Part shown: positions 1 to 56,948 of the stretch, piece by piece
How the letters are laid out: each line of letters begins with the position of its first letter
Numbering within the stretch: the stretch's first letter is position 1
NCBI GenBank assembly: GCA_027068485.1
Contig: JAMOSB010000018.1
Span: forward strand, 1-56,948
DNA length: 56,948 bases
Direction of reading: 5' to 3'
DNA from: Sulfurovum sp.
Lineage (GTDB): Bacteria > Campylobacterota > Campylobacteria > Campylobacterales > Sulfurovaceae
The notes under the pieces: generated by a model
The model's database searches: none
What the model saw: only the letters and a program-made list of their open reading frames with translations
What the model was told of the DNA's origin: nothing
Made by a program: the position numbers and the translations under genes

Positions 1-239
1 CTTATTTGGTCACATAAAACATCACTTGTTTTTTCTAAATTATCTCGTTTTGTAATTCTATATCTTAAAGGATAAGCATCATCTATCAAAACGGTTGATA
101 GTGGTAAAATGATAGTAGTAGGGTGTTCACACTCATTTAAAATATTTGTTTGATAGATTAAAATAGGTCTTATTTTAGCAACTTCATTTCCTTTTTTAGG
201 ATTAAGTTTAGCTAAATATATTTCACCTTTTTGAAACAT
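1..239 (-). CDS. MazF/PemK-like toxin, 3' part cut by window edge
   Basis: The frame starts at the ATG complementary to 237-239 and runs out of the window, so only about the first 79 residues are visible. They begin MFQKGEIYLAKLNP and contain GNEVAKIRPILI and TIILPLST. This is the usual N-terminal layout of PemK/MazF endoribonuclease toxins: a G-(E/D)-I/V-Y start, a K-x-RP segment, then a beta strand of the SH3-like barrel. Such toxins cut mRNA. The start overlaps the stop of the antitoxin gene by one base (TAATG), which suggests translational coupling. Codon use is AT-rich, unlike most of the window. The family call is fairly firm; activity cannot be judged without the rest. Confidence 0.8.
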   Translation of the reverse strand, partial: MFQKGEIYLAKLNPKKGNEVAKIRPILIYQTNILNECEHPTTIILPLSTVLIDDAYPLRYRITKRDNLEKTSDVLCDQI

Positions 240-472
240 TATAGACTATCATTTAGAGTTGTATCAAACTCTTGAGAGATTTTAAGACTCTCTTCTCTTA
301 CTTTGAAAGAAGCATTTTTAATTTGCTCTTTAAGTCTCTCTTTTTCTAAGGCATCTTTATAATAAACAACTGCTTTTCTGATGAGGTCACTTTTAGTTGT
401 ACCTAAACTCTTAACCATCTCTTCAAGTGTATTGTAAAAAGTATCATCAGATTTTAAAGTAATCGTGTGCAT
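239..472 (-). CDS. Ribbon-helix-helix-like antitoxin
   Basis: A 77-residue protein directly upstream of the toxin. The N-terminus (MHTITLKSDD) looks like the beta strand of a CopG/MetJ/Arc-type DNA-binding fold, followed by a helix-turn-helix-like stretch containing GTTKSDLIRKAV. The C-terminal half is charged and helical (KERLKEQIKNASFKVREESLK) and would suit toxin binding. By analogy with MazEF/PemIK it should neutralise the toxin and repress the pair. The start has a purine-rich AAAGGA-type site upstream and a TATAAT box further up. The role is inferred from order and fold pattern; the exact antitoxin family is not certain. Confidence 0.75.
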   Translation of the reverse strand: MHTITLKSDDTFYNTLEEMVKSLGTTKSDLIRKAVVYYKDALEKERLKEQIKNASFKVREESLKISQEFDTTLNDSL

Positions 473-489
473 GTTTTGTCCTTTTTTTA

Positions 490-495
490 ATTATA
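490..495 (-). promoter_or_regulatory. -10 box of the toxin-antitoxin operon
   Basis: On the minus strand this is a perfect TATAAT, 18 bases before the antitoxin start codon, with an AAAGGA ribosome site in between. No convincing -35 box is visible. Confidence 0.55.
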
Positions 496-634
496 GAACA
501 ATTTTTCTTAAAGTAATATCTTTGTAATACTGTGATGCTAACGGTTAAAGATAGCCAATAAATGATAGTGTCAAATAAGGTTCGCAATTTTCATTTACGA
601 TACCCTTTCAATAAGAAAGAAATGGAGAGTAAAA

Positions 635-745
635 ATGAGAATAAGTGAACGAGAGTTGTTTCAGCATGTCATGATGGGTTTTATGATGGAAACAGATCCT
701 ATGCTGGCAATGCGTATGAGCTTTGTTTGTAGAGAATTGTGTTAA
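635..745 (+). CDS. Possible 36-residue Met-rich peptide
   Basis: An open frame of 36 codons starting MRISERELFQHVMMGFM and ending FVCRELC. A GGAG ribosome-site-like run lies just upstream. Eight of the 36 residues are Met. It sits between the toxin-antitoxin pair and rsmE in the AT-rich stretch. I recognise no family. It may be a small protein, or the remaining N-terminus of a larger gene lost by deletion. Confidence that it is expressed is low. Confidence 0.3.
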   Translation: MRISERELFQHVMMGFMMETDPMLAMRMSFVCRELC

Positions 746-776
746 TATTTTACTTTTAAAATAGAGGATAATCCCA

Positions 777-818
777 ATGAAACCCTTACGCTACAATCAC
801 CTATTGGAGGTCTATTAG
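777..818 (+). other. Possible 13-codon leader frame before rsmE
   Basis: ATG at 777 opens a frame MKPLRYNHLLEVY that ends with TAG at 816-818, four bases before the TTG start of rsmE. The GGAGG at 806-810 that would serve rsmE lies inside this frame. A ribosome finishing here would be placed to restart at the TTG, so translational coupling is possible. This is inference from spacing only. Confidence 0.25.
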
Positions 819-821
819 ATT

Positions 822-1562
822 TTGAACTGTATTCTATTACCCAAAAATGCCCAAAGTATTCGCAATGAACAGCAGGTTAGGCATATCAAAGAGGTACTCA
901 AAGCCAAAGTCGGCGATAGTTTGACTATTGGGGAGATGGGTGGTGATATCGGTCGGGCTACTATTGCTCAGATTAGTAGTGATGAAGTAGTGCTGAGTGA
1001 TATGGTACTTGATAAAAAACCACCTGCCAAACTTGACTTGACGGTTGTTCTTGCTCTGCCCCGTCCAAAAGTACTGCGTAGATTGATTATGGATATGACC
1101 TCGCTGGGTGTAAAGAGGCTTGTCGTTGTCAATAGTTACCGCACCCAAAAAAGTTACTGGCAAAGCCCCTTACTAGAGCGTATCGATGAGTTTGTTTTTG
1201 AAGGGTTACAGCAAGCCATCGATAGTGTGCCACTAGAGGTTGAGTTTCACAAACGCTTTAAGCCCTTTGTAGAAGATGAGTTTTGGGATTTACTAGCGGG
1301 GGATAAAGCACCATCGGATGCGGTGATCGCTCATCCGTATGCTTCTCAGAGTTGGAGAGCCTATCTAGAGGGGCTAAAGGCTCAGAAGAGTCCTAAAAAC
1401 AGTATGCCAAAGGTACTATGTATCGGAGCAGAGGGGGGGTGGATAGAGTATGAAGTGGATCTACTTTGCCAGCATGGTTGTACCTCCGTTAGCTTGGGAG
1501 CAAGGATCCTACGAACAGAGACGGTGGTAAGTGTCTTATTGGGGCAATGGTTGGAGGGGTAA
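822..1562 (+). CDS. rsmE: 16S rRNA (uracil-1498-N3)-methyltransferase RsmE
   Basis: RsmE is a SPOUT-fold enzyme that methylates U1498 of 16S rRNA with S-adenosylmethionine. The 246-residue protein has the family's N-terminal PUA-like part (HIKEVLKAKVGD) and the C-terminal knot with IGAEGGW near residues 201-207 and LGARILRTETVVSVLLG near 226-242, which match the family GPEGG and LGxRILRTETA signatures. Length fits the family. The start is TTG with GGAGG 11 bases upstream; no ATG fits the conserved N-terminus. The following gene begins 20 bases after its stop. Confidence 0.93.
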   Translation: MNCILLPKNAQSIRNEQQVRHIKEVLKAKVGDSLTIGEMGGDIGRATIAQISSDEVVLSDMVLDKKPPAKLDLTVVLALPRPKVLRRLIMDMTSLGVKRLVVVNSYRTQKSYWQSPLLERIDEFVFEGLQQAIDSVPLEVEFHKRFKPFVEDEFWDLLAGDKAPSDAVIAHPYASQSWRAYLEGLKAQKSPKNSMPKVLCIGAEGGWIEYEVDLLCQHGCTSVSLGARILRTETVVSVLLGQWLEG

Positions 1563-1582
1563 GTGTCTATTACAATGAGAAG

Positions 1583-2032
1583 ATGAGTGACTCTTTTGAG
1601 TTTAAAACTAAAGCGTTAACAGAGAGGATAAGCCAGATGAAAATTTTTGCTCTACAGTCACTTGTTGGTGGTTTTTTAGATGAAGATCTCAATCATTTCA
1701 ATAAAGTTTTTGATGATTGGTGTGTGCAGTTTGAGAGTATGGAGGATGCACAGCTGATACTCGATAGCCTTGATATGGAGGATCAGATTAAGATTGTTGA
1801 GATCACACCGCTCAGTTATCCCAAGTACTTCTTCCCAAAGCTACAAGGTATCATACATACCACACGAGAGTATGATGGTAAAATCATCTGTATCGTTGAG
1901 CCACAAATGGGTATGAGCTTCCGTATCGCCATCTGTGATATACAGAGACAAACGGTACGAGTGCTTGCGAGTCGCTACAAGAGTGCCCAAAGTGTCGAAG
2001 GGGCATTTGCTAATCTCTCGTTTGACCTATAG
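1583..2032 (+). CDS. Hypothetical protein downstream of rsmE
   Basis: A protein of 149 residues starting MSDSFEFKTKALTERIS, chosen because this ATG has a GAGAAG purine run just upstream; the frame is open back to 1547 but those codons overlap rsmE. It is acidic and soluble, with no membrane segment or signal peptide. The N-terminal half looks helical and the C-terminal half has alternating strands (GKIICIVEPQMGMSFRIAICD). I do not recognise a family. Placement 20 bases after rsmE suggests co-transcription. Confidence 0.7.
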   Translation: MSDSFEFKTKALTERISQMKIFALQSLVGGFLDEDLNHFNKVFDDWCVQFESMEDAQLILDSLDMEDQIKIVEITPLSYPKYFFPKLQGIIHTTREYDGKIICIVEPQMGMSFRIAICDIQRQTVRVLASRYKSAQSVEGAFANLSFDL

Positions 2033-2037
2033 TCACC

Positions 2038-3042
2038 TCACTCAAAAGAGAGTTCACACACCACCTGTGCGTGGTCACTGGTGAGGAGTGAGCCATCTTT
2101 GTTGGGGTGGAGGTGTGCATCGAGTACACTGTAGTCGCTCACCTGTGCGATAGCCTGCTCCTCTGATGGGAGGAAGTCTCTGGAGAGGAAGATATAGTCA
2201 AGGATATTCCCCCTCCCCAAAAAGTAGCTGGTGGGTTTGCGTTGGGGTGGCTTGGCTTCGGGATGGGGGTTGTAGACCTCCTTGGGGGTGTGTTGGGTAT
2301 AGGCATCGTAGAGGAGGGACTCCTCTTCTCGTTTGGGGTCATGGTAGCGGTAGTTTGTGAGGGCTTCGATGGTTAGAGAGTGGGCTTTGTCATTGAGGTC
2401 ACAGAGGAGTAGGGTAGGTCTGTTTTTGGATTTTCGCATATCAAAGAAGAGAGAAGAGGCTTCACAGAGTCGCTGTTGGAGAGCTACAGAGTGTTTGTCT
2501 TGGAGGGTAGGAAGTACCAACGCTTGTTTCTTCTCTAGGGTATCGGTCGCGTTGAAGCTATACTCAAAAGCATTAGTCCGATTGGATTTGAGGTGGCAGA
2601 CATAGACAAGAAGCTCCTGATCATTAGGTAGGCTAATGGTCGCCTTGATAGGGAGCCGTGAAAAACGAAACCGCCCTTGAAAGTGATGCTCTTTGAGACT
2701 GGGTGGGTGGACGCGTACCTTTTGGGTCTTGGTGATGGGGTACTTCGATGCGATGGCGACGGTGGTGGTGACATACTTTTTGGGATTATTTTGACTAAGC
2801 TTAGCGGTATCGGCAGTCTCGAAGTACTCAAAGCCCATCTCCTTGACGAGGGTGGCTAATGCCTCCTGAGAGAAGACCTCTTGAAACCCGATGATATCAC
2901 ACGCCATAGCCTGAATCTGCTTCTTGATCCATGCTGTTTTGAGAGACCACGCTTTGGGCGTGAACTTCTCTTTTTTGGTATACCACGCATAGGGAGGCTC
3001 CGCAAACTGAAAAAGGTTAAATGTACCGACTCGAATCTTCAT
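2038..3042 (-). CDS. Endonuclease/exonuclease/phosphatase-family protein
   Basis: A 334-residue protein with the landmarks of the DNase I-like fold: VGTFNLFQF at the N-terminus (catalytic Asn), IGFQEVF near residue 51 (metal-binding Glu), HLKSNR near 150, LLLCDLNDK near 211 (Asp and Asn of the active site), LDYIFLS near 280 and SDHAQVV near the end (catalytic Asp-His). The family cleaves phosphodiesters in nucleic acids, lipids or small molecules; the substrate here cannot be read from sequence. There is no signal peptide, so it probably acts in the cytoplasm. It converges with the gene ending at 2032, five bases away. Confidence 0.85.
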   Translation of the reverse strand: MKIRVGTFNLFQFAEPPYAWYTKKEKFTPKAWSLKTAWIKKQIQAMACDIIGFQEVFSQEALATLVKEMGFEYFETADTAKLSQNNPKKYVTTTVAIASKYPITKTQKVRVHPPSLKEHHFQGRFRFSRLPIKATISLPNDQELLVYVCHLKSNRTNAFEYSFNATDTLEKKQALVLPTLQDKHSVALQQRLCEASSLFFDMRKSKNRPTLLLCDLNDKAHSLTIEALTNYRYHDPKREEESLLYDAYTQHTPKEVYNPHPEAKPPQRKPTSYFLGRGNILDYIFLSRDFLPSEEQAIAQVSDYSVLDAHLHPNKDGSLLTSDHAQVVCELSFE

Positions 3043-3108
3043 AAGAAGAGTATAGCTAAATATAGGTAATGAAAACAGGATAGTGTGTGATATACTCCTC
3101 TTAACCTT

Positions 3109-3813
3109 TTATGGTTTTAAAGAGAGTATCCACTCCACCACGCCCTCTATCTCCTGATCGCTGAGCTGTTTGAAGGGGGGCATGGGGAGGGTTTTGCCTT
3201 GCCATTTTCCTCTGCTTCCAGACTTGATACTCTCGATGAGGGTGGCTCTGTCTTGGGGGGTGTAGCGGGAGGCTATCATCTTGAAGGAGGGGGCGACTTT
3301 GTCTTGATTGATATCGTGGCAGTTTTCACATCGCTGTTGCTCTAGGACACGCTCATAGACGGTGAGGCTTGCGAGGCGTTGACGCTCTTTGAGGATCTTG
3401 AGTAGTTTGTGGTTATCAAAGGTCTGATACATCATATGGGCGATCGCTTCAAGCTCATCGGGGGTGACATTGCCTTTTTGGGAGGGCATCACACCGTAGC
3501 TATCAAGGCTAGCTTTGTCACAGTAGGACTTCTCACGGCTAGGCTCCATGACATAGTCTGTGATAAACGCCACCACCTTACTCTCATGGTCACTAGGCGT
3601 AGTGGATTTGATAAAGTCTTTGAGGTGGAAGGTGACTGCCATCATACTTGGGGCAATCTCATCTTCATAGCTCTTGGGAGGCATATCGAGATTGTGGCAC
3701 TTTGCACACTTCTGCTCTAGGAGCATCGCCCCATCGAGCTTCTCTTTGGGACTCCCCTCCATACAACCGACCAATACCCCCACACACAGAAGACTCCAAA
3801 GATACCGCACCAT
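3109..3813 (-). CDS. Dihaem c-type cytochrome lipoprotein
   Basis: A 234-residue protein with an N-terminal hydrophobic stretch ending in a lipobox-like LVGC at residues 14-17, so it should be lipid-anchored on the periplasmic side. Two haem-binding motifs are present: CAKCH near residue 36 and CENCH near residue 162. Methionine-containing loops follow (MPPFKQL near the C-terminus), suitable as a sixth ligand. The layout is two cytochrome c domains joined by a helical linker. Its partner is not obvious; the neighbours are not respiratory enzymes. It has an AAGGAG ribosome site. Confidence 0.85.
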   Translation of the reverse strand: MVRYLWSLLCVGVLVGCMEGSPKEKLDGAMLLEQKCAKCHNLDMPPKSYEDEIAPSMMAVTFHLKDFIKSTTPSDHESKVVAFITDYVMEPSREKSYCDKASLDSYGVMPSQKGNVTPDELEAIAHMMYQTFDNHKLLKILKERQRLASLTVYERVLEQQRCENCHDINQDKVAPSFKMIASRYTPQDRATLIESIKSGSRGKWQGKTLPMPPFKQLSDQEIEGVVEWILSLKP

Positions 3814-3824
3814 AGACTCCTTAC

Positions 3825-3841
3825 AATAACCTCAAGTTATT
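3825..3841. repeat. Inverted repeat in cytochrome leader
   Basis: AATAAC-CTCAA-GTTATT, a 6-bp palindrome with a 5-base spacer, lies between the ribosome site of the cytochrome gene and a TATATT sequence further upstream on the minus strand. It could be an operator or a small leader hairpin. The rest of 3814-3976 shows nothing else I can support. Confidence 0.3.
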
Positions 3842-3976
3842 ACTATTATTTGTGGGAATATAGTCTATTTCTCCTTTAGGTTAGCCTAGTGTGTGTTAGA
3901 TTCTCCCCACACCAAGCAACCCCTCATTAGCAATAAGATAAAATAATCACTCAAACTCTATAGATAAAGCACCCTT

Positions 3977-5857
3977 ATGACAGATACCTTTACCTCCACC
4001 TTAGATACCCTCTCCAAGTACGCAGGCAGACTCGCTGCACTGCTGGTCTTTGTACTTTCGCTTCTTGTTGCGTATGATGCGATGATGCGTTACCTCTTCT
4101 CTGCGGGGTCTATTGCACTCCAAGAGATCGAGTGGCACCTCTTTGATATGGTCTTTTTGTTGGGACTCTCCTACGCCCTCAAGCACCAAAAGCATGTACG
4201 GGTCGATATCTTCTATGACCGCTACAGTAGACAAAACCAAGCGATCGTGCAGATCCTCTCGATGGGGCTTTTGCTGATACCCTTTGGGGTGGTGCTGATG
4301 GGGGATACTTGGGATATGACCTATCAGAGCTTCCTACAGCAGGAGGTCTCTCCCGACCCTGGAGGCTTAGGGGGGCGTTGGGTGATCAAGGGGGTACTCC
4401 TCCTTGCCTTGGGCTTACTTCTGCTCCAAGCGTTGAGTGAGATACTCAAAGCCTACCGCCTTATCACCCATAAGATCGTCTTGTGGCGTTGGCTTCGGGT
4501 GGTGTTGTTGCTGGGGACACTGATCTATATTGGATGGTACAACCGTGTGGAGTTTTGGTTTGATCCTGTGGTGTTGATGTTTGCGTTGACACTGGTGCTG
4601 TTGATGCTTGGGTTTCATGTGGCGTTTGTCTTTGCAGGGGTCTCTTTGCTCTTTGCACTGATCGCCGATGAGGTGGGGCTAGGGGTCTTAGAGATGCTCC
4701 CCTACCGTACCTACGGTATTATGGGTAATGTCACTTTGATGGCAGTTCCGCTCTTTATCTTTATGGGGCTGATACTCGAACGCTCCAAAATGGCAGAGGG
4801 GCTTCTCCTCTCGATGGGTAAGCTCTTTGGGCAGGTGCGGGGTGGATTGGCGATCTCTGTGGTGTTGGTGGGGGCTATCTTGGCAGCGAGTACAGGGATT
4901 GTAGGGGCATCGGTGGTGATGATGAGTTTGATCGCCTTGCCTCTGATGCTCAAGTATAACTACTCTCCCGCACTCGCTTCAGGGGCGATTGTCGCGAGTG
5001 GGACACTTGGGCAGTTGATACCCCCCTCCATCGTCTTGATTATCCTAGGTGATCAGATGCACCTCTCGGTGGGCGATCTCTTCCGTGCGGCGGTGGTGCC
5101 TGGGGTGTTGCTGATCTTGCTCTATATCCTCTATATCCTTATCCTCTCCTATCTCAACCCCACCATCGCTCCTGCCCTAGAGAGAGCTGATGAGCCTTAT
5201 GGAACGATACTCAAAGAGGCGTTGCGTGAGATCACCCCACCCCTCCTACTCATAGGGGTGGTGCTAGGCTCTATCTTTGCAGGGGTCGCCTCCCCTTCAG
5301 AGTCCGCAGCGATTGGAGTGATCGGGGCGATGCTTTTGGCGTATTTCAAGGGAGAGTTCTCCTTTGAGATGGTACGCTATGCGACGCTAGAGAGTGTCAA
5401 GCTCACCGCGATGATCTTTATGATCCTTATCGGTGCGACGGCTTTCTCCTTGGTCTTCAATGAGCTAGGGGGTGGGGATATGGCACTGGAGTTTTTCACT
5501 GGAGAGTTGGGGAGTCGGTGGGACTTTATCTTGATTGCGATGGTGGTGATCTTCCTCTTGGGCTTCTTTATCGACTTTATTGAGATTGCCTTTGTGGTAG
5601 TGCCAATACTCGTACCTATTGTGGCGAGTCTTGGGATAGACCCTATCTGGTTTGCTATCCTCATCGCGATGAATCTCCAAGCCTCCTTCCTCACCCCACC
5701 TTTTGGGTTTGCACTCTTCTACCTCAAAGGCTCTGCGGGGGATAGCATCACCACAGCCGATATCTACCGTGGGGTGGTGCCGTTTATTGGGCTACAGATC
5801 GTGGCACTGCTCATTATCATCGGATTCCCTGAGCTTATCTATCTCTTTGGGCAGTAG
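3977..5857 (+). CDS. Fused TRAP transporter permease (DctQ-DctM)
   Basis: A 626-residue membrane protein. The first about 165 residues form a four-helix DctQ-type small permease; the rest is the large DctM permease with many hydrophobic segments and motifs such as FIFMGLILERS, GASVVMMSLIALP, SGTLGQLIPPS and ASPSESAAIGV. TRAP transporters take up organic acids using ion gradients and a periplasmic binding protein. No DctP or TAXI-type binding protein lies next to it, so the partner must be elsewhere or the permease is an orphan. Single-gene QM fusions are well known. The substrate is unknown. Confidence 0.92.
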   Translation: MTDTFTSTLDTLSKYAGRLAALLVFVLSLLVAYDAMMRYLFSAGSIALQEIEWHLFDMVFLLGLSYALKHQKHVRVDIFYDRYSRQNQAIVQILSMGLLLIPFGVVLMGDTWDMTYQSFLQQEVSPDPGGLGGRWVIKGVLLLALGLLLLQALSEILKAYRLITHKIVLWRWLRVVLLLGTLIYIGWYNRVEFWFDPVVLMFALTLVLLMLGFHVAFVFAGVSLLFALIADEVGLGVLEMLPYRTYGIMGNVTLMAVPLFIFMGLILERSKMAEGLLLSMGKLFGQVRGGLAISVVLVGAILAASTGIVGASVVMMSLIALPLMLKYNYSPALASGAIVASGTLGQLIPPSIVLIILGDQMHLSVGDLFRAAVVPGVLLILLYILYILILSYLNPTIAPALERADEPYGTILKEALREITPPLLLIGVVLGSIFAGVASPSESAAIGVIGAMLLAYFKGEFSFEMVRYATLESVKLTAMIFMILIGATAFSLVFNELGGGDMALEFFTGELGSRWDFILIAMVVIFLLGFFIDFIEIAFVVVPILVPIVASLGIDPIWFAILIAMNLQASFLTPPFGFALFYLKGSAGDSITTADIYRGVVPFIGLQIVALLIIIGFPELIYLFGQ

Positions 5858-5885
5858 GGGGGCTTTGCCCTTCAAAAGAGTCTGC

Positions 5886-5891
5886 TATAAT
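5886..5891 (+). promoter_or_regulatory. -10 box before the small exported protein
   Basis: A perfect TATAAT lies 35 bases before the ATG at 5927, with an AAAGGA ribosome site in between. No -35 box is clear. Confidence 0.5.
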
Positions 5892-5926
5892 AGACCCATC
5901 TAAATACAAAATACAAAGGATACTTT

Positions 5927-6175
5927 ATGACAAAAACCCTACTGCTCTCCACGCTACTAGCGACAGGACTCTGTGCTAATATGTTCAGTGATATGGCACG
6001 CACACAGGTACAACAGGAGGTCGGTAGTACCGCCTCTTCTCTTCTGCCTGAGCAGATCGCTCCCAAAAAGCCCTCTCTCAAAGATACCGCAATCGATGCG
6101 GCAGCCGAAGCGGTGGTAGGGAGTGATCCACTTAAAAAAGCGGTTGCCAAAGAGGTCATCAAAAAAGCCCTCTAA
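5927..6175 (+). CDS. Small exported protein, function unknown
   Basis: An 82-residue protein with a Sec-type signal (MTKTLLLSTLLATGLCA, likely cleaved after the Ala of LCA). The mature part is short and rich in Ala, Lys and Asp, ending AVAKEVIKKAL, probably helical. There are no Cys in the predicted mature part and no haem motif. I recognise no family. It has its own TATAAT box and is not closely coupled to its neighbours. Confidence 0.7.
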   Translation: MTKTLLLSTLLATGLCANMFSDMARTQVQQEVGSTASSLLPEQIAPKKPSLKDTAIDAAAEAVVGSDPLKKAVAKEVIKKAL

Positions 6176-6241
6176 TCCTCCCCCTTTTGCGTAGAGCTAT
6201 CCCCCTCCCCACCATACGAAAGAGATTTAAGTGAGTTTGTA

Positions 6242-6247
6242 TATAAT
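6242..6247 (+). promoter_or_regulatory. -10 box of the glycogen cassette
   Basis: TATAAT 36 bases before the first GH57 gene, with GAAGGAG as ribosome site. No further strong -10 box is seen in the short gaps up to the end of the cassette, so a long transcript over the eight genes is plausible. Confidence 0.5.
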
Positions 6248-6283
6248 AACTCTTAAACCCCTCAGCAAAGAGAAGGAGTCATT

Positions 6284-8332
6284 ATGTCCCATCCCACCAC
6301 CTTGCTATTTGGTATCCATATGCATCAACCCGTTGACAACTTCAAAGAGGTGATAGACCATGCCATAGCAGTCTGCTATGCACCCTTTTTTGAGGTGATG
6401 GAGCAGTATCCTAGCTTTCGTTTCTCGGTGCATTGTAGTGGTTGGTTGATGGAGCAGATCGCCCAGTATTACCCTAGACTCTTTGATACCATAGTCGCCT
6501 TGGCAAAGCGGGGGAGTATCGAGCTGTTTGTTGCGGGGTACTATGAGCCTATCCTTGCGACGATCCCCTCACACGACCGTGTAGCTCAGATCGCACGACT
6601 CAAGCAACAGATCGCCTCAGACTTTGAGCAGACCCCACAAGGACTCTGGCTGACTGAGCGGGTGTGGGAGTCGAGCCTCATCCCTGATCTTGTCGCCTCG
6701 GGAGTTAAGTATACCGTGATCGATGACTACCACTTTAGTGCCAATGGCTTTAAGCCTGAGCAACTCGATGGCTACTATATGACAGAGGAGGGGGGGGATC
6801 GCTTGGGACTCTTCCCTATCAGTCAGACGCTCCGCTATGCGTTGCCCTTTTCGCCTGTGGTGCGTGCGTTGGAGGCGATCAAGTCCTATGGTACCCACGA
6901 GGGAGGGTGTGCCATTATCTTCGACGATGCGGAGAAGTTTGGGATGTGGCCTAATACCTTTGAGTGGGTCTATGAACAGGGGTGGTTGCGGGAGTTTGTC
7001 GAGGCAGTGATAGCCGATGAGCAGATCGAGACGATGCACTATCGTGACTACTTTGCCTCAGCAATGCCACGGGGTATCGCCTATCTGCCAAACCTCTCCT
7101 ATGAGGAGATGGGGGAGTGGAGTCTGTGTGTTGAGGATGCCCAGAGCTTTAAGAGACTACGCACAGAGATGGAGTCGGCAGGTGTTGGGGTGGAGGGGAT
7201 GCGATTTCTCAAAGGAGCGACTTGGAAAAACTTCTTTGTGAAGTACCCCGAGAGCAATCGTCTCCACAAGCGTATGTTAGAGCTATCCAAGGTACGCAGT
7301 GAGATAGGCTCTGAGGCGTTTGACCAACACCTCTATAGGCTCCAGACCAATGATGCGTTGTGGCATGGGGTTTTTGGAGGACTCTACCTGCCAAACCTAC
7401 GAGACAATGCCTACCGTTTTTTGATTGAGGCGGAGGTGGTACGCTATGGCGGAGAGGCGTTGGTTGTGGAGGATGACAACGAGATGGATGGTCACCCCAA
7501 GATCAAAGTGCTGAGCTCAGAGCTTCTGTTTCGTTTTGATGGGGCGTGTGGTGGACAGCTTGTGGAGTTTGACCATTTGTCGTGTGGGTTCAACTGGCAA
7601 AATACCCTTACCCGACGTAAAGAACTCTACCACCAAGCCCTCACCACCCCCCAAGAGCCAACAGAAGAGAACGCACCCTCAGAGGGTGAGGGGATCGATA
7701 CGATTCACACCTCTGTGGTAGCACTCGAAGAGGGGATGCGAGAGGCACTCTACTACGACTGGTACCTCAAAAACTCCTTTATCGACCATATTACCGATGA
7801 AGAGATAGATGTTGGGTCGTTGTATCGTTGTGATTTTTCCGAGTATGGGGACTTTGCCAATCAACCCTTTAGATGTACTACCACAGCAGAGGAGATTGTG
7901 TTTGAGCGGGAGGGGGGGATCTACCACTCAGGTACCCACCCCACCACCCTGCACAAATCCTACCAACCCCATCAGCGTGGGTTTGAGTTTGTCATTGGGT
8001 TGGAGACAACAGCCCCACAGAGGCTTCACTATGCCTTGGAACTCAACCTACACTTCGCCTCCTATGAGGCGTTGCGGATCAACCAACAGCCCCTAGGACG
8101 AGGAGGGGAGTTAGAGGCGATAGCGCAGGTGGTACTCTACGATGGCTACCTGAAGAGGCAGATCACCTTGACCCTCTCCCAGAAGTTTAGGCTCCTCTTT
8201 ACGCCTATTGAGACACTCTCACAGAGTGAAAAGGGATTTGATCTGACCATCCAAGGGGTGGGATTTGTACTGGTGGTACCGTTTGAAGAGCGGTTACATC
8301 TGATGGGGAGTCTGGAGGTTAGTGATGTCTGA
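6284..8332 (+). CDS. GH57 4-alpha-glucanotransferase/alpha-amylase type enzyme
   Basis: The 682-residue protein matches the GH57 glucanotransferase layout known from Thermococcus litoralis: GIHMHQP at residues 10-16, WLTERVWE with the nucleophile Glu near 125, and FDDAEKFG near 213-220 with the acid Asp. Later parts look like the beta-sandwich domain of that family (about residues 380-680). The enzyme would rearrange or trim alpha-1,4-glucans in the cytoplasm; there is no signal peptide. It is the first gene of the glucan cassette and its end overlaps galT by eight bases. Transferase rather than hydrolase is likely but not proven. Confidence 0.88.
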   Translation: MSHPTTLLFGIHMHQPVDNFKEVIDHAIAVCYAPFFEVMEQYPSFRFSVHCSGWLMEQIAQYYPRLFDTIVALAKRGSIELFVAGYYEPILATIPSHDRVAQIARLKQQIASDFEQTPQGLWLTERVWESSLIPDLVASGVKYTVIDDYHFSANGFKPEQLDGYYMTEEGGDRLGLFPISQTLRYALPFSPVVRALEAIKSYGTHEGGCAIIFDDAEKFGMWPNTFEWVYEQGWLREFVEAVIADEQIETMHYRDYFASAMPRGIAYLPNLSYEEMGEWSLCVEDAQSFKRLRTEMESAGVGVEGMRFLKGATWKNFFVKYPESNRLHKRMLELSKVRSEIGSEAFDQHLYRLQTNDALWHGVFGGLYLPNLRDNAYRFLIEAEVVRYGGEALVVEDDNEMDGHPKIKVLSSELLFRFDGACGGQLVEFDHLSCGFNWQNTLTRRKELYHQALTTPQEPTEENAPSEGEGIDTIHTSVVALEEGMREALYYDWYLKNSFIDHITDEEIDVGSLYRCDFSEYGDFANQPFRCTTTAEEIVFEREGGIYHSGTHPTTLHKSYQPHQRGFEFVIGLETTAPQRLHYALELNLHFASYEALRINQQPLGRGGELEAIAQVVLYDGYLKRQITLTLSQKFRLLFTPIETLSQSEKGFDLTIQGVGFVLVVPFEERLHLMGSLEVSDV

Positions 8333-9347
8333 GATCCGCTACAATCCTCTAGAAGATAGCTATGTGATACTCGCACCTGAGCGACTCAAACGCCCCACAC
8401 GACTGGCATGGGAGCGTGAGAGAGCCAGTGCGGGGTGTTGTCCATTTTGTGAAGGTAATGAGTCGATGACCCGTGAGGAGATCGATGCCATTCGCCCAGA
8501 GGGTAGCCTCCCAAACACTATCGGTTGGTCGACGCGTGTCGTCCCAAATCTCTATAAAGCTGTTGCGATTGAAGTGGCACTGGAGCATCAGGAGGAGGGA
8601 CTCTATCATCGTTATACAGGGTTTGGTGCCCATGAGGTAATTATCGATACTCCCAAGCATCTCACGCAGATGGATGAGTGGTCTCTTGAGACCTTTGTGG
8701 ATTGGCTCAGTACCCTTCAGAAGCGGATCCAAGATCTTCGTAGGGATGTTCGGATTGTCTCGATTAGTCTCTTTAAAAACCAAGGGGTTGAGGCGGGAGC
8801 GACACAAGACCACTCCCATACTCAGCTTATTGGACTCCCCATTATCCCCACTGCTCTAGTCGCCTACTATCAGCGACAGCATACCTACTACCAGACCCAT
8901 CAGCGAGCCTTGTTAGCTGATATCGTCGACCAAGAGATCCAAGCCCAAGAGCGGTTGGTGATGGTAGAGGGGGAATTTGTCGTCTGGTGTCCCTATGCGA
9001 GTGCCTATCCTTTTGAGGTGATGCTCTGTGTCGTGGAGGAGTCTGGTGGGCTAGAGGCGTTTACACCCACCTCCCTCCAGCGACTCGCTACGGTGATGCA
9101 ACGCCTTTTGAGGGGGATGCGTCAGATACTTGGGTGTTTTGATCTCAATCTCTCCATTGCAGTACCACCACTCCAAAAGGTGGCTCAGAGTGAGGCGTTT
9201 TTTGATGGGTTGGCTCAGAGTAGTCGCTTTAGCCTTCAGATACGCCCCCGTATGGCACGACATGGTGGCTTTGAGGTGAGTACGGGGATGATGGTCAATA
9301 CCGTGAGTCCAGAGGAGAGTGCCAGACTCCTACGAGAGGTACTCTAA
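8325..9347 (+). CDS. galT: GalT-like hexose-1-phosphate nucleotidyltransferase
   Basis: A protein of about 340 residues of the HIT-superfamily GalT group. CPFC near residue 40 fits the first zinc pair, and GATQDHSHTQLIG holds the H-x-H-x-Q active site, whose His takes up the nucleotide. GalT moves UMP between glucose-1-phosphate and galactose-1-phosphate; in this glucan cassette the real substrate may be another sugar phosphate. An in-frame GTG lies at 8322, but ATG 8325 has GGAGGT at good spacing. The gene overlaps the end of the GH57 gene, so coupling is likely. ROK kinase follows after two bases. Confidence 0.88.
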   Translation: MSEIRYNPLEDSYVILAPERLKRPTRLAWERERASAGCCPFCEGNESMTREEIDAIRPEGSLPNTIGWSTRVVPNLYKAVAIEVALEHQEEGLYHRYTGFGAHEVIIDTPKHLTQMDEWSLETFVDWLSTLQKRIQDLRRDVRIVSISLFKNQGVEAGATQDHSHTQLIGLPIIPTALVAYYQRQHTYYQTHQRALLADIVDQEIQAQERLVMVEGEFVVWCPYASAYPFEVMLCVVEESGGLEAFTPTSLQRLATVMQRLLRGMRQILGCFDLNLSIAVPPLQKVAQSEAFFDGLAQSSRFSLQIRPRMARHGGFEVSTGMMVNTVSPEESARLLREVL

Positions 9348-9349
9348 GG

Positions 9350-10180
9350 ATGCACCTCTTTATCGATATGGGTGGGACACACCTCCGCAGTGAACTCCAC
9401 GATGGGGAGGTGATCACTGCGGAGGTCTGTTCAAGTCGTGGTCAGGATCTTGTTTTGTTTATTGAGTGTTATCTTAGACGCTACCCCGCGATCACTTTTG
9501 TGGGTATCGCTTTTGCAGGGCAGATCTATGAAGGAGAGATACTCTCTGCTCCCAATATCACTGTGAGTCATCCTAAGATTGTAGCCTACTTTGCCTCACG
9601 CTATGGGGTGCGTATCGCAATAGACAATGATCTCAACTGTGTGGTACGGGCAGAGTCAGCGTATTGGAAGTGTGCGTCTATCGCAACCCTCTGGGTGGGG
9701 ACAGGCTTAGGAGCAGCGGTCATAGAGGGGGGGCGACTCCTTCGTGGTTGGCACAATCAAGCCTTTGAGATTGGGCATATCCCCTACCGCAAAGCCCCCT
9801 TTGTGTGTGGCTGTGGCAAACACGACTGCTTGGAACTGTTTGCCTCTGGCTCGGCTCTGGAGCGGTGGCTTGCCTATGAGCAGGGGGGAGATTCTCTCGA
9901 TACTCTCCCGACACTGCAACAGCTCAAAGCCCAAGACACTCCTCTTGTAGCCCAGTTTGAGTCGGCACTCCTTCACGCGGTGGTGACACTGCTAACCTTG
10001 GCAAATCCACACTATCTTGTTCTTGGAGGTGGGGTGATTGAAGCGAATGGATACCTTGTAGAGCAGATACGCAACGCACTTCCCCAACGACTCCTCCCCT
10101 CGACACAGCAAGGTGTGAAGATCGTTACGAGTCAACTCACCAATGCAGGGTTGGCAGGGGCAAAGCAGTTGCGACCCTAG
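9350..10180 (+). CDS. ROK-family sugar kinase, probable glucokinase
   Basis: A 276-residue ROK protein. FIDMGGTHLR at the N-terminus is the ATP-binding loop, DNDLNC near residue 87 holds the catalytic Asp, GTGLGAAVI is the second phosphate loop, and EIGHIPY followed by CGCGKHDCLELFASG is the zinc-binding ROK signature. ROK enzymes phosphorylate glucose or related hexoses. Lack of a helix-turn-helix domain argues for a kinase, not a repressor. In context it would turn free glucose from glucan breakdown into glucose-6-phosphate, upstream of the phosphofructokinase two genes later. Confidence 0.88.
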   Translation: MHLFIDMGGTHLRSELHDGEVITAEVCSSRGQDLVLFIECYLRRYPAITFVGIAFAGQIYEGEILSAPNITVSHPKIVAYFASRYGVRIAIDNDLNCVVRAESAYWKCASIATLWVGTGLGAAVIEGGRLLRGWHNQAFEIGHIPYRKAPFVCGCGKHDCLELFASGSALERWLAYEQGGDSLDTLPTLQQLKAQDTPLVAQFESALLHAVVTLLTLANPHYLVLGGGVIEANGYLVEQIRNALPQRLLPSTQQGVKIVTSQLTNAGLAGAKQLRP

Positions 10181-10238
10181 GGAGTTTCCAAAGTAAAAAT
10201 AGAGTAAACTAAGGAAAAGGGATAGAAGGAGTAATCAG

Positions 10239-11894
10239 ATGCGACTACACAACTATGATATCAATCCAAAATATGGTAAGAGTATCGCCTATTTTTCGAT
10301 GGAGTTTGCGATCCATCAAGCACTTAAGATCTACTCAGGAGGATTGGGGTTTTTAGCGGGATCACATATGCGAAGTGCCTATGATCTCCGTCAAAATATG
10401 CTTGGTGTGGGGGTGTTGTGGAGTTATGGTTACTACGATCAGACACGCCATGCCGATCGGAGCTTGAAGCCTGAGTTTATTCGCAAAGAGTACCACTTCC
10501 TTGTCGATATGAATATCAAAGTCTCTGTGATGATTCATGGCAAAGAGGTGTGGGTGAAGGCGTTTTTACTCCCTAGTGATATCTTCCACTCTGCACCGCT
10601 TATCTTGCTCTCTACTGATATCCAAGAGAATGATTTCCTCGCACGCACCATCACCCATAAGCTCTATGATGCCAATGAGGAGACCCGTATCTCCCAAGAG
10701 ATTGTGCTAGGGATTGGTGGGGCAAAGGTACTCGAACAGATCAACCGTAAAACCGATATCTACCATATGAATGAGGGGCATGCCCTCCCGCTGGTCTATG
10801 AACTCTATGCAAAGTATGGTTCGATGGAGGAGGTCAAAAAACGGGTGGTCTTCACGACGCATACTCCAGAAGCGGCGGGGAATGAAGAGCATAATATCTA
10901 TGAACTCCATAAGTTTGGATTTTTTAATGGTCTTGGACTCGATGAGGTGCGTCAGATTATGATGATGGAGGGTGAGAACTTCAATCTTACGGTAGGGGCA
11001 TTACGCAGTGTCAAGATCGCCAATGGGGTCTCTCGTTTTCATGGGGAGGTTGCCAACCGTATGTGGAGGGATACCGAGGGAAAATCGGAGATTATCTATA
11101 TCACCAATGCCCAAAACCATCGCTTCTGGATGGATAAGGGGTTGATTCGTGCCTTGGCAGAGTGTGACGATGGAGCCTTCATCGAACGCAAAAAACATCT
11201 CAAACGACGACTCTTTGATATCGTAGCAGATCAGACGGGTAAGATGTTTGATCCTGATATCTTGACCGTGGTCTGGGCGAGACGCTTTGCGGAGTATAAA
11301 CGCCCTGGACTCCTCAAGCAGGACTTTGAGCGGTTTGAGGCGTTGATTACCCGTTCAGATAAGCCTATACAGGTCATCTGGGCAGGTAAGCCCTACCCCT
11401 TTGATGTCAATGCGGTCAATGCCTTTAATGAACTAGTACACATCAGCCAGTCGTATGATCGTATGGCAGTGTTGGTCGGGTATGAACTGGAACTCTCTTT
11501 TATGCTCAAGAAGGGGAGTGATGTCTGGCTCAATACCCCACGCATCTCACGCGAAGCGAGTGGTACGAGTGGGATGACTGCGAGTATGAATGGCTCGATA
11601 CACCTCTCTGTAGCCGATGGGTGGCACCCTGAGTTTGTCCAAGAGGGGATCAATGCCTTTACGCTGCCACCACTCGATGATAACCTCTCAGATGAGCAGA
11701 TGGATCGCTTGGATAATCAACACCTGATGGAGATACTCGAAGAGAAGATTATCCCTATCTACTACAACGAACCAGACCGCTGGAGAGAGATAATGAAGCG
11801 TGCGATGGGTGATGTGATTCCTGCGTTTGATTCAGATCGTATGGCAGATGAGTACTATGCCTTGATGTACAATCGGGTTATGGGGGCAGTGTAG
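10239..11894 (+). CDS. GT35 alpha-glucan phosphorylase homologue lacking the PLP lysine
   Basis: A 551-residue protein of the short alpha-glucan phosphorylase type. It has IAYFSMEFAI and YSGGLGFLAGSH near the N-terminus, HMNEGHA near residue 177, FTTHTPEAAGNE near 208, RRFAEYKRPGLL near 350 and EASGTSGMTASMNG near 440. Classical phosphorylases have a Lys in the GTGNMK/GTSGMK motif that binds pyridoxal phosphate; here that position is Thr (ACT codon). So either the protein is not a PLP phosphorylase or the alignment differs locally. In context it should act on glycogen. Its stop overlaps the pfkA start (TAGTG). Confidence 0.85.
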   Translation: MRLHNYDINPKYGKSIAYFSMEFAIHQALKIYSGGLGFLAGSHMRSAYDLRQNMLGVGVLWSYGYYDQTRHADRSLKPEFIRKEYHFLVDMNIKVSVMIHGKEVWVKAFLLPSDIFHSAPLILLSTDIQENDFLARTITHKLYDANEETRISQEIVLGIGGAKVLEQINRKTDIYHMNEGHALPLVYELYAKYGSMEEVKKRVVFTTHTPEAAGNEEHNIYELHKFGFFNGLGLDEVRQIMMMEGENFNLTVGALRSVKIANGVSRFHGEVANRMWRDTEGKSEIIYITNAQNHRFWMDKGLIRALAECDDGAFIERKKHLKRRLFDIVADQTGKMFDPDILTVVWARRFAEYKRPGLLKQDFERFEALITRSDKPIQVIWAGKPYPFDVNAVNAFNELVHISQSYDRMAVLVGYELELSFMLKKGSDVWLNTPRISREASGTSGMTASMNGSIHLSVADGWHPEFVQEGINAFTLPPLDDNLSDEQMDRLDNQHLMEILEEKIIPIYYNEPDRWREIMKRAMGDVIPAFDSDRMADEYYALMYNRVMGAV

Positions 11895-12853
11895 TGGCAC
11901 TGGCAATTCTCTCTTCTGGTGGTGACGCGGCAGGGATGAACCCTGCGATTAAGAAGTTTGTGGATTATGTCTATAAGATGGGGGAGGAGCCTTACCTTAT
12001 CTATGAGGGGTTTGAGGGACTCATCGACAATAAGATCAAAAAAGCCCTCCACCGAGATGTTGCGGGGATTGTCCACCTTGGCGGGACGATTATCCGCTCC
12101 TCACGCTCGAAGCGTTTTTTGGAGTATCGCTACCGTAAGATCGCTTATGATAATCTCAAAGGGCATGGGATTACAGGGTTGGTAGTCTTAGGTGGAGATG
12201 GCTCTTTTCGTGGGATGGAGCAGTTTAGTTCTGAGTTTGATCTGGGTTTTGTGGGGATTCCCTCGACGATAGACAACGATATCTACGGGACAGAGTACTG
12301 CTTGGGTGTTGATACCGCACTCAATGTCATTCGTGATGCGATCGATAAGATTCGTGATACTGCCTCCTCCTTCAATCGGGCATTTTTGGTGGAGGTGATG
12401 GGGCGTAACTGTGGCTACTTGGCAATCGTCTCTGCGATGGTGAGTGGTGCAGAGGTGTGTGTTGTCCCTGAGATGGCGTTTCCGTTTGAACGCGAAGGCA
12501 AACGCCTACGCCAAGAGGTCGAGCAGGGGCGAAGCTATGTCCTTGCAGTCGTCTCTGAGGGGAGTCACCAGACGCGTAAAGTTCACCAGTGGATACAAGA
12601 GACGATAGGATTGGAGACACGGGTAAGTATCCTTGGGCATATTCAAAGAGGAGGAAACCCCTCTGTACGCGATCGGATGATGGCATTTCGTTTTGTTATT
12701 GAAGCGGTCGATGCTTTGCTAGAGGGGACGCAGTGTTGTGCGATGGTGGGGTATAATGGCGGTGCCTTTAGGATGCTCTCCATCAACGAGGTGGCAGGGA
12801 ACACCTATGTGTTACCCCAAGAGCTACGCGATGTGGTCGCACTATTAGATTAA
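11894..12853 (+). CDS. pfkA: 6-phosphofructokinase
   Basis: A 319-residue PfkA-type protein that phosphorylates fructose-6-phosphate. It has SSGGDAAGMNPAI at the N-terminus, LGGDGSFRG (Gly after GGD as in ATP-type enzymes, not the Asp of pyrophosphate types), GIPSTIDNDI with the catalytic Asp, and EVMGRNCGYLA. The Lys typical of PPi enzymes (PKTIDND) is replaced by Ser, also in favour of ATP. The start is GTG overlapping the previous stop. Well-studied Campylobacter and Helicobacter lack this enzyme, so it marks a lineage able to run the upper Embden-Meyerhof path. Confidence 0.92.
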   Translation: MALAILSSGGDAAGMNPAIKKFVDYVYKMGEEPYLIYEGFEGLIDNKIKKALHRDVAGIVHLGGTIIRSSRSKRFLEYRYRKIAYDNLKGHGITGLVVLGGDGSFRGMEQFSSEFDLGFVGIPSTIDNDIYGTEYCLGVDTALNVIRDAIDKIRDTASSFNRAFLVEVMGRNCGYLAIVSAMVSGAEVCVVPEMAFPFEREGKRLRQEVEQGRSYVLAVVSEGSHQTRKVHQWIQETIGLETRVSILGHIQRGGNPSVRDRMMAFRFVIEAVDALLEGTQCCAMVGYNGGAFRMLSINEVAGNTYVLPQELRDVVALLD

Positions 12854-12876
12854 TAAAACGAAAGGAATAGATAAAA

Positions 12877-13155
12877 ATGGTAAAGATAAAAAAAGCAGGA
12901 ACAAAATCATGGGTGACCTTCACGCTACCCAAAGAGATCGGTAGTAGCGTAGAGCTGAGTGGTGAGTGGAGTGGGTGGGAGCGTGAGCCGATGCGTAAAA
13001 AGAAGTCAGGGGAGTTCTATCTCCGTAGAAAACTCCCCAATAGGCAATCGTATGAGTTTGGGTACTGTATCGATGGTACAACTTGGTACTATGAGGAGAG
13101 TCTTGAGCTGGTTGCATCCCCGTTTGACTCCTACAATGCACTACTTGTTTTGTAG
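12877..13155 (+). CDS. Stand-alone CBM48/AMPK-beta-like glycogen-binding module
   Basis: A 92-residue protein resembling the isoamylase-N/AMPK-beta carbohydrate-binding module: VTFTLP, VELSGEWSGWEREPM and SGEFYLRRKLPNRQSYEFGYCIDGTTW follow the VxFxG.WN.W...M......W...L..G.y.YkfvvDG pattern. In larger enzymes this module tethers branching or debranching enzymes to alpha-glucan. Here it is alone, 23 bases after pfkA, so it may act as a glycogen-anchoring subunit for cassette enzymes. It has an AAAGGA site. The family call is fairly firm; the partner is unknown. Confidence 0.78.
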   Translation: MVKIKKAGTKSWVTFTLPKEIGSSVELSGEWSGWEREPMRKKKSGEFYLRRKLPNRQSYEFGYCIDGTTWYYEESLELVASPFDSYNALLVL

Positions 13156-13188
13156 TGTGACGATAAGTGAAATGAGAAGGAGTTATAG

Positions 13189-15696
13189 ATGAAAGCAGTC
13201 GTAATGGCAGGAGGATTTGGTACCCGAATTCAGCCCCTAACCAACTCAAGACCCAAACCGATGTTACCCGTGATGAACTGTCCCATGATGGAAAATACTA
13301 TGCAGATGCTCAAACGCTTAGGTATTACGGAGTTTATTGTATTGCTCTACTTTAAGCCAGAGGTGATTCAAGACTACTTTGGAGATGGCAGTGATTTTGG
13401 GATGAAGATCACCTATGTGATTCCTGATGATGACTATGGTACAGCAGGTGCGGTCAAGCTTGCAGAGGAGTATATTGGCGATGAGAACTTTATTATTATT
13501 AGTGGTGATCTGGTAACCGATTTTGATTTCCAAAAGATCTTTGACTACCACCAAGCCAAAAATGCCAAGCTCTCTATTACGCTAACTTCAGTAGAGAACC
13601 CCCTAGAGTTTGGGGTGGTGATCGCCAATGAGTCTGGAAAGATTGAGAAGTTTTTGGAGAAGCCGAGTTGGGGAGAGGTCTTTAGTGATACGATCAATAC
13701 AGGTATCTATATCATTGAGCCTGAAATCTTGGAGTATATCCCTAGTCGAAAGAACTTCGACTTTGCCAAAGATCTCTTTCCGCTCTTGATGAAGGAGGGG
13801 ATTGAGTTGATCGCAGGCAATGCCCAAGGGTACTGGCGTGATGTGGGTAATCCCGATAGCTACCGTGAAGTCCATGAGGATATTATGAGTGGGCGTGTAG
13901 ACTTTATGTTGCCCTTCCATAAAGTGGTCTACCCTGATGGGGTACTCTATAGTGAGACTCCCTATGTGTTAGCTGATGGGGTAGAGATTATTGGGAAGGT
14001 ACTACTAGGGCATGAGGTGAGTATTGCCCCTCGTACCAAGCTCAAAAATGTCGTCATCGCAGATGGGGTGAGCATAGGACAAGATAGCAAAGTGAGCAAC
14101 TCCGTCATTTGGAGTGATGTCACCATCGGTAAGGGGAGTATTATCGATAATGCGGTGATCTGTAATGACAACACTATTGGTAAAAATAGTAAAATCACTG
14201 CGGGGATTATCCTTGCTGAGGGGTGTGAGATTGGGGAGCTTGTCACGGTGGATAAGGATGTTACCATCTGGCCCAATAAGCAGATCGAACCCGCCTCTAT
14301 CGTAAGCTCTAACTTGATCTTAGGAAACAAGTATAAAAACTCGATTTTTGAGAATGGCAGTGTCACAGGGCAGTCCAATGTCGAACTCACCTGTGAGATG
14401 TCTGCGAAGATGGCAGAGGCATTTGGGTCACAGCTTCCCGTAGGGGCTACGGTCCTTATTGGGAGAGATCACCACAAGAGTTCGCGTATGCTCAAGCGGG
14501 CATTTGTCGGTGGGATGCTCTCTGCGGGGGTCAATGTCATCGACCTCAAAAGTATCCCCTCTTCGGTGATGCGGTTTAATCTAGCACAGAGTAGTGAGGG
14601 GTATAGTGGTGCGGTCTACTTTCGACAGGTGCGAGATGATACGGCAAGTACGGTTATCACCTTCTACAATGGAGATGCGTTGCGTATTGGGAGTGAACTC
14701 TCCAAGAAGATAGAGAAGTCCTACTTCAAAGAGACCTTTAGACGCGTTGAGTTTAGTAGTATTGGGAGGGTGATCGAGTCTGAGCGTATCGATGAGTGTG
14801 TCGCCTATAAAAAAGCGATGGAGAAGAGCTTTAAGAGTCGATTCTTTAGCTGTACAGGGTGTCGTATCGCTGTAGATATGATGCATGGTACCGCGTGTGA
14901 AGTCCTTCCCTATATGCTCAATGATCTACATATTGAAAACCTTATTCTCAATAACTATCATGATGCCCACCATCTAGCCAACTTCAAAAGTCTCTATAAA
15001 AACTCACTCAAAGATATGTGTAATATCGTCAAAAGTTTAGAGCTTGATGCAGGGTTTTTGATCTACCCCTATGGACAGCGTCTTGATATCATTTGTGATA
15101 AGGGGATGCTCTTTAGTATGCAAGATGCTCTCTTGATGGTACTCTCCTTGATGAACCTTGAGGCAAAAAAAGAGGGGAGAAAGCGTATCTTCTTGCCGAG
15201 TTGGGCTCCTGATATTGTGAAGTTTGAGCATCTTGATATTGAGTATGGTAAGTATGGTAACTTCAAAGCTGAGGAGATGCAGGCGTATGATCTGATCGCC
15301 ACAGTCGATGGTAACTTTGCCTTTACAGAGTTTTCTCTCTATCGTGACTCAATGTATGCAACGGTGAAGATCCTTGAGATGACCATTAGCCATGATGTTA
15401 AACTCTCTGAGCTACTCAAAGAGATGCCAAGCTTCTACTACCATCAGACACAGATTGCGTGTGTTCAAGCGCTCAAAGGGAAGATGATGCGTAAGTTCCT
15501 CGAAGATGCCAAAGGGAAACGAAGTAGTTCTGAGGATGGGGTGAAGATATGGTTAGATGAGAATGATTGGATCTTGATGATCCCCGATCAGTACCATGAG
15601 CATCTCAATCTCTATATTCAAGCGGTCGATGAGTCCAAGGGGCAAGAGATCCTGGCACACTATACCCAAAAAATCACAGCGTGGGCAGACGCATAA
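13189..15696 (+). CDS. Sugar nucleotidyltransferase fused to a degenerate phosphomannomutase-like domain
   Basis: An 835-residue fusion. Residues 1-230 are a nucleotidyltransferase (MAGGFGTRIQPLTNSRPKPMLPV, GTAGAVKLA, SGDLVTD, RDVGNPDSY) of the mannose-1-phosphate guanylyltransferase type. Residues about 250-370 are a left-handed beta-helix with hexapeptide repeats (IGKGSIIDNAVI, IGKNSKITAG). Residues about 380-835 look like a phosphohexomutase, but the serine loop TASHNP is replaced around FRQVRDDTAS, the metal loop DGDxDR by YPYGQRLD, and the GExSGH loop by VDGNFAFTE. The mutase half is therefore probably non-catalytic. It would make a nucleoside-diphosphate sugar; glucose donor synthesis for glycogen is possible but unproven. 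Confidence 0.85.
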   Translation: MKAVVMAGGFGTRIQPLTNSRPKPMLPVMNCPMMENTMQMLKRLGITEFIVLLYFKPEVIQDYFGDGSDFGMKITYVIPDDDYGTAGAVKLAEEYIGDENFIIISGDLVTDFDFQKIFDYHQAKNAKLSITLTSVENPLEFGVVIANESGKIEKFLEKPSWGEVFSDTINTGIYIIEPEILEYIPSRKNFDFAKDLFPLLMKEGIELIAGNAQGYWRDVGNPDSYREVHEDIMSGRVDFMLPFHKVVYPDGVLYSETPYVLADGVEIIGKVLLGHEVSIAPRTKLKNVVIADGVSIGQDSKVSNSVIWSDVTIGKGSIIDNAVICNDNTIGKNSKITAGIILAEGCEIGELVTVDKDVTIWPNKQIEPASIVSSNLILGNKYKNSIFENGSVTGQSNVELTCEMSAKMAEAFGSQLPVGATVLIGRDHHKSSRMLKRAFVGGMLSAGVNVIDLKSIPSSVMRFNLAQSSEGYSGAVYFRQVRDDTASTVITFYNGDALRIGSELSKKIEKSYFKETFRRVEFSSIGRVIESERIDECVAYKKAMEKSFKSRFFSCTGCRIAVDMMHGTACEVLPYMLNDLHIENLILNNYHDAHHLANFKSLYKNSLKDMCNIVKSLELDAGFLIYPYGQRLDIICDKGMLFSMQDALLMVLSLMNLEAKKEGRKRIFLPSWAPDIVKFEHLDIEYGKYGNFKAEEMQAYDLIATVDGNFAFTEFSLYRDSMYATVKILEMTISHDVKLSELLKEMPSFYYHQTQIACVQALKGKMMRKFLEDAKGKRSSSEDGVKIWLDENDWILMIPDQYHEHLNLYIQAVDESKGQEILAHYTQKITAWADA

Positions 15697-15697
15697 G

Positions 15698-17722
15698 ATG
15701 AGACAAAATCCTTTGGGATTGGGTTTTTTGTGGCATATGCATCAGCCTGACTACCGTGATAGTCAGGGGGTGATGCAGATGCCATGGGTCTTTTTACATG
15801 CGATTAAAGACTACTATGATATGCCGTGGAATCTCTCACAGTTTCCTACCCTCAAAGCTACTTTCAACCTCACTGCCCCACTCATCGAACAGCTCAAGCT
15901 CTACTGTGAGCCACTCAAGTATGACTACTTTCTTCAGCTCTACGCACAAGATCCCGCCTCTCTTACTCCCCATGAGCGTCAATGGTTGATTAAGATCTGT
16001 CGCTCCTCCAACTATGAGATGATGGTCAAGCCCTCTGCACGCTATAGCCTACTCTATGCAAAAGAGGCACTCACTACAGAGGAGATTATCGAACTTGAGG
16101 TACTCTTCCTCTTGGCGTGGTGTGGAGGGTTCTTGCGTACACAGAAGCCACTGATTATGCGTTTGATTGCCAAGCAGTCAGGCTATAGTGCCGAGGATAA
16201 GAGAGAGCTACTCACACTGCTTACGGACTTTGTCGCTACGATACTCCCTTTTTATGCTTCGTTGTTGAAGTTGGAGCGTATCAGTCTTACCACCACCCCC
16301 TATAACCACCCCATCCTCCCGCTCCTACTCAATATGCACAATGCGGTCAATGCCAATACCCAAACAGCCATCCCCTCCAATACCTTTGCCTTGGAAGCAG
16401 ATGCCAAAGAGCAGGTGAAGCGAGCGATTCTACTCTATGAAGAGACTTTTGGTGTCAAGCCCAAAGGGATGTGGCCTGCGGAGGGGGCGGTCGATGAGGC
16501 GAGTGTTGCGATTTACCGAGAGATGGGAATAGAGTGGATCGCTACTGATGAGGCGATACTCTTTGGCTCTCTAGGAGAGGATACGCGTCACAAGCTCTAT
16601 CACCCCTATCAGTTTGAAGGGCTCAAACTCTACTTTAGAGACCACCGTATCAGTGACTTGTTTGGATTTGACTATCGCTTTAAGCCTACAGGGGAGGCGG
16701 TAGACTCCTTTATCCAAGAGTTGACCACTCTTAGCGGTAGTGGAAAGGATCAGACCCTCTTTGTGATCTTAGATGGGGAGAATGCGTGGGAGTACTATGA
16801 GCAGAATGCCACCCCATTCTTTCGTACACTCTATCGTGCCTTGGAGCAACTGCCGTGGTGTCAGACACTTAGACTCGATGAGATTACGATAGCGCAGACA
16901 CTTCCACTTACTCAGCTCTCTGCGGGTAGTTGGATCGGGGGGGACTTCTCCACTTGGTCAGGACACCCAGAGAAGAACCGTGCATGGGAGTTGATCTTTG
17001 AGACTCAACGCACATTTCAAAGGATCGATCGACCCCTCACGCCTCATCTGTTAGAGGAGGTGAGACACCATCTATTGGCTGCAGAGTGTAGTGACTGGTT
17101 CTGGTGGTATGGGGATGACCATAGCAGTGACTTTGCCCAAGAGTTTGACCAGCTTTTTCGGGAGCATCTTATTAGGGTCTATCAGCTTTTGGAGTGTAGG
17201 GTTCCTGCGGTACTCTATCAGCCGATTATCCAGACGACTACGGTAGCCTCTGCCGTGGTTGAGCCAGTGGGGGAGATACATCCTAAGATCGATGGTAAAC
17301 AGAGCTCTTACTTTGAGTGGATGGGGTGTGGTACCATCGATGAGTCACGCCTCTTCTCTACGATGGATCGGGTGCGTGGACCACTCCATACGATACGCTT
17401 TGGGCAGAATGCTACGGAGGTCTACCTTGCGTTTGAGGGGGAGATTGCTACGCTGTGTGAGGGGGTGTTGCGTCTAATCTTTGTGGACTCTGGGGAGGTC
17501 ATTGAGTTGCCACTTGAAGGGTGTGCGATAGACTCAGAGGTCACTATCGCGGTGGGGGAGATGATAGAGGTGGCACTCCCCAAAACGATACTACCCAATC
17601 CAGACCATCTAAGGCTTCGTTTTGAGTTGATTGAATCGGGTAGACTACGACAAGCGTTACCAGGGGTTGGTCTTTTGGAGTTAGCATTGGATGGGTGTTA
17701 TAGTCGCTTTTGGTTTGTTTAG
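15698..17722 (+). CDS. GH57 enzyme, amylopullulanase-like
   Basis: A protein of 674 residues that differs from the first GH57 enzyme. It starts LGFLWHMHQPDYRD, has KGMWPAEGAVDEA with the probable nucleophile Glu, WIATDEAI, VILDGENAWEYY with the probable acid Asp, and a C-terminal part with DWFWWYGDDHSS that is typical of GH57 amylases and amylopullulanases. It probably cuts alpha-1,4 or alpha-1,6 glucan bonds inside the cell; no signal peptide is seen. The frame is open further upstream, but those codons overlap the previous gene and the conserved N-terminus starts at ATG 15698, one base after its stop. Confidence 0.87.
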   Translation: MRQNPLGLGFLWHMHQPDYRDSQGVMQMPWVFLHAIKDYYDMPWNLSQFPTLKATFNLTAPLIEQLKLYCEPLKYDYFLQLYAQDPASLTPHERQWLIKICRSSNYEMMVKPSARYSLLYAKEALTTEEIIELEVLFLLAWCGGFLRTQKPLIMRLIAKQSGYSAEDKRELLTLLTDFVATILPFYASLLKLERISLTTTPYNHPILPLLLNMHNAVNANTQTAIPSNTFALEADAKEQVKRAILLYEETFGVKPKGMWPAEGAVDEASVAIYREMGIEWIATDEAILFGSLGEDTRHKLYHPYQFEGLKLYFRDHRISDLFGFDYRFKPTGEAVDSFIQELTTLSGSGKDQTLFVILDGENAWEYYEQNATPFFRTLYRALEQLPWCQTLRLDEITIAQTLPLTQLSAGSWIGGDFSTWSGHPEKNRAWELIFETQRTFQRIDRPLTPHLLEEVRHHLLAAECSDWFWWYGDDHSSDFAQEFDQLFREHLIRVYQLLECRVPAVLYQPIIQTTTVASAVVEPVGEIHPKIDGKQSSYFEWMGCGTIDESRLFSTMDRVRGPLHTIRFGQNATEVYLAFEGEIATLCEGVLRLIFVDSGEVIELPLEGCAIDSEVTIAVGEMIEVALPKTILPNPDHLRLRFELIESGRLRQALPGVGLLELALDGCYSRFWFV

Positions 17723-17731
17723 GGAGAGTTC

Positions 17732-17849
17732 ATCTTAGGTAGCGATAAGTATAAAAGGGAATGCTTATGTTTAGTTGGGGTAGTTGAACATAAAGACTTT
17801 CTAAAAAAGGAGGAAGAATAAAAAGTTAAAGTCTACCGCTACCTAAGAT
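17732..17849. ncRNA. 118-nt element that folds as a four-way junction
   Basis: A 13-bp perfect terminal helix (17732-17744 with 17837-17849; ATCTTAGGTAGCG) closes three hairpins: 17745-17752 with 17761-17768 (8 bp, one G-U), 17768-17776 with 17782-17790 (9 bp, three G-U), and 17794-17800 with 17828-17834 (7 bp). The arms almost abut, as in a cloverleaf. The 27-base loop of the third hairpin carries GGAGG on the plus strand, thus CCTCC on the minus strand. G-U pairs favour a plus-strand RNA, but a minus-strand TATACT (17858-17863) lies seven bases before the element. It could also be a small inverted-repeat mobile element. It matches no RNA family I recognise. Confidence 0.5.
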
Positions 17850-17857
17850 TAGTTGAC

Positions 17858-17863
17858 AGTATA
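17858..17863 (-). promoter_or_regulatory. Possible minus-strand -10 box for the 118-nt element
   Basis: TATACT read on the minus strand, with seven bases to the first base of the terminal inverted repeat, which is the usual distance to a transcription start. No -35 box is seen. Confidence 0.3.
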
Positions 17864-17889
17864 ACTAAATAAGATAAAATTAGTCTTAA

Positions 17890-18231
17890 TTAAAAGACTA
17901 ACCAGTTCTCTAGGGTAAAAAGCTCTTTTGTAGCAGGCATTCCCCGCCAGCCATTAGGCTCTAAGACCATCAGCTTGCCACCAAAATAGCCTACAATATA
18001 GTGTTCTTTGTAGAGCGGAAACCCTCCACTCTCTAGCATCGCAAAGATATCCTCAAACCCTTTTGGGGTGGTGTAGTAGGAGAGTTCAAAGCTGTGGAGT
18101 GCCACAATGGTGCTTTGGAGTATCTCATTGTTGTGCATACTGGGGCTAAGGGTGTAGTAGCTTGGGTAGCTGAGTGCAGGGTCAGGGAGGAGATCAGAGA
18201 TATAGAGTCGTGTTTTTTTGCTAGGGTACAT
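17890..18231 (-). CDS. Hypothetical protein upstream partner of recO
   Basis: A 113-residue soluble protein, rich in Tyr and Leu in the first half (RLYISDLLPDPALSYPSYY) and ending LFTLENWLVF. No signal peptide, membrane segment or metal motif is visible. It lies 35 bases downstream of recO on the same strand, so it may be expressed with it. I do not recognise a family. Confidence 0.7.
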   Translation of the reverse strand: MYPSKKTRLYISDLLPDPALSYPSYYTLSPSMHNNEILQSTIVALHSFELSYYTTPKGFEDIFAMLESGGFPLYKEHYIVGYFGGKLMVLEPNGWRGMPATKELFTLENWLVF

Positions 18232-18266
18232 TAGATTACTTTTTAGCGAAGTATAAGATAGCAGAC

Positions 18267-18884
18267 TTAAAATCCACGCATCACAAGTGTAAAGAGGTAC
18301 TCCACCTCATGATCTTCTAAGTGTGCAGTACTCTGTGTCTCGAAGAACGCCACTATCTTGGTGGTGGGGAGTGTAGTGGCATAGAGGCAGGCTGGATGAG
18401 CAGGGATAAACGCCTGCATCAGGGCAACCTCTTTATAGATAGGGGTTTCACAGATGTAGCAACTATCGACTTGGTGGAGTCTTCCTTCATGGCTTAGTAG
18501 CTTGAGATAGCTCTCACAGATGAGTCGTTTGGGGTTCTGTTTGTCCCACTTTTGGGCTGCTTCAAGGAGGAGGGTATAGTAGAAGCTATCGATGGTAGAA
18601 GCCTCTTTAAGATGGGGTTCAAAGAGGGCGACAAAGTTGTGCCACAAGAGGAGTCTATTGGGCTCAAAAAGCCATGGAAATCCGATGTGAGAGAGTCCGC
18701 GTAGTCGTGGCAAAAAAGAGGAGTCCTCCCCCTCCACCTCAAAATCGATGAGATGTCCAAATTGTAAGATGGAGTGTCTAGCTCCAAAAAAGCGGTAATA
18801 AACTCTCCGCTCATTACGCGTCAGGAGTGTAACAACTGAGTCCTCGTTTCGTGCTTTACGCAGGGCAAGTATGAATCCTTTCAT
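18267..18884 (-). CDS. recO: RecO-like DNA recombination/repair protein (Campylobacterota type)
   Basis: RecO loads RecA onto SSB-coated single-stranded DNA in the RecFOR pathway. The 205-residue protein is shorter than E. coli RecO, as is usual in this phylum. MKGFILALRKARNEDSVVTLLT is the N-terminal OB-fold start, and a zinc-type pair CYICETPIY lies near residue 141. The frame also opens with TTG at 18885-18887, but ATG 18884 matches the expected N-terminus. The promoter overlaps that of divergently transcribed gltB. Confidence 0.8.
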   Translation of the reverse strand: MKGFILALRKARNEDSVVTLLTRNERRVYYRFFGARHSILQFGHLIDFEVEGEDSSFLPRLRGLSHIGFPWLFEPNRLLLWHNFVALFEPHLKEASTIDSFYYTLLLEAAQKWDKQNPKRLICESYLKLLSHEGRLHQVDSCYICETPIYKEVALMQAFIPAHPACLYATTLPTTKIVAFFETQSTAHLEDHEVEYLFTLVMRGF

Positions 18885-18904
18885 CAACCTTTAACCCCCC
18901 TTTG

Positions 18905-18912
18905 AGTATAAT
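18905..18912. promoter_or_regulatory. Overlapping divergent -10 boxes of gltB and recO
   Basis: The plus strand reads TATAAT at 18907-18912, about 55 bases before gltB; the minus strand reads TATACT at 18905-18910, about 21 bases before recO. The two boxes share four bases, so polymerase could hardly occupy both at once. Confidence 0.5.
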
Positions 18913-18966
18913 ATTCCCTATCTATATGGGGGATAACCCTAGCGAAATTAAACTAAAGGTTGGCTT

Positions 18967-21900
18967 ATGAGAGATTTATTTACCTCGTTTAAGGATAATT
19001 GTGGATTTGGACTACTCGCTTCCATCGACAATACTCCTTCACACAGAAATTTGGAAGATGCGGTAACATCCCTTTCGCGTATGATGCATAGAGGAGCAGT
19101 TGCGGCAGATGGAAAGACAGGAGATGGTTCTGGACTCCTTCTCTCTATCCCTAAAAAGTTTTTTGGAAAGGTTGCAAAAAAGGGGGGTGTCACCCTTCCT
19201 GATCTCTATGCAGTCGCTATGGTATTCTCTAAAAATGAAGAGGATTTCACTACCATTGAAGAGGTGTGTGAAGGGAATGATCTCAAAGTCATTTATACGC
19301 GTACCGTTCCTGTCAATACTTCCGCACTTGGAGAGCAAGCACTCGCGTCCCTTCCAATGATTAAGCAGGTCTTTGTAGCTCCCTCTTCGTTGATGGGTGC
19401 GAGACGATTTGATGCGTTAGTTTACCTCTCACGCAAAGAGATTGAAGCAAAAATCTCTGATAGAAATTTCTATATCCCCTCATTTTCAACCTCTGTAGTC
19501 TCCTACAAAGGGTTGGTGATGCCAACACACATCAAAGAGTTCTATCAAGATTTGGGCAATAGAGATTTTGAGATCTCTTTTTGTCTTTTTCATCAGAGAT
19601 TCTCTACCAATACCCTCCCTGAGTGGCGATTGGCACAGCCCTTTAGAACGATTGCACACAATGGGGAGATCAACTCCGTTACTGCCAATAGATTTAATGT
19701 CGCTGCGAAGCTAGAGGCACTAGAGAGTGAGGTCTTCTCTGAAGAGGAGATGAAGAAGCTTGTACCGATTATCCAGTCACAGATGAGTGACTCTGCAAGT
19801 CTTGATAACTTCTTTGAGTTTTTGCGTATTAATGGAATGGACTTCTTCAAATCTGCTCGCTCTATCCTCCCTGCACCATGGCAAAATGCACCCCATATGG
19901 ATGCGAAGCTCAGAGCCTTCTATGAGTATGTCAGTACCAGTTTTGAGCCATGGGATGGTCCTGCTGCGGTGAGTATGACTGATGGGCGTTATATTGGGTG
20001 TGTACTCGATAGAAATGGTCTAAGACCCGCGAAGTATATCATCACCACCGATAATCGTCTGCTCATCTCCTCTGAGTATGGGGTGCTAGAGACTCCAGAA
20101 GAGAAGATCTTAGAGCGTGGACGACTTCAGTCTGGTGAGATGATGGGTGTGGATTTGAAGTATGGTAAAGTCCTCAAAAATGAGGATATCAATGACTACC
20201 TTAAAACTATGGAGCCTTATGATAAGTGGCTCAATGAGAATATGGTCTACCTCCAAGAGCATATGGATGACCCTTTCTCCAATGTCGATATCCCAGAGAA
20301 GAAGCAGATGGAGGCAAAACAGCGTTTCTTCAATATCACCCTTGAGGTGATTGAGCAGGTCTTTGAACCAATGGTCAAAGAGGGGAAAGAGGCGACAGCT
20401 TCTATGGGAGATGATAGCCCACTTGCTGCCTTCTCTACCAAGCAGCGTAACTTCTCAGACTTCTTCAAGCAGAAGTTTGCACAGGTGACCAACCCTCCTA
20501 TCGACCCGATTCGTGAGAAGGTGGTCATGAGTCTTAACACAGGATTTGGTGAGATTCGCAATATCTTAAGTGATGATGCTGAACATGCCAAACGCCTCAA
20601 GACCGTCTCTCCTATCTTGTCTTTAGAGAAGTTAGAGCTACTCAAAGCGTTTGGGGATGAGAAGGATCCTCGTTTTGATGCATGCTATAAAACTCGTACC
20701 TACCAGACCACTTTTGAGCAGGATCTTAAAGCGAGTCTTATGAGACTGGTTGATACCATTATCGAAGATGTGAAACAAGAGGGTGTTCGTACCGTAGTGC
20801 TTGATGATAGAGCGTTGGATGCGACAACCAAAGTGATGCCGATGTTGATGGTCGTGGGTCGTCTCAACCAAGCCCTACTTGAGGCGGGTGAGCGACACTT
20901 GGTGAGTATTATTGCAGCGACAGGTGAGGTCTATGACTCCCACATGGCAGCGTCGATGCTTGCCTTTGGTGTCTCAGCGATCTACCCCCATATGCTCTAC
21001 CAAACAGTTGCAATGATCGAACACCGTAAAGATGCCAATGTCAATCTCGCACCAACCCTCAAAAAAGTCCGTAAGTCTATCAACTCTGGACTCTTGAAGA
21101 TTATGTCTAAGATGGGTATCGCAACGATCTCAAGCTATCGTAACTCAAAGCTCTTTGATGTGATTGGATTGAGCCATGAGATTGTTGAGTCGTGTTTTAC
21201 TGATGCACATGCGTTGCTCTCAGGACTCACCTATGAGGATATCGAAGCGCGTATCACTAAAGCTCATGAGATGGCATACGCACAAGAGACCGCCAACCGT
21301 ATCTTTCCACTCAATATCGGTGGGTTCTACAAGTACCTCTCTGGGCAAGAGTTTCACGACTACTCTCCTGCGACAGTCCATGCGATCCATGCACTCTCCA
21401 AGTCAGGGAAGAGGTCAGACTTTGACAAACTCAAATCCCTAGTCAACGACAGAGATAAGAAGTTTATCCGTGACTTCTTTGTCCTTAAGAGTGATAGAGA
21501 AGCGATTAGTCTCGATGCAGTTGAGCCACTCAGTGCTATCTTCAAACGCTTCTCTACGGCTGCAATGAGTCTAGGGTCTATCTCTCCTGAAGCTCATGAG
21601 TGTCTTGCTGAGGCGATGAATACCATCGGTGGTATGAGTAACTCAGGTGAGGGTGGAGAGGATGAAGTACGCTTTGGTACGATCAAAAACTCTCAGATCA
21701 AGCAGATCGCTTCAGGGCGTTTTGGTGTGACACCTGAGTATCTCCGTTCGGCTAAAGAGCTTCAGATTAAGGTCGCACAAGGGGCAAAACCTGGTGAAGG
21801 TGGACAGCTCCCTGGTCATAAGGTCAGCCCACTCATTGCACGCCTGCGTCATACGATGCCAGGGGTGACACTGATCTCACCACCACCCCACCACGATATC

Positions 21901-23385
21901 TACTCGATCGAAGATCTTGCTCAGCTCATCTTTGACCTCAAGCAGATCAACCCTGAGGCGAAGATCGCTGTCAAATTGGTCTCAACTGCGGGAGTAGGAA
22001 CAATTGCAGCGGGTGTTGCCAAGGCGTATGCAGATAAGATTATCATCTCCGGTGCGGATGGTGGTACAGGTGCGGCACCGATAGGCTCTATCAAGTTTGC
22101 AGGTAACCCTTGGGAGCTTGGATTGATCGAAGCCCACAATGCACTCAAAGCCAACAACCTAAGAGGACAAGTGGAGCTAGAGACAGATGGTGGACTCAAG
22201 ACAGGTCTTGATGTTGTCAAAGCGGCAATCTTTGGAGCGGAGTCCTACGCTTTTGGTACGGGTGCCTTGACGGTGATTGGGTGTAAGATCTTGCGTATCT
22301 GTCACCTCAATCGCTGTTCTGTAGGTATCGCAACTCAAGAGGAGAAGCTTCGTGATCACTATGAGGGATCGGTAGAACGGGTTATTAACTACTTTACCCT
22401 ACTTGCTGAAGATGTACGAGAGATCCTTGCATCACTCGGATACACTTCCTTGGAAGAGATTGTCGGACGCAATGATCTATTGGATGTCATTGATGATGCG
22501 TTTGCCAAGAAGTTCTCTTTTGAAAATCTCCTCTACAAACTCGATGGGGATAACACCTGTCAGGTCGCTTCCAATGAGCCGTACGATCAAAATGAGTATG
22601 AAAAAGAGATCATCGAAGCGATAATGCCAGTGATTAAGAATCCTAAAGAGTCTATCGTCATCGAGAAGAAGATTACCAACCTTAACCGAAGCTTCGGTAC
22701 GCGTATCTCTGGTGAGATTGCGAAGTATTATGGGGATAAGGGACTGCCTGATGGTGCGGTCTGTATCAAGCTTGAGGGGACAGCAGGTCAATCACTCGGT
22801 GCCTTCTTGAGTCATGGGGTCAATATCTATGTCAATGGAGCAGGAAACGACTATATCGGTAAGGGGATGAGTGGTGGACGCATTATTATCACCGCAGATA
22901 AAAACGGCTCTAACTTCTCACTAGGCGGAAACACCTGCCTCTATGGTGCGACAGGAGGGAAACTCTATATCAATGGTCAAGTAGGTGAGCGTTTTGGGGT
23001 GCGTAACTCTGGAGCGATTGCGATTGTTGAGGGGACAGGAGATCACCCTTGTGAGTATATGACTGGGGGTGCAGTCGTCATCCTTGGTAAGACGGGGGTC
23101 AACTTCGGTGCAGGTATGACAGGTGGGGTTGCCTTTGTCTATGATGTAGAGCATGAATTTGTAGAGAATATCAACCAAGAGTTGGTTGAGGCACGACGCA
23201 TCGATACAGAAGATACAGATATCGAACGATACTATCTCAAAAAACTCTTAAACGACTACTATAAAGAGACAAAAAGTAGTATTGCAAAAGAGATTCTTGA
23301 TAACTTTAGAGTAGAGATTAGAAACTTCTGGATGGTAAGACCTAAAGATATGAAGGGTCCGTTGAAGATAGAGGAGGGAGAATAA
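18967..23385 (+). CDS. gltB: Glutamate synthase, large subunit
   Basis: A 1472-residue large subunit of NADPH-type glutamate synthase, which turns glutamine plus 2-oxoglutarate into two glutamates. FKDNCGFGLL places the N-terminal nucleophile Cys at residue 12, after an 11-residue propeptide. FSTNTLPEWRLAQPFR and IAHNGEINSV belong to the amidotransferase domain. The FMN/Fe-S synthase domain follows, with GEGGEDEVRFG, KPGEGGQLPGHKV, SGADGGTGAAPI and CHLNRCSVGIATQ. The C-terminal beta-helix domain has GQSLGAFLSHG and GNDYIGKGMSGG. Length fits. gltD begins one base after the stop. Confidence 0.97.
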   Translation: MRDLFTSFKDNCGFGLLASIDNTPSHRNLEDAVTSLSRMMHRGAVAADGKTGDGSGLLLSIPKKFFGKVAKKGGVTLPDLYAVAMVFSKNEEDFTTIEEVCEGNDLKVIYTRTVPVNTSALGEQALASLPMIKQVFVAPSSLMGARRFDALVYLSRKEIEAKISDRNFYIPSFSTSVVSYKGLVMPTHIKEFYQDLGNRDFEISFCLFHQRFSTNTLPEWRLAQPFRTIAHNGEINSVTANRFNVAAKLEALESEVFSEEEMKKLVPIIQSQMSDSASLDNFFEFLRINGMDFFKSARSILPAPWQNAPHMDAKLRAFYEYVSTSFEPWDGPAAVSMTDGRYIGCVLDRNGLRPAKYIITTDNRLLISSEYGVLETPEEKILERGRLQSGEMMGVDLKYGKVLKNEDINDYLKTMEPYDKWLNENMVYLQEHMDDPFSNVDIPEKKQMEAKQRFFNITLEVIEQVFEPMVKEGKEATASMGDDSPLAAFSTKQRNFSDFFKQKFAQVTNPPIDPIREKVVMSLNTGFGEIRNILSDDAEHAKRLKTVSPILSLEKLELLKAFGDEKDPRFDACYKTRTYQTTFEQDLKASLMRLVDTIIEDVKQEGVRTVVLDDRALDATTKVMPMLMVVGRLNQALLEAGERHLVSIIAATGEVYDSHMAASMLAFGVSAIYPHMLYQTVAMIEHRKDANVNLAPTLKKVRKSINSGLLKIMSKMGIATISSYRNSKLFDVIGLSHEIVESCFTDAHALLSGLTYEDIEARITKAHEMAYAQETANRIFPLNIGGFYKYLSGQEFHDYSPATVHAIHALSKSGKRSDFDKLKSLVNDRDKKFIRDFFVLKSDREAISLDAVEPLSAIFKRFSTAAMSLGSISPEAHECLAEAMNTIGGMSNSGEGGEDEVRFGTIKNSQIKQIASGRFGVTPEYLRSAKELQIKVAQGAKPGEGGQLPGHKVSPLIARLRHTMPGVTLISPPPHHDIYSIEDLAQLIFDLKQINPEAKIAVKLVSTAGVGTIAAGVAKAYADKIIISGADGGTGAAPIGSIKFAGNPWELGLIEAHNALKANNLRGQVELETDGGLKTGLDVVKAAIFGAESYAFGTGALTVIGCKILRICHLNRCSVGIATQEEKLRDHYEGSVERVINYFTLLAEDVREILASLGYTSLEEIVGRNDLLDVIDDAFAKKFSFENLLYKLDGDNTCQVASNEPYDQNEYEKEIIEAIMPVIKNPKESIVIEKKITNLNRSFGTRISGEIAKYYGDKGLPDGAVCIKLEGTAGQSLGAFLSHGVNIYVNGAGNDYIGKGMSGGRIIITADKNGSNFSLGGNTCLYGATGGKLYINGQVGERFGVRNSGAIAIVEGTGDHPCEYMTGGAVVILGKTGVNFGAGMTGGVAFVYDVEHEFVENINQELVEARRIDTEDTDIERYYLKKLLNDYYKETKSSIAKEILDNFRVEIRNFWMVRPKDMKGPLKIEEGE

Positions 23386-23386
23386 T

Positions 23387-24769
23387 ATGTTAAGATTTTT
23401 TGATTTAGAGCGTATTGACGCAAAAAAGAGAGATGTGGTAGAGCGAAACAAAGATTTTGATGAGATCTATGAGGTCTTTAAAAGCTCTAAAGCAGGAGAA
23501 CAGTCTGATCGTTGTATCCAGTGTGGTGATCCCTACTGTCACAACGGATGTCCTCTCCACAACCTTATCCCCCACTGGCTCAAAGCCACAGCGAGCAAAG
23601 ATCTTGAGTTTGCCTTTAACCTCTCCAATGAGACCTCTCCATTCCCTGAGGTGATGGGGCGTATCTGTCCACACGATAGACTCTGTGAAGGTTCATGTAC
23701 ACTCAACGATGGACATGGAGCTATTACCATTGGTTCTGTAGAGACATTTGTCAGTGAAGAGGGGTTCAAAAAGGGGCTTAAGCCACAGTTTGCTACCCAG
23801 AAGATTGGTAAAAAAGTAGCGATTATTGGTGCGGGACCTGCGGGGCTCTCTGCGGCTACTTTTCTCCTAAGAGAGGGAGTGGATGTAGAGATCTTTGATA
23901 AGCAGTCTCGTGCAGGGGGACTCTTGAGCTATGGTATCCCAGGGTTCAAGCTTGATAAGCATGTCGTAGCACGCCGAGTGAAACTCCTCGAAGATGCGGG
24001 TGCAATCTTTCATCAAGAGGTTGAGATTGGTAAAGATAAGAGCTTTGAGGCGTTGAGTGAAGAGTTTGACGCGGTATTCTTGGGCTTGGGTGCGGTCAAA
24101 GGACGTAAGTCTGGTCTTGATGGAGATGAGGCGAGCAATGCCTACTTGGCAATGGAGTTCTTGGTGGATATCCAGAAAAAACTCTTTGAAGAGCCACGCA
24201 CGCATAATGTCGAAGTCAAAGAGAAACGCGTGGTGGTCATCGGTGGTGGAGATACCGCGATGGACTGTGTGCGTACTGCACTCAGAGAGAAAGCCAAATC
24301 AGTAAAGTGTCTCTATCGACGCGATGCACACAATATGCCAGGGAGTCGTAAAGAGTATATCAATGCCAAAGAGGAGGGGGTAGAGTTTGAGTTCCATGTT
24401 GCTCCTAAGAAGTTGATTACCAATGATGCGGGTGATATTATCGCTGTGGAGATGGTCAAGACTAAGTTGGGTGAAGCGGATGCTTCAGGTAGACAAAAGG
24501 TCGAGGAGATCGCAGGATCAAACTATACTATCGATGCCGATATTGTTATCTTTGCACTTGGATTTGATACGGTAGCGTATCCTTTCTTTGCGAGTAATGG
24601 TATCGAGACCGATAAGTGGGGTGGGGTGATTGTAGATGCAAACTATGAGACCACACAAGCGGGTATCTATGCGGGTGGTGACTGTCACCGTGGAGCAGAC
24701 CTTGTGGTGACAGCAGCACGCGATGGGCGTGATGCAGCCAAAGCGATCATCAAGAGTTTAAGAAAGTAG
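23387..24769 (+). CDS. gltD: Glutamate synthase, small subunit
   Basis: A 460-residue flavoprotein that passes electrons from NAD(P)H to GltB. The N-terminus holds cysteine clusters (CIQCGDPYCHNGCPL and CPHDRLCEGSC) for two Fe-S centres. VAIIGAGPAGLSAA is the FAD-binding Rossmann loop, GLLSYGIPGFKL a family signature, VVVIGGGDTAMDC the NAD(P)H loop, and YAGGDCHRGADLVVTA the C-terminal FAD contact. It forms an operon with gltB. A weak hairpin follows. Confidence 0.97.
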   Translation: MLRFFDLERIDAKKRDVVERNKDFDEIYEVFKSSKAGEQSDRCIQCGDPYCHNGCPLHNLIPHWLKATASKDLEFAFNLSNETSPFPEVMGRICPHDRLCEGSCTLNDGHGAITIGSVETFVSEEGFKKGLKPQFATQKIGKKVAIIGAGPAGLSAATFLLREGVDVEIFDKQSRAGGLLSYGIPGFKLDKHVVARRVKLLEDAGAIFHQEVEIGKDKSFEALSEEFDAVFLGLGAVKGRKSGLDGDEASNAYLAMEFLVDIQKKLFEEPRTHNVEVKEKRVVVIGGGDTAMDCVRTALREKAKSVKCLYRRDAHNMPGSRKEYINAKEEGVEFEFHVAPKKLITNDAGDIIAVEMVKTKLGEADASGRQKVEEIAGSNYTIDADIVIFALGFDTVAYPFFASNGIETDKWGGVIVDANYETTQAGIYAGGDCHRGADLVVTAARDGRDAAKAIIKSLRK

Positions 24770-24775
24770 CATCAA

Positions 24776-24803
24776 CCAAGAGGGGGGGTTCCCCTCACCT
24801 TGG
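24776..24803 (+). terminator. Imperfect hairpin after gltD
   Basis: CCAAG-AGGGG pairs with CCCCT-(CAC)-CTTGG around a short loop, leaving a three-base bulge. No T-run follows, so termination is doubtful; it may only attenuate transcription before accD. Confidence 0.3.
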
Positions 24804-24834
24804 CTAGTGAAAATTACAAGAGAGGAGTTTAGAG

Positions 24835-25671
24835 ATGTTTGGAAATCTTTTCAATAAGAGTGGAACAAAGCAGGAGACACCCAATCAGTGGATAAAGTGT
24901 CCTAAGTGTACTTCATTGATGTACTACAAAGAGGTAGAGACCAAGCAGAATGTCTGCCCTAAGTGTAACCATCACTTTCGTATCAATGCGGAGAAGCGTA
25001 TTGCGTCGATTGTTGATGAGGGGAGCTTTGTTGAGTTTGATGCCAATCTTGCCCCTATCGATCCCTTGAAGTTTACCGATAAGAAGTCCTATAAGAAGCG
25101 TCTAGAAGAGGCAAAAGCCAAAACAGGTAAAACCTCCTCTGTGATGAGTGGATCGTGTACGATTGATGGACAGCCTATAGAGCTTGTGGTCTTTGATTTC
25201 TCTTTTATGGGAGGAAGCCTTGGCTCTGTTGAGGGTGAAAAGATTGTTCGTTCTATCGATAGAGCGATTGAGAAGGCGTGTGGATTTATCATCGTATCCG
25301 CTTCAGGAGGAGCAAGAATGCAAGAGAGTACCTACTCACTGCTACAGATGAGTAAGACTTCCGCAGCACTCAACCGACTTCACCAAAAGGGATTGCCTTT
25401 TATCTCTATCCTCACCGACCCTACGATGGGTGGGGTCTCCGCATCGTTTGCGATGCTAGGTGATATTATTATGGCAGAGCCTGGTGCCTTGATCGGGTTT
25501 GCTGGGCAACGCGTCATTAAGCAGACTGTGGGGGTTGATCTCCCTGAGGGTTTCCAGCGATCGGAGTTTCTCCTAGAACATGGTCTGATCGATATGGTAG
25601 TCGATCGTGGTGAGATGAAGCGGACACTCTCTGACCTCTTCAAACTCTTTGATAAAAAAGCACAAGCCTAA
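24835..25671 (+). CDS. accD: Acetyl-CoA carboxylase, carboxyltransferase beta subunit
   Basis: A 278-residue AccD, which with AccA moves CO2 from biotin to acetyl-CoA in fatty-acid synthesis. WIKCPKCTSLM and NVCPKCNHHFRI near residues 19-45 form the zinc ribbon. The crotonase-like core has SGGARMQESTYSLLQMSKTS and DPTMGGVSASFAMLGD. Length is usual. It has GAGGAG as ribosome site. accA is not in the window. Confidence 0.96.
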   Translation: MFGNLFNKSGTKQETPNQWIKCPKCTSLMYYKEVETKQNVCPKCNHHFRINAEKRIASIVDEGSFVEFDANLAPIDPLKFTDKKSYKKRLEEAKAKTGKTSSVMSGSCTIDGQPIELVVFDFSFMGGSLGSVEGEKIVRSIDRAIEKACGFIIVSASGGARMQESTYSLLQMSKTSAALNRLHQKGLPFISILTDPTMGGVSASFAMLGDIIMAEPGALIGFAGQRVIKQTVGVDLPEGFQRSEFLLEHGLIDMVVDRGEMKRTLSDLFKLFDKKAQA

Positions 25672-25680
25672 CTACTAGTC

Positions 25681-26241
25681 GTGATACTCTATATCCATGG
25701 CTTTGGAAGCTCAGGACAGGGGGGTAAAGCGGAGAAGTTCCGTCGCTACTTTCGTGATCGGGGCATCCCCTTTATCGCTCCCTCTCTCTCCTATGTCCCT
25801 GAGTTAGCGATGACAACGCTAGAGGAGTTGATAGGCTCCTATGAGAAGGTCAGCTTGATAGGCTCCTCACTAGGAGGCTACTACGCGACCTACCTTGCAC
25901 AGAAGTATAATCTCTCTGCGGTTTTGATCAACCCTGCTGTTGACTCATCCAAGAGTCTAGCCTATGCCACTGAGAAGCTAGGGGAAGCCCCAAACTACTA
26001 TGATGAGAGCTACTTTAGCTGGCAACCTTCACACCTTAAAATGCTTGAAGCATATCGTCTACAGGAGCCTCCCCCTCAACACTACTTTGTGATGCTTCAG
26101 AGTGGGGATAGTGTGCTTGATTATCATGATGCCCTTGCCAAGTATCCCCAAAGTCGACTACTCATAGAGGAGGGGGGAAGCCATAGCTTCGAGGGGATAG
26201 AGCAACACTTCTTAGAGATTGAGGAGTTTTTGTGTGAGTAG
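25681..26241 (+). CDS. YqiA/UPF0227-like alpha/beta-hydrolase
   Basis: A 186-residue alpha/beta-hydrolase. LYIHGFGSSGQGGKAE at the start is the oxyanion region, GSSLGGYYA near residue 62 holds the nucleophile Ser, SGDSVLDY the acid Asp and GGSHSFEG the His. Members such as E. coli YqiA are esterases with a preference for short or acyl-CoA-like esters. The start is GTG, nine bases after accD, so it may share its transcript. The natural substrate is unknown. Confidence 0.85.
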   Translation: MILYIHGFGSSGQGGKAEKFRRYFRDRGIPFIAPSLSYVPELAMTTLEELIGSYEKVSLIGSSLGGYYATYLAQKYNLSAVLINPAVDSSKSLAYATEKLGEAPNYYDESYFSWQPSHLKMLEAYRLQEPPPQHYFVMLQSGDSVLDYHDALAKYPQSRLLIEEGGSHSFEGIEQHFLEIEEFLCE

Positions 26242-26248
26242 ATGCTCT

Positions 26249-27499
26249 CTACTCTGCTATAGTCCCCTGATACCCTCCTGCCAAATAGCCACTGGCAAAT
26301 GCCCACTGTAGATTGTATCCTCCACATGGTCCATCCAGATTGACCACCTCTCCACAGAAGTAGAGTCCTTTCACTTTTTTGCTCTCTAGACTTTTTGGGT
26401 CTATCTCTTTGAGGCTCACGCCTCCGCGTGTCACCATTGCCATCTTAAAGCCATCATGCCCTGTGATGGTTAGGGGGGTTGAGGCGAGTAGCTGGATGAG
26501 TCGGTTGCGACTCTCTCCACTGAGCTTGCCAAAGCTGAGTTTGGCTGAGGCATTGGCAAGAGTGCAGAGTGCTTGGGAGAGTGCTTGGGGGAGCAGGGTC
26601 TGGAGTAGGCTGAGTGTACTTTGGTGTGGGGTTTCCAAGAGATGTTGTTTGAGGTGTTGTCTAATCTGCTCCTCATTCATCCCTTTAGTGAGATTCATGC
26701 GTAGGGGTACCTCCTCAAACTTCGCAAGCAGTGGAGTGATTTCGCGTGAAAAGTCGAGTACCACAGGACCGCGTATTCCTGTTTTGGTAAAGATAAGATC
26801 GCCTGTGGCTTTAAGCTTTTTGTACTTTTTGAGATCGACCGTGAGGGTGACTTTGGGGATGGTGTCGGCTCGACAGTTGGCGACCCACTGCTCTTTGGTC
26901 TGGAGTGGCATCATGGCAGGGTGTGGTGGGAGGATAGTGTGTCCCACCGCTTGGGCTAGTTGGTAGCCATCTCCCTCGGATCCAAGGCTAGGGTAGCCCA
27001 TCCCCCCTGAAGCGATAATCACTGCCTCACTCTCTAGCCTCTGCGTGGCAGTTATCACCCCATAGACACGCGCCTCATCAGAGAGGAGTTTGAGGGCAGG
27101 GGTATGAGTGAAGAGTGTGATGGGGAGTTGCTGGATGGTGTTGTGGAGTGCGGTGATGATGGTCGAGGCGTTGTGTGTCAGAGGGAAGATTCGAAACCCA
27201 TCAGGAGCGTGGGTCTCTACCCCTATCTCTTGGAAAAAGGCTTGCAGCGTGCTACTATCCATCACTTCGAGTGCAGGCATCATAAATCGCCCCTCCCGCC
27301 CAAATGCTTCTATAAAAGCTTCATTGGAGAGGGTATTGGTGAGGTTACAGCGTCCACCTCCTGTGGCTTTGAGCTTGGTAGCGATGGTAGGGAGCTTCTC
27401 TAGGAGGGCGACACGCTTACCTCTGCGTCCTGCGTGGATCGCAGCGATCAAGCCTGAGGCTCCTGCTCCGATGATAATGAGGTCGTAGTGACTACTCAT
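26249..27499 (-). CDS. HI0933/YhiN-type FAD-dependent oxidoreductase
   Basis: A protein of about 416 residues. LIIIGAGASGLIAAIHAG is the FAD-binding loop right at the N-terminus, followed by GGGRCNLTNT, and the C-terminus has FCGEVVNLDGPCGGYNLQWAFASGYLAGG, the family FAD contact. The function of this widespread family is unknown; it is annotated as aminoacetone oxidase-like or simply flavoprotein. Several in-frame ATGs lie upstream to 27529; I chose 27499 because it gives the usual distance to the FAD loop. It overlaps the upstream membrane gene by eight bases. Confidence 0.87.
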   Translation of the reverse strand: MSSHYDLIIIGAGASGLIAAIHAGRRGKRVALLEKLPTIATKLKATGGGRCNLTNTLSNEAFIEAFGREGRFMMPALEVMDSSTLQAFFQEIGVETHAPDGFRIFPLTHNASTIITALHNTIQQLPITLFTHTPALKLLSDEARVYGVITATQRLESEAVIIASGGMGYPSLGSEGDGYQLAQAVGHTILPPHPAMMPLQTKEQWVANCRADTIPKVTLTVDLKKYKKLKATGDLIFTKTGIRGPVVLDFSREITPLLAKFEEVPLRMNLTKGMNEEQIRQHLKQHLLETPHQSTLSLLQTLLPQALSQALCTLANASAKLSFGKLSGESRNRLIQLLASTPLTITGHDGFKMAMVTRGGVSLKEIDPKSLESKKVKGLYFCGEVVNLDGPCGGYNLQWAFASGYLAGGYQGTIAE

Positions 27500-28118
27500 C
27501 TCCTGTATCGCCATCCCCATCACCCTCATCGCCTACACCCGTAGGATTGACCCCACGGATACCATGAATCGCCGATCGGATATGTGACCATGTCCCACCC
27601 AAAAAGAGGATAATAAAGAGTGCGAACTGCCCTAGCTCTACTACCATACCCCACTCGATAGTGTGAAACCACTTCAAAAAAGCGATAGGGGTCGCGAGGA
27701 TAAGTGCAAGGGCGATCATCCCGATGGTGTTGAGTGTCCCTGCGGTAAGCGAGAGCATATAAAAGGCGATACTCACCAAGATCACCCCACTAAAAGGGTA
27801 GATGATATCCGCGGGGGTTTTCACCGAGAGAAGCATCAACCCAACAATCACTACCGAGAGTAGGAGGAGTGTGACAATCTTCTTGGCGGTGTTCATCACC
27901 CCTTTGATGTAGTAGTTTTTTGCTACGAAGTAGGTGATGGCGGTCAAGAGTGCCACAGCGATATTGGTACTAATCTGTAGGGTGTTTTCTAGGTGCATCA
28001 CCTTTTTAAACCAAAACTCAAAAAGATAGACCGAGATCAATGAGAGGGTTAAGTTGATCGCAATCATCTGCCAGTTTTTCGTGCTACTTTTTGGGGTAGC
28101 TGTAGGATTTTTTTCCAT
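27492..28118 (-). CDS. Hypothetical membrane protein
   Basis: A 208-residue protein with a polar N-terminus, about six hydrophobic segments between residues 18 and 180, and a low-complexity acidic tail (GVGDEGDGDGDTGDE) that lies in the overlap with the following flavoprotein gene. No transporter signature is seen. It has its own start region and faces divergent aspS. I recognise no family. Confidence 0.72.
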   Translation of the reverse strand: MEKNPTATPKSSTKNWQMIAINLTLSLISVYLFEFWFKKVMHLENTLQISTNIAVALLTAITYFVAKNYYIKGVMNTAKKIVTLLLLSVVIVGLMLLSVKTPADIIYPFSGVILVSIAFYMLSLTAGTLNTIGMIALALILATPIAFLKWFHTIEWGMVVELGQFALFIILFLGGTWSHIRSAIHGIRGVNPTGVGDEGDGDGDTGDE

Positions 28119-28237
28119 AAGTTTCTCCAGTTAAATGTAATGAAATATTATACAATCTGCACTCCAATAGAAGCTTAAGAATTTAGGGTATTGCCCTATT
28201 TATGGTAGCCAAAACAGACCCTTAAACTACAATTAGC

Positions 28238-28243
28238 TATAAT
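28238..28243 (+). promoter_or_regulatory. -10 box of aspS-adk
   Basis: TATAAT 29 bases before the aspS start. The 28119-28272 gap shows nothing else distinct. Confidence 0.5.
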
Positions 28244-28272
28244 CGCGTCAATCAAATATATTAGGATAGCCA

Positions 28273-30039
28273 ATGAGAACACACTATTGTGCAGATATAA
28301 ACGAACAACATATCGGTCAGACGGTTACCGTCGCTGGTTGGGTAGCAAGCCGTCGGGATCATGGTGGGGTGATTTTTATCGACCTTAGAGATAAAGATGA
28401 AGTAGTACAGCTTGTCTGTGATCCTACCGATAATGTCATGGCACATAAGATTGCTGAAGAGGTGAGAGATCAGTTTGTTCTTCTTGCGACAGGTTCGATC
28501 CGTGCGAGAGGGGAAGGGCTTGAGAACCCTAACCTCAAGACGGGTAAGGTGGAGATGGTCGTTGATAGCCTCACCATCGAGAACCGCTCTAAGCCGATGC
28601 CGTTTGATCTCGGAGATGAGAAGGTCAATGAGGAGATTCGTCTGAAGTATCGCTACCTTGAGCTACGAAGCCAAAAGTCTTATGATATCTTCAAGCTTCG
28701 CTCCAAAGCGACTATCGCGACGCGTAACTCACTTGATGCGATGGACTTCTTAGAAGTTGAGACCCCTATCTTGACCAAATCGACTCCTGAAGGGGCGAGA
28801 GATTATCTCGTACCAAGTCGTGTCCATGGTGGTGAGTTTTATGCCCTCCCACAATCTCCACAGCTCTTCAAACAGCTCTTGATGGTGAGTGGGTTTGATC
28901 GCTATTTTCAGATTGCAAAGTGTTTCCGTGATGAGGACTTGAGAGCCGATAGACAGCCAGAGTTTACTCAGATAGATGTCGAGATGAGCTTCTGTGACCA
29001 AGAGGATGTTATCCGTGTTGCAGAGAAGCTCATTAACGATATCTTTACTGCGTGTGGGTTTACGATCCCTACCTCATTCAACCGTATCACCCATACCGAA
29101 GCGATGGAGAAATATGGATCAGATAAGCCCGATATGCGGTATGATCTTGCGATGGTTGATGTGATCGATATCTTTGAGAGATGTGACAATGAGATCTTCT
29201 CAGGGATCGCCAAGACCCCTAAGAAGAACCGTATCAAAGCCCTTAAAGTCCCTCAAGGAGACACTATCTTCTCTAAGCGACAGATGAAGGGATTTGAGGA
29301 GTATGTACGGAAGTTTGGTGCTGCGGGGTTAGGATACTTCCAGATGAAAGAGGATGGACTCAAAGGACCCTTGACTAAGTTCTTTAGTGAAGATGATATT
29401 CAGGCGATTATTGAGCGATGTGAGCTTGAGGTCGGGGACGCGGTCTTCTTTGGTGCGGGTGATAAGAAGCTTGTCCTTGACTATATGGGGCGTTTCCGTA
29501 TCTATCTTGCAGAGTTGATGGATATCATCCCTCAAGATACTTTTGAGTTCTTATGGGTTGTAGACTTCCCGATGTTTGAGGTAGAGGATGGACGGGTCAA
29601 AGCCCTTCACCACCCATTCACTCAGCCTAAGACCTCTGAGAATGGGACGATAGACTATGAGGATATTGAAGAGATTGAGTCGATTGCATATGATATCGTC
29701 CTCAATGGTACAGAACTAGGTGGTGGGTCGATTCGTATCCATAAAGAGGCGATGCAAGCAGAGATCTTTAAGCTCTTAGGTATCTCCGAAGAGGAGGCGC
29801 AAGAGAAGTTTGGATTCTTGCTTGATGCCTTAAAGTTTGGTGCGCCACCACATGGTGGGTTTGCGATGGGTCTTGACCGTATGATTATGCTTATGACGGG
29901 TGCTCAGAGTATCCGTGAAGTGATCGCATTCCCTAAGACTCAAAGAGCCCAGTGTATGCTCACCCAAGCCCCAAGCCCAGTCGATGCTGAGCAACTCAAA
30001 GAGCTCAGCCTTAGACTCAGACAAACCCAAACAGTATAA
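28273..30039 (+). CDS. aspS: Aspartyl-tRNA synthetase
   Basis: A 588-residue class II synthetase of the bacterial type. The N-terminal OB fold has [50 protein letters not shown] (motif 2) and [10 protein letters not shown] (motif 3) form the catalytic core, and the large GAD insertion lies between residues about 290 and 420. It attaches aspartate to tRNA-Asp; relatives in this phylum are often non-discriminating and also serve tRNA-Asn. adk follows after 12 bases. Confidence 0.97.
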
Positions 30040-30051
30040 AAGGAGAACACT

Positions 30052-30642
30052 ATGAAAAAACTATTTTTGATTATCGGAGCACCAGGATCAGGTAAGACAA
30101 CCGATGCGAGTATCATCGCTAAGAAGCATGCGAATAGTATCGTCCACTACTCTACAGGTGATATGCTTCGTGAAGAGGTTGCAAGTGGTAGTGAACTAGG
30201 AGCAACGATCGAGAGTTATATCTCCAAGGGAGCATTGGTACCCTTAGAGATCATCGTCAACACCATCGTCTCAGCGATCAAAAATGCCCCTGTCGATACG
30301 ATCCTGATCGATGGATACCCTAGGAGTGTCGAGCAGATGAGTGCATTTGATGAGCTTGTCTCCAAAGAGGATGCTATCGAGCTTGCTGCGGTCATCGAGG
30401 TAAGAGTGAGTGAAGCCACAGCCAAAGAGCGTATCCTTGGGCGTGCAGCCGATGCCAAGCCAGGAGAAGAGCGTAGTGATGATAGCGTAGAGGTCTTCTT
30501 CGATAGAATGAAAATCTATACTGATCCCCTAGCAGAGATCCAAGCATTCTACACCACCAAAGCACTCTTGCATGTCATCGACGGTGAGCGTACCTTAGAG
30601 CCTATCGTAGAGGATATGGAAGCCTTTATCCTCTCTAAATAG
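30052..30642 (+). CDS. adk: Adenylate kinase
   Basis: A 196-residue nucleoside monophosphate kinase that interconverts ATP, ADP and AMP. GAPGSGKTTDASIIA is the P-loop, STGDMLREEV the AMP-binding segment, DGYPRSVEQM the second AMP contact. The LID is short, without a zinc ribbon (GRAADAKPGEERSDDS). It is co-directional with aspS and followed by a clear terminator. Confidence 0.94.
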   Translation: MKKLFLIIGAPGSGKTTDASIIAKKHANSIVHYSTGDMLREEVASGSELGATIESYISKGALVPLEIIVNTIVSAIKNAPVDTILIDGYPRSVEQMSAFDELVSKEDAIELAAVIEVRVSEATAKERILGRAADAKPGEERSDDSVEVFFDRMKIYTDPLAEIQAFYTTKALLHVIDGERTLEPIVEDMEAFILSK

Positions 30643-30656
30643 CACCACTACTCTCT

Positions 30657-30700
30657 ACCAAGAGAGCTTTAGCATATAGCTTCTCTTGGTGGGCTTTTCT
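30657..30700 (+). terminator. Rho-independent terminator after adk
   Basis: ACCAAGAGA (30657-30665) pairs with TCTCTTGGT (30682-30690), with further pairs inside (AGCT/AGCT), followed by GGGCTTTTCTTCT. It closes the aspS-adk unit. The rest of the gap to 30805 is AT-rich without other signals. Confidence 0.7.
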
Positions 30701-30805
30701 TCTAACTAATTGGACTCAGGACAAAAAAATTTGTAAAAATAGACAAAAAATCAATATGGAGTTTAATTAGAAAGGTCTTTCTATCCATTCCGTGAAATTT
30801 CACTC

Positions 30806-31633
30806 TTAATGTCGAGAGAAGATCAGTTCACCTACTTCATGTCCAATCGCTTCGGCGACTACGGAACACTTGACGATGAAGAGGTAGTAGAGGGGGCGGT
30901 GGGTGACATCGTAGAGGCTCTCGTAGTTTCCCATCCCTTTGGCGAGGACGATATCGGATTGCTCAAAGAGGGCTTTGGAGGTGTTATTGGCGTAGCTGAG
31001 GTCAAACCCCGGGGTAGGGACTCCTGTGTCGATGAGTGTGGCACTACGACTGAGGGGTTGAGCCTCTTTGAGGGTGACATCATTGATGATGGGTCTGCCT
31101 CGTGTGAAGTAGTAGACGGTGATATCATACGCCTGCGTAATCATCTCGATGAGAAGCTTGTCAAAGATATGCTCCCCTACATTGTCTCCGATATAGACAA
31201 GGGTTTTTGCCTGCGTTAGTTCTGCTTCAAACAGCTTAAAGTCATCTACCCCAAAAGCTCTGTGAAAGTGTGTCTTGATGGTCTGGTTGAGATCGAGTTG
31301 TGCTTGAGCCCCAAAGTCAATCACATTGCCAATGAGTGCCAACTTCACTGCATCATGGAGGCTCTGGACAAAGGAGGTATCGATAGCGAGTGCCATCTGT
31401 GTCGCTTGAGCTTTGGATTTGGAAATGGGGTCTGGGACACCCGTGATCTCTGCGATCTTGGCATAGGTGGCTTGGGCGATTTGAGGTGGGGTCATCTCCA
31501 TGCTTGACTCCATCAGTATCTTGGCGGTGGAGTCGAGTAGTCGTTTGCTCATAGGGTCATCGAGTTCGAGGAGTTTGGATACTTTGAGAGTTTGGTTGAG
31601 GATACAAGTGATACAGTCGGGTTTGATATACAT
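30806..31633 (-). CDS. DUF89 / damage-control phosphatase-like protein
   Basis: A 275-residue protein of the DUF89 (ARMT1-like) family. PDCITCILNQ at the N-terminus supplies the Cys pair of this subfamily; GDNVGEHIFDKLLIE, RGRPIINDVT and AKGMGNYESL carry the Asp, Asn and Lys/Gly residues of the metal-dependent phosphatase site. The family removes phosphate from damaged or unwanted sugar phosphates and cofactors. The substrate here is unknown. It has its own TATAAT box. Confidence 0.88.
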   Translation of the reverse strand: MYIKPDCITCILNQTLKVSKLLELDDPMSKRLLDSTAKILMESSMEMTPPQIAQATYAKIAEITGVPDPISKSKAQATQMALAIDTSFVQSLHDAVKLALIGNVIDFGAQAQLDLNQTIKTHFHRAFGVDDFKLFEAELTQAKTLVYIGDNVGEHIFDKLLIEMITQAYDITVYYFTRGRPIINDVTLKEAQPLSRSATLIDTGVPTPGFDLSYANNTSKALFEQSDIVLAKGMGNYESLYDVTHRPLYYLFIVKCSVVAEAIGHEVGELIFSRH

Positions 31634-31662
31634 ACGCGTCTACCTTAGTAAAGAGTTGGCGT

Positions 31663-31668
31663 ATTATA
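31663..31668 (-). promoter_or_regulatory. -10 box of the DUF89 gene
   Basis: TATAAT on the minus strand, 29 bases before the start codon at 31633. Confidence 0.5.
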
Positions 31669-31689
31669 GCATCTCAACTTAAGGGGGCG

Positions 31690-32460
31690 TTAGTGTATGG
31701 TGTAGCGTAGGGTAAAGGAGAGCTGTTGAGGGAGTGTGACGGGGAGGTTGGTGGTGTTGATGGGGGAGATACTCTGGAGGGCTTGGCGTGCAGAGCGGTA
31801 GAAGAGTTTGGAGCCACTGAGCTTGATATGGGTGAGCTTCCCACTGCGTGCGATGGTGAAGGTGACTTTGACCCGCCCCTCTAGTCGGCGTTTTTTGGCT
31901 ATCCGTGGGTAGCGTTTGTGTCGGTTGATCTTCTGTCGTAGTTGAGCAAAAAATCTATTTTTTTTCGCTTTGATCTCGCGTCGGGTTCCTTTGCGTTTTG
32001 CCCCGTGGTTGCGTGTGTGGTGTGTGGTGGTGTGGGGCTTGGGCTTACTGACTTTTTTGGGTGTGCGTTTTTTAGGTATAGGTTTTTTGGGTCTGGGCTT
32101 TTTGATAGGCTTTTTGGGCAAGGGTTTTTTAGGTAGTGGCTTCTCTACTTTGGGTGGTGTGGGCTTTTGGATGGCTTTGGGAGTGGTAGGTGCGGGGAGG
32201 ATCGGCACGATAGCGGGTGGTTGCTCTATCACGGGTGGGGGTGGTGTCACGGGCTTGGGTGGTGGTGGCGGTGTGATAGGTTTGGGCGGTGCGGGTGGAG
32301 GGACGAAGGTCGCAAGAGCGAGTGAGATAGTCTCCTCTTGGGGGCGTTGGTCTGCGATGCGTTGGGGCTGTTGCTGGAAGTAGAGATAGGCTCCTATCAG
32401 AGCAAGATAGAGTAGGGTAACAGTCACAAATGAGAGGCTATAGCGGTGTCTATGGGTCAT
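31690..32460 (-). CDS. tonB: TonB energy-transducing protein
   Basis: A 256-residue TonB. One N-terminal membrane anchor (FVTVTLLYLALIGAYLYF), then a long periplasmic stretch rich in Pro and Lys (PPPPKP, PKKPLPKKP repeats over residues about 52-140), then the compact C-terminal domain with RYPRIAKKRRLEGRVKVTFTI and a final strand SFTLRYTIH. It would carry energy from ExbB/ExbD to outer-membrane receptors. No receptor gene is in the window. It is the last gene of the metF-exbB-exbD-tonB run. Confidence 0.93.
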   Translation of the reverse strand: MTHRHRYSLSFVTVTLLYLALIGAYLYFQQQPQRIADQRPQEETISLALATFVPPPAPPKPITPPPPPKPVTPPPPVIEQPPAIVPILPAPTTPKAIQKPTPPKVEKPLPKKPLPKKPIKKPRPKKPIPKKRTPKKVSKPKPHTTTHHTRNHGAKRKGTRREIKAKKNRFFAQLRQKINRHKRYPRIAKKRRLEGRVKVTFTIARSGKLTHIKLSGSKLFYRSARQALQSISPINTTNLPVTLPQQLSFTLRYTIH

Positions 32461-32469
32461 GGCGTAGGG

Positions 32470-32850
32470 CTAGTTGGTTTTGGTCACAATAGCCACATGG
32501 CTAAAGCCCCGAGCTTTGAGAAACTCAATCACTGCGACAAAGTACTCAAAGGCACTTGCTTTATCGGTACGCAGGGTGATGGTGTCGTGTTTGGCATCGA
32601 GTTGGCTCAACTTCTCTTTGAGACTCTCAAGGGAGAGTTGGGTCTCATCTAAGAAGTAGTGACCTGCTTTGTCGATGGCGATAATGGTACTTTTTTTGTC
32701 TACCTTCTTTTTGCTACTCGCATGGGGGAGATCGACTTGGATACTCTGATGGGTGACGAAACTCGCCGTTGCCAAGACGATGACTAGAAGAACCAGTACG
32801 ATATCGATGAAGGGGACGACATTCATCTTGTCAAAACGCTCGCGTCTCAT
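32470..32850 (-). CDS. exbD: ExbD/TolR-type biopolymer transport protein
   Basis: A 126-residue protein with one membrane segment near the N-terminus (MNVVPFIDIVLVLLVIVLAT), containing the conserved Asp that channels protons (FIDIVLVLL), and a periplasmic domain with IAIDKAGHYFLD and LRTDKASAFEYFV. It pairs with ExbB five bases upstream and tonB nine bases downstream. Confidence 0.94.
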   Translation of the reverse strand: MRRERFDKMNVVPFIDIVLVLLVIVLATASFVTHQSIQVDLPHASSKKKVDKKSTIIAIDKAGHYFLDETQLSLESLKEKLSQLDAKHDTITLRTDKASAFEYFVAVIEFLKARGFSHVAIVTKTN

Positions 32851-32855
32851 CTGGG

Positions 32856-33296
32856 CTACTGCTTGCTATCTTGGAGTATCTCCCACTCAGAGAGGAGACG
32901 GTCGACTTTGGTGAGAAGGGCGTTGTAGAAGATCGTCGCAGGGATCGCCACAACCAATCCTGCTGCGGTGGCTTTGAGGGCAAGTGCAAGGTGCTTCATA
33001 ATCTGAGCGGGGTTGATGGTGTCTTGCTGATCTCCGATGATATAGAAGGTGAGGATAATAGCTAGTACGGTACCAAGTAGCCCGATATAGGGAGCATTGG
33101 AGCCGATAGAGGCGATAGTAGAGAGATGTTTTGAGAGGTCTAGCTCTAGGGCTTTTTGGTGCTGATAGCGCTCTAGTTTGATACTACGAAAGTAGAGGAG
33201 TCGCTCAATCCCAAAGAGAAAGGTCACAAAACTCAAAAAGAGCAATAGCCCGATAATACCATAATCGACAATATCTTTAATCTGTTCTATCGGCAT
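32856..33296 (-). CDS. exbB: ExbB/TolQ-type proton channel protein
   Basis: A 146-residue, short ExbB with three membrane segments: IIGLLLFLSFVTFLFGIERLL, then APYIGLLGTVLAIILTF, then ALALKATAAGLVVAIPATIFYN, the conserved MotA/TolQ/ExbB core. With ExbD it uses the proton gradient to drive TonB. The start is three bases after the metF stop, so coupling to metF is likely. Confidence 0.94.
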   Translation of the reverse strand: MPIEQIKDIVDYGIIGLLLFLSFVTFLFGIERLLYFRSIKLERYQHQKALELDLSKHLSTIASIGSNAPYIGLLGTVLAIILTFYIIGDQQDTINPAQIMKHLALALKATAAGLVVAIPATIFYNALLTKVDRLLSEWEILQDSKQ

Positions 33297-33299
33297 GGG

Positions 33300-34217
33300 T
33301 TATCCTATCAGCTTGGCACAAAGCTCAAAGCGGTTGTGTGTCATAAGGTGGAGTTTGCCGTGGAGCTTCATCACCCCATCAAAAAGCTCTTTGGAGAGGG
33401 CAAACCCTACCTCATACTCTTTGGCTTCTCCATCCATCGCCGCGAGGTTCATCGCATCGATAATCGCTTTGGGGACATGGATACCAGGGACTTTGTCGTC
33501 GATAAAGTTGGCTGTCTTGGCCCGTACGATAGGGAACTGTCCCAAGACAAGTTGTGCCTCTTTGGCGGTGTTACGGATACTCATCTCTTTTGCCTCCTCA
33601 AAGATCTCTAGAAGCTCCTTGGCACTCTCTAGGCTGTAGACGGGTTGGGTGATAATCGCCCTTGCTCCATAGTCGAGCTTCTTGACAATGCGTTTTTGGA
33701 GCTTCTTCATATCCTTGGCATAGGAGTTTGCCACCGCAAAGGGGTAGATTGGCTTGGGGGCGGGGGTAAGGGGTTTGTTGGAGTAGTCTACGCCATTGTT
33801 GAGGTGGTAGATGATACTTAGTAGTAGCGTAGAGTCACGCTCTAGTACCCCCTTGACCTCAGGTTGGTCAGAGAACTTCGCAGGGTCACCCGTGAGTGCC
33901 AAGATACAACGAAGGTCAAAATCATTGGCACCAAGGAGGGTAGATTGGAGGGAGAGTTTGTTTTTGTCTCGCATACTCATGGTGGCGATGACGGGTTTGT
34001 TGAAGGTCTGCTGTATCTTAATGGCAGAGAGTACGCCCGACATTTTGAGTTTGGCTAGGGGGTTGTCGGTACAGGTGAAGCCTGTGACCTTCTCATGGAG
34101 TCCACTAGCTTGAATCTGCTCGATGAGTGAGGTGATAGATGCACCATGAGGGGGATTGACCTCTACGGTGATAAAGTCTTTGTCTTTACAGAGTATGTCA
34201 CAAAATTTATCAAACAT
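33300..34217 (-). CDS. metF: Methylenetetrahydrofolate reductase-like protein
   Basis: A 305-residue TIM-barrel protein of the MetF family, which reduces methylene-THF to methyl-THF for methionine or one-carbon metabolism. ITVEVNPPHG at the start holds the conserved Glu, CILALTGDPAKF the flavin/folate segment, and ARAIITQPVYS the region before the C-terminal barrel. Length is near the usual 290-300. It heads the minus-strand run with exbB-exbD-tonB and faces serB divergently. Confidence 0.9.
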   Translation of the reverse strand: MFDKFCDILCKDKDFITVEVNPPHGASITSLIEQIQASGLHEKVTGFTCTDNPLAKLKMSGVLSAIKIQQTFNKPVIATMSMRDKNKLSLQSTLLGANDFDLRCILALTGDPAKFSDQPEVKGVLERDSTLLLSIIYHLNNGVDYSNKPLTPAPKPIYPFAVANSYAKDMKKLQKRIVKKLDYGARAIITQPVYSLESAKELLEIFEEAKEMSIRNTAKEAQLVLGQFPIVRAKTANFIDDKVPGIHVPKAIIDAMNLAAMDGEAKEYEVGFALSKELFDGVMKLHGKLHLMTHNRFELCAKLIG

Positions 34218-34255
34218 TCATTTCTCTTTTGTATAGGTATTTTGGGTTAATTGGT

Positions 34256-34261
34256 TATAAT
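34256..34261 (+). promoter_or_regulatory. -10 box of serB
   Basis: TATAAT 32 bases before serB, in the metF-serB divergent gap. On the other strand TATACA lies close to metF and may serve it. Confidence 0.45.
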
Positions 34262-34293
34262 TCTATCCAAATAATACATAGAGGTAACTATAG

Positions 34294-34956
34294 ATGGCTA
34301 AACTGGCAGTATTTGATTTTGATTCGACACTGATGGATGGTGAGACCATCGATTTTTTTGCTGAAGTATTGGGGTTTAAATCGGAGGTTGTGGCGATTAC
34401 AGAGCGTGCGATGGCGGGTGAGTTGGACTTCTACGCCTCTCTAGTCGAGCGTGTCGCCCTGCTCAAGGGACTCCCTCAAGCCAAAGTGACTGAGATCTGT
34501 GCCTCTCTTCCGATGATGAGGGGTGCCTCTGAGGTGGTCGCAGGACTCAAAGAGCGGGGCTACCGTGTGGTCTGCTTCTCAGGAGGCTTTCGAGATGCGA
34601 CCAAGCCAGCGTGTGCCAAGCTCGGTATCGATGCAGACTTCTCCAACTTTCTACACGCAGAGGCAGGCATCTTGACAGGTGCGGTAGGCGGAGAGATGAT
34701 GTACTCTGATGCCAAAGGGGATATGATCGTGCGTCTTCAAAATCTCTTGGGTATCGATCGTGCCAACACCCTTGTAGTCGGTGATGGTGCCAATGATTTG
34801 AGTATGTTTGCCCATGCGGATATGCGGGTTGCCTTCTGTGGAAAGCCTATCCTCAAAGAGGCTGCGACCCACTCTGTAGAGGTCAAAGACCTTCGTGAAA
34901 TCCTCTCGATTGTAGATCAGTACAATTCAAAAAGCCTCACTCATCTATCTGATTGA
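34294..34956 (+). CDS. serB: Phosphoserine phosphatase-like HAD protein
   Basis: A 220-residue HAD phosphatase: VFDFDSTLMDGE (nucleophile Asp), VVCFSGGFRD (motif II), the Lys in SDAKGDMIV, and VVGDGANDLSMF (metal-binding motif IV). SerB makes serine from phosphoserine. The last dozen residues (QYNSKSLTHLSD) are out of frame with, and read over, the tail of a vanished ABC exporter, so the natural C-terminus was probably altered by a deletion. Confidence 0.9.
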   Translation: MAKLAVFDFDSTLMDGETIDFFAEVLGFKSEVVAITERAMAGELDFYASLVERVALLKGLPQAKVTEICASLPMMRGASEVVAGLKERGYRVVCFSGGFRDATKPACAKLGIDADFSNFLHAEAGILTGAVGGEMMYSDAKGDMIVRLQNLLGIDRANTLVVGDGANDLSMFAHADMRVAFCGKPILKEAATHSVEVKDLREILSIVDQYNSKSLTHLSD

Positions 34957-35035
34957 AGAGGGAAGTGTGGTCGATAGTGGGAGACCCGAGGCACTATTGG
35001 CAAAAGATGGAAGCTACTTTGCTTCGATGATATAG
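34919..35035 (+). pseudogene. C-terminal remnant of an ABC exporter
   Basis: In the frame one base off serB, codons from 34919 read STIQKASLIYLIEEG, then [15 protein letters not shown] and YFASMI before TAG at 35033-35035. This is the standard end of an ABC exporter nucleotide-binding domain, in which HRLSTI is followed by the D-loop-distal strand and then ESGTHEELL. Upstream in this frame a stop (TAG at 34913-34915) follows at once, so only about 38 codons survive. The rest of the gene is gone, with the junction lying near 34911-34920 inside the end of serB. uppP follows after eight bases. Confidence 0.8.
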
Positions 35036-35043
35036 GGAGAGTT

Positions 35044-35808
35044 GTGGACTATTTTCAAGCACTAATTATCGGTATCATAGAGGGCTTTACAGAGTTTTTG
35101 CCTATCTCTTCTACGGGGCATATGATTGTAGCGAGTACATTTTTGGGACTGCCTCAAGACAACTTGACCAAAGCCTATGAGGTGATTATCCAGCTAGCCG
35201 CGATCTTGGCGGTGGTGATTATCTATCGTGATAAGATACACTTATCCAAAATTCTTCTCTGGGAGAAGGTTTTGGTGGCATTTCTCCCTCTTATGGTGGT
35301 GGGGTATCTGCTTAAGGATGTTATCAAAACACTCTTTACCGTTGAGATAGTAGGGGGGATGTTTATCCTTGGGGGGGTGGTCTTTTTGGTGTTGGAGTAC
35401 TTCTATACAGAGCAGGAGTATCACCTCAAGGATGTAGAGAAGATAAGCTACCGCCAAGCACTCTGGATAGGGATCGCTCAGATACTCTCTTTGATACCAG
35501 GAACCAGTCGCTCTGGGGCGACGATTGTGGGTGGGTTGTTGGTACATCTGGATAGAAAAGCCTCAGCAGAGTTCTCTTTTTTGTTAGCAATTCCTGTGAT
35601 GTTAGCAGTGAGTGGGTATGATCTACTTCAGCACTATGAGGAGTTTTCTAGGGCAAACTGGGGGGTATTTATTGTAGGATTTCTGGTTGCTTTTGTGGTG
35701 GCGTATCTGACTATTAAGCTCTTTTTTGTGTTTATCCAACGCTTTACCTTTGTACTTTTTGGTCTCTATAGGATTCTATTTGGTATGATATTGTTAGTGA
35801 TATTTTGA
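35044..35808 (+). CDS. uppP: Undecaprenyl-diphosphatase UppP/BacA
   Basis: A 254-residue membrane enzyme that removes a phosphate from undecaprenyl diphosphate so the lipid carrier can be reused for cell-wall synthesis. [14 protein letters not shown] near residue 14 and [15 protein letters not shown] near 150 are the two active-site motifs. About eight hydrophobic segments are seen. The start is GTG with GGGAGA upstream. It was probably cotranscribed with the lost ABC exporter. Confidence 0.94.
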
Positions 35809-35882
35809 GTTTATTAAGTCTCTTTGGGGAGGCTTAGATAAGTTCAAAGAGTATTTTTTGGACATCGACATAAAGGTAAGTT

Positions 35883-37265
35883 ATGAAATTTAGTGAATTT
35901 AACTTTCACAAAGACCTCTTTAAGGGGGTGAAGATAGCAGGCTTCAAAGAGCCTAGCCCCATTCAAGAGATGGCAATCCCTATCATTGAAAATGGTAGTG
36001 ATTTGGTGGGACAGGCCCATACAGGTACAGGAAAGACCGCAGCCTTTGGACTCCCTATGATGGATAAGCTCGCCAAAGGTGAGATCGAGAGAGCCTTGGT
36101 CATTACCCCGACACGAGAGCTAGCAACACAAGTCGCGGATGAACTCTACCATCTTGGGCGTTTTGCAGGGATTCGTACGCTCACAGTCTATGGTGGAGTA
36201 GGGTATGGTCGACAGATAGCCCTTATCCATAAGGGGGTACAGATCGTTGTAGCAACTCCTGGACGACTCAAAGACCTCTACAAAAAAGGGAAGATTGATG
36301 TCTTCAATCCAGAGATTGTTGTCTTAGATGAAGCTGATGAGATGTTGGATATGGGATTTTTAGAGGATATCAAAGAGATCTTTGAGTATATCCCTCAAAA
36401 TCGCCAAACCTTGCTCTTTTCTGCAACAATGCCTGAGCCTATCAAAGAACTCGCCAAGCATATCTTGTATCAGCCAGAGTTTATCTCTGTGGTCAGTGAA
36501 GAGGAGACGACAAATAATATTATCGAACAGCGGTACTATGTGATCCATGAGTCACAACGCGATGAGGCGATTATCAAGCTACTAGAGACAGAGAAGATCA
36601 ATAAATCGATTATCTTCTGTCGTATGAAGCGAGAGGTTGATCGTCTCACCGAGCATCTCCAAGCCCTAGGCTTCAATGTGGGAGGGTTACATGGTGACCT
36701 TGAGCAACAAGATCGTGAGGTGGTGATCAAAGCCTACCGACGAGGAGAGACCAAGATCATGGTCGCTACGGATGTCGCGGCACGTGGACTGGATGTGAAA
36801 GATGTCACCCATGTTTTCAACTACCATATCCCCTTTGATCCACAGAGCTATGTCCACCGTATCGGGCGTACAGGGCGTGCAGGCAAGAGTGGGCAGGCAA
36901 TTACACTGGTGACTACTGAGGAGTTCAAAGAGCTTCAACGCATTCAAAAAGAGGTGGGAGCTCAGATGAGACTTGCTACAATCAAGGGAGGAGAGGGGAT
37001 TGATAGTAGTGGTTTTGCCCATCTACTAGAGAAGGTAGAGTCTCTTCCTATACATCCTGATGCGGCTAGCGTAATAGCCTATATGGGTGAGATGGATCGA
37101 GAGCTTCTCTTAGAGAAACTTATCTCTCCACTCATTGAAGCGGAGCAAGATCATATTGGCTCACAGATAGGATTTGATCAAACGAGTGTTGATGAGATGC
37201 TAGAGGGCTTTACACATGAGCAAAAAACGGTACGAAGTAAGAATCGTAGAAGAAAAAGAAGATAA
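35883..37265 (+). CDS. DEAD-box RNA helicase (first copy)
   Basis: A 460-residue helicase: PSPIQEMAIP (Q motif), AHTGTGKTAAFGLP (Walker A), PTRELA, VLDEADEML, FSATMPE, GDLEQQDRE, VATDVAARGLDV and HRIGRTGRAG in order. A short basic tail (KTVRSKNRRRKRR) would help RNA binding. Such proteins act in ribosome assembly or RNA decay. A second, different DEAD helicase is at 45492. Confidence 0.94.
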   Translation: MKFSEFNFHKDLFKGVKIAGFKEPSPIQEMAIPIIENGSDLVGQAHTGTGKTAAFGLPMMDKLAKGEIERALVITPTRELATQVADELYHLGRFAGIRTLTVYGGVGYGRQIALIHKGVQIVVATPGRLKDLYKKGKIDVFNPEIVVLDEADEMLDMGFLEDIKEIFEYIPQNRQTLLFSATMPEPIKELAKHILYQPEFISVVSEEETTNNIIEQRYYVIHESQRDEAIIKLLETEKINKSIIFCRMKREVDRLTEHLQALGFNVGGLHGDLEQQDREVVIKAYRRGETKIMVATDVAARGLDVKDVTHVFNYHIPFDPQSYVHRIGRTGRAGKSGQAITLVTTEEFKELQRIQKEVGAQMRLATIKGGEGIDSSGFAHLLEKVESLPIHPDAASVIAYMGEMDRELLLEKLISPLIEAEQDHIGSQIGFDQTSVDEMLEGFTHEQKTVRSKNRRRKRR

Positions 37266-37336
37266 ATCCCTCTTTTTTAACTTGAAACAAGCAAAACTGT
37301 TTTAAAATTTGGCATTACAACTTAAAGTGAGGTAAT

Positions 37337-37570
37337 ATGGAAGATGTAAATCTTATAGGCGAAAGTATAAAGTTTATGGTATTGGGAATGGGGGTAGTAT
37401 TCCTCTTTCTCCTTGTGCTGATTCAGGTTGTAAAGCTTCAGGCAAAAATCATTGGGAAGTATTTTCCTGATGAAGAGCCTCAGACTGAACCTAAAGCATC
37501 AAGCAACAGTGATGAGTCGCAGCGTATCGCCGCAATTATCGCAGCGGTTACAGAGTTTCGCAAGAAGTAA
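37337..37570 (+). CDS. oadG: Oxaloacetate decarboxylase gamma subunit
   Basis: A 77-residue protein with one membrane helix (FMVLGMGVVFLFLLVLIQVV) and a charged C-terminal part, as in OadG, which tethers the alpha subunit to the membrane beta subunit. It heads oadG-oadA-oadB, with 30 bases to oadA. The assignment rests on shape and neighbours. Confidence 0.85.
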   Translation: MEDVNLIGESIKFMVLGMGVVFLFLLVLIQVVKLQAKIIGKYFPDEEPQTEPKASSNSDESQRIAAIIAAVTEFRKK

Positions 37571-37600
37571 CAACTCTAATTCAAAATAAGGTATCACAAA

Positions 37601-39382
37601 ATGGCTAAAAAATATATTGATGTAATGGATACAACTTTTAGAGACGGATTTCAGTCTGTTTTTGGTGGTCGTGTCCTTATGGATGACTTCTTCCTTGCGG
37701 TAGAAGCGGCAAAAGAAGCAGGAATTTCACACTTTGAGTTTGGTGGTGGTGCACGATTCCAGTCACTCTACTTCTATCTTCAAGAAGATGCATTTAAGAT
37801 GATGGATGGGTTTAGAGAGATTGTTGGACCTGATGCCAATCTCCAAGTCCTCTCACGCGGTATCAATACAGTGATGCTCGATACTGGTAGCCGTGAGATG
37901 ATCGATCTCTTTGCTAAAATGTTCAAGAAGCATGGAACTTCAACTGTAAGAAACTTCGATGCACTCAATGATGTCAATAACCTCGCTTTCTCAGCAGAGA
38001 TGATCAAAAAACACAATCTTAACCATGAAGTTGTGGTGACGATGATGGATCTTCCTCCAGGGTGTAGAGGGGCACATGATGTAGCCTTCTATGAGAAGAC
38101 TTTGAGAAATATTCTTGACTCAGGTATCAGTTTTGATTCTGTCTGTTTTAAAGATGCTTCAGGGACAGCAAATCCTCACAAAATTTATGAAACTATCGCA
38201 ATGGCACGCAAGCTTTTGGGTGAAGAGGTACACCTTAGACTTCATACACATGAGACCGCAGGTGTCTCTGTTGCTGCGTATCTTGCTGCACTTGAAGCGG
38301 GTGCCAATGGTATCGACCTTGCTGCATCACCTGTAAGTGGTGGTACTTCACAGCCTGATATCCTCACTATGCTTCATGCGACCAAAGGGACAGACTATAA
38401 CTTGGGTGACTTGAAGCTTGATAAAGTACTGAAGTATGAAGAGCGACTCAAAGAGTGTCTTGGTGAGTATATGCTTCCTCCAGAAGCGACACAAGTCTCT
38501 CCGCTTATTCCTTTCTCACCCATGCCTGGTGGAGCGTTGACCGCCAATACTCAGATGATGAGAGACTCTGGTAACCTTGAGAAGTTTGATGAAGTCATCG
38601 CTGCGATGAAAGAGGTCGTAGAGCGTGGTGGATATGGTACTTCAGTCACACCCGTAAGTCAGTTCTACTGGCAACAAGCGTATGCCAATGTGATGTTTGG
38701 TCCTTGGAAGCAGATCGCTCCAGGCTATGGTCGTATGGTACTAGGTTATTTTGGTAAGACACCAGTCAAAGCAGATGATGAGATTATTAAGTTGGCAGCA
38801 GAGAAGCTTGATCTTGAGCCAACAACAGAAAACCCTCTAGATATTGCAGATAGAGATGAGACAAAATCGATAGCACACTGGACAAAAGTGCTTGAAGATG
38901 AGGGATTGGAAGCATCAGATGAGAACATCTTCATCGCAGGTGCTTGTGATCAAAAAGGTATTGCGTTCTTGAAGGGTGAAGGCCCTCTCATGGTAAGAAA
39001 AGGTAAAAATAACAGTGGAGAAGCAGAAATGGCAGGAAATTATACAGTAGTAGTAGATGGTAAGCAGTATAGTGTACAAGTAGCAGAGGGTGAGGGTGAT
39101 ATCCAAATCGCACCTGCAACAACCGCGGCACCAGCAGCGGCACCTACCGTATCAGCAAGTGGAGCAGGAAGTGAAGAGATCCTCTCTGAAACACCAGGTA
39201 ATGTATGGAAAATCCTTGTCAATACAGGAGATACCATTCAAGAGGGTGAAAAGATTATGATTCTTGAAGCAATGAAAATGGAGATTGATATTGTAGCTCC
39301 ACGAACAGGTGTTATCGCCTCTATCAATGTCAATGTCAACGATACCGTGGCCGATCAACAACTTCTCGCTACAATGGAGTAA
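37601..39382 (+). CDS. oadA: Oxaloacetate decarboxylase alpha / pyruvate carboxylase subunit B
   Basis: A 593-residue biotin enzyme. The carboxyltransferase TIM barrel starts VMDTTFRDGFQSV and has FKDASGTANP and RLHTHETAGVS; the middle has the conserved domain with PLIPFSPMPGGALTANT. An Ala/Pro linker (TTAAPAAAP) near residue 510 leads to a biotinyl domain with EAMKMEID, whose Lys takes the biotin. With OadG and OadB it would decarboxylate oxaloacetate and pump sodium, or run in reverse. A pyruvate carboxylase role would need a separate biotin carboxylase, not seen here. Confidence 0.93.
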   Translation: MAKKYIDVMDTTFRDGFQSVFGGRVLMDDFFLAVEAAKEAGISHFEFGGGARFQSLYFYLQEDAFKMMDGFREIVGPDANLQVLSRGINTVMLDTGSREMIDLFAKMFKKHGTSTVRNFDALNDVNNLAFSAEMIKKHNLNHEVVVTMMDLPPGCRGAHDVAFYEKTLRNILDSGISFDSVCFKDASGTANPHKIYETIAMARKLLGEEVHLRLHTHETAGVSVAAYLAALEAGANGIDLAASPVSGGTSQPDILTMLHATKGTDYNLGDLKLDKVLKYEERLKECLGEYMLPPEATQVSPLIPFSPMPGGALTANTQMMRDSGNLEKFDEVIAAMKEVVERGGYGTSVTPVSQFYWQQAYANVMFGPWKQIAPGYGRMVLGYFGKTPVKADDEIIKLAAEKLDLEPTTENPLDIADRDETKSIAHWTKVLEDEGLEASDENIFIAGACDQKGIAFLKGEGPLMVRKGKNNSGEAEMAGNYTVVVDGKQYSVQVAEGEGDIQIAPATTAAPAAAPTVSASGAGSEEILSETPGNVWKILVNTGDTIQEGEKIMILEAMKMEIDIVAPRTGVIASINVNVNDTVADQQLLATME

Positions 39383-39385
39383 TCA

Positions 39386-40705
39386 ATGAACATCAAACAG
39401 ATAATAATCTCTTTGTTGTTTGCATTGATTGCATCCTCGTCTATGGTTCATGCGACTACATCGCATGAAGTACCAGAGGTCACAGAGACAGCAAAAGAGG
39501 CGTATAAATCTAAAACGATTACCGAGTTGATGACAAGTTTTTGGCAGACAACAGGTATCAATGCTATTTTAGATACAGATGATGGTGAGATGACAGCAGA
39601 GCCAGATGGTAGTGGACGCGTGATGACGGCATTTGAGTCATCACTTGGTCGTATCATTATGATTATAATCGTCTTTGTACTCTTCTATCTAGCCATTGCT
39701 AAAAACTTTGAACCGCTACTACTGATTCCTATCGCCTTTGGGGGGTTGCTAGCCAATATCCCTCTTGCCCATATGGGGGGCGAACATGGAATGCTAGGGG
39801 TGATTTACAATATGGGTATCGCCAATGAGTTCTATCCACTGATTATCTTTATGGGTGTGGGTGCAATGACTGATTTTGGTCCACTCCTTGCCAATCCTAA
39901 AACAGCAATTTTGGGTGGAGCAGCACAGTTTGGTATCTTTGGTTCATTGATTGGAGCCGTGGCAATAGGCTTCTCACTTCAAGATGCTTCTGCGATCTCG
40001 ATTATTGGTGGGGCGGATGGTCCAACCTCTATCTTCATCGCCAATAGACTAGCACCTGATATGCTTGGAGCAATTGCGGTAGCTGCCTACTCCTATATGG
40101 CATTGGTACCTGTTATCCAACCTCCAATAATGAAGTTCTTGACTACAGAAGAGGAGCGACGCATTAAGATGAAAGTACAGAGAAAAGTACACTCTAAAGA
40201 GAAGCTTATCTTCCCTATCGTGGTCTTGATGCTCTCTATTCTTATCTTGCCTGAGTCTACACCACTGATTGGTGCTTTTGCCTTTGGTAACTTTGCTAAA
40301 GAGTCTGGTGTGGTTGATCGTTTGAGTGATACCATGCAAAACTCACTGATCAATATCGTTACGATCTTCTTAGGTCTTGGTGTTGGATCAAAGTTGGCAG
40401 CAGATAAATTTCTAGTCTTTGAGACACTTGGGATTATGATTATCGGCTTGCTTGCCTTCTCTGCGGGGACTGCAATGGGTGTCTTGATGGCAAAACTGAT
40501 GAATAAGTTTACTAAAGACCCTATCAACCCATTGATTGGGGCAGCAGGAGTCTCTGCGGTACCGATGTCAGCACGGGTTGTGAGTAAAGTAGGGTCTGAT
40601 GCAAGACCAGGTAATATCCTCTTGATGCATGCGATGGGTCCAAATGTCGCGGGGGTTATTGGTTCAGCGGTTGCAGCAGGTGTTCTGCTCTCAATCTTCA
40701 AATAG
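39386..40705 (+). CDS. oadB: Oxaloacetate decarboxylase beta subunit (sodium pump)
   Basis: A 439-residue integral membrane protein. The N-terminus is signal-like ([17 protein letters not shown]), followed by a periplasmic-type segment and about ten hydrophobic helices. [15 protein letters not shown] carries the conserved Asp of the sodium path and [12 protein letters not shown] and [14 protein letters not shown] are further family signatures. It begins three bases after oadA. Tandem hairpins end the unit. Confidence 0.94.
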
Positions 40706-40715
40706 AACCATACGC

Positions 40716-40779
40716 GTAGTGTAGGGAGTCTCTACACTACAGTAAGTTATAACTCAGAAAATTGTTTTTTTTGAGTTAT
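40716..40779 (+). terminator. Tandem hairpins after oadB
   Basis: Hairpin 1: GTAGTGTAG (40716-40724) with CTACACTAC (40732-40740), perfect 9 bp. Hairpin 2: ATAACTCAGAAAA (40749-40761) with TTTTTTGAGTTAT (40767-40779), 13 bp with one G-U, whose 3' arm is a T-run. The second could end transcription in either direction; the pckA transcript must start after or run through it. Confidence 0.6.
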
Positions 40780-40816
40780 GCCTTAGCATAGAAAAACTAT
40801 ACCTAAAGAGGATACT

Positions 40817-42412
40817 ATGAGTACCAAAACACCCAACGGACTTGACAAACTAGGATTGAAAGATATCGGTGATGTCTACTACAATTTGAGTTATGATGAG
40901 TTGCAAGCGCATGAAGTTAATCGAGGAGAGTGCAAAATTACTACATCAGGTGCGGCTATGTGTGATACAGGTATCTTTACAGGACGAAGTCCTAAAGATA
41001 AATATTTTGTAGATCAAGCACCATCGAATGAACATATTGCGTGGGGTGATGTCAATGCAAAGATCAGTAAAGAGGTCTATGATGAACTTCTTGATACAAC
41101 ACTCACACAGCTTTCAGGTAAAAATATCTATGTAACAGATGTATTTGCTGGTGCAAGCCTTGAGAGTAGACGCTCAATTCGTTTTATCTCTGAAGTCTCT
41201 TGGCAAGCACACTTTGTCAAAAATATGTTTATCCGTCCAACGGCTGAGGAGTTAGAGGAGTTTGAACCAGACTTTACTGTCTACAATGCGTGTCAGACTG
41301 TAGATAATGAGTATAAAAAACATGGACTACACTCTGATGTCTATGTCGTCTTTAATATCGAGGAGAACACCTCTATCATTGGAGGGACTTGGTATGGTGG
41401 AGAGATGAAAAAAGGTATCTTCTCTATGATGAACTACTGGTTACCACTTGAAGGTAAGCTCTCCATGCACTGCTCTGCCAATGTCGGTGAAGCAGGGGAT
41501 GTCTGTCTCTTCTTTGGACTCTCTGGTACAGGGAAGACGACACTCTCTACAGATCCTAAGAGAGCATTGATTGGAGATGATGAGCATGGTTGGGATGATA
41601 ATGGTGTCTTCAACTTTGAGGGTGGCTGTTATGCGAAGGTGATCAATCTTGATGAGAAGAGTGAACCTGAGATCTTTGGTGCAATTGTCAAGAATGCACT
41701 CTTGGAGAATGTAGTCGCAGATGAGAATGGTAATGTAGACTATGAAGATGGTAGTAGGACAGAAAATACACGCGTCTCCTATCCTATTGAGCATATTGTT
41801 AACCACAAAGAGGATATGCAAGCAGGACACCCTAACAATATTATCTTCCTTACAGCAGATGCATTTGGTGTCCTCCCTCCTGTGAGTAAGCTAACGAAAG
41901 AGCAGGCGATGTACTACTTCTTGAGTGGATATACTGCTAAAGTAGCAGGGACAGAGCGTGGTATCAATGAGCCTGTTGCGACTTTCTCTGCGTGTTTTGG
42001 TGAGGCGTTCTTGCCACTTCACCCAACAGAGTATGCTAAGCTTCTTGGTAAGAAGATCGATGAGCATGGGGTCAATGTCTATCTTGTCAACACAGGATGG
42101 ACAGGGGGTGCCTATGGTAAAGGGGGACACCGTATGAGTATCAAAGATACACGAGCGTGTATCGATGGTATCCTCAATGGTTCAATTAATGATGCGGAGT
42201 TTGATAGACTCCCCATCTTCAATCTTCAGATCCCTAAGACACTCAAAGGGGTTAAGAACAATGCGGTCTTAAATCCACGAGAGACATGGTGTAATAAATC
42301 ACTCTATGATGCCTCACTCTCTGAACTTGCAGCGATGTTCCAGAAAAATTTCCGTCGTTATGATGGTAATGGAAGTGAGTTTGACTTCGCTTCTGCTGGC
42401 CCTCAACTTTAG
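40817..42412 (+). CDS. pckA: Phosphoenolpyruvate carboxykinase (ATP)
   Basis: A 531-residue ATP-type PEP carboxykinase, which turns oxaloacetate plus ATP into [13 protein letters not shown] is the substrate loop, [13 protein letters not shown] the P-loop, GDDEHGWD the metal-binding segment, and RVSYPIEHI the following signature. Length fits. Next to oadGAB it forms a pyruvate-oxaloacetate-PEP crossing that could feed gluconeogenesis and glycogen. Confidence 0.97.
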
Positions 42413-42423
42413 TCTCTCTCTTT

Positions 42424-42455
42424 TTCTCCCTTTTGGGGGAGAAGCTCTCTTTTTT
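42424..42455 (+). terminator. Terminator after pckA
   Basis: TTCTCCC (42424-42430) pairs with GGGAGAA (42437-42443), then GCTCTCTTTTTT. A standard intrinsic terminator shape. Confidence 0.6.
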
Positions 42456-42518
42456 CTCTATCAATTTATTCTAAGAAATCTATAGTATAGTTTCGCAATC
42501 ACTTACAAAGGAAATAGT

Positions 42519-42698
42519 ATGGATGTTAATAAAATTAGAAAGTTTTGTCGTGTTTTTAGGATAGCGATTGGATCAGCACTGATTGGATATGGTGCTTACT
42601 CTGGTAATGCGTGGTTCTATCTTGGGGTTGTGCCATTGGTTGCAGGGATTGCCAACTTCTGTCCACTCTGCCTTATCACTAAAAAGTGTGATATCTAA
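42519..42698 (+). CDS. Small DUF2892/YgaP-like membrane protein
   Basis: A 59-residue protein beginning MDVNKIRKFCRVFRI and containing two hydrophobic helices joined by GNAWFYLG, ending NFCPLCLITKKCDI. This is the membrane part found at the end of rhodanese YgaP and as stand-alone DUF2892 proteins, which share the W-x-x-L-G-x-x-P-L and C-P-x-C pattern. It has AAAGGA as ribosome site. The function of the stand-alone form is not known. Confidence 0.78.
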   Translation: MDVNKIRKFCRVFRIAIGSALIGYGAYSGNAWFYLGVVPLVAGIANFCPLCLITKKCDI

Positions 42699-42819
42699 TC
42701 CCTCACTCCCCTAGAGGGGTACTACGCTCCTACCCCTCGTCCAAAATTCCAATACAGGGAAGTTCTACAATCATATTTTCCTTATCAAAACAGTATGAGA
42801 AGTGATTTTGTATCGCTAG

Positions 42820-43038
42820 TTGCTTGATAGTGGCTTCGTTGTTTCTATCTTTGTAGTCAGAGGTATCGCCTATAGTACAGTGGTAATAGCAGTGGTCTTC
42901 TTCCTAGCAAGTGCTTTGACAGGTGGTGGAAGAGTCGATGAAGAGAGGGAGTTCAAAGGTCTTGCTGAAGTCGTACAGGGAGAGAAAGGGATGAACCTTC
43001 TCTTATTTTTACCTATTTTCAACACTTACAGAACTTAA
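42820..43038 (+). other. Unassigned open frame with a membrane helix in a gene gap
   Basis: The gap 42699-43090 holds no clear gene. A 72-codon frame from a TTG start contains a strong hydrophobic helix (STVVIAVVFFLASALTGGG) then a charged stretch (GRVDEEREFKGLAEVVQG). It has no ribosome site and a stop directly before the TTG. In the opposite strand a frame with one internal stop also looks protein-like. The region is best read as a decayed gene of unknown strand, followed by the mgtE promoter. Confidence 0.25.
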
Positions 43039-43043
43039 CAGAG

Positions 43044-43049
43044 TATAAT
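43044..43049 (+). promoter_or_regulatory. -10 box of mgtE
   Basis: TATAAT 41 bases before the ATG at 43091, which has AAGGAG at 43079-43084. Confidence 0.45.
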
Positions 43050-43090
43050 TCAGAAAATTTTCTCTTCTATTGTTAGATAAGGAGCATGCG

Positions 43091-44419
43091 ATGAAAGCAT
43101 TAGAATCGTACTTAACGACACACGCTACAGAAGCACTCCATGCTTCTGATATTGCACGACTACTTAAAGATCTCGATGAGAGTCGTTTCAATCAAGCCAT
43201 TGCGATGATCCCTAAAGAGCTGATAGGGGATGTTGCACTAGAGCTACCCGATCGATACTTTGGGGATTTTGTTGACTCCTTCACCACAGAGGAGTTGGCG
43301 GTTGCGGTGACTGAGCTAGAGTCTGATGATCAGACAGACTTTATGCAGGAGCTAGAGGAGGTCAATGCCCAAGTTGCCCAAGAGGTCTTTGGTCAGCTTG
43401 ATAAAGAGGATCAAGCCGATATCCTCCAGCTTAAGCAGTATGAGGAGGATGAGGCGGGTGCCTATATGCAGACAGAGGTCTACACCGCCAAGCTTGATCA
43501 AAATGTCCACGCTGTCATTCGTGATTTTGCGTCACTGCGTAAGAGTGGTGAGCTAGAGAATGTTCAGTATCTCTTTGTGACTGATGAGCAAGATAGACTT
43601 CAGTATGGTATTGGGCTTGATAACCTTATTGTCTTTGAGTTTGATAAGACACTGCGTGAGAATATTGAGCAGAGTTCGGAAAACTTCAGACCCGTGATGG
43701 CAGAGGATTATGATGCGGTTGATGAGATTGTCAAGAAGTTTCAAGAGTATGATCTGAGTGTCCTTCCTATTGTCAATCAGCAAGGGGTGATACTGGGGCG
43801 TATCACCTCAGATGATATCTATGATATTATGAATGAACAAGCCACTGATCAGATGTACCACCTCGCAGGGGTTGATGATGAGGCAGAAGAGGATGAAGCG
43901 ATCTTCAAGGCGGGAAAAGCACGGGCGATATGGCTGAGTATCAACCTCCTAACAGCCATTGCTGCATCACTGGTAATAGGACTCTTTGCTGAAACCCTAC
44001 AGAGCCTTGTAGCACTGGCGATCTTGATGCCTATTGTCGCTTCGATGGGAGGTAATGCGGGGACGCAGAGTCTTACCGTCGTGGTGCGTCAGCTTGCTCT
44101 GGGTGACATCGCCAAGCATGATGCGTTTCGGACGATCAAAAAAGAGGTGATTATCTCTCTTGCAAATGGTTTTATTTTTGCTATACTTATGGGAATTATT
44201 GCCGCGGTGTGGTTTGATAAAGGGTTATTAGGGGTGGTGATTGGTATCTCGATGATTATCAATCTACTGAGTGCAGGGCTTTTTGGTTCTATGGTACCAC
44301 TCATACTTAAAAAACTCGATATCGACCCTGCTATTGGTAGTACGGTGATACTCACCACACTCACGGATGTGGTAGGGTTTTTCTCTTTTTTAGGTCTTGC
44401 GACCATTATCTTACTATAA
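43091..44419 (+). CDS. mgtE: MgtE-family magnesium transporter
   Basis: A protein of 442 residues. The N-terminal helical domain (LLKDLDESRFNQAI, repeats of IPKELIGDVALELP) senses magnesium, the middle holds two CBS domains (FVTDEQDRLQYGIG, LPIVNQQGVILGRIT), and the C-terminal part has five membrane helices with PIVASMGGNAGTQSLTVVVR. It imports Mg2+. I chose ATG 43091 over an in-frame TTG at 43070 because of the ribosome site. The next gene is another CBS-containing transport protein. Confidence 0.95.
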   Translation: MKALESYLTTHATEALHASDIARLLKDLDESRFNQAIAMIPKELIGDVALELPDRYFGDFVDSFTTEELAVAVTELESDDQTDFMQELEEVNAQVAQEVFGQLDKEDQADILQLKQYEEDEAGAYMQTEVYTAKLDQNVHAVIRDFASLRKSGELENVQYLFVTDEQDRLQYGIGLDNLIVFEFDKTLRENIEQSSENFRPVMAEDYDAVDEIVKKFQEYDLSVLPIVNQQGVILGRITSDDIYDIMNEQATDQMYHLAGVDDEAEEDEAIFKAGKARAIWLSINLLTAIAASLVIGLFAETLQSLVALAILMPIVASMGGNAGTQSLTVVVRQLALGDIAKHDAFRTIKKEVIISLANGFIFAILMGIIAAVWFDKGLLGVVIGISMIINLLSAGLFGSMVPLILKKLDIDPAIGSTVILTTLTDVVGFFSFLGLATIILL

Positions 44420-44435
44420 GGATTATATACAACAA

Positions 44436-45488
44436 ATGGATCTGTTACTTCTCTATTTCTTTGGTGCTGTGGGGATCTCCTTCCTCTGTTCGATTTTAGA
44501 ATCAGTTCTGCTCTCTATCAATATGGCGTATGTCTCAGTGTTGGAGCGGGAGCGTCCTCGTGTTGGGGGATTGCTCAGAGAACACAAAGAGAATATCAAT
44601 AAATCTATTGCGTCGATTTTGATCCTCAATACGATTGCCAATACACTCGGTGCCGCAGCGGTAGGAGCTCAAGCAGAGACGATCTATGGTGGGGAGGCGG
44701 TCTTCTATGTCTCAGCGATACTCACTTTTGCTATCTTGTTCTTCTCTGAGATTATCCCCAAGACCATTGGAGCGGTACACTGGAAGGCACTGGCTCCTGT
44801 GAGTGCCTATATCATCCGTTTTTTTATCTGGTTGACCTATCCTATCATCTTGATGACGATGTTTGTCACCAATCGTATCGCCAAAGATGATGAGATGACC
44901 AGCCTCACAAAAGAGGAGCTTTTGGAGTCTGCACTGATGAGTGAAGGGGAGGGGGTACTCGGTGAGCAGGAGTCTGATGTCATCGAAAATGTCCTCCTCC
45001 TTGACAAGATTAAGATACGAGAGATTCTCACCCCTCGTACTGTGGTCTTTGCACTAGAGGGATCACGCAGTATCAAAGATATTGTAGAGAGTGAAGCAGA
45101 GATCTTTAAGTTTTCGCGTGTTCCTGTCTATGGTGGTAGTATCGAAAATGTCACAGGTATGGTCATGACCAAAAAGATTTTCCAACAAGCCCTCAAAGAT
45201 GATAGTGTCGCCCTTGGAAGTATCCAAAAAGATATCTTTAAAGTCTCAGAGAACCTCCCTGTCTCCAAAGCCCTCAATCTCTTTATCAAGAAGAAAGAGC
45301 ATATGTTCTTAGCACTCGATAGCTACGATCAGACTGAGGGGATCGTGACACTAGAGGATTGTGTTGAGACGATACTTGGAGTAGAGATCGTCGATGAGAG
45401 TGACTCTCATGCGGATATGCGGGAAGTTGCCAAAAATAAGATGCGTCTACAACGCAGACTTGCTAGCCAACTGGCAGCAGGTGAGTAG
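44436..45488 (+). CDS. CNNM/CorC-type membrane protein with CBS domains
   Basis: A 350-residue protein with an N-terminal DUF21 membrane domain (about residues 1-165; LCSILESVLLSINMAYV, NTIANTLGAAAVGA, FFSEIIPKTIGA) and a cytoplasmic CBS pair (LTPRTVVFALEGS, FSRVPVYGGSIENVTGMVM, FLALDSYDQTEGIVTLEDCVE). The CorC-HlyC transporter domain at the C-terminus is short or missing. Relatives act in Mg2+/Co2+ export or homeostasis. ATG 44436 is chosen over an in-frame TTG at 44397 inside mgtE. Confidence 0.87.
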   Translation: MDLLLLYFFGAVGISFLCSILESVLLSINMAYVSVLERERPRVGGLLREHKENINKSIASILILNTIANTLGAAAVGAQAETIYGGEAVFYVSAILTFAILFFSEIIPKTIGAVHWKALAPVSAYIIRFFIWLTYPIILMTMFVTNRIAKDDEMTSLTKEELLESALMSEGEGVLGEQESDVIENVLLLDKIKIREILTPRTVVFALEGSRSIKDIVESEAEIFKFSRVPVYGGSIENVTGMVMTKKIFQQALKDDSVALGSIQKDIFKVSENLPVSKALNLFIKKKEHMFLALDSYDQTEGIVTLEDCVETILGVEIVDESDSHADMREVAKNKMRLQRRLASQLAAGE

Positions 45489-45491
45489 TCG

Positions 45492-46832
45492 ATGTCTTTA
45501 GCTACCCTTGGACTCTCCTCAGAGATACTGCACGCCCTTGAGGATAAAGGCTATACGCATGCTACGCCTATCCAAAAAGCACTCATCCCCGTACTCTTCA
45601 GCCGTCGTGATATCTTGGCGGGAGCTCAGACGGGAACAGGGAAGACTGCGGGGTTTGCACTGCCTATCCTACAGATGTTGATGGCGACCTTCAAAGAGGG
45701 GATACATTACCCTAAAGCGGTCATACTTGTCCCTACGCGTGAGCTAGCCAAGCAGGTACATGCGAGTATTGAGGCGTATGGTAAGTACCTTCCACTCAAG
45801 AGTATTGTCCTCTTTGGTGGAGCCAACTTCACCTCTCAGGCGAGACGCTTGGTAGCGGGGGTAGATGTGATTGTCGCCACGAGTGGACGACTCCTAGAGC
45901 ATATCGGACAGAAGAGTATTCGCCTTGAGGGGGTCGATCACCTCGTCCTTGATGAGGCAGATACGATTTTGGATATGGGGTTTGTCCATGAGGTGGGTAA
46001 GATACTCCAACACCTTCCAACTAGACGACAAAATATCCTCATCTCCGCAACACTCTCAGGTGCGGTGAAGCGACTCTCTGAAGAGATACTCACCAAGCCA
46101 CGACTCATAGAGGTCGATAGTATGGGTACCTCTGCGAGCCGTGTAGAGCAGGTGGTCTACCCTGTCGAGGCAGAGAAGAAGCTTGAACTCCTCTCCTATC
46201 TCATTGGGTCACGCAACTACCAGCAGGTCTTAGTCTTTGTGCGTAAGAAAGAGCAGGCCGATAGGGTAGCAGAGGAGCTGATACTCTCAGGGCTTCAGAG
46301 TGGGCTAATCCATGGAGGGCGAAGCTCTGGCGAGCGAAGCCGTGCCTTAGAGGGCTTCAAAGCGGGCAAGATTCGTGTCTTGGTCGCAACTGACATCGCA
46401 GCACGGGGGTTGGATATCCCGACACTGGGTGTGGTGATCAACTACGATATCCCGCATGTCACGGGGGACTATATCCACCGTATTGGACGAACAGGAAGAG
46501 CAGGGGAGGCGGGCTTGGCGATCACGCTGATTGCTCCGCATGAGCAGATTGCACTGCGTGAGGTAGAGCGTTTGTTGGCTCAGAAGATTCCTAGTGTGAG
46601 ACTAGAGGGGTATGCCCCACGCAAAGTCGTAGAGCAACGCGGTGGTCGTACTACCTCTGAAACTAAGAAGAAAAAAGTCGATGGGGCATTTGGAAAGAAG
46701 CGAAAATCAACCACTTTTAGTAGTACCAAAAAACGCAAAAAAACCAAAAGAGATGGGTTTAAAATCTACGATGCGAATAAACCCACACCCAAAAAATCCA
46801 ATCAAAAATCCTCTCGAAGAGGAAAAAAATAG
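45492..46832 (+). CDS. DEAD-box RNA helicase (second copy, RhlE-like)
   Basis: A 446-residue helicase with YTHATPIQKALIP (Q motif), AQTGTGKTAGFALP, PTRELAKQV, VLDEADTIL, ISATLSG, ATDIAARGLDIP and HRIGRTGRAG. The C-terminal 75 residues are very basic (KKKVDGAFGKKRKS, TKKRKKTKRDG), typical of RhlE-type proteins acting on ribosomal RNA. It begins three bases after the CNNM-like gene. Confidence 0.93.
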   Translation: MSLATLGLSSEILHALEDKGYTHATPIQKALIPVLFSRRDILAGAQTGTGKTAGFALPILQMLMATFKEGIHYPKAVILVPTRELAKQVHASIEAYGKYLPLKSIVLFGGANFTSQARRLVAGVDVIVATSGRLLEHIGQKSIRLEGVDHLVLDEADTILDMGFVHEVGKILQHLPTRRQNILISATLSGAVKRLSEEILTKPRLIEVDSMGTSASRVEQVVYPVEAEKKLELLSYLIGSRNYQQVLVFVRKKEQADRVAEELILSGLQSGLIHGGRSSGERSRALEGFKAGKIRVLVATDIAARGLDIPTLGVVINYDIPHVTGDYIHRIGRTGRAGEAGLAITLIAPHEQIALREVERLLAQKIPSVRLEGYAPRKVVEQRGGRTTSETKKKKVDGAFGKKRKSTTFSSTKKRKKTKRDGFKIYDANKPTPKKSNQKSSRRGKK

Positions 46833-46859
46833 ATTAATAGGTGATTTAACTGAATAGTG

Positions 46860-46865
46860 TATAAT
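46860..46865 (+). promoter_or_regulatory. -10 box of the pentahaem cytochrome gene
   Basis: TATAAT 33 bases before the ATG at 46899, with AAGGA between. Confidence 0.5.
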
Positions 46866-46898
46866 CCCGTTGTATCTTAATTATAATACAAAGGAATA

Positions 46899-48014
46899 AT
46901 GATGAAGAGCATTGCTCTATTGATCCCATTGTTGACACTGCTCTTTGCCAATCATACATTTGAGCCAAGTGAGACTTGTAAGTCGTGTCACCTGACTATC
47001 TATCAAGAGTTTACAACCACGCAACACGCCAATGCCTCTATCTTCAAAGATGAGATACACGCAGCTGTTTGGAAAAAGCACCCCAAAAACAAGAAGTTAA
47101 GCTCCTATAGCTGTGCGAAGTGCCATACCCCTGCGAGTGAGAAGCTAGAGGGGTTGATCGGTAAGCATAATGGTATTGTTCCTGATGCCAAAGAGCCAAC
47201 TGAGCTAGAGGGGATCTCCTGTGCCTACTGTCATAGAATCGAGTCAATCAAGCATGGGCGACTTATGAATGTCAATGTCATTGCGACAGAGGAGAAGCGT
47301 TATTTTGGGACATTGAAGTCCTCTTTTGAGTCCCCTTTTCATCGTATCAAGCGTGATGGCGCCCATTTCAATAGTGGCAATGTCTGTATCGGGTGTCACT
47401 CCCATAAGCAAAATAAGTTTGGACTCAATGTCTGCTCTACCAATATCGACAATGAGCTAGAGAAGTCCAACTGTGTCAGCTGTCATATGCCCAAAGTCAA
47501 AGGGAGTGTCTCGACACTCAATCCAACCAAAGAGCATACTTTTCATGGATTCCCTGGTACTCATAGCCACCAGAGTATGCTCAGTCAGTATGTGCAGTTT
47601 GAGATTAAGCCTGAGGGGGAGCGATTTGGAGTGCGTATCATCAACCACGCAAGCCATGCTCTCTCCTTGCATCCGATGCGTCTGATGGAGCTACGGGTAC
47701 GGGTACTTCACGCAGGACACTATACGACACTTCCGACCCAACACCTCGCACGCGTCATCGGAGCAGAGGGCAAACCAAAGCCCCCTTGGCTTGCCAAAGA
47801 GGAGGTGAAAAACACCGCTATCGGAGGCTATGAGAAGCGATTGATACGCTATGATTATACGCTTGAGGCGGGAGATGAAGTGGAGGTGACGATGGGCTAC
47901 TATCTGGTGAACCCCAAGATGCTCAAAGGACTTGGGCTAGAGCAGAGTGCCGTGGCGACTAAGTTTCACCACTTCAAAACCCAAACAATCAAAATCAATA
48001 AAAAGGAGTCATAA
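46899..48014 (+). CDS. Periplasmic pentahaem c-type cytochrome
   Basis: A 371-residue exported protein with a signal peptide (SIALLIPLLTLLFA) and five haem motifs: CKSCH, CAKCH, CAYCH, CIGCH and CVSCH, all within residues about 27-195. The C-terminal half (about 215-371) has no haem and looks like a beta-rich domain (LRVRVLHAGHYTT, YDYTLEAGDEVEV). The layout recalls cytochrome c554-type electron carriers with a C-terminal extension. The start may be either of two adjacent ATGs. Its stop overlaps the start of the next small gene (TAATG). Confidence 0.88.
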   Translation: MMKSIALLIPLLTLLFANHTFEPSETCKSCHLTIYQEFTTTQHANASIFKDEIHAAVWKKHPKNKKLSSYSCAKCHTPASEKLEGLIGKHNGIVPDAKEPTELEGISCAYCHRIESIKHGRLMNVNVIATEEKRYFGTLKSSFESPFHRIKRDGAHFNSGNVCIGCHSHKQNKFGLNVCSTNIDNELEKSNCVSCHMPKVKGSVSTLNPTKEHTFHGFPGTHSHQSMLSQYVQFEIKPEGERFGVRIINHASHALSLHPMRLMELRVRVLHAGHYTTLPTQHLARVIGAEGKPKPPWLAKEEVKNTAIGGYEKRLIRYDYTLEAGDEVEVTMGYYLVNPKMLKGLGLEQSAVATKFHHFKTQTIKINKKES

Positions 48015-48175
48015 TGTCAGTAGCAAAAGATGTAGGATGTAACAATGAGACCTGTGTAGATGCCAAGAAGTGTCAACGCACAGTCATCTACGAAAATGGT
48101 ACCGCACGCGAAGTCAAGCACTTTGGTGGTACACCAGACAAAGGGTGCGGTAAGTTCCTCCCAAAAGAGGACTAA
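48014..48175 (+). CDS. Small Cys-rich protein coupled to the pentahaem cytochrome
   Basis: A 53-residue protein, MSVAKDVGCNNETCVDAKKC to the C-terminal GCGKFLPKED. Four Cys (residues 9, 14, 20 and 45) could bind a metal or Fe-S cluster. There is no signal peptide, so it should be cytoplasmic even though its neighbour is periplasmic. ATG overlaps the cytochrome stop by one base and AAAGGAG lies upstream. I recognise no family. Confidence 0.7.
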   Translation: MSVAKDVGCNNETCVDAKKCQRTVIYENGTAREVKHFGGTPDKGCGKFLPKED

Positions 48176-48181
48176 GCATAC

Positions 48182-48376
48182 TTAACCCAGTGGTCTATCA
48201 CTGCGTTTTTTGACCTTTCGCTCCTGCTCAGTGGAGATACTAGGAGGAGTGGAGGAGACTTTTCCGTAGATGATACACCCCTTACACCCTGGGTTACAGG
48301 TATGAGAGAGTTTCATACACCACTCTGTATTGTTGCCTTGTTTACCAAGGTATTGACACCCCCAACCACTACTCAT
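48182..48376 (-). CDS. Small Cys-rich protein with CNPGCKGC motif
   Basis: A 64-residue protein starting MSSGWGCQYLGKQ, with Cys at residue 7, then WCMKL, then CNPGCKGCIIYGK; the last third is charged. Five Cys in 35 residues suggest a bound metal or cluster. The frame also opens with GTG directly before the ATG, and GGAGGA precedes it. Its stop is six bases from that of the convergent Cys-rich gene. No family recognised. Confidence 0.7.
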   Translation of the reverse strand: MSSGWGCQYLGKQGNNTEWCMKLSHTCNPGCKGCIIYGKVSSTPPSISTEQERKVKKRSDRPLG

Positions 48377-48387
48377 CACTTCCTCCT

Positions 48388-48834
48388 TTAATGTACATCA
48401 TAATCTTGTTTGAGCTGTTCTAAAAACTCTAGTATTCGTTTTTGGAAGAGGATATTCTCCTCCCCCTCCATACAGTGATGGAGTTGCATAAGCTGAGGAA
48501 TATCGATCTTCTGAGCAAAGCGTTTGACCTCTCGTGTCTCTTTGGCAACGAGCTGTATGAGGTGTTCGAAGTCAAGACCATTGTTGGTGATGATCTTGGT
48601 ATGATACTCCTGCACCGTTGCGATGAGGAGTTCTGCCCTATCATTCTCCTCTCCGTAGATGGCGTGTGCGATGGTGCTTAGTCGCTCCTCTTCACACGGA
48701 GAGATCTCTCCATTGGCAGAGACCATGAGTGTCAAAATCTTAGCTCTATACTCTAGTGAACTATGGTGATAGACCAACAACTCCCTAAACATTTTTTTAA
48801 AATTGCGTTTTATACTTTTCATCATTAACACCAT
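48388..48834 (-). CDS. TerB-like helical protein
   Basis: A 148-residue all-helical protein. KILTLMVSANGEISPCEEERLSTIAHAIYG resembles the TerB/DjlA-type helical fold, in which an acidic loop follows an A-x-G-x-(I/V)-S-x-x-E pattern. The function of such stand-alone proteins is unclear. The start could also be ATG 48828 or 48825; no strong ribosome site distinguishes them. It lies directly upstream of the CNPGCKGC gene and diverges from the next membrane gene. Confidence 0.6.
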   Translation of the reverse strand: MVLMMKSIKRNFKKMFRELLVYHHSSLEYRAKILTLMVSANGEISPCEEERLSTIAHAIYGEENDRAELLIATVQEYHTKIITNNGLDFEHLIQLVAKETREVKRFAQKIDIPQLMQLHHCMEGEENILFQKRILEFLEQLKQDYDVH

Positions 48835-48876
48835 TTTAACAAAAAAATACTATAGTTCTACAAAAAAGAGTCTCTT

Positions 48877-49662
48877 ATGAATACGATTGATCTTCTCATT
48901 ATATTGAGTACGGCATTTTTGGGTAGTGTGGGACACTGTATTGGGATGTGTGGGGGGATTGTGGTCGCCTATAGCTCGACCAAGATAGACCAAAAAAGCT
49001 CATGGTTAAGACAGAGTATCTCTCATCTCGCCTACAACTTTGGACGGGTAACAACCTATGCGATACTCGGAGCGATGTTTGGACTCCTTGGGCGGGCGAT
49101 TGCGTTTACTCCGATGACCAAGGGGGTGTTATTTGTCTTGACGGGGATCTTGATGATACTTGCAGGACTCTCACTCATTGGCAACCTGAAGTTTCTCAAC
49201 TCCGCAGAGTGGTCGGTCTCTCATCACGGGTGGTATCAGAAATGGTTTAGGAAGCTTATCCAGAGCCGTTCTCTACAGAGTTTTTATCTTCTGGGTATGC
49301 TCAATGGGATTATCCCGTGTGGACTGGTCTACTCCTTTGCGATCTTTGCTGCCAGTACTGCCAATCCACTCTGGGGGGCTATCGTGATGGCGACTTTTGG
49401 ATTGGCAACGATCCCCGCACTCTTCTTCTTGGGGACGATTACAAAGTTTTTGCAGAAGGGTTCTTTGCGTAGTACAATGATGAAGCTCGCTGCGATGCTC
49501 GTAGTCTTCTATGGACTCTTTACCCTCTATAAAGGCTATCGGTTTATCGCACACCCCGACGAGACCCAAGCGATGCTCAATAGTATGCAGTCGGGGAGTA
49601 TCAAGAGTAAGCTAGAGGGCAAATGTGGGGGGATGAAGTGTGCTCCAGGGAAGTGTGGTTAA
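48877..49662 (+). CDS. SafE/DsbD_2-type membrane protein with EGKCG Cys-rich tail
   Basis: A 261-residue protein with six hydrophobic segments and the signature GSVGHCIGMCGGIVVAYS near residue 16, plus NGIIPCGLVYSF near 150. These Cys/Met motifs are typical of the DsbD_2 (urease-accessory-like, sulfite exporter TauE/SafE-named) group, members of which move copper or thiol electrons and assist cbb3 oxidase assembly. The last 16 residues (LEGKCGGMKCAPGKCG) form a Cys-rich cytoplasmic or periplasmic tail like the EGKCG motif of bufferins. A TATAGT at 48851-48856 may be its -10 box. Confidence 0.82.
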   Translation: MNTIDLLIILSTAFLGSVGHCIGMCGGIVVAYSSTKIDQKSSWLRQSISHLAYNFGRVTTYAILGAMFGLLGRAIAFTPMTKGVLFVLTGILMILAGLSLIGNLKFLNSAEWSVSHHGWYQKWFRKLIQSRSLQSFYLLGMLNGIIPCGLVYSFAIFAASTANPLWGAIVMATFGLATIPALFFLGTITKFLQKGSLRSTMMKLAAMLVVFYGLFTLYKGYRFIAHPDETQAMLNSMQSGSIKSKLEGKCGGMKCAPGKCG

Positions 49663-49686
49663 GCTTTATACCGCCTATCTTTTGGA

Positions 49687-49692
49687 TATAAT
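49687..49692 (+). promoter_or_regulatory. -10 box directly before truD
   Basis: TATAAT ends only six bases before the truD ATG (49699), the position at which transcription should begin. There is no ribosome site in between, so the transcript is likely to be leaderless. Confidence 0.5.
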
Positions 49693-49698
49693 CCACCT

Positions 49699-50808
49699 AT
49701 GAATCATAGTAAAATTTACGCATACAACCATACGACAATCCCTTTTGACTTTCAGCAGACGGTGGAGCGATTTTTTGTGGAGGAGATCCCTCTCTACCCC
49801 TTTAGTGGATCGGGTAACTTCCTTATCCTAAAGATTAAAAAGCAGGATATGAGTACTTGGAAGCTCATCACCGTAATCGCCAAAGCGACAGGTTTAGCAG
49901 AGCGTGATATCGGCTACGCAGGACTCAAAGATAAAAATGCTACGACCATTCAGTATATCTCTCTTCCCAAAAAAGTGGAAAAAGAGCTTACCAAAAATCT
50001 CACCACCCCAAAGATAGAGATACTTGAACGCTACTACAACCGTGCCCCTATCAAGATCGGACACCTCAAAGGCAATCGTTTTGTGGTGGTCTTGCACCAT
50101 ATTGAGGCGCGGAGCGCAAAGTTTTTTACTACAGTGGCGAAGAAGATGCAAAAAGATGGGATACCCAACTACTACGGCTACCAACGCTTTGGAGAGGATA
50201 GTCGCTCTTTTTTACAGGGGAAAGAGATCGCTCACTCAGGTAAGAAGCTCAGAGGAAGCAAAGAGAAGCTCCTTGTGGCTGCCTATCAGAGCTACCTCTT
50301 CAATCAGTGGCTCACCCAGCGGGTCAAGCTCTCCAAACTCGTGATGACCCTTAGTCCTACCGAGGCAGCGAAGAAGCTAGCCTATCCCCTTGATCTGGTT
50401 AAGATGCTTGCGAAACAACCACAGTTTTTTAAGCTCTTTTTGGGAGATCAGATGGGTGCCTACCCGTATGGTAAGAGTACGACGGTGAAGGATATGCTAC
50501 AGTATACCACACCGTTTGTCCAGCAGAAGAGTAGCCCAACGGGTCTGCTCTGTGGAGAGCGTGCGGAGCGTGCGAGAGAGGATGCCTACTACCTAGAGGA
50601 GCCATACGATGACCAAGAGCTCAATGCCCTCAAGGGTGATCGGCGTTTTGCGTGGATATGGCCCAAAGAGGTAGAGACCACCTACACCCCCCTTACGAAG
50701 CAACTCAGCGTAGCCTTTTATCTCCCTAAAGGATCCTATGCGACAACCTTCTTAGAGGAGATAGGGAAGCGATCGTTAAAGCCCACAAAGAGTCAGCGAA
50801 AGGCTTAG
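49699..50808 (+). CDS. truD: tRNA pseudouridine synthase D
   Basis: TruD makes pseudouridine 13 in tRNA. The 369-residue protein has the family motifs: DFQQTVERFFVEEI near the start, GYAGLKDKNATT with the catalytic Asp near residue 77, NRFVVVL near 126 and IPNYYGYQRFGEDSR near 155. The TRUD insertion domain follows and the chain returns with EAAKKLAYPL. Length fits. Its last four bases overlap the end of convergent msrA. Confidence 0.94.
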   Translation: MNHSKIYAYNHTTIPFDFQQTVERFFVEEIPLYPFSGSGNFLILKIKKQDMSTWKLITVIAKATGLAERDIGYAGLKDKNATTIQYISLPKKVEKELTKNLTTPKIEILERYYNRAPIKIGHLKGNRFVVVLHHIEARSAKFFTTVAKKMQKDGIPNYYGYQRFGEDSRSFLQGKEIAHSGKKLRGSKEKLLVAAYQSYLFNQWLTQRVKLSKLVMTLSPTEAAKKLAYPLDLVKMLAKQPQFFKLFLGDQMGAYPYGKSTTVKDMLQYTTPFVQQKSSPTGLLCGERAERAREDAYYLEEPYDDQELNALKGDRRFAWIWPKEVETTYTPLTKQLSVAFYLPKGSYATTFLEEIGKRSLKPTKSQRKA

Positions 50809-51332
50809 CGTATTGCGGTGCCAAACTGCTCTTTGAGTTTGGCAAGTTTGGGTGGAATGAGTGCCATACAGTAGCCCTGTGAGGGGTTGTATTGGTAGTA
50901 GTCTTGATGATACGCCTCAGCAGGATAGTAGCATCGGAGAGGTTCGATGGTGGTGACGATAGGGTTGCTGTAGTCCGCTTGTGCCTTGGCTAAGGCTCGT
51001 TGAGCGGTTTGGTGTGTCTGCTCCTCTTGGTAGAGGATAGTTGAGCGATACTGTGTCCCACGGTCAGCCCCTTGGTAGTTAAGCGTAGTTGGGTCATGTA
51101 TCACGAAAAATATCTCTAGGAGTCTCTCCAGTCCAATAACCGTAGGGTCATAGGTGATTTTGATCACCTCTGCGTGTCCTGTCTCACCTCTACAGATCTC
51201 ACGGTAGGTAGGGTTGGGTGTCGTACCATTGGCGTAGCCACTCTCGACATCCTCTACCCCTTTGAGAGACTCAAATACCGCCTCCATACACCAAAAACAT
51301 CCGCCACCGATTATCAATTTGGCTGTTGCCAT
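50805..51332 (-). CDS. msrA: Peptide-methionine (S)-S-oxide reductase MsrA
   Basis: A 175-residue MsrA that repairs oxidised methionine. GGGCFWCMEAVF near residue 9 holds the catalytic Cys, then VESGYANGTTPNPTYREIC, GHAEVI and YQGADRGTQYRS. A Cys near the C-terminus (GYCMALIPPK) can resolve the disulfide. No signal peptide, so it is cytoplasmic. It is the last gene of a three-gene minus-strand run. Confidence 0.96.
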   Translation of the reverse strand: MATAKLIIGGGCFWCMEAVFESLKGVEDVESGYANGTTPNPTYREICRGETGHAEVIKITYDPTVIGLERLLEIFFVIHDPTTLNYQGADRGTQYRSTILYQEEQTHQTAQRALAKAQADYSNPIVTTIEPLRCYYPAEAYHQDYYQYNPSQGYCMALIPPKLAKLKEQFGTAIR

Positions 51333-51345
51333 CTCTTCTCCTTGA

Positions 51346-51540
51346 TTAGATAAGTGCTTGTACGCGTCCCACCTCTCCTGTACTCAACCGCACCTTGATG
51401 CCATGCGGATGGGTTGGGGAGCTGGTGAGGATTTTTTGTATCTTGCCATAGGTGAGTACGCCTGAGGCTTGATCTGCTTTGAGGATGATCGCCACATCCA
51501 TCCCATACTTAAGTGCGATACGCTTAGGGGGAGTTGCCAT
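51346..51540 (-). CDS. YwbE-family small protein
   Basis: A 64-residue protein of the YwbE (DUF2196) family, with VAIILKADQASGVLTYGKIQ and HGIKVRLSTGEVGRVQ, which follow the family pattern of a short beta barrel (K-x-D-Q-x-T-G-x-L-T-x-G, G-I-K-V-x-L, G-x-V-G-R-V). The function is unknown; similarity to small KOW/SH3-like folds suggests nucleic-acid binding. It lies two bases after the 165-residue gene and 13 bases before msrA. Confidence 0.85.
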   Translation of the reverse strand: MATPPKRIALKYGMDVAIILKADQASGVLTYGKIQKILTSSPTHPHGIKVRLSTGEVGRVQALI

Positions 51541-51542
51541 CG

Positions 51543-52040
51543 TTATGCCTTGGGACGGTAGGTGAGGGCTTTTTTGACCGACTCTACTGAGCAGAAGAAG
51601 AGGGCATCAAAAAGTAGGGAGAGTTTGCTCGTCTCCGCATCAATAAGCTCAAAGGGTTGGAAGAAAAAGCCCTTGCCATTGGTGGTATCACTTGGGGTGA
51701 CTTGAAAGACGATAGGTTTGAGTGTACGGACAACATTGAGGATCTTTTTGTGGTTTTTTGCCTCTTTAGGGGGGAGAAAGTTTGCCTGCTTGCCCTCATT
51801 GATGCGTGCTTTGATAAGGAGTTGAAGTTTATCATTAAAGATGACTTTATTCCACTTGATGCTCCCTAGCTCCATACTAAACTCACGATTGGCAGCGATA
51901 AGCGGATGGGGTTTGGTCTCGCGAATCGCTTCGAGTAGATGAAGAAAAAAGTTGATGCCTCCAAAGTTGTTGGCACACTGAAGTAGCTTTTGATGATGAA
52001 GAGCCTTCTCCTCATCACTCAATATATCGAAGTCGCACAT
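51543..52040 (-). CDS. Hypothetical protein at the head of the ywbE-msrA run
   Basis: A 165-residue soluble protein starting MCDFDILSDEEKALHHQKLL and containing GGINFFLHLLEAI and KGFFFQPFELIDAETSKLSLLFDALFF. No signal peptide or metal motif. It seems to be an alpha/beta protein. I recognise no family. Co-transcription with ywbE and msrA is likely from the two-base gap. Confidence 0.7.
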   Translation of the reverse strand: MCDFDILSDEEKALHHQKLLQCANNFGGINFFLHLLEAIRETKPHPLIAANREFSMELGSIKWNKVIFNDKLQLLIKARINEGKQANFLPPKEAKNHKKILNVVRTLKPIVFQVTPSDTTNGKGFFFQPFELIDAETSKLSLLFDALFFCSVESVKKALTYRPKA

Positions 52041-52136
52041 GGTTACTCTTTTCGTAGTTATTTTTTAGATTATATCCAAAAGCCTATTTATCTTAGAGTA
52101 CGATATAAATCATACCTAAAATTAATCATCTTTCTA

Positions 52137-52142
52137 TATAAT
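52137..52142 (+). promoter_or_regulatory. -10 box of the desaturase gene
   Basis: TATAAT 30 bases before ATG 52173; GGGGAG serves as ribosome site. Confidence 0.45.
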
Positions 52143-52172
52143 TGTCATAACTAAATATGATAGGGGAGTTGA

Positions 52173-53366
52173 ATGGAAAAAACAGTTGAAGAGAAGATGC
52201 GTTCTCATCAGTATGCACGCTATGAGGATGTTGATAAGGAGCAGTTGGAGAAGGATATCAATGCAATCAAGGAGACGATGGCACCTGTAGGTGAAGAGGA
52301 TTTTCAACATCTGCTGAAGCTTGAGCGATGGGGGAGAGCCTTTACTTTTGGTGGGTATGGGATTATTCTCCTTCTAAGTATTATGGGATTGTGGGGAGAG
52401 TTGAGTGGTATAGTCTTTTGGCCTCTTGCAATTATCGCTGCGTTGGCTATCAGTACGGGTAATGTTGCACGATGGGCAGATGTGGTACACCCTGTACTCC
52501 ATGGTGCTTACGATAAAGTACCCGATATTCCAGAGCGATATACCAAAAAGTACTTTGCCAAAGGCTCACGACGCTTTGTGGATTGGCTCGATTGGATCAA
52601 GCCTCAGGCGTGGGAGTATGAGCATAATATCATGCACCACTACCACTTGGGTGAAGCCGATGATCCAGACAATGTAGAGCGAAACCTTCAGTGGTTGGTG
52701 AAGTCTAAAATCCCAATGCCAATTCGTTATCTGATGATGTATGCGTTTGCGGGGATGTGGAAGTTCCTCTACTATGCACCCAATACACTCAGAATCCTCG
52801 AAAACAAAAAGCGAAGAGAAGCTGAGAAGATTGATATCACCGATTATGAGCTTGACCCTCGTACCAAAAATGGTCTAGAGCTATGGATGGAGTTCTTGCT
52901 TCCTTACTTTGTGATTAAGTTTGTTGTCTTCCCACTACTCTTCTTGCCATTTGGTATCTCTGCGGTGATTAATGCGTTGATTATCCTTCTACTTGCGGAG
53001 TTCTTTGCAAATATTCACTCCTTTTTGGTTATCGTACCTAACCACTCAGCAGAGGATATCTATATGTTCAATGAGCCTCATAAGAGTACAGGAGAGTTCT
53101 ACCTACGACAGATTATGGGTTCAGTCAACTACAACACAGGATCAGACTGGATCGACTTCTTGCATGGGTTCCTCAACTACCAGATAGAGCATCACCTCTT
53201 TCCAAATATGCCTCAAAGCTACTATCAAAAGATGCAACCCATTGTCAAAGATATCTGTAAGAAGCACAACTTGGAGTATCGACAAGAGTCAGTCTTTAAG
53301 CGTATCGTGATGTCAATAGACCTTATGGTAGGTAAGACCAAACTCCTTAGAGTTGACGGGGTTTAA
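52173..53366 (+). CDS. Membrane fatty-acid desaturase-like protein
   Basis: A 397-residue diiron membrane enzyme. Histidine boxes appear in order: HPVLH near residue 109, EHNIMHHYH near 151, NHSAED near 290 and QIEHHLFPNMP near 340. Hydrophobic stretches lie at about 62-95, 190-205 and 245-290. Such enzymes put a double bond into an acyl chain using oxygen and reduced ferredoxin or cytochrome. The N-terminal 50 residues are charged. Position of the double bond cannot be predicted. Some relatives are hydroxylases, so the exact reaction is open. Confidence 0.87.
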   Translation: MEKTVEEKMRSHQYARYEDVDKEQLEKDINAIKETMAPVGEEDFQHLLKLERWGRAFTFGGYGIILLLSIMGLWGELSGIVFWPLAIIAALAISTGNVARWADVVHPVLHGAYDKVPDIPERYTKKYFAKGSRRFVDWLDWIKPQAWEYEHNIMHHYHLGEADDPDNVERNLQWLVKSKIPMPIRYLMMYAFAGMWKFLYYAPNTLRILENKKRREAEKIDITDYELDPRTKNGLELWMEFLLPYFVIKFVVFPLLFLPFGISAVINALIILLLAEFFANIHSFLVIVPNHSAEDIYMFNEPHKSTGEFYLRQIMGSVNYNTGSDWIDFLHGFLNYQIEHHLFPNMPQSYYQKMQPIVKDICKKHNLEYRQESVFKRIVMSIDLMVGKTKLLRVDGV

Positions 53367-53544
53367 CCCTTTTTAAAAGGCTGATAGAACTCATCAATAG
53401 AATTGAACGGTTTTGTTGGAGGTGGTTGTTTGTTGTCACACTTGCACGCACTCGGTGAGAGAAGCTACTAGAAAGTACAAAAGAGGCGTTGATAGATCTC
53501 TAAAAAGGTTACAATAGGCTATCTAGTAAGTAGGAGTCTACCGT
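53367..53544. other. Gap between desaturase and flavoprotein genes
   Basis: No gene is called. A TACAAT at about 53509 may be the -10 box of the next gene. On the minus strand a frame interrupted by two adjacent stops reads protein-like (TFLEIYQRLFCTF, then PSACKCDNKQ, then SIDEFYQPFKKG), possibly a relic. Confidence 0.3.
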
Positions 53545-54873
53545 ATGAACCGAAGAGAACTGCTCAAACAGGGTGCTACAATGGCACTGGCACTATCGCC
53601 CCTCTCTGCACTATCCGCAGAGTCTATCCCACCAAAGAGCATAAGAGAGAAGCCTCTCCCCTCCAAGAGACCTCAGGGTGGGGTGCGTATCGTAGTGGTA
53701 GGGGGTGGTTGGTCTGGACTTGCTTTTGCTGAGCATATCCGACGCTACCTTCCTCAGTCCGTGGTGACACTCGTGGAGAAGCGGGAGAGTTTCCTCTCCT
53801 GTCCTGTAAGCAATGCATGGCTTTTTGATCTGGTGGATCTGGAGTTTTTGTCTCATAGCTATCTCGATGGAGCCAACACCCATGGCTATACCTACCTCCA
53901 TGCAGAAGCAACAGATCTCGATAGTCGACACCATATCCTCAAGACAACGAAGGGGGAGATAGGCTATGACTATCTTCTCTTTGCTACAGGGATTGAGTAT
54001 GATTATGATGTTTGGTGTCGCAATAATCCTACACTGGAGCATCGACTCCGCACGGAGTATCCTGCTGGGTTTATCGCAGGCTCCGAACACCTAACGCTCA
54101 AACGCAAGATAGCCAACTACCACGGGGGTAACTTCTTCATCACGATCCCCCGTGGCAACTACCGCTGTCTGCCTGCTCCCTATGAGCGTGCCTGTCTGCT
54201 TGCTGATTATATCAAACAGAACAAGATCAAGGGGAGGGTGATTATCCTCGATGCCAATAACCGTGTGACCATCAAAGAGGAGGGATTTTTGCGTGTCTTT
54301 AAAGAACGCTATAGTAAGGAGCTTCTCTATATCTCCTCTGCGGAGATCGTCTCAATCGATTTGGATCGTAAGGTGATTGAGACGGAGTTTGAGGAGGTGG
54401 AGTTTGTCGACGGTTCGTTCTACCCCAATGTCCGTGCTCCCAAGCTTCTGGAGCGACTCGGACTCACCACCCAAACCCCCTACAACCGTATCGAAGCCAA
54501 CCTCGATGTCTATACCAACCGCTTTAAGGGGCATGACACTATCTTTGGGTGTGGTGACCTCCGCCCGATGGGCTTCTCCAAATCGGGCAATACCGCCTAC
54601 ACAGAGGGGGCAAATGTTGCTAAGATCGTCGCAAAGGCGATTGCCAAAAAGCCTTTAAAGTGGGTCTCTCCGACCACCTTTTGTGTCTCACTCGTCTCAA
54701 GCATGCCACAGCAGGAGATGACACTCCTCTCAGAGTACACCTATGGAGAGAGGGGGGAGACGCAGTTTAAGTATACGAGTAGTGACGAGGCGTGGGATCG
54801 CAATGGATTGGGAAAAGCCCACGCACAGTTTAGCTGGGCGGGTTCGATGTATGATAGGATGTTCTATCTCTAG
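53545..54873 (+). CDS. FccB-type sulfide dehydrogenase flavoprotein
   Basis: A 442-residue flavoprotein with a twin-arginine-like export signal (NRRELLKQGATMALALSPLSALSA). RIVVVGGGWSGLAFAEHI near residue 48 binds FAD; ESFLSCPVSN, YRCLPAPYERAC and the C-terminal FCVSLVSS supply conserved Cys of the sulfide-oxidising site; IFGCGDLRPMGFSKSG is the second FAD contact. It should oxidise sulfide to sulfur in the periplasm and pass electrons to a cytochrome. The usual FccA cytochrome partner is not beside it; a partner elsewhere, or one of the cytochromes in this window, is possible. Confidence 0.88.
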   Translation: MNRRELLKQGATMALALSPLSALSAESIPPKSIREKPLPSKRPQGGVRIVVVGGGWSGLAFAEHIRRYLPQSVVTLVEKRESFLSCPVSNAWLFDLVDLEFLSHSYLDGANTHGYTYLHAEATDLDSRHHILKTTKGEIGYDYLLFATGIEYDYDVWCRNNPTLEHRLRTEYPAGFIAGSEHLTLKRKIANYHGGNFFITIPRGNYRCLPAPYERACLLADYIKQNKIKGRVIILDANNRVTIKEEGFLRVFKERYSKELLYISSAEIVSIDLDRKVIETEFEEVEFVDGSFYPNVRAPKLLERLGLTTQTPYNRIEANLDVYTNRFKGHDTIFGCGDLRPMGFSKSGNTAYTEGANVAKIVAKAIAKKPLKWVSPTTFCVSLVSSMPQQEMTLLSEYTYGERGETQFKYTSSDEAWDRNGLGKAHAQFSWAGSMYDRMFYL

Positions 54874-54879
54874 GGGGTG

Positions 54880-56823
54880 TTACACCTCCAACGCCTCATA
54901 GATCTCAAGTACCTCCAAGTAGCGGTCACTCTTTTGCTCATAGATCTCTTGAAGTGCTTCTAGCTCTTGGCTGAGGGTCTGAAGCCCCTTCTCTTGGTAG
55001 CACTCGGGATCGCCTAGGCAGTGGTTGAGGCTCTCTATTTGGGCTTCGAGTGCTTCGATTTCATCAGGGAGCTTGTCTAGGTCTTGTTGCTCTTTGTAGC
55101 TGAGCTTGGTGGGGTGCTTGGGTTTGGATCGCTCTTTGGGTTTGGAGGCTTTAGCTTGTGTGGTCTGCTCCATGCTTTGGAGTTGGCGTATCTCTTTTTC
55201 GATGCTGAGGTACTCACTGTAGCTCTGGTAGGACTCCTCTACGACCCCCTCTCCTTTGAAGATGAAGAGCTTGGAGGCGATCTTGTCGATGAAGTAGCGG
55301 TCGTGGGAGACGAAGAGGATTGCCCCTGAGAAGTTGATAAGTCGCTCTTCGAGAATATTGATCGTCTGAATATCGAGATCATTAGTCGGCTCATCGAGGA
55401 TAAGGCAGTCGGTTTTTTTGCTCAGGAGTAGGGCGAGGGCGACACGATTTTTCTCCCCTCCGCTGAGTAGTCCCACCTTTTTGTCCAAAAACTCAGGGGG
55501 GAAGAGAAAGCTCTTGAGGTAGGCAAAGACATGCATATTTTTATCCTGTACCATGACCCGATCTCCTCCATCAGGACAGAAGGTCTCGATGAGGGTTTTC
55601 TCATTGTCTAGCATCTCACGGTGCTGATCGAAGTAGCCTATCGAGAACTCTCCTCGTTTTATCACCCCACGATCGGGTGTGATCTTGCCAAGCATAAGCT
55701 GGAGGAGGGTTGATTTGCCCGCACCATTGATCCCTACGATGGCGATTTTGTCCTTTTGGAGGATACGGGTGGTGAAGTGTTCGATGAGCTTTTTGTTGGG
55801 GACACTGTAGCTGAGGTTCTCTAGCTCAAAGAGCATCTTTTTGCGGGAGACCCCCTCATCACGGTTGAAGTGCTTCTTCTCGCGTTCTAGTTCGATCATC
55901 ATCTTGCGTATGAGGGTGGGGTTGTGTTTGGACTGCTCCCGTAGCTCAAAGACCCGTTTTTTGCGTCCTTGGTTGCGTTTCTCTCTGGCTCGTACACCTC
56001 TTGAGAGCCACGCCTCCTCTTGTTTGAGTAGACGCAGGAGGTTCTCATGGCTCTTGCTAAGGGCGTGCATCCGTGCCTCTTTCTGTTCTAGATAGTCGAG
56101 GTAGCCCCCGTTGTAGGAGATGAGCTGGCAGTTGTCCACCTCGATGACACGGGTGGCGATGGTGTCGATGAAGTGACGGTCGTGCGAGATGAAGAGGAGG
56201 GTAAACTTCTCTTTGAGGAGCATCTCTTCGAGAAACTCTACCATATAGACATCAAGGTGGTTGGTCGGCTCATCAAGGAGTAGGACATCGGGCTTTTTGA
56301 GGATGAGTGAGGCGAGTGCCACACGGCGTTGCTCCCCTCCTGAGAGGGAGGTGACGAGACGATCCTCATAGGGTTTGAGGCGAAACTCCTGTAGTACCCG
56401 TTCGATCTTATCATCGAGGTTCCATGCGTTGTGGTGGTCGAGAAACTTAGAGAGGTGTTCATGTTTTTTGAGTAGGGTAGGGTTGTCAAAGTCTGTGGCG
56501 AGTTGGTGGCTTAGTGCCTCATACGCCTGCTTCGCCTCTTGGAGTTGGGTCAGTTCCGCTTCAATCGCCTCCTTGACACGCAATCCCTCCCCAAAAGTCG
56601 GGTGTTGGGCGAGCATCTCGACTTGTACAGAGCGGTTGATGACCCGCTTGCCCTCTGTTGGCTCCTCCTCCCCTGTGATAATCTTCATCAAGGTGGATTT
56701 GCCACACCCATTCTGTCCGACGATTGTGACCCGCTCCCCCTCCTCTAGGTGGAAGTTTACCCCATCGAGTAGAAGCTTGATATCATACTGTTTTTTGATC
56801 TGAAAGAGGTCGATAAGTGCCAT
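54880..56823 (-). CDS. ABC-F ATPase (Uup/EttA-like)
   Basis: A protein of 647 residues with two ATP-binding cassettes and no membrane segment. Cassette 1 has GQNGCGKST, LSGGEQRRVALA and LLLDEPTNHLD; cassette 2 has GINGAGKST, LSGGEKNRVALA and LILDEPTNDLD. A basic linker lies between, and the C-terminus is a coiled coil (EIEALEAQIESLNH), as in Uup. ABC-F proteins act on the ribosome or on DNA-related steps. I chose ATG 56823, which has AAGGAG six bases upstream, over ATG 56850. Confidence 0.93.
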   Translation of the reverse strand: MALIDLFQIKKQYDIKLLLDGVNFHLEEGERVTIVGQNGCGKSTLMKIITGEEEPTEGKRVINRSVQVEMLAQHPTFGEGLRVKEAIEAELTQLQEAKQAYEALSHQLATDFDNPTLLKKHEHLSKFLDHHNAWNLDDKIERVLQEFRLKPYEDRLVTSLSGGEQRRVALASLILKKPDVLLLDEPTNHLDVYMVEFLEEMLLKEKFTLLFISHDRHFIDTIATRVIEVDNCQLISYNGGYLDYLEQKEARMHALSKSHENLLRLLKQEEAWLSRGVRAREKRNQGRKKRVFELREQSKHNPTLIRKMMIELEREKKHFNRDEGVSRKKMLFELENLSYSVPNKKLIEHFTTRILQKDKIAIVGINGAGKSTLLQLMLGKITPDRGVIKRGEFSIGYFDQHREMLDNEKTLIETFCPDGGDRVMVQDKNMHVFAYLKSFLFPPEFLDKKVGLLSGGEKNRVALALLLSKKTDCLILDEPTNDLDIQTINILEERLINFSGAILFVSHDRYFIDKIASKLFIFKGEGVVEESYQSYSEYLSIEKEIRQLQSMEQTTQAKASKPKERSKPKHPTKLSYKEQQDLDKLPDEIEALEAQIESLNHCLGDPECYQEKGLQTLSQELEALQEIYEQKSDRYLEVLEIYEALEV

Positions 56824-56910
56824 AGGGACTCCTTGGGGTGATATTGGCAAAATTATATCAAAATTAAGCCTTTATAAGGTATATTCCACAACAAAAAAAG
56901 GATACATCAG

Positions 56911-56948
56911 ATGCTTGAAGTCGTGATTGCACTCTACTCCCTCTACAC
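56911..56948 (+). CDS. Start of a gene cut by the window end
   Basis: An ATG with an AAAAGGA site upstream opens a frame MLEVVIALYSLY that leaves the window. The start is hydrophobic and could be a membrane protein, for instance an M48-type peptidase, but thirteen codons are too few to name it. Confidence 0.4.
   Translation, partial: MLEVVIALYSLY

Follow-up and report, generated by a model that had tools for sequence, protein, structure and literature searches.

RyhB and FsrA, two small RNAs (sRNAs) that spare iron, are under Fur control. RyhB depends on Hfq and FsrA on the Fbp chaperone, and FsrA targets the Shine-Dalgarno sequence with a C-rich motif (PMC9410917). In Staphylococcus aureus, the iron-sparing sRNA IsrR acts independently of Hfq through C-rich regions that pair with Shine-Dalgarno regions, with the gltB2 and fdhA mRNAs among its targets (PMC9410917). 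A hairpin loop that displays an anti-Shine-Dalgarno (anti-SD) motif is also found in the alpha-r14 or 'cuckoo' RNAs of Rhizobiales, which carry three (or four) CCUCCUCCC hairpins and are often multi-copy (PMC3927594, PMC10746234). Within the Campylobacterota, RepG of Helicobacter pylori pairs with a G-repeat through its C/U-rich terminator loop (PMC8295292), and C. jejuni and H. pylori have almost no sRNAs in common except 6S RNA (PMC3847290).

Here, we describe a 118-nt element from Sulfurovum sp., located in a contig of 56,948 nucleotides (the window). We are highly confident that it represents a real, previously unlisted RNA family encoded on the minus strand. Rfam 15 returned nothing at gathering score over the window, and the region itself showed weak chance-level matches only (E 0.29 and 4.8); no published description of the RNA was found in the open-access literature searched.

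Structure, strand and distribution of the RNA

The coordinates of the locus are given in Table 1. The window sequence contains a perfect 13-bp terminal inverted repeat, ATCTTAGGTAGCG...CGCTACCTAAGAT, exactly at the boundaries given in the original prediction, and we set the ends of the gene from helix P1, which this repeat forms. An alignment of 63 copies (A3) was the basis for the covariation analysis and the G-U counts, both of which were run on P1. In this alignment, 95.9% of P1 cells were paired, and for 11 of 14 pairs one or more copies have both bases changed, as in ATCTTAGG/CCTAAGAT, which becomes ATCTCGGA/TCCGGGAT or ATCTTAAG/CTTAAGAT. We counted 98 cells with two-sided changes versus 24.4 +/- 4.3 in shuffled alignments (0 of 500 as many), and the signal collapsed when the partner strand was slid by 1-3 columns.

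Table 1. Features of the sRNA locus and its best-ranked candidate target, in window coordinates
Feature	Position (strand)	Sequence	Basis or remark
sRNA gene, 118 nt	17732..17849 (-); 5' end 17849, 3' end ~17732		63-copy alignment, covariation, promoter spacing
Helix P1, 5' strand	17833..17849 (-)	AUCUUAGGUAGCGGUAG	17 pairs in minus-strand fold; outer 14 covary
Helix P1, 3' strand	17732..17748 (-)	UUAUCGCUACCUAAGAU	17 pairs in minus-strand fold; outer 14 covary
Hairpin P2 with anti-SD loop	17796..17826 (-)		minus-strand minimum-energy fold
Anti-SD core of P2 loop	17809..17814 (-)	UCCUCC, within UUCUUCCUCCUUUU	in 62 of 63 copies
Hairpin P3, CUACCC loop	17764..17794 (-)		fold and alignment; variable, weaker support
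-10 box	17858..17863 (-)	TATACT	conserved 7-8 nt before P1
Palindromic operator, spanning -35 region	17870..17889 (-)	TTAAGACTAATTTTATCTTA	kept before aligned copies; motif recurs in genomes
113-aa gene, no known family	17890..18231 (-)		upstream neighbour on the same strand; outside the RNA gene
Candidate target: gltD start region	23365..23389 (+)	AGAGGAGGGAGAAU	best RNAduplex partner among 389 ORFs, -20.8 kcal/mol

On the minus strand, the P1 columns contain 96 G-U cells versus 9 A-C cells, which places the RNA on the minus strand; the same G-U cells would be mismatches on the plus strand. The original prediction had leaned towards the plus strand from the G-U pairs of a single sequence, and this preference did not survive the comparison of 63 copies. 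Its alternative, a minus-strand RNA with an anti-SD loop, agrees with the covariation of P1, the G-U distribution and a promoter that is conserved on the minus-strand side only. The loop that it had described, GGAGG on one strand and UUCCUCCUUUU on the other, is present. A plus-strand CsrA sponge with GGA loops was rejected in view of the strand evidence, and a small ORF behind the plus-strand GGAGG was dismissed, as its ATG occurs in some species only (AATGAAA versus AATAAAA).

Both strands fold far better than dinucleotide-shuffled sequences, with none of 200 shuffles as good in either case. The plus strand reaches -32.5 kcal/mol (z -4.48) and the minus strand -29.2 kcal/mol (z -5.95), so that the minus strand folds best relative to its shuffles. 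The three abutting hairpins that had been predicted inside the terminal helix were an approximation: the minimum-energy fold of the minus strand, the same in most relatives, has two hairpins followed by a mostly unpaired 3' segment. P2 and P3 are supported by folding of individual sequences, and the CUACC of the P3 loop is retained in most Sulfurovum copies.

The element is single-copy in its own 1.73-Mb genome. The earlier observation that nothing in the window repeats it thus extends to the whole genome, while many orthologues exist elsewhere. When 78 genomes of the genus were searched with the DNA sequence, most had matches; many of these were true homologues, and some were short A/G-rich stretches. 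A pattern combining the operator with P1, matched in named genomes, identifies the genus as Sulfurovum. With a covariance model built from 27 copies, about 60 of the 78 Sulfurovum genomes each had a single strong copy, and three other genera of the same family (g5, g6 and g11) had clear ones. We ran a second model, which included the promoter, over 349 genomes of the order. Strong full-length copies were limited to the family of Sulfurovum and one MAG from another family; other weak matches were about 45-80 bases long. The copy in this MAG (L234; G349:C400:2833-2980) is full-length and high-scoring, but the assembly is 7% contaminated and the copy is therefore probably mis-binned. Five model matches without the operator and with the wrong flanks (L166, L170, L171, L173 and L174) were set aside.

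Promoter, operator and candidate regulator

The 63 aligned copies share a common architecture: an operator near TTAAGASTAATTTTATCTTA, a -10 box, a gap of 7-8 nt, and then AUCUUAGG...CCUAAGAU. The -10 box is TATAMT-like and lies on the minus-strand side at a nearly fixed spacing. In the window, the TATACT of the original prediction is present, at a distance of 8 nt rather than 7, the latter being the spacing in most relatives. The promoter/operator side is conserved across the aligned copies and the 3' side of the gene is not; no recognisable intrinsic terminator follows P1, and no terminator-like site was found. In 24 of 42 loci tested, the 113-aa gene stands no more than 400 bp upstream and has the same orientation; the sRNA gene has other surroundings in the rest, and we therefore regard it as free-standing. 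The 113-aa protein is 45-69% identical in these 24 loci and has no Pfam match. We note that a plus-strand promoter-like sequence (TTGACA-16-TAAAAT, 11 of 12 positions; 17853-17880 of the window) overlaps the sRNA promoter; its TTGACA was not seen in the relatives that we examined.

Allowing at most one mismatch, the operator occurs at about 120 sites in 20 genomes, compared with 0 for reversed-pattern controls. Across genomes it repeatedly adjoins tpx, a desulfoferrodoxin-type superoxide reductase gene, nifS, sufB and mrp/apbC, and also formate dehydrogenase alpha (fdhA), thiC, cytochrome c and acetyl-CoA synthetase-like genes. The families of these adjacent genes were checked, with the acetyl-CoA synthetase-like gene assigned by eye. 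Such neighbours suggest a regulator concerned with Fe-S and oxidative stress. The operator contains no canonical Fur box (TGATAATNATTATCA), and two fur-like promoters gave no score on the operator matrix. In one genome (G004; L185/L212; G004:C1:1023691 and 1024674), a sufB-like gene with its own operator copy is found about 1 kb away from the sRNA gene.

The most likely regulator, judged from sequence, is an Rrf2/IscR-like protein with three conserved cysteines, whose gene lies near rpsO in most genomes read. This gene is preceded by a palindrome resembling TTAGGAGTATTTTACTCTAA in 11 of 11 loci, and these palindromes score 6.8-17.7 on the operator matrix, compared with a maximum of 5.5 among 20,000 background windows. 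They have one half-site in common with the sRNA operator, while the right half differs, so the regulator could be another protein. In one genome (G113), the Rrf2 protein is present and the RNA and operator sites are both absent. Given this genome and the differing half-site, we infer, rather than assign, Rrf2 as the regulator. HP1043/HsrA was rejected, as it recognises a direct repeat, TTTAAG-N5-TTTAAG (PMC5253667), whereas the operator is an inverted repeat. The published box of CosR is too degenerate to be tested against the operator (PMC5435804).

Anti-SD loop and predicted targets

The UCCUCC core has a mean unpaired probability of 0.95, versus 0.43 for the whole RNA, and sits within a hairpin loop of its own in the minimum-energy folds of 47 of 62 homologues. 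The copy in G030 (L146; G030:C1:1445021-1445131) has lost UCCUCC and reads CUUCC. Hfq was not detected in the seven genomes tested.

The P2 loop is complementary to purine-rich start regions. We ranked potential targets among 389 ORFs sampled from about 0.4 Mb of the element's own genome, roughly a quarter of it. At the best-ranked start, that of gltD (named by NCBIfam), inspection revealed 14 contiguous pairs with the P2 loop, including two G-U pairs; no gltD orthologue was found among the loci examined. The start of the fumarate reductase flavoprotein gene (frdA) ranked third of the 389 sampled ORFs, with a predicted pairing of -16.7 kcal/mol. The start of a cytochrome c gene in one species carries a 23-nt perfect complement to the sRNA of the window, and a similar cytochrome c gene in the element's own genome has a weaker one. 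Apart from this cytochrome c start, matches to the loop region in relatives were rejected as targets, most being intragenic or part of a palindromic repeat. Such a repeat, resembling GATTTTTGCCTACTTTTTCTAAAAAAGTAGGAAGAAAACA, occurs in several Sulfurovum genomes (L356-L360, L368, L369 and L375; near position 1000 in each), and its resemblance to the loop region is confined to its A/G-rich core. GltD is an Fe-S flavoprotein. Taken together with the action of IsrR on glutamate synthase and formate dehydrogenase mRNAs, this makes an Fe-S or iron-sparing sRNA the most likely reading.

Proposed role, alternatives and comparison with known systems

The element has the general features of a trans-acting sRNA, namely its own promoter, a conserved RNA structure and an accessible pairing loop. 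The covariation of P1, the strand signal and the conserved minus-side promoter lend support to the small regulatory RNA suggested in the original prediction. On balance, we favour an anti-SD regulatory role under an Fe-S/redox operator, with the sRNA probably released from repression upon damage to, or scarcity of, Fe-S clusters. From these features we infer transcription, the identity of the regulator, the direction of regulation, the targets and the outcome, as follows. The free-standing minus-strand gene would yield a structured RNA of about 118 nt with both ends sealed in P1, and hairpin P2 would present the anti-SD loop. An Rrf2/IscR-like protein, with a similar site at its own gene, would repress the sRNA promoter through the operator over the -35 region, which is common to genes for Fe-S assembly, peroxide and superoxide defence and Fe-S enzymes. 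Cluster damage or iron shortage would lift this repression, and the RNA would accumulate. Without Hfq, it would pair at the ribosome-binding sites of messages that encode dispensable Fe-S and haem enzymes; the resulting block in translation would spare iron and clusters. More tentatively, and short of an even chance in our estimate, an IscR-like (Rrf2) regulator, not Fur, may directly control this Hfq-free, iron-sparing sRNA across Sulfurovaceae, making it a convergent counterpart of RyhB and IsrR that is wired to Fe-S status and has sealed ends and no intrinsic terminator.

We considered three other explanations. The same anti-SD sRNA could be governed by PerR or another Fur-family protein, as an OxyS-like peroxide-response RNA. 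We initially favoured PerR: the operator can be read as a Fur-family 7-1-7 box (GATAAaNtTTATC), its sites precede tpx and superoxide reductase genes and, in part of the genomes, prx-perR, and the Fur-family protein linked to prx comes closest to PerR models, albeit with scores under their cut-offs. This reading was later weakened, and we now consider it unlikely, because G030, the sole PerR-less genome of 30 tested, carries both the RNA and the operator, and because the prx-perR promoters bear a different box in nearly all loci, about half of them without the operator. In addition, the Fe-S assembly genes nifS, sufB and mrp are a better fit for the Rrf2 protein. The prx-perR box itself, roughly AATAAAAATTATYWTT, lies just before prx in nearly all of 28 loci (L248-L276) and is probably a PerR site.

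Rather less probable is an RNA sponge or structural RNA that binds a protein or the ribosome, for instance as a mimic of the 16S 3' tail, with no particular mRNA pairing. The conserved loop resembles the anti-SD of 16S rRNA and would pair with numerous Shine-Dalgarno sites; the sealed ends also suggest that the RNA is stable. The median duplex energy at ORF starts of the window is only slightly lower than random (-6.0 versus -4.5). However, pairing is far stronger at a few start regions than at the others, and the flanks beyond UCCUCC (AUUC...UUUU) are likewise conserved in Sulfurovum. A plus-strand or DNA feature, such as a small mobile inverted repeat or a glycogen-operon structure (3' leader or terminator), is very improbable. 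The inverted repeat does begin 10 bp past the stop codon of a plus-strand gene, and the plus strand also folds well. Against this stand the G-U pairs of P1, conservation on the promoter and operator side but not the opposite one, and the lack of a terminator-like site. Neither the proposed glycogen-cassette leader nor a mobile repeat is supported by an RNA that keeps its promoter while its neighbours change, has a helix that evolves through compensation, and is present once in its own genome and as a single strong copy in relatives, where a MITE would be multi-copy.

Regulation by an anti-SD loop under an Fe-S/redox operator would be of broader interest. Retention of the RNA and operator in four or more genera of bacteria from vents and sediments offers a testable model of Hfq-free riboregulation, and the operator set predicts an Fe-S/redox regulon for the Sulfurovaceae group. 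These sulfur-oxidising chemolithotrophs are heavily Fe-S-dependent and may ration clusters under oxygen or iron stress.

Among described sRNAs, the alpha-r14/cuckoo RNAs resemble this one in displaying an anti-SD motif in a hairpin loop (PMC3927594, PMC10746234), but our copy and most relatives have a single UCCUCC-type loop, and the RNA is single-copy with a closing helix, P1. RepG is likewise a Campylobacterota sRNA with a C/U-rich pairing loop (PMC8295292); the architectures differ, and our RNA has no recognisable terminator hairpin. The proposed physiological role matches the iron sparing of RyhB and FsrA, with the difference that these use the Hfq and Fbp chaperones. IsrR offers a close parallel in mechanism, since we propose the same Hfq-independent, iron-sparing pairing with Shine-Dalgarno regions, with gltB2 and fdhA mRNAs as targets there and gltD as the predicted best-pairing start here. 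IsrR is Fur-controlled, whereas our RNA has an operator common to Fe-S genes and probably recognised by Rrf2; the two have no known sequence relation, and the sealed-end architecture belongs to our RNA. In our model, it would thus be functionally like IsrR, FsrA and RyhB, and unrelated to them.
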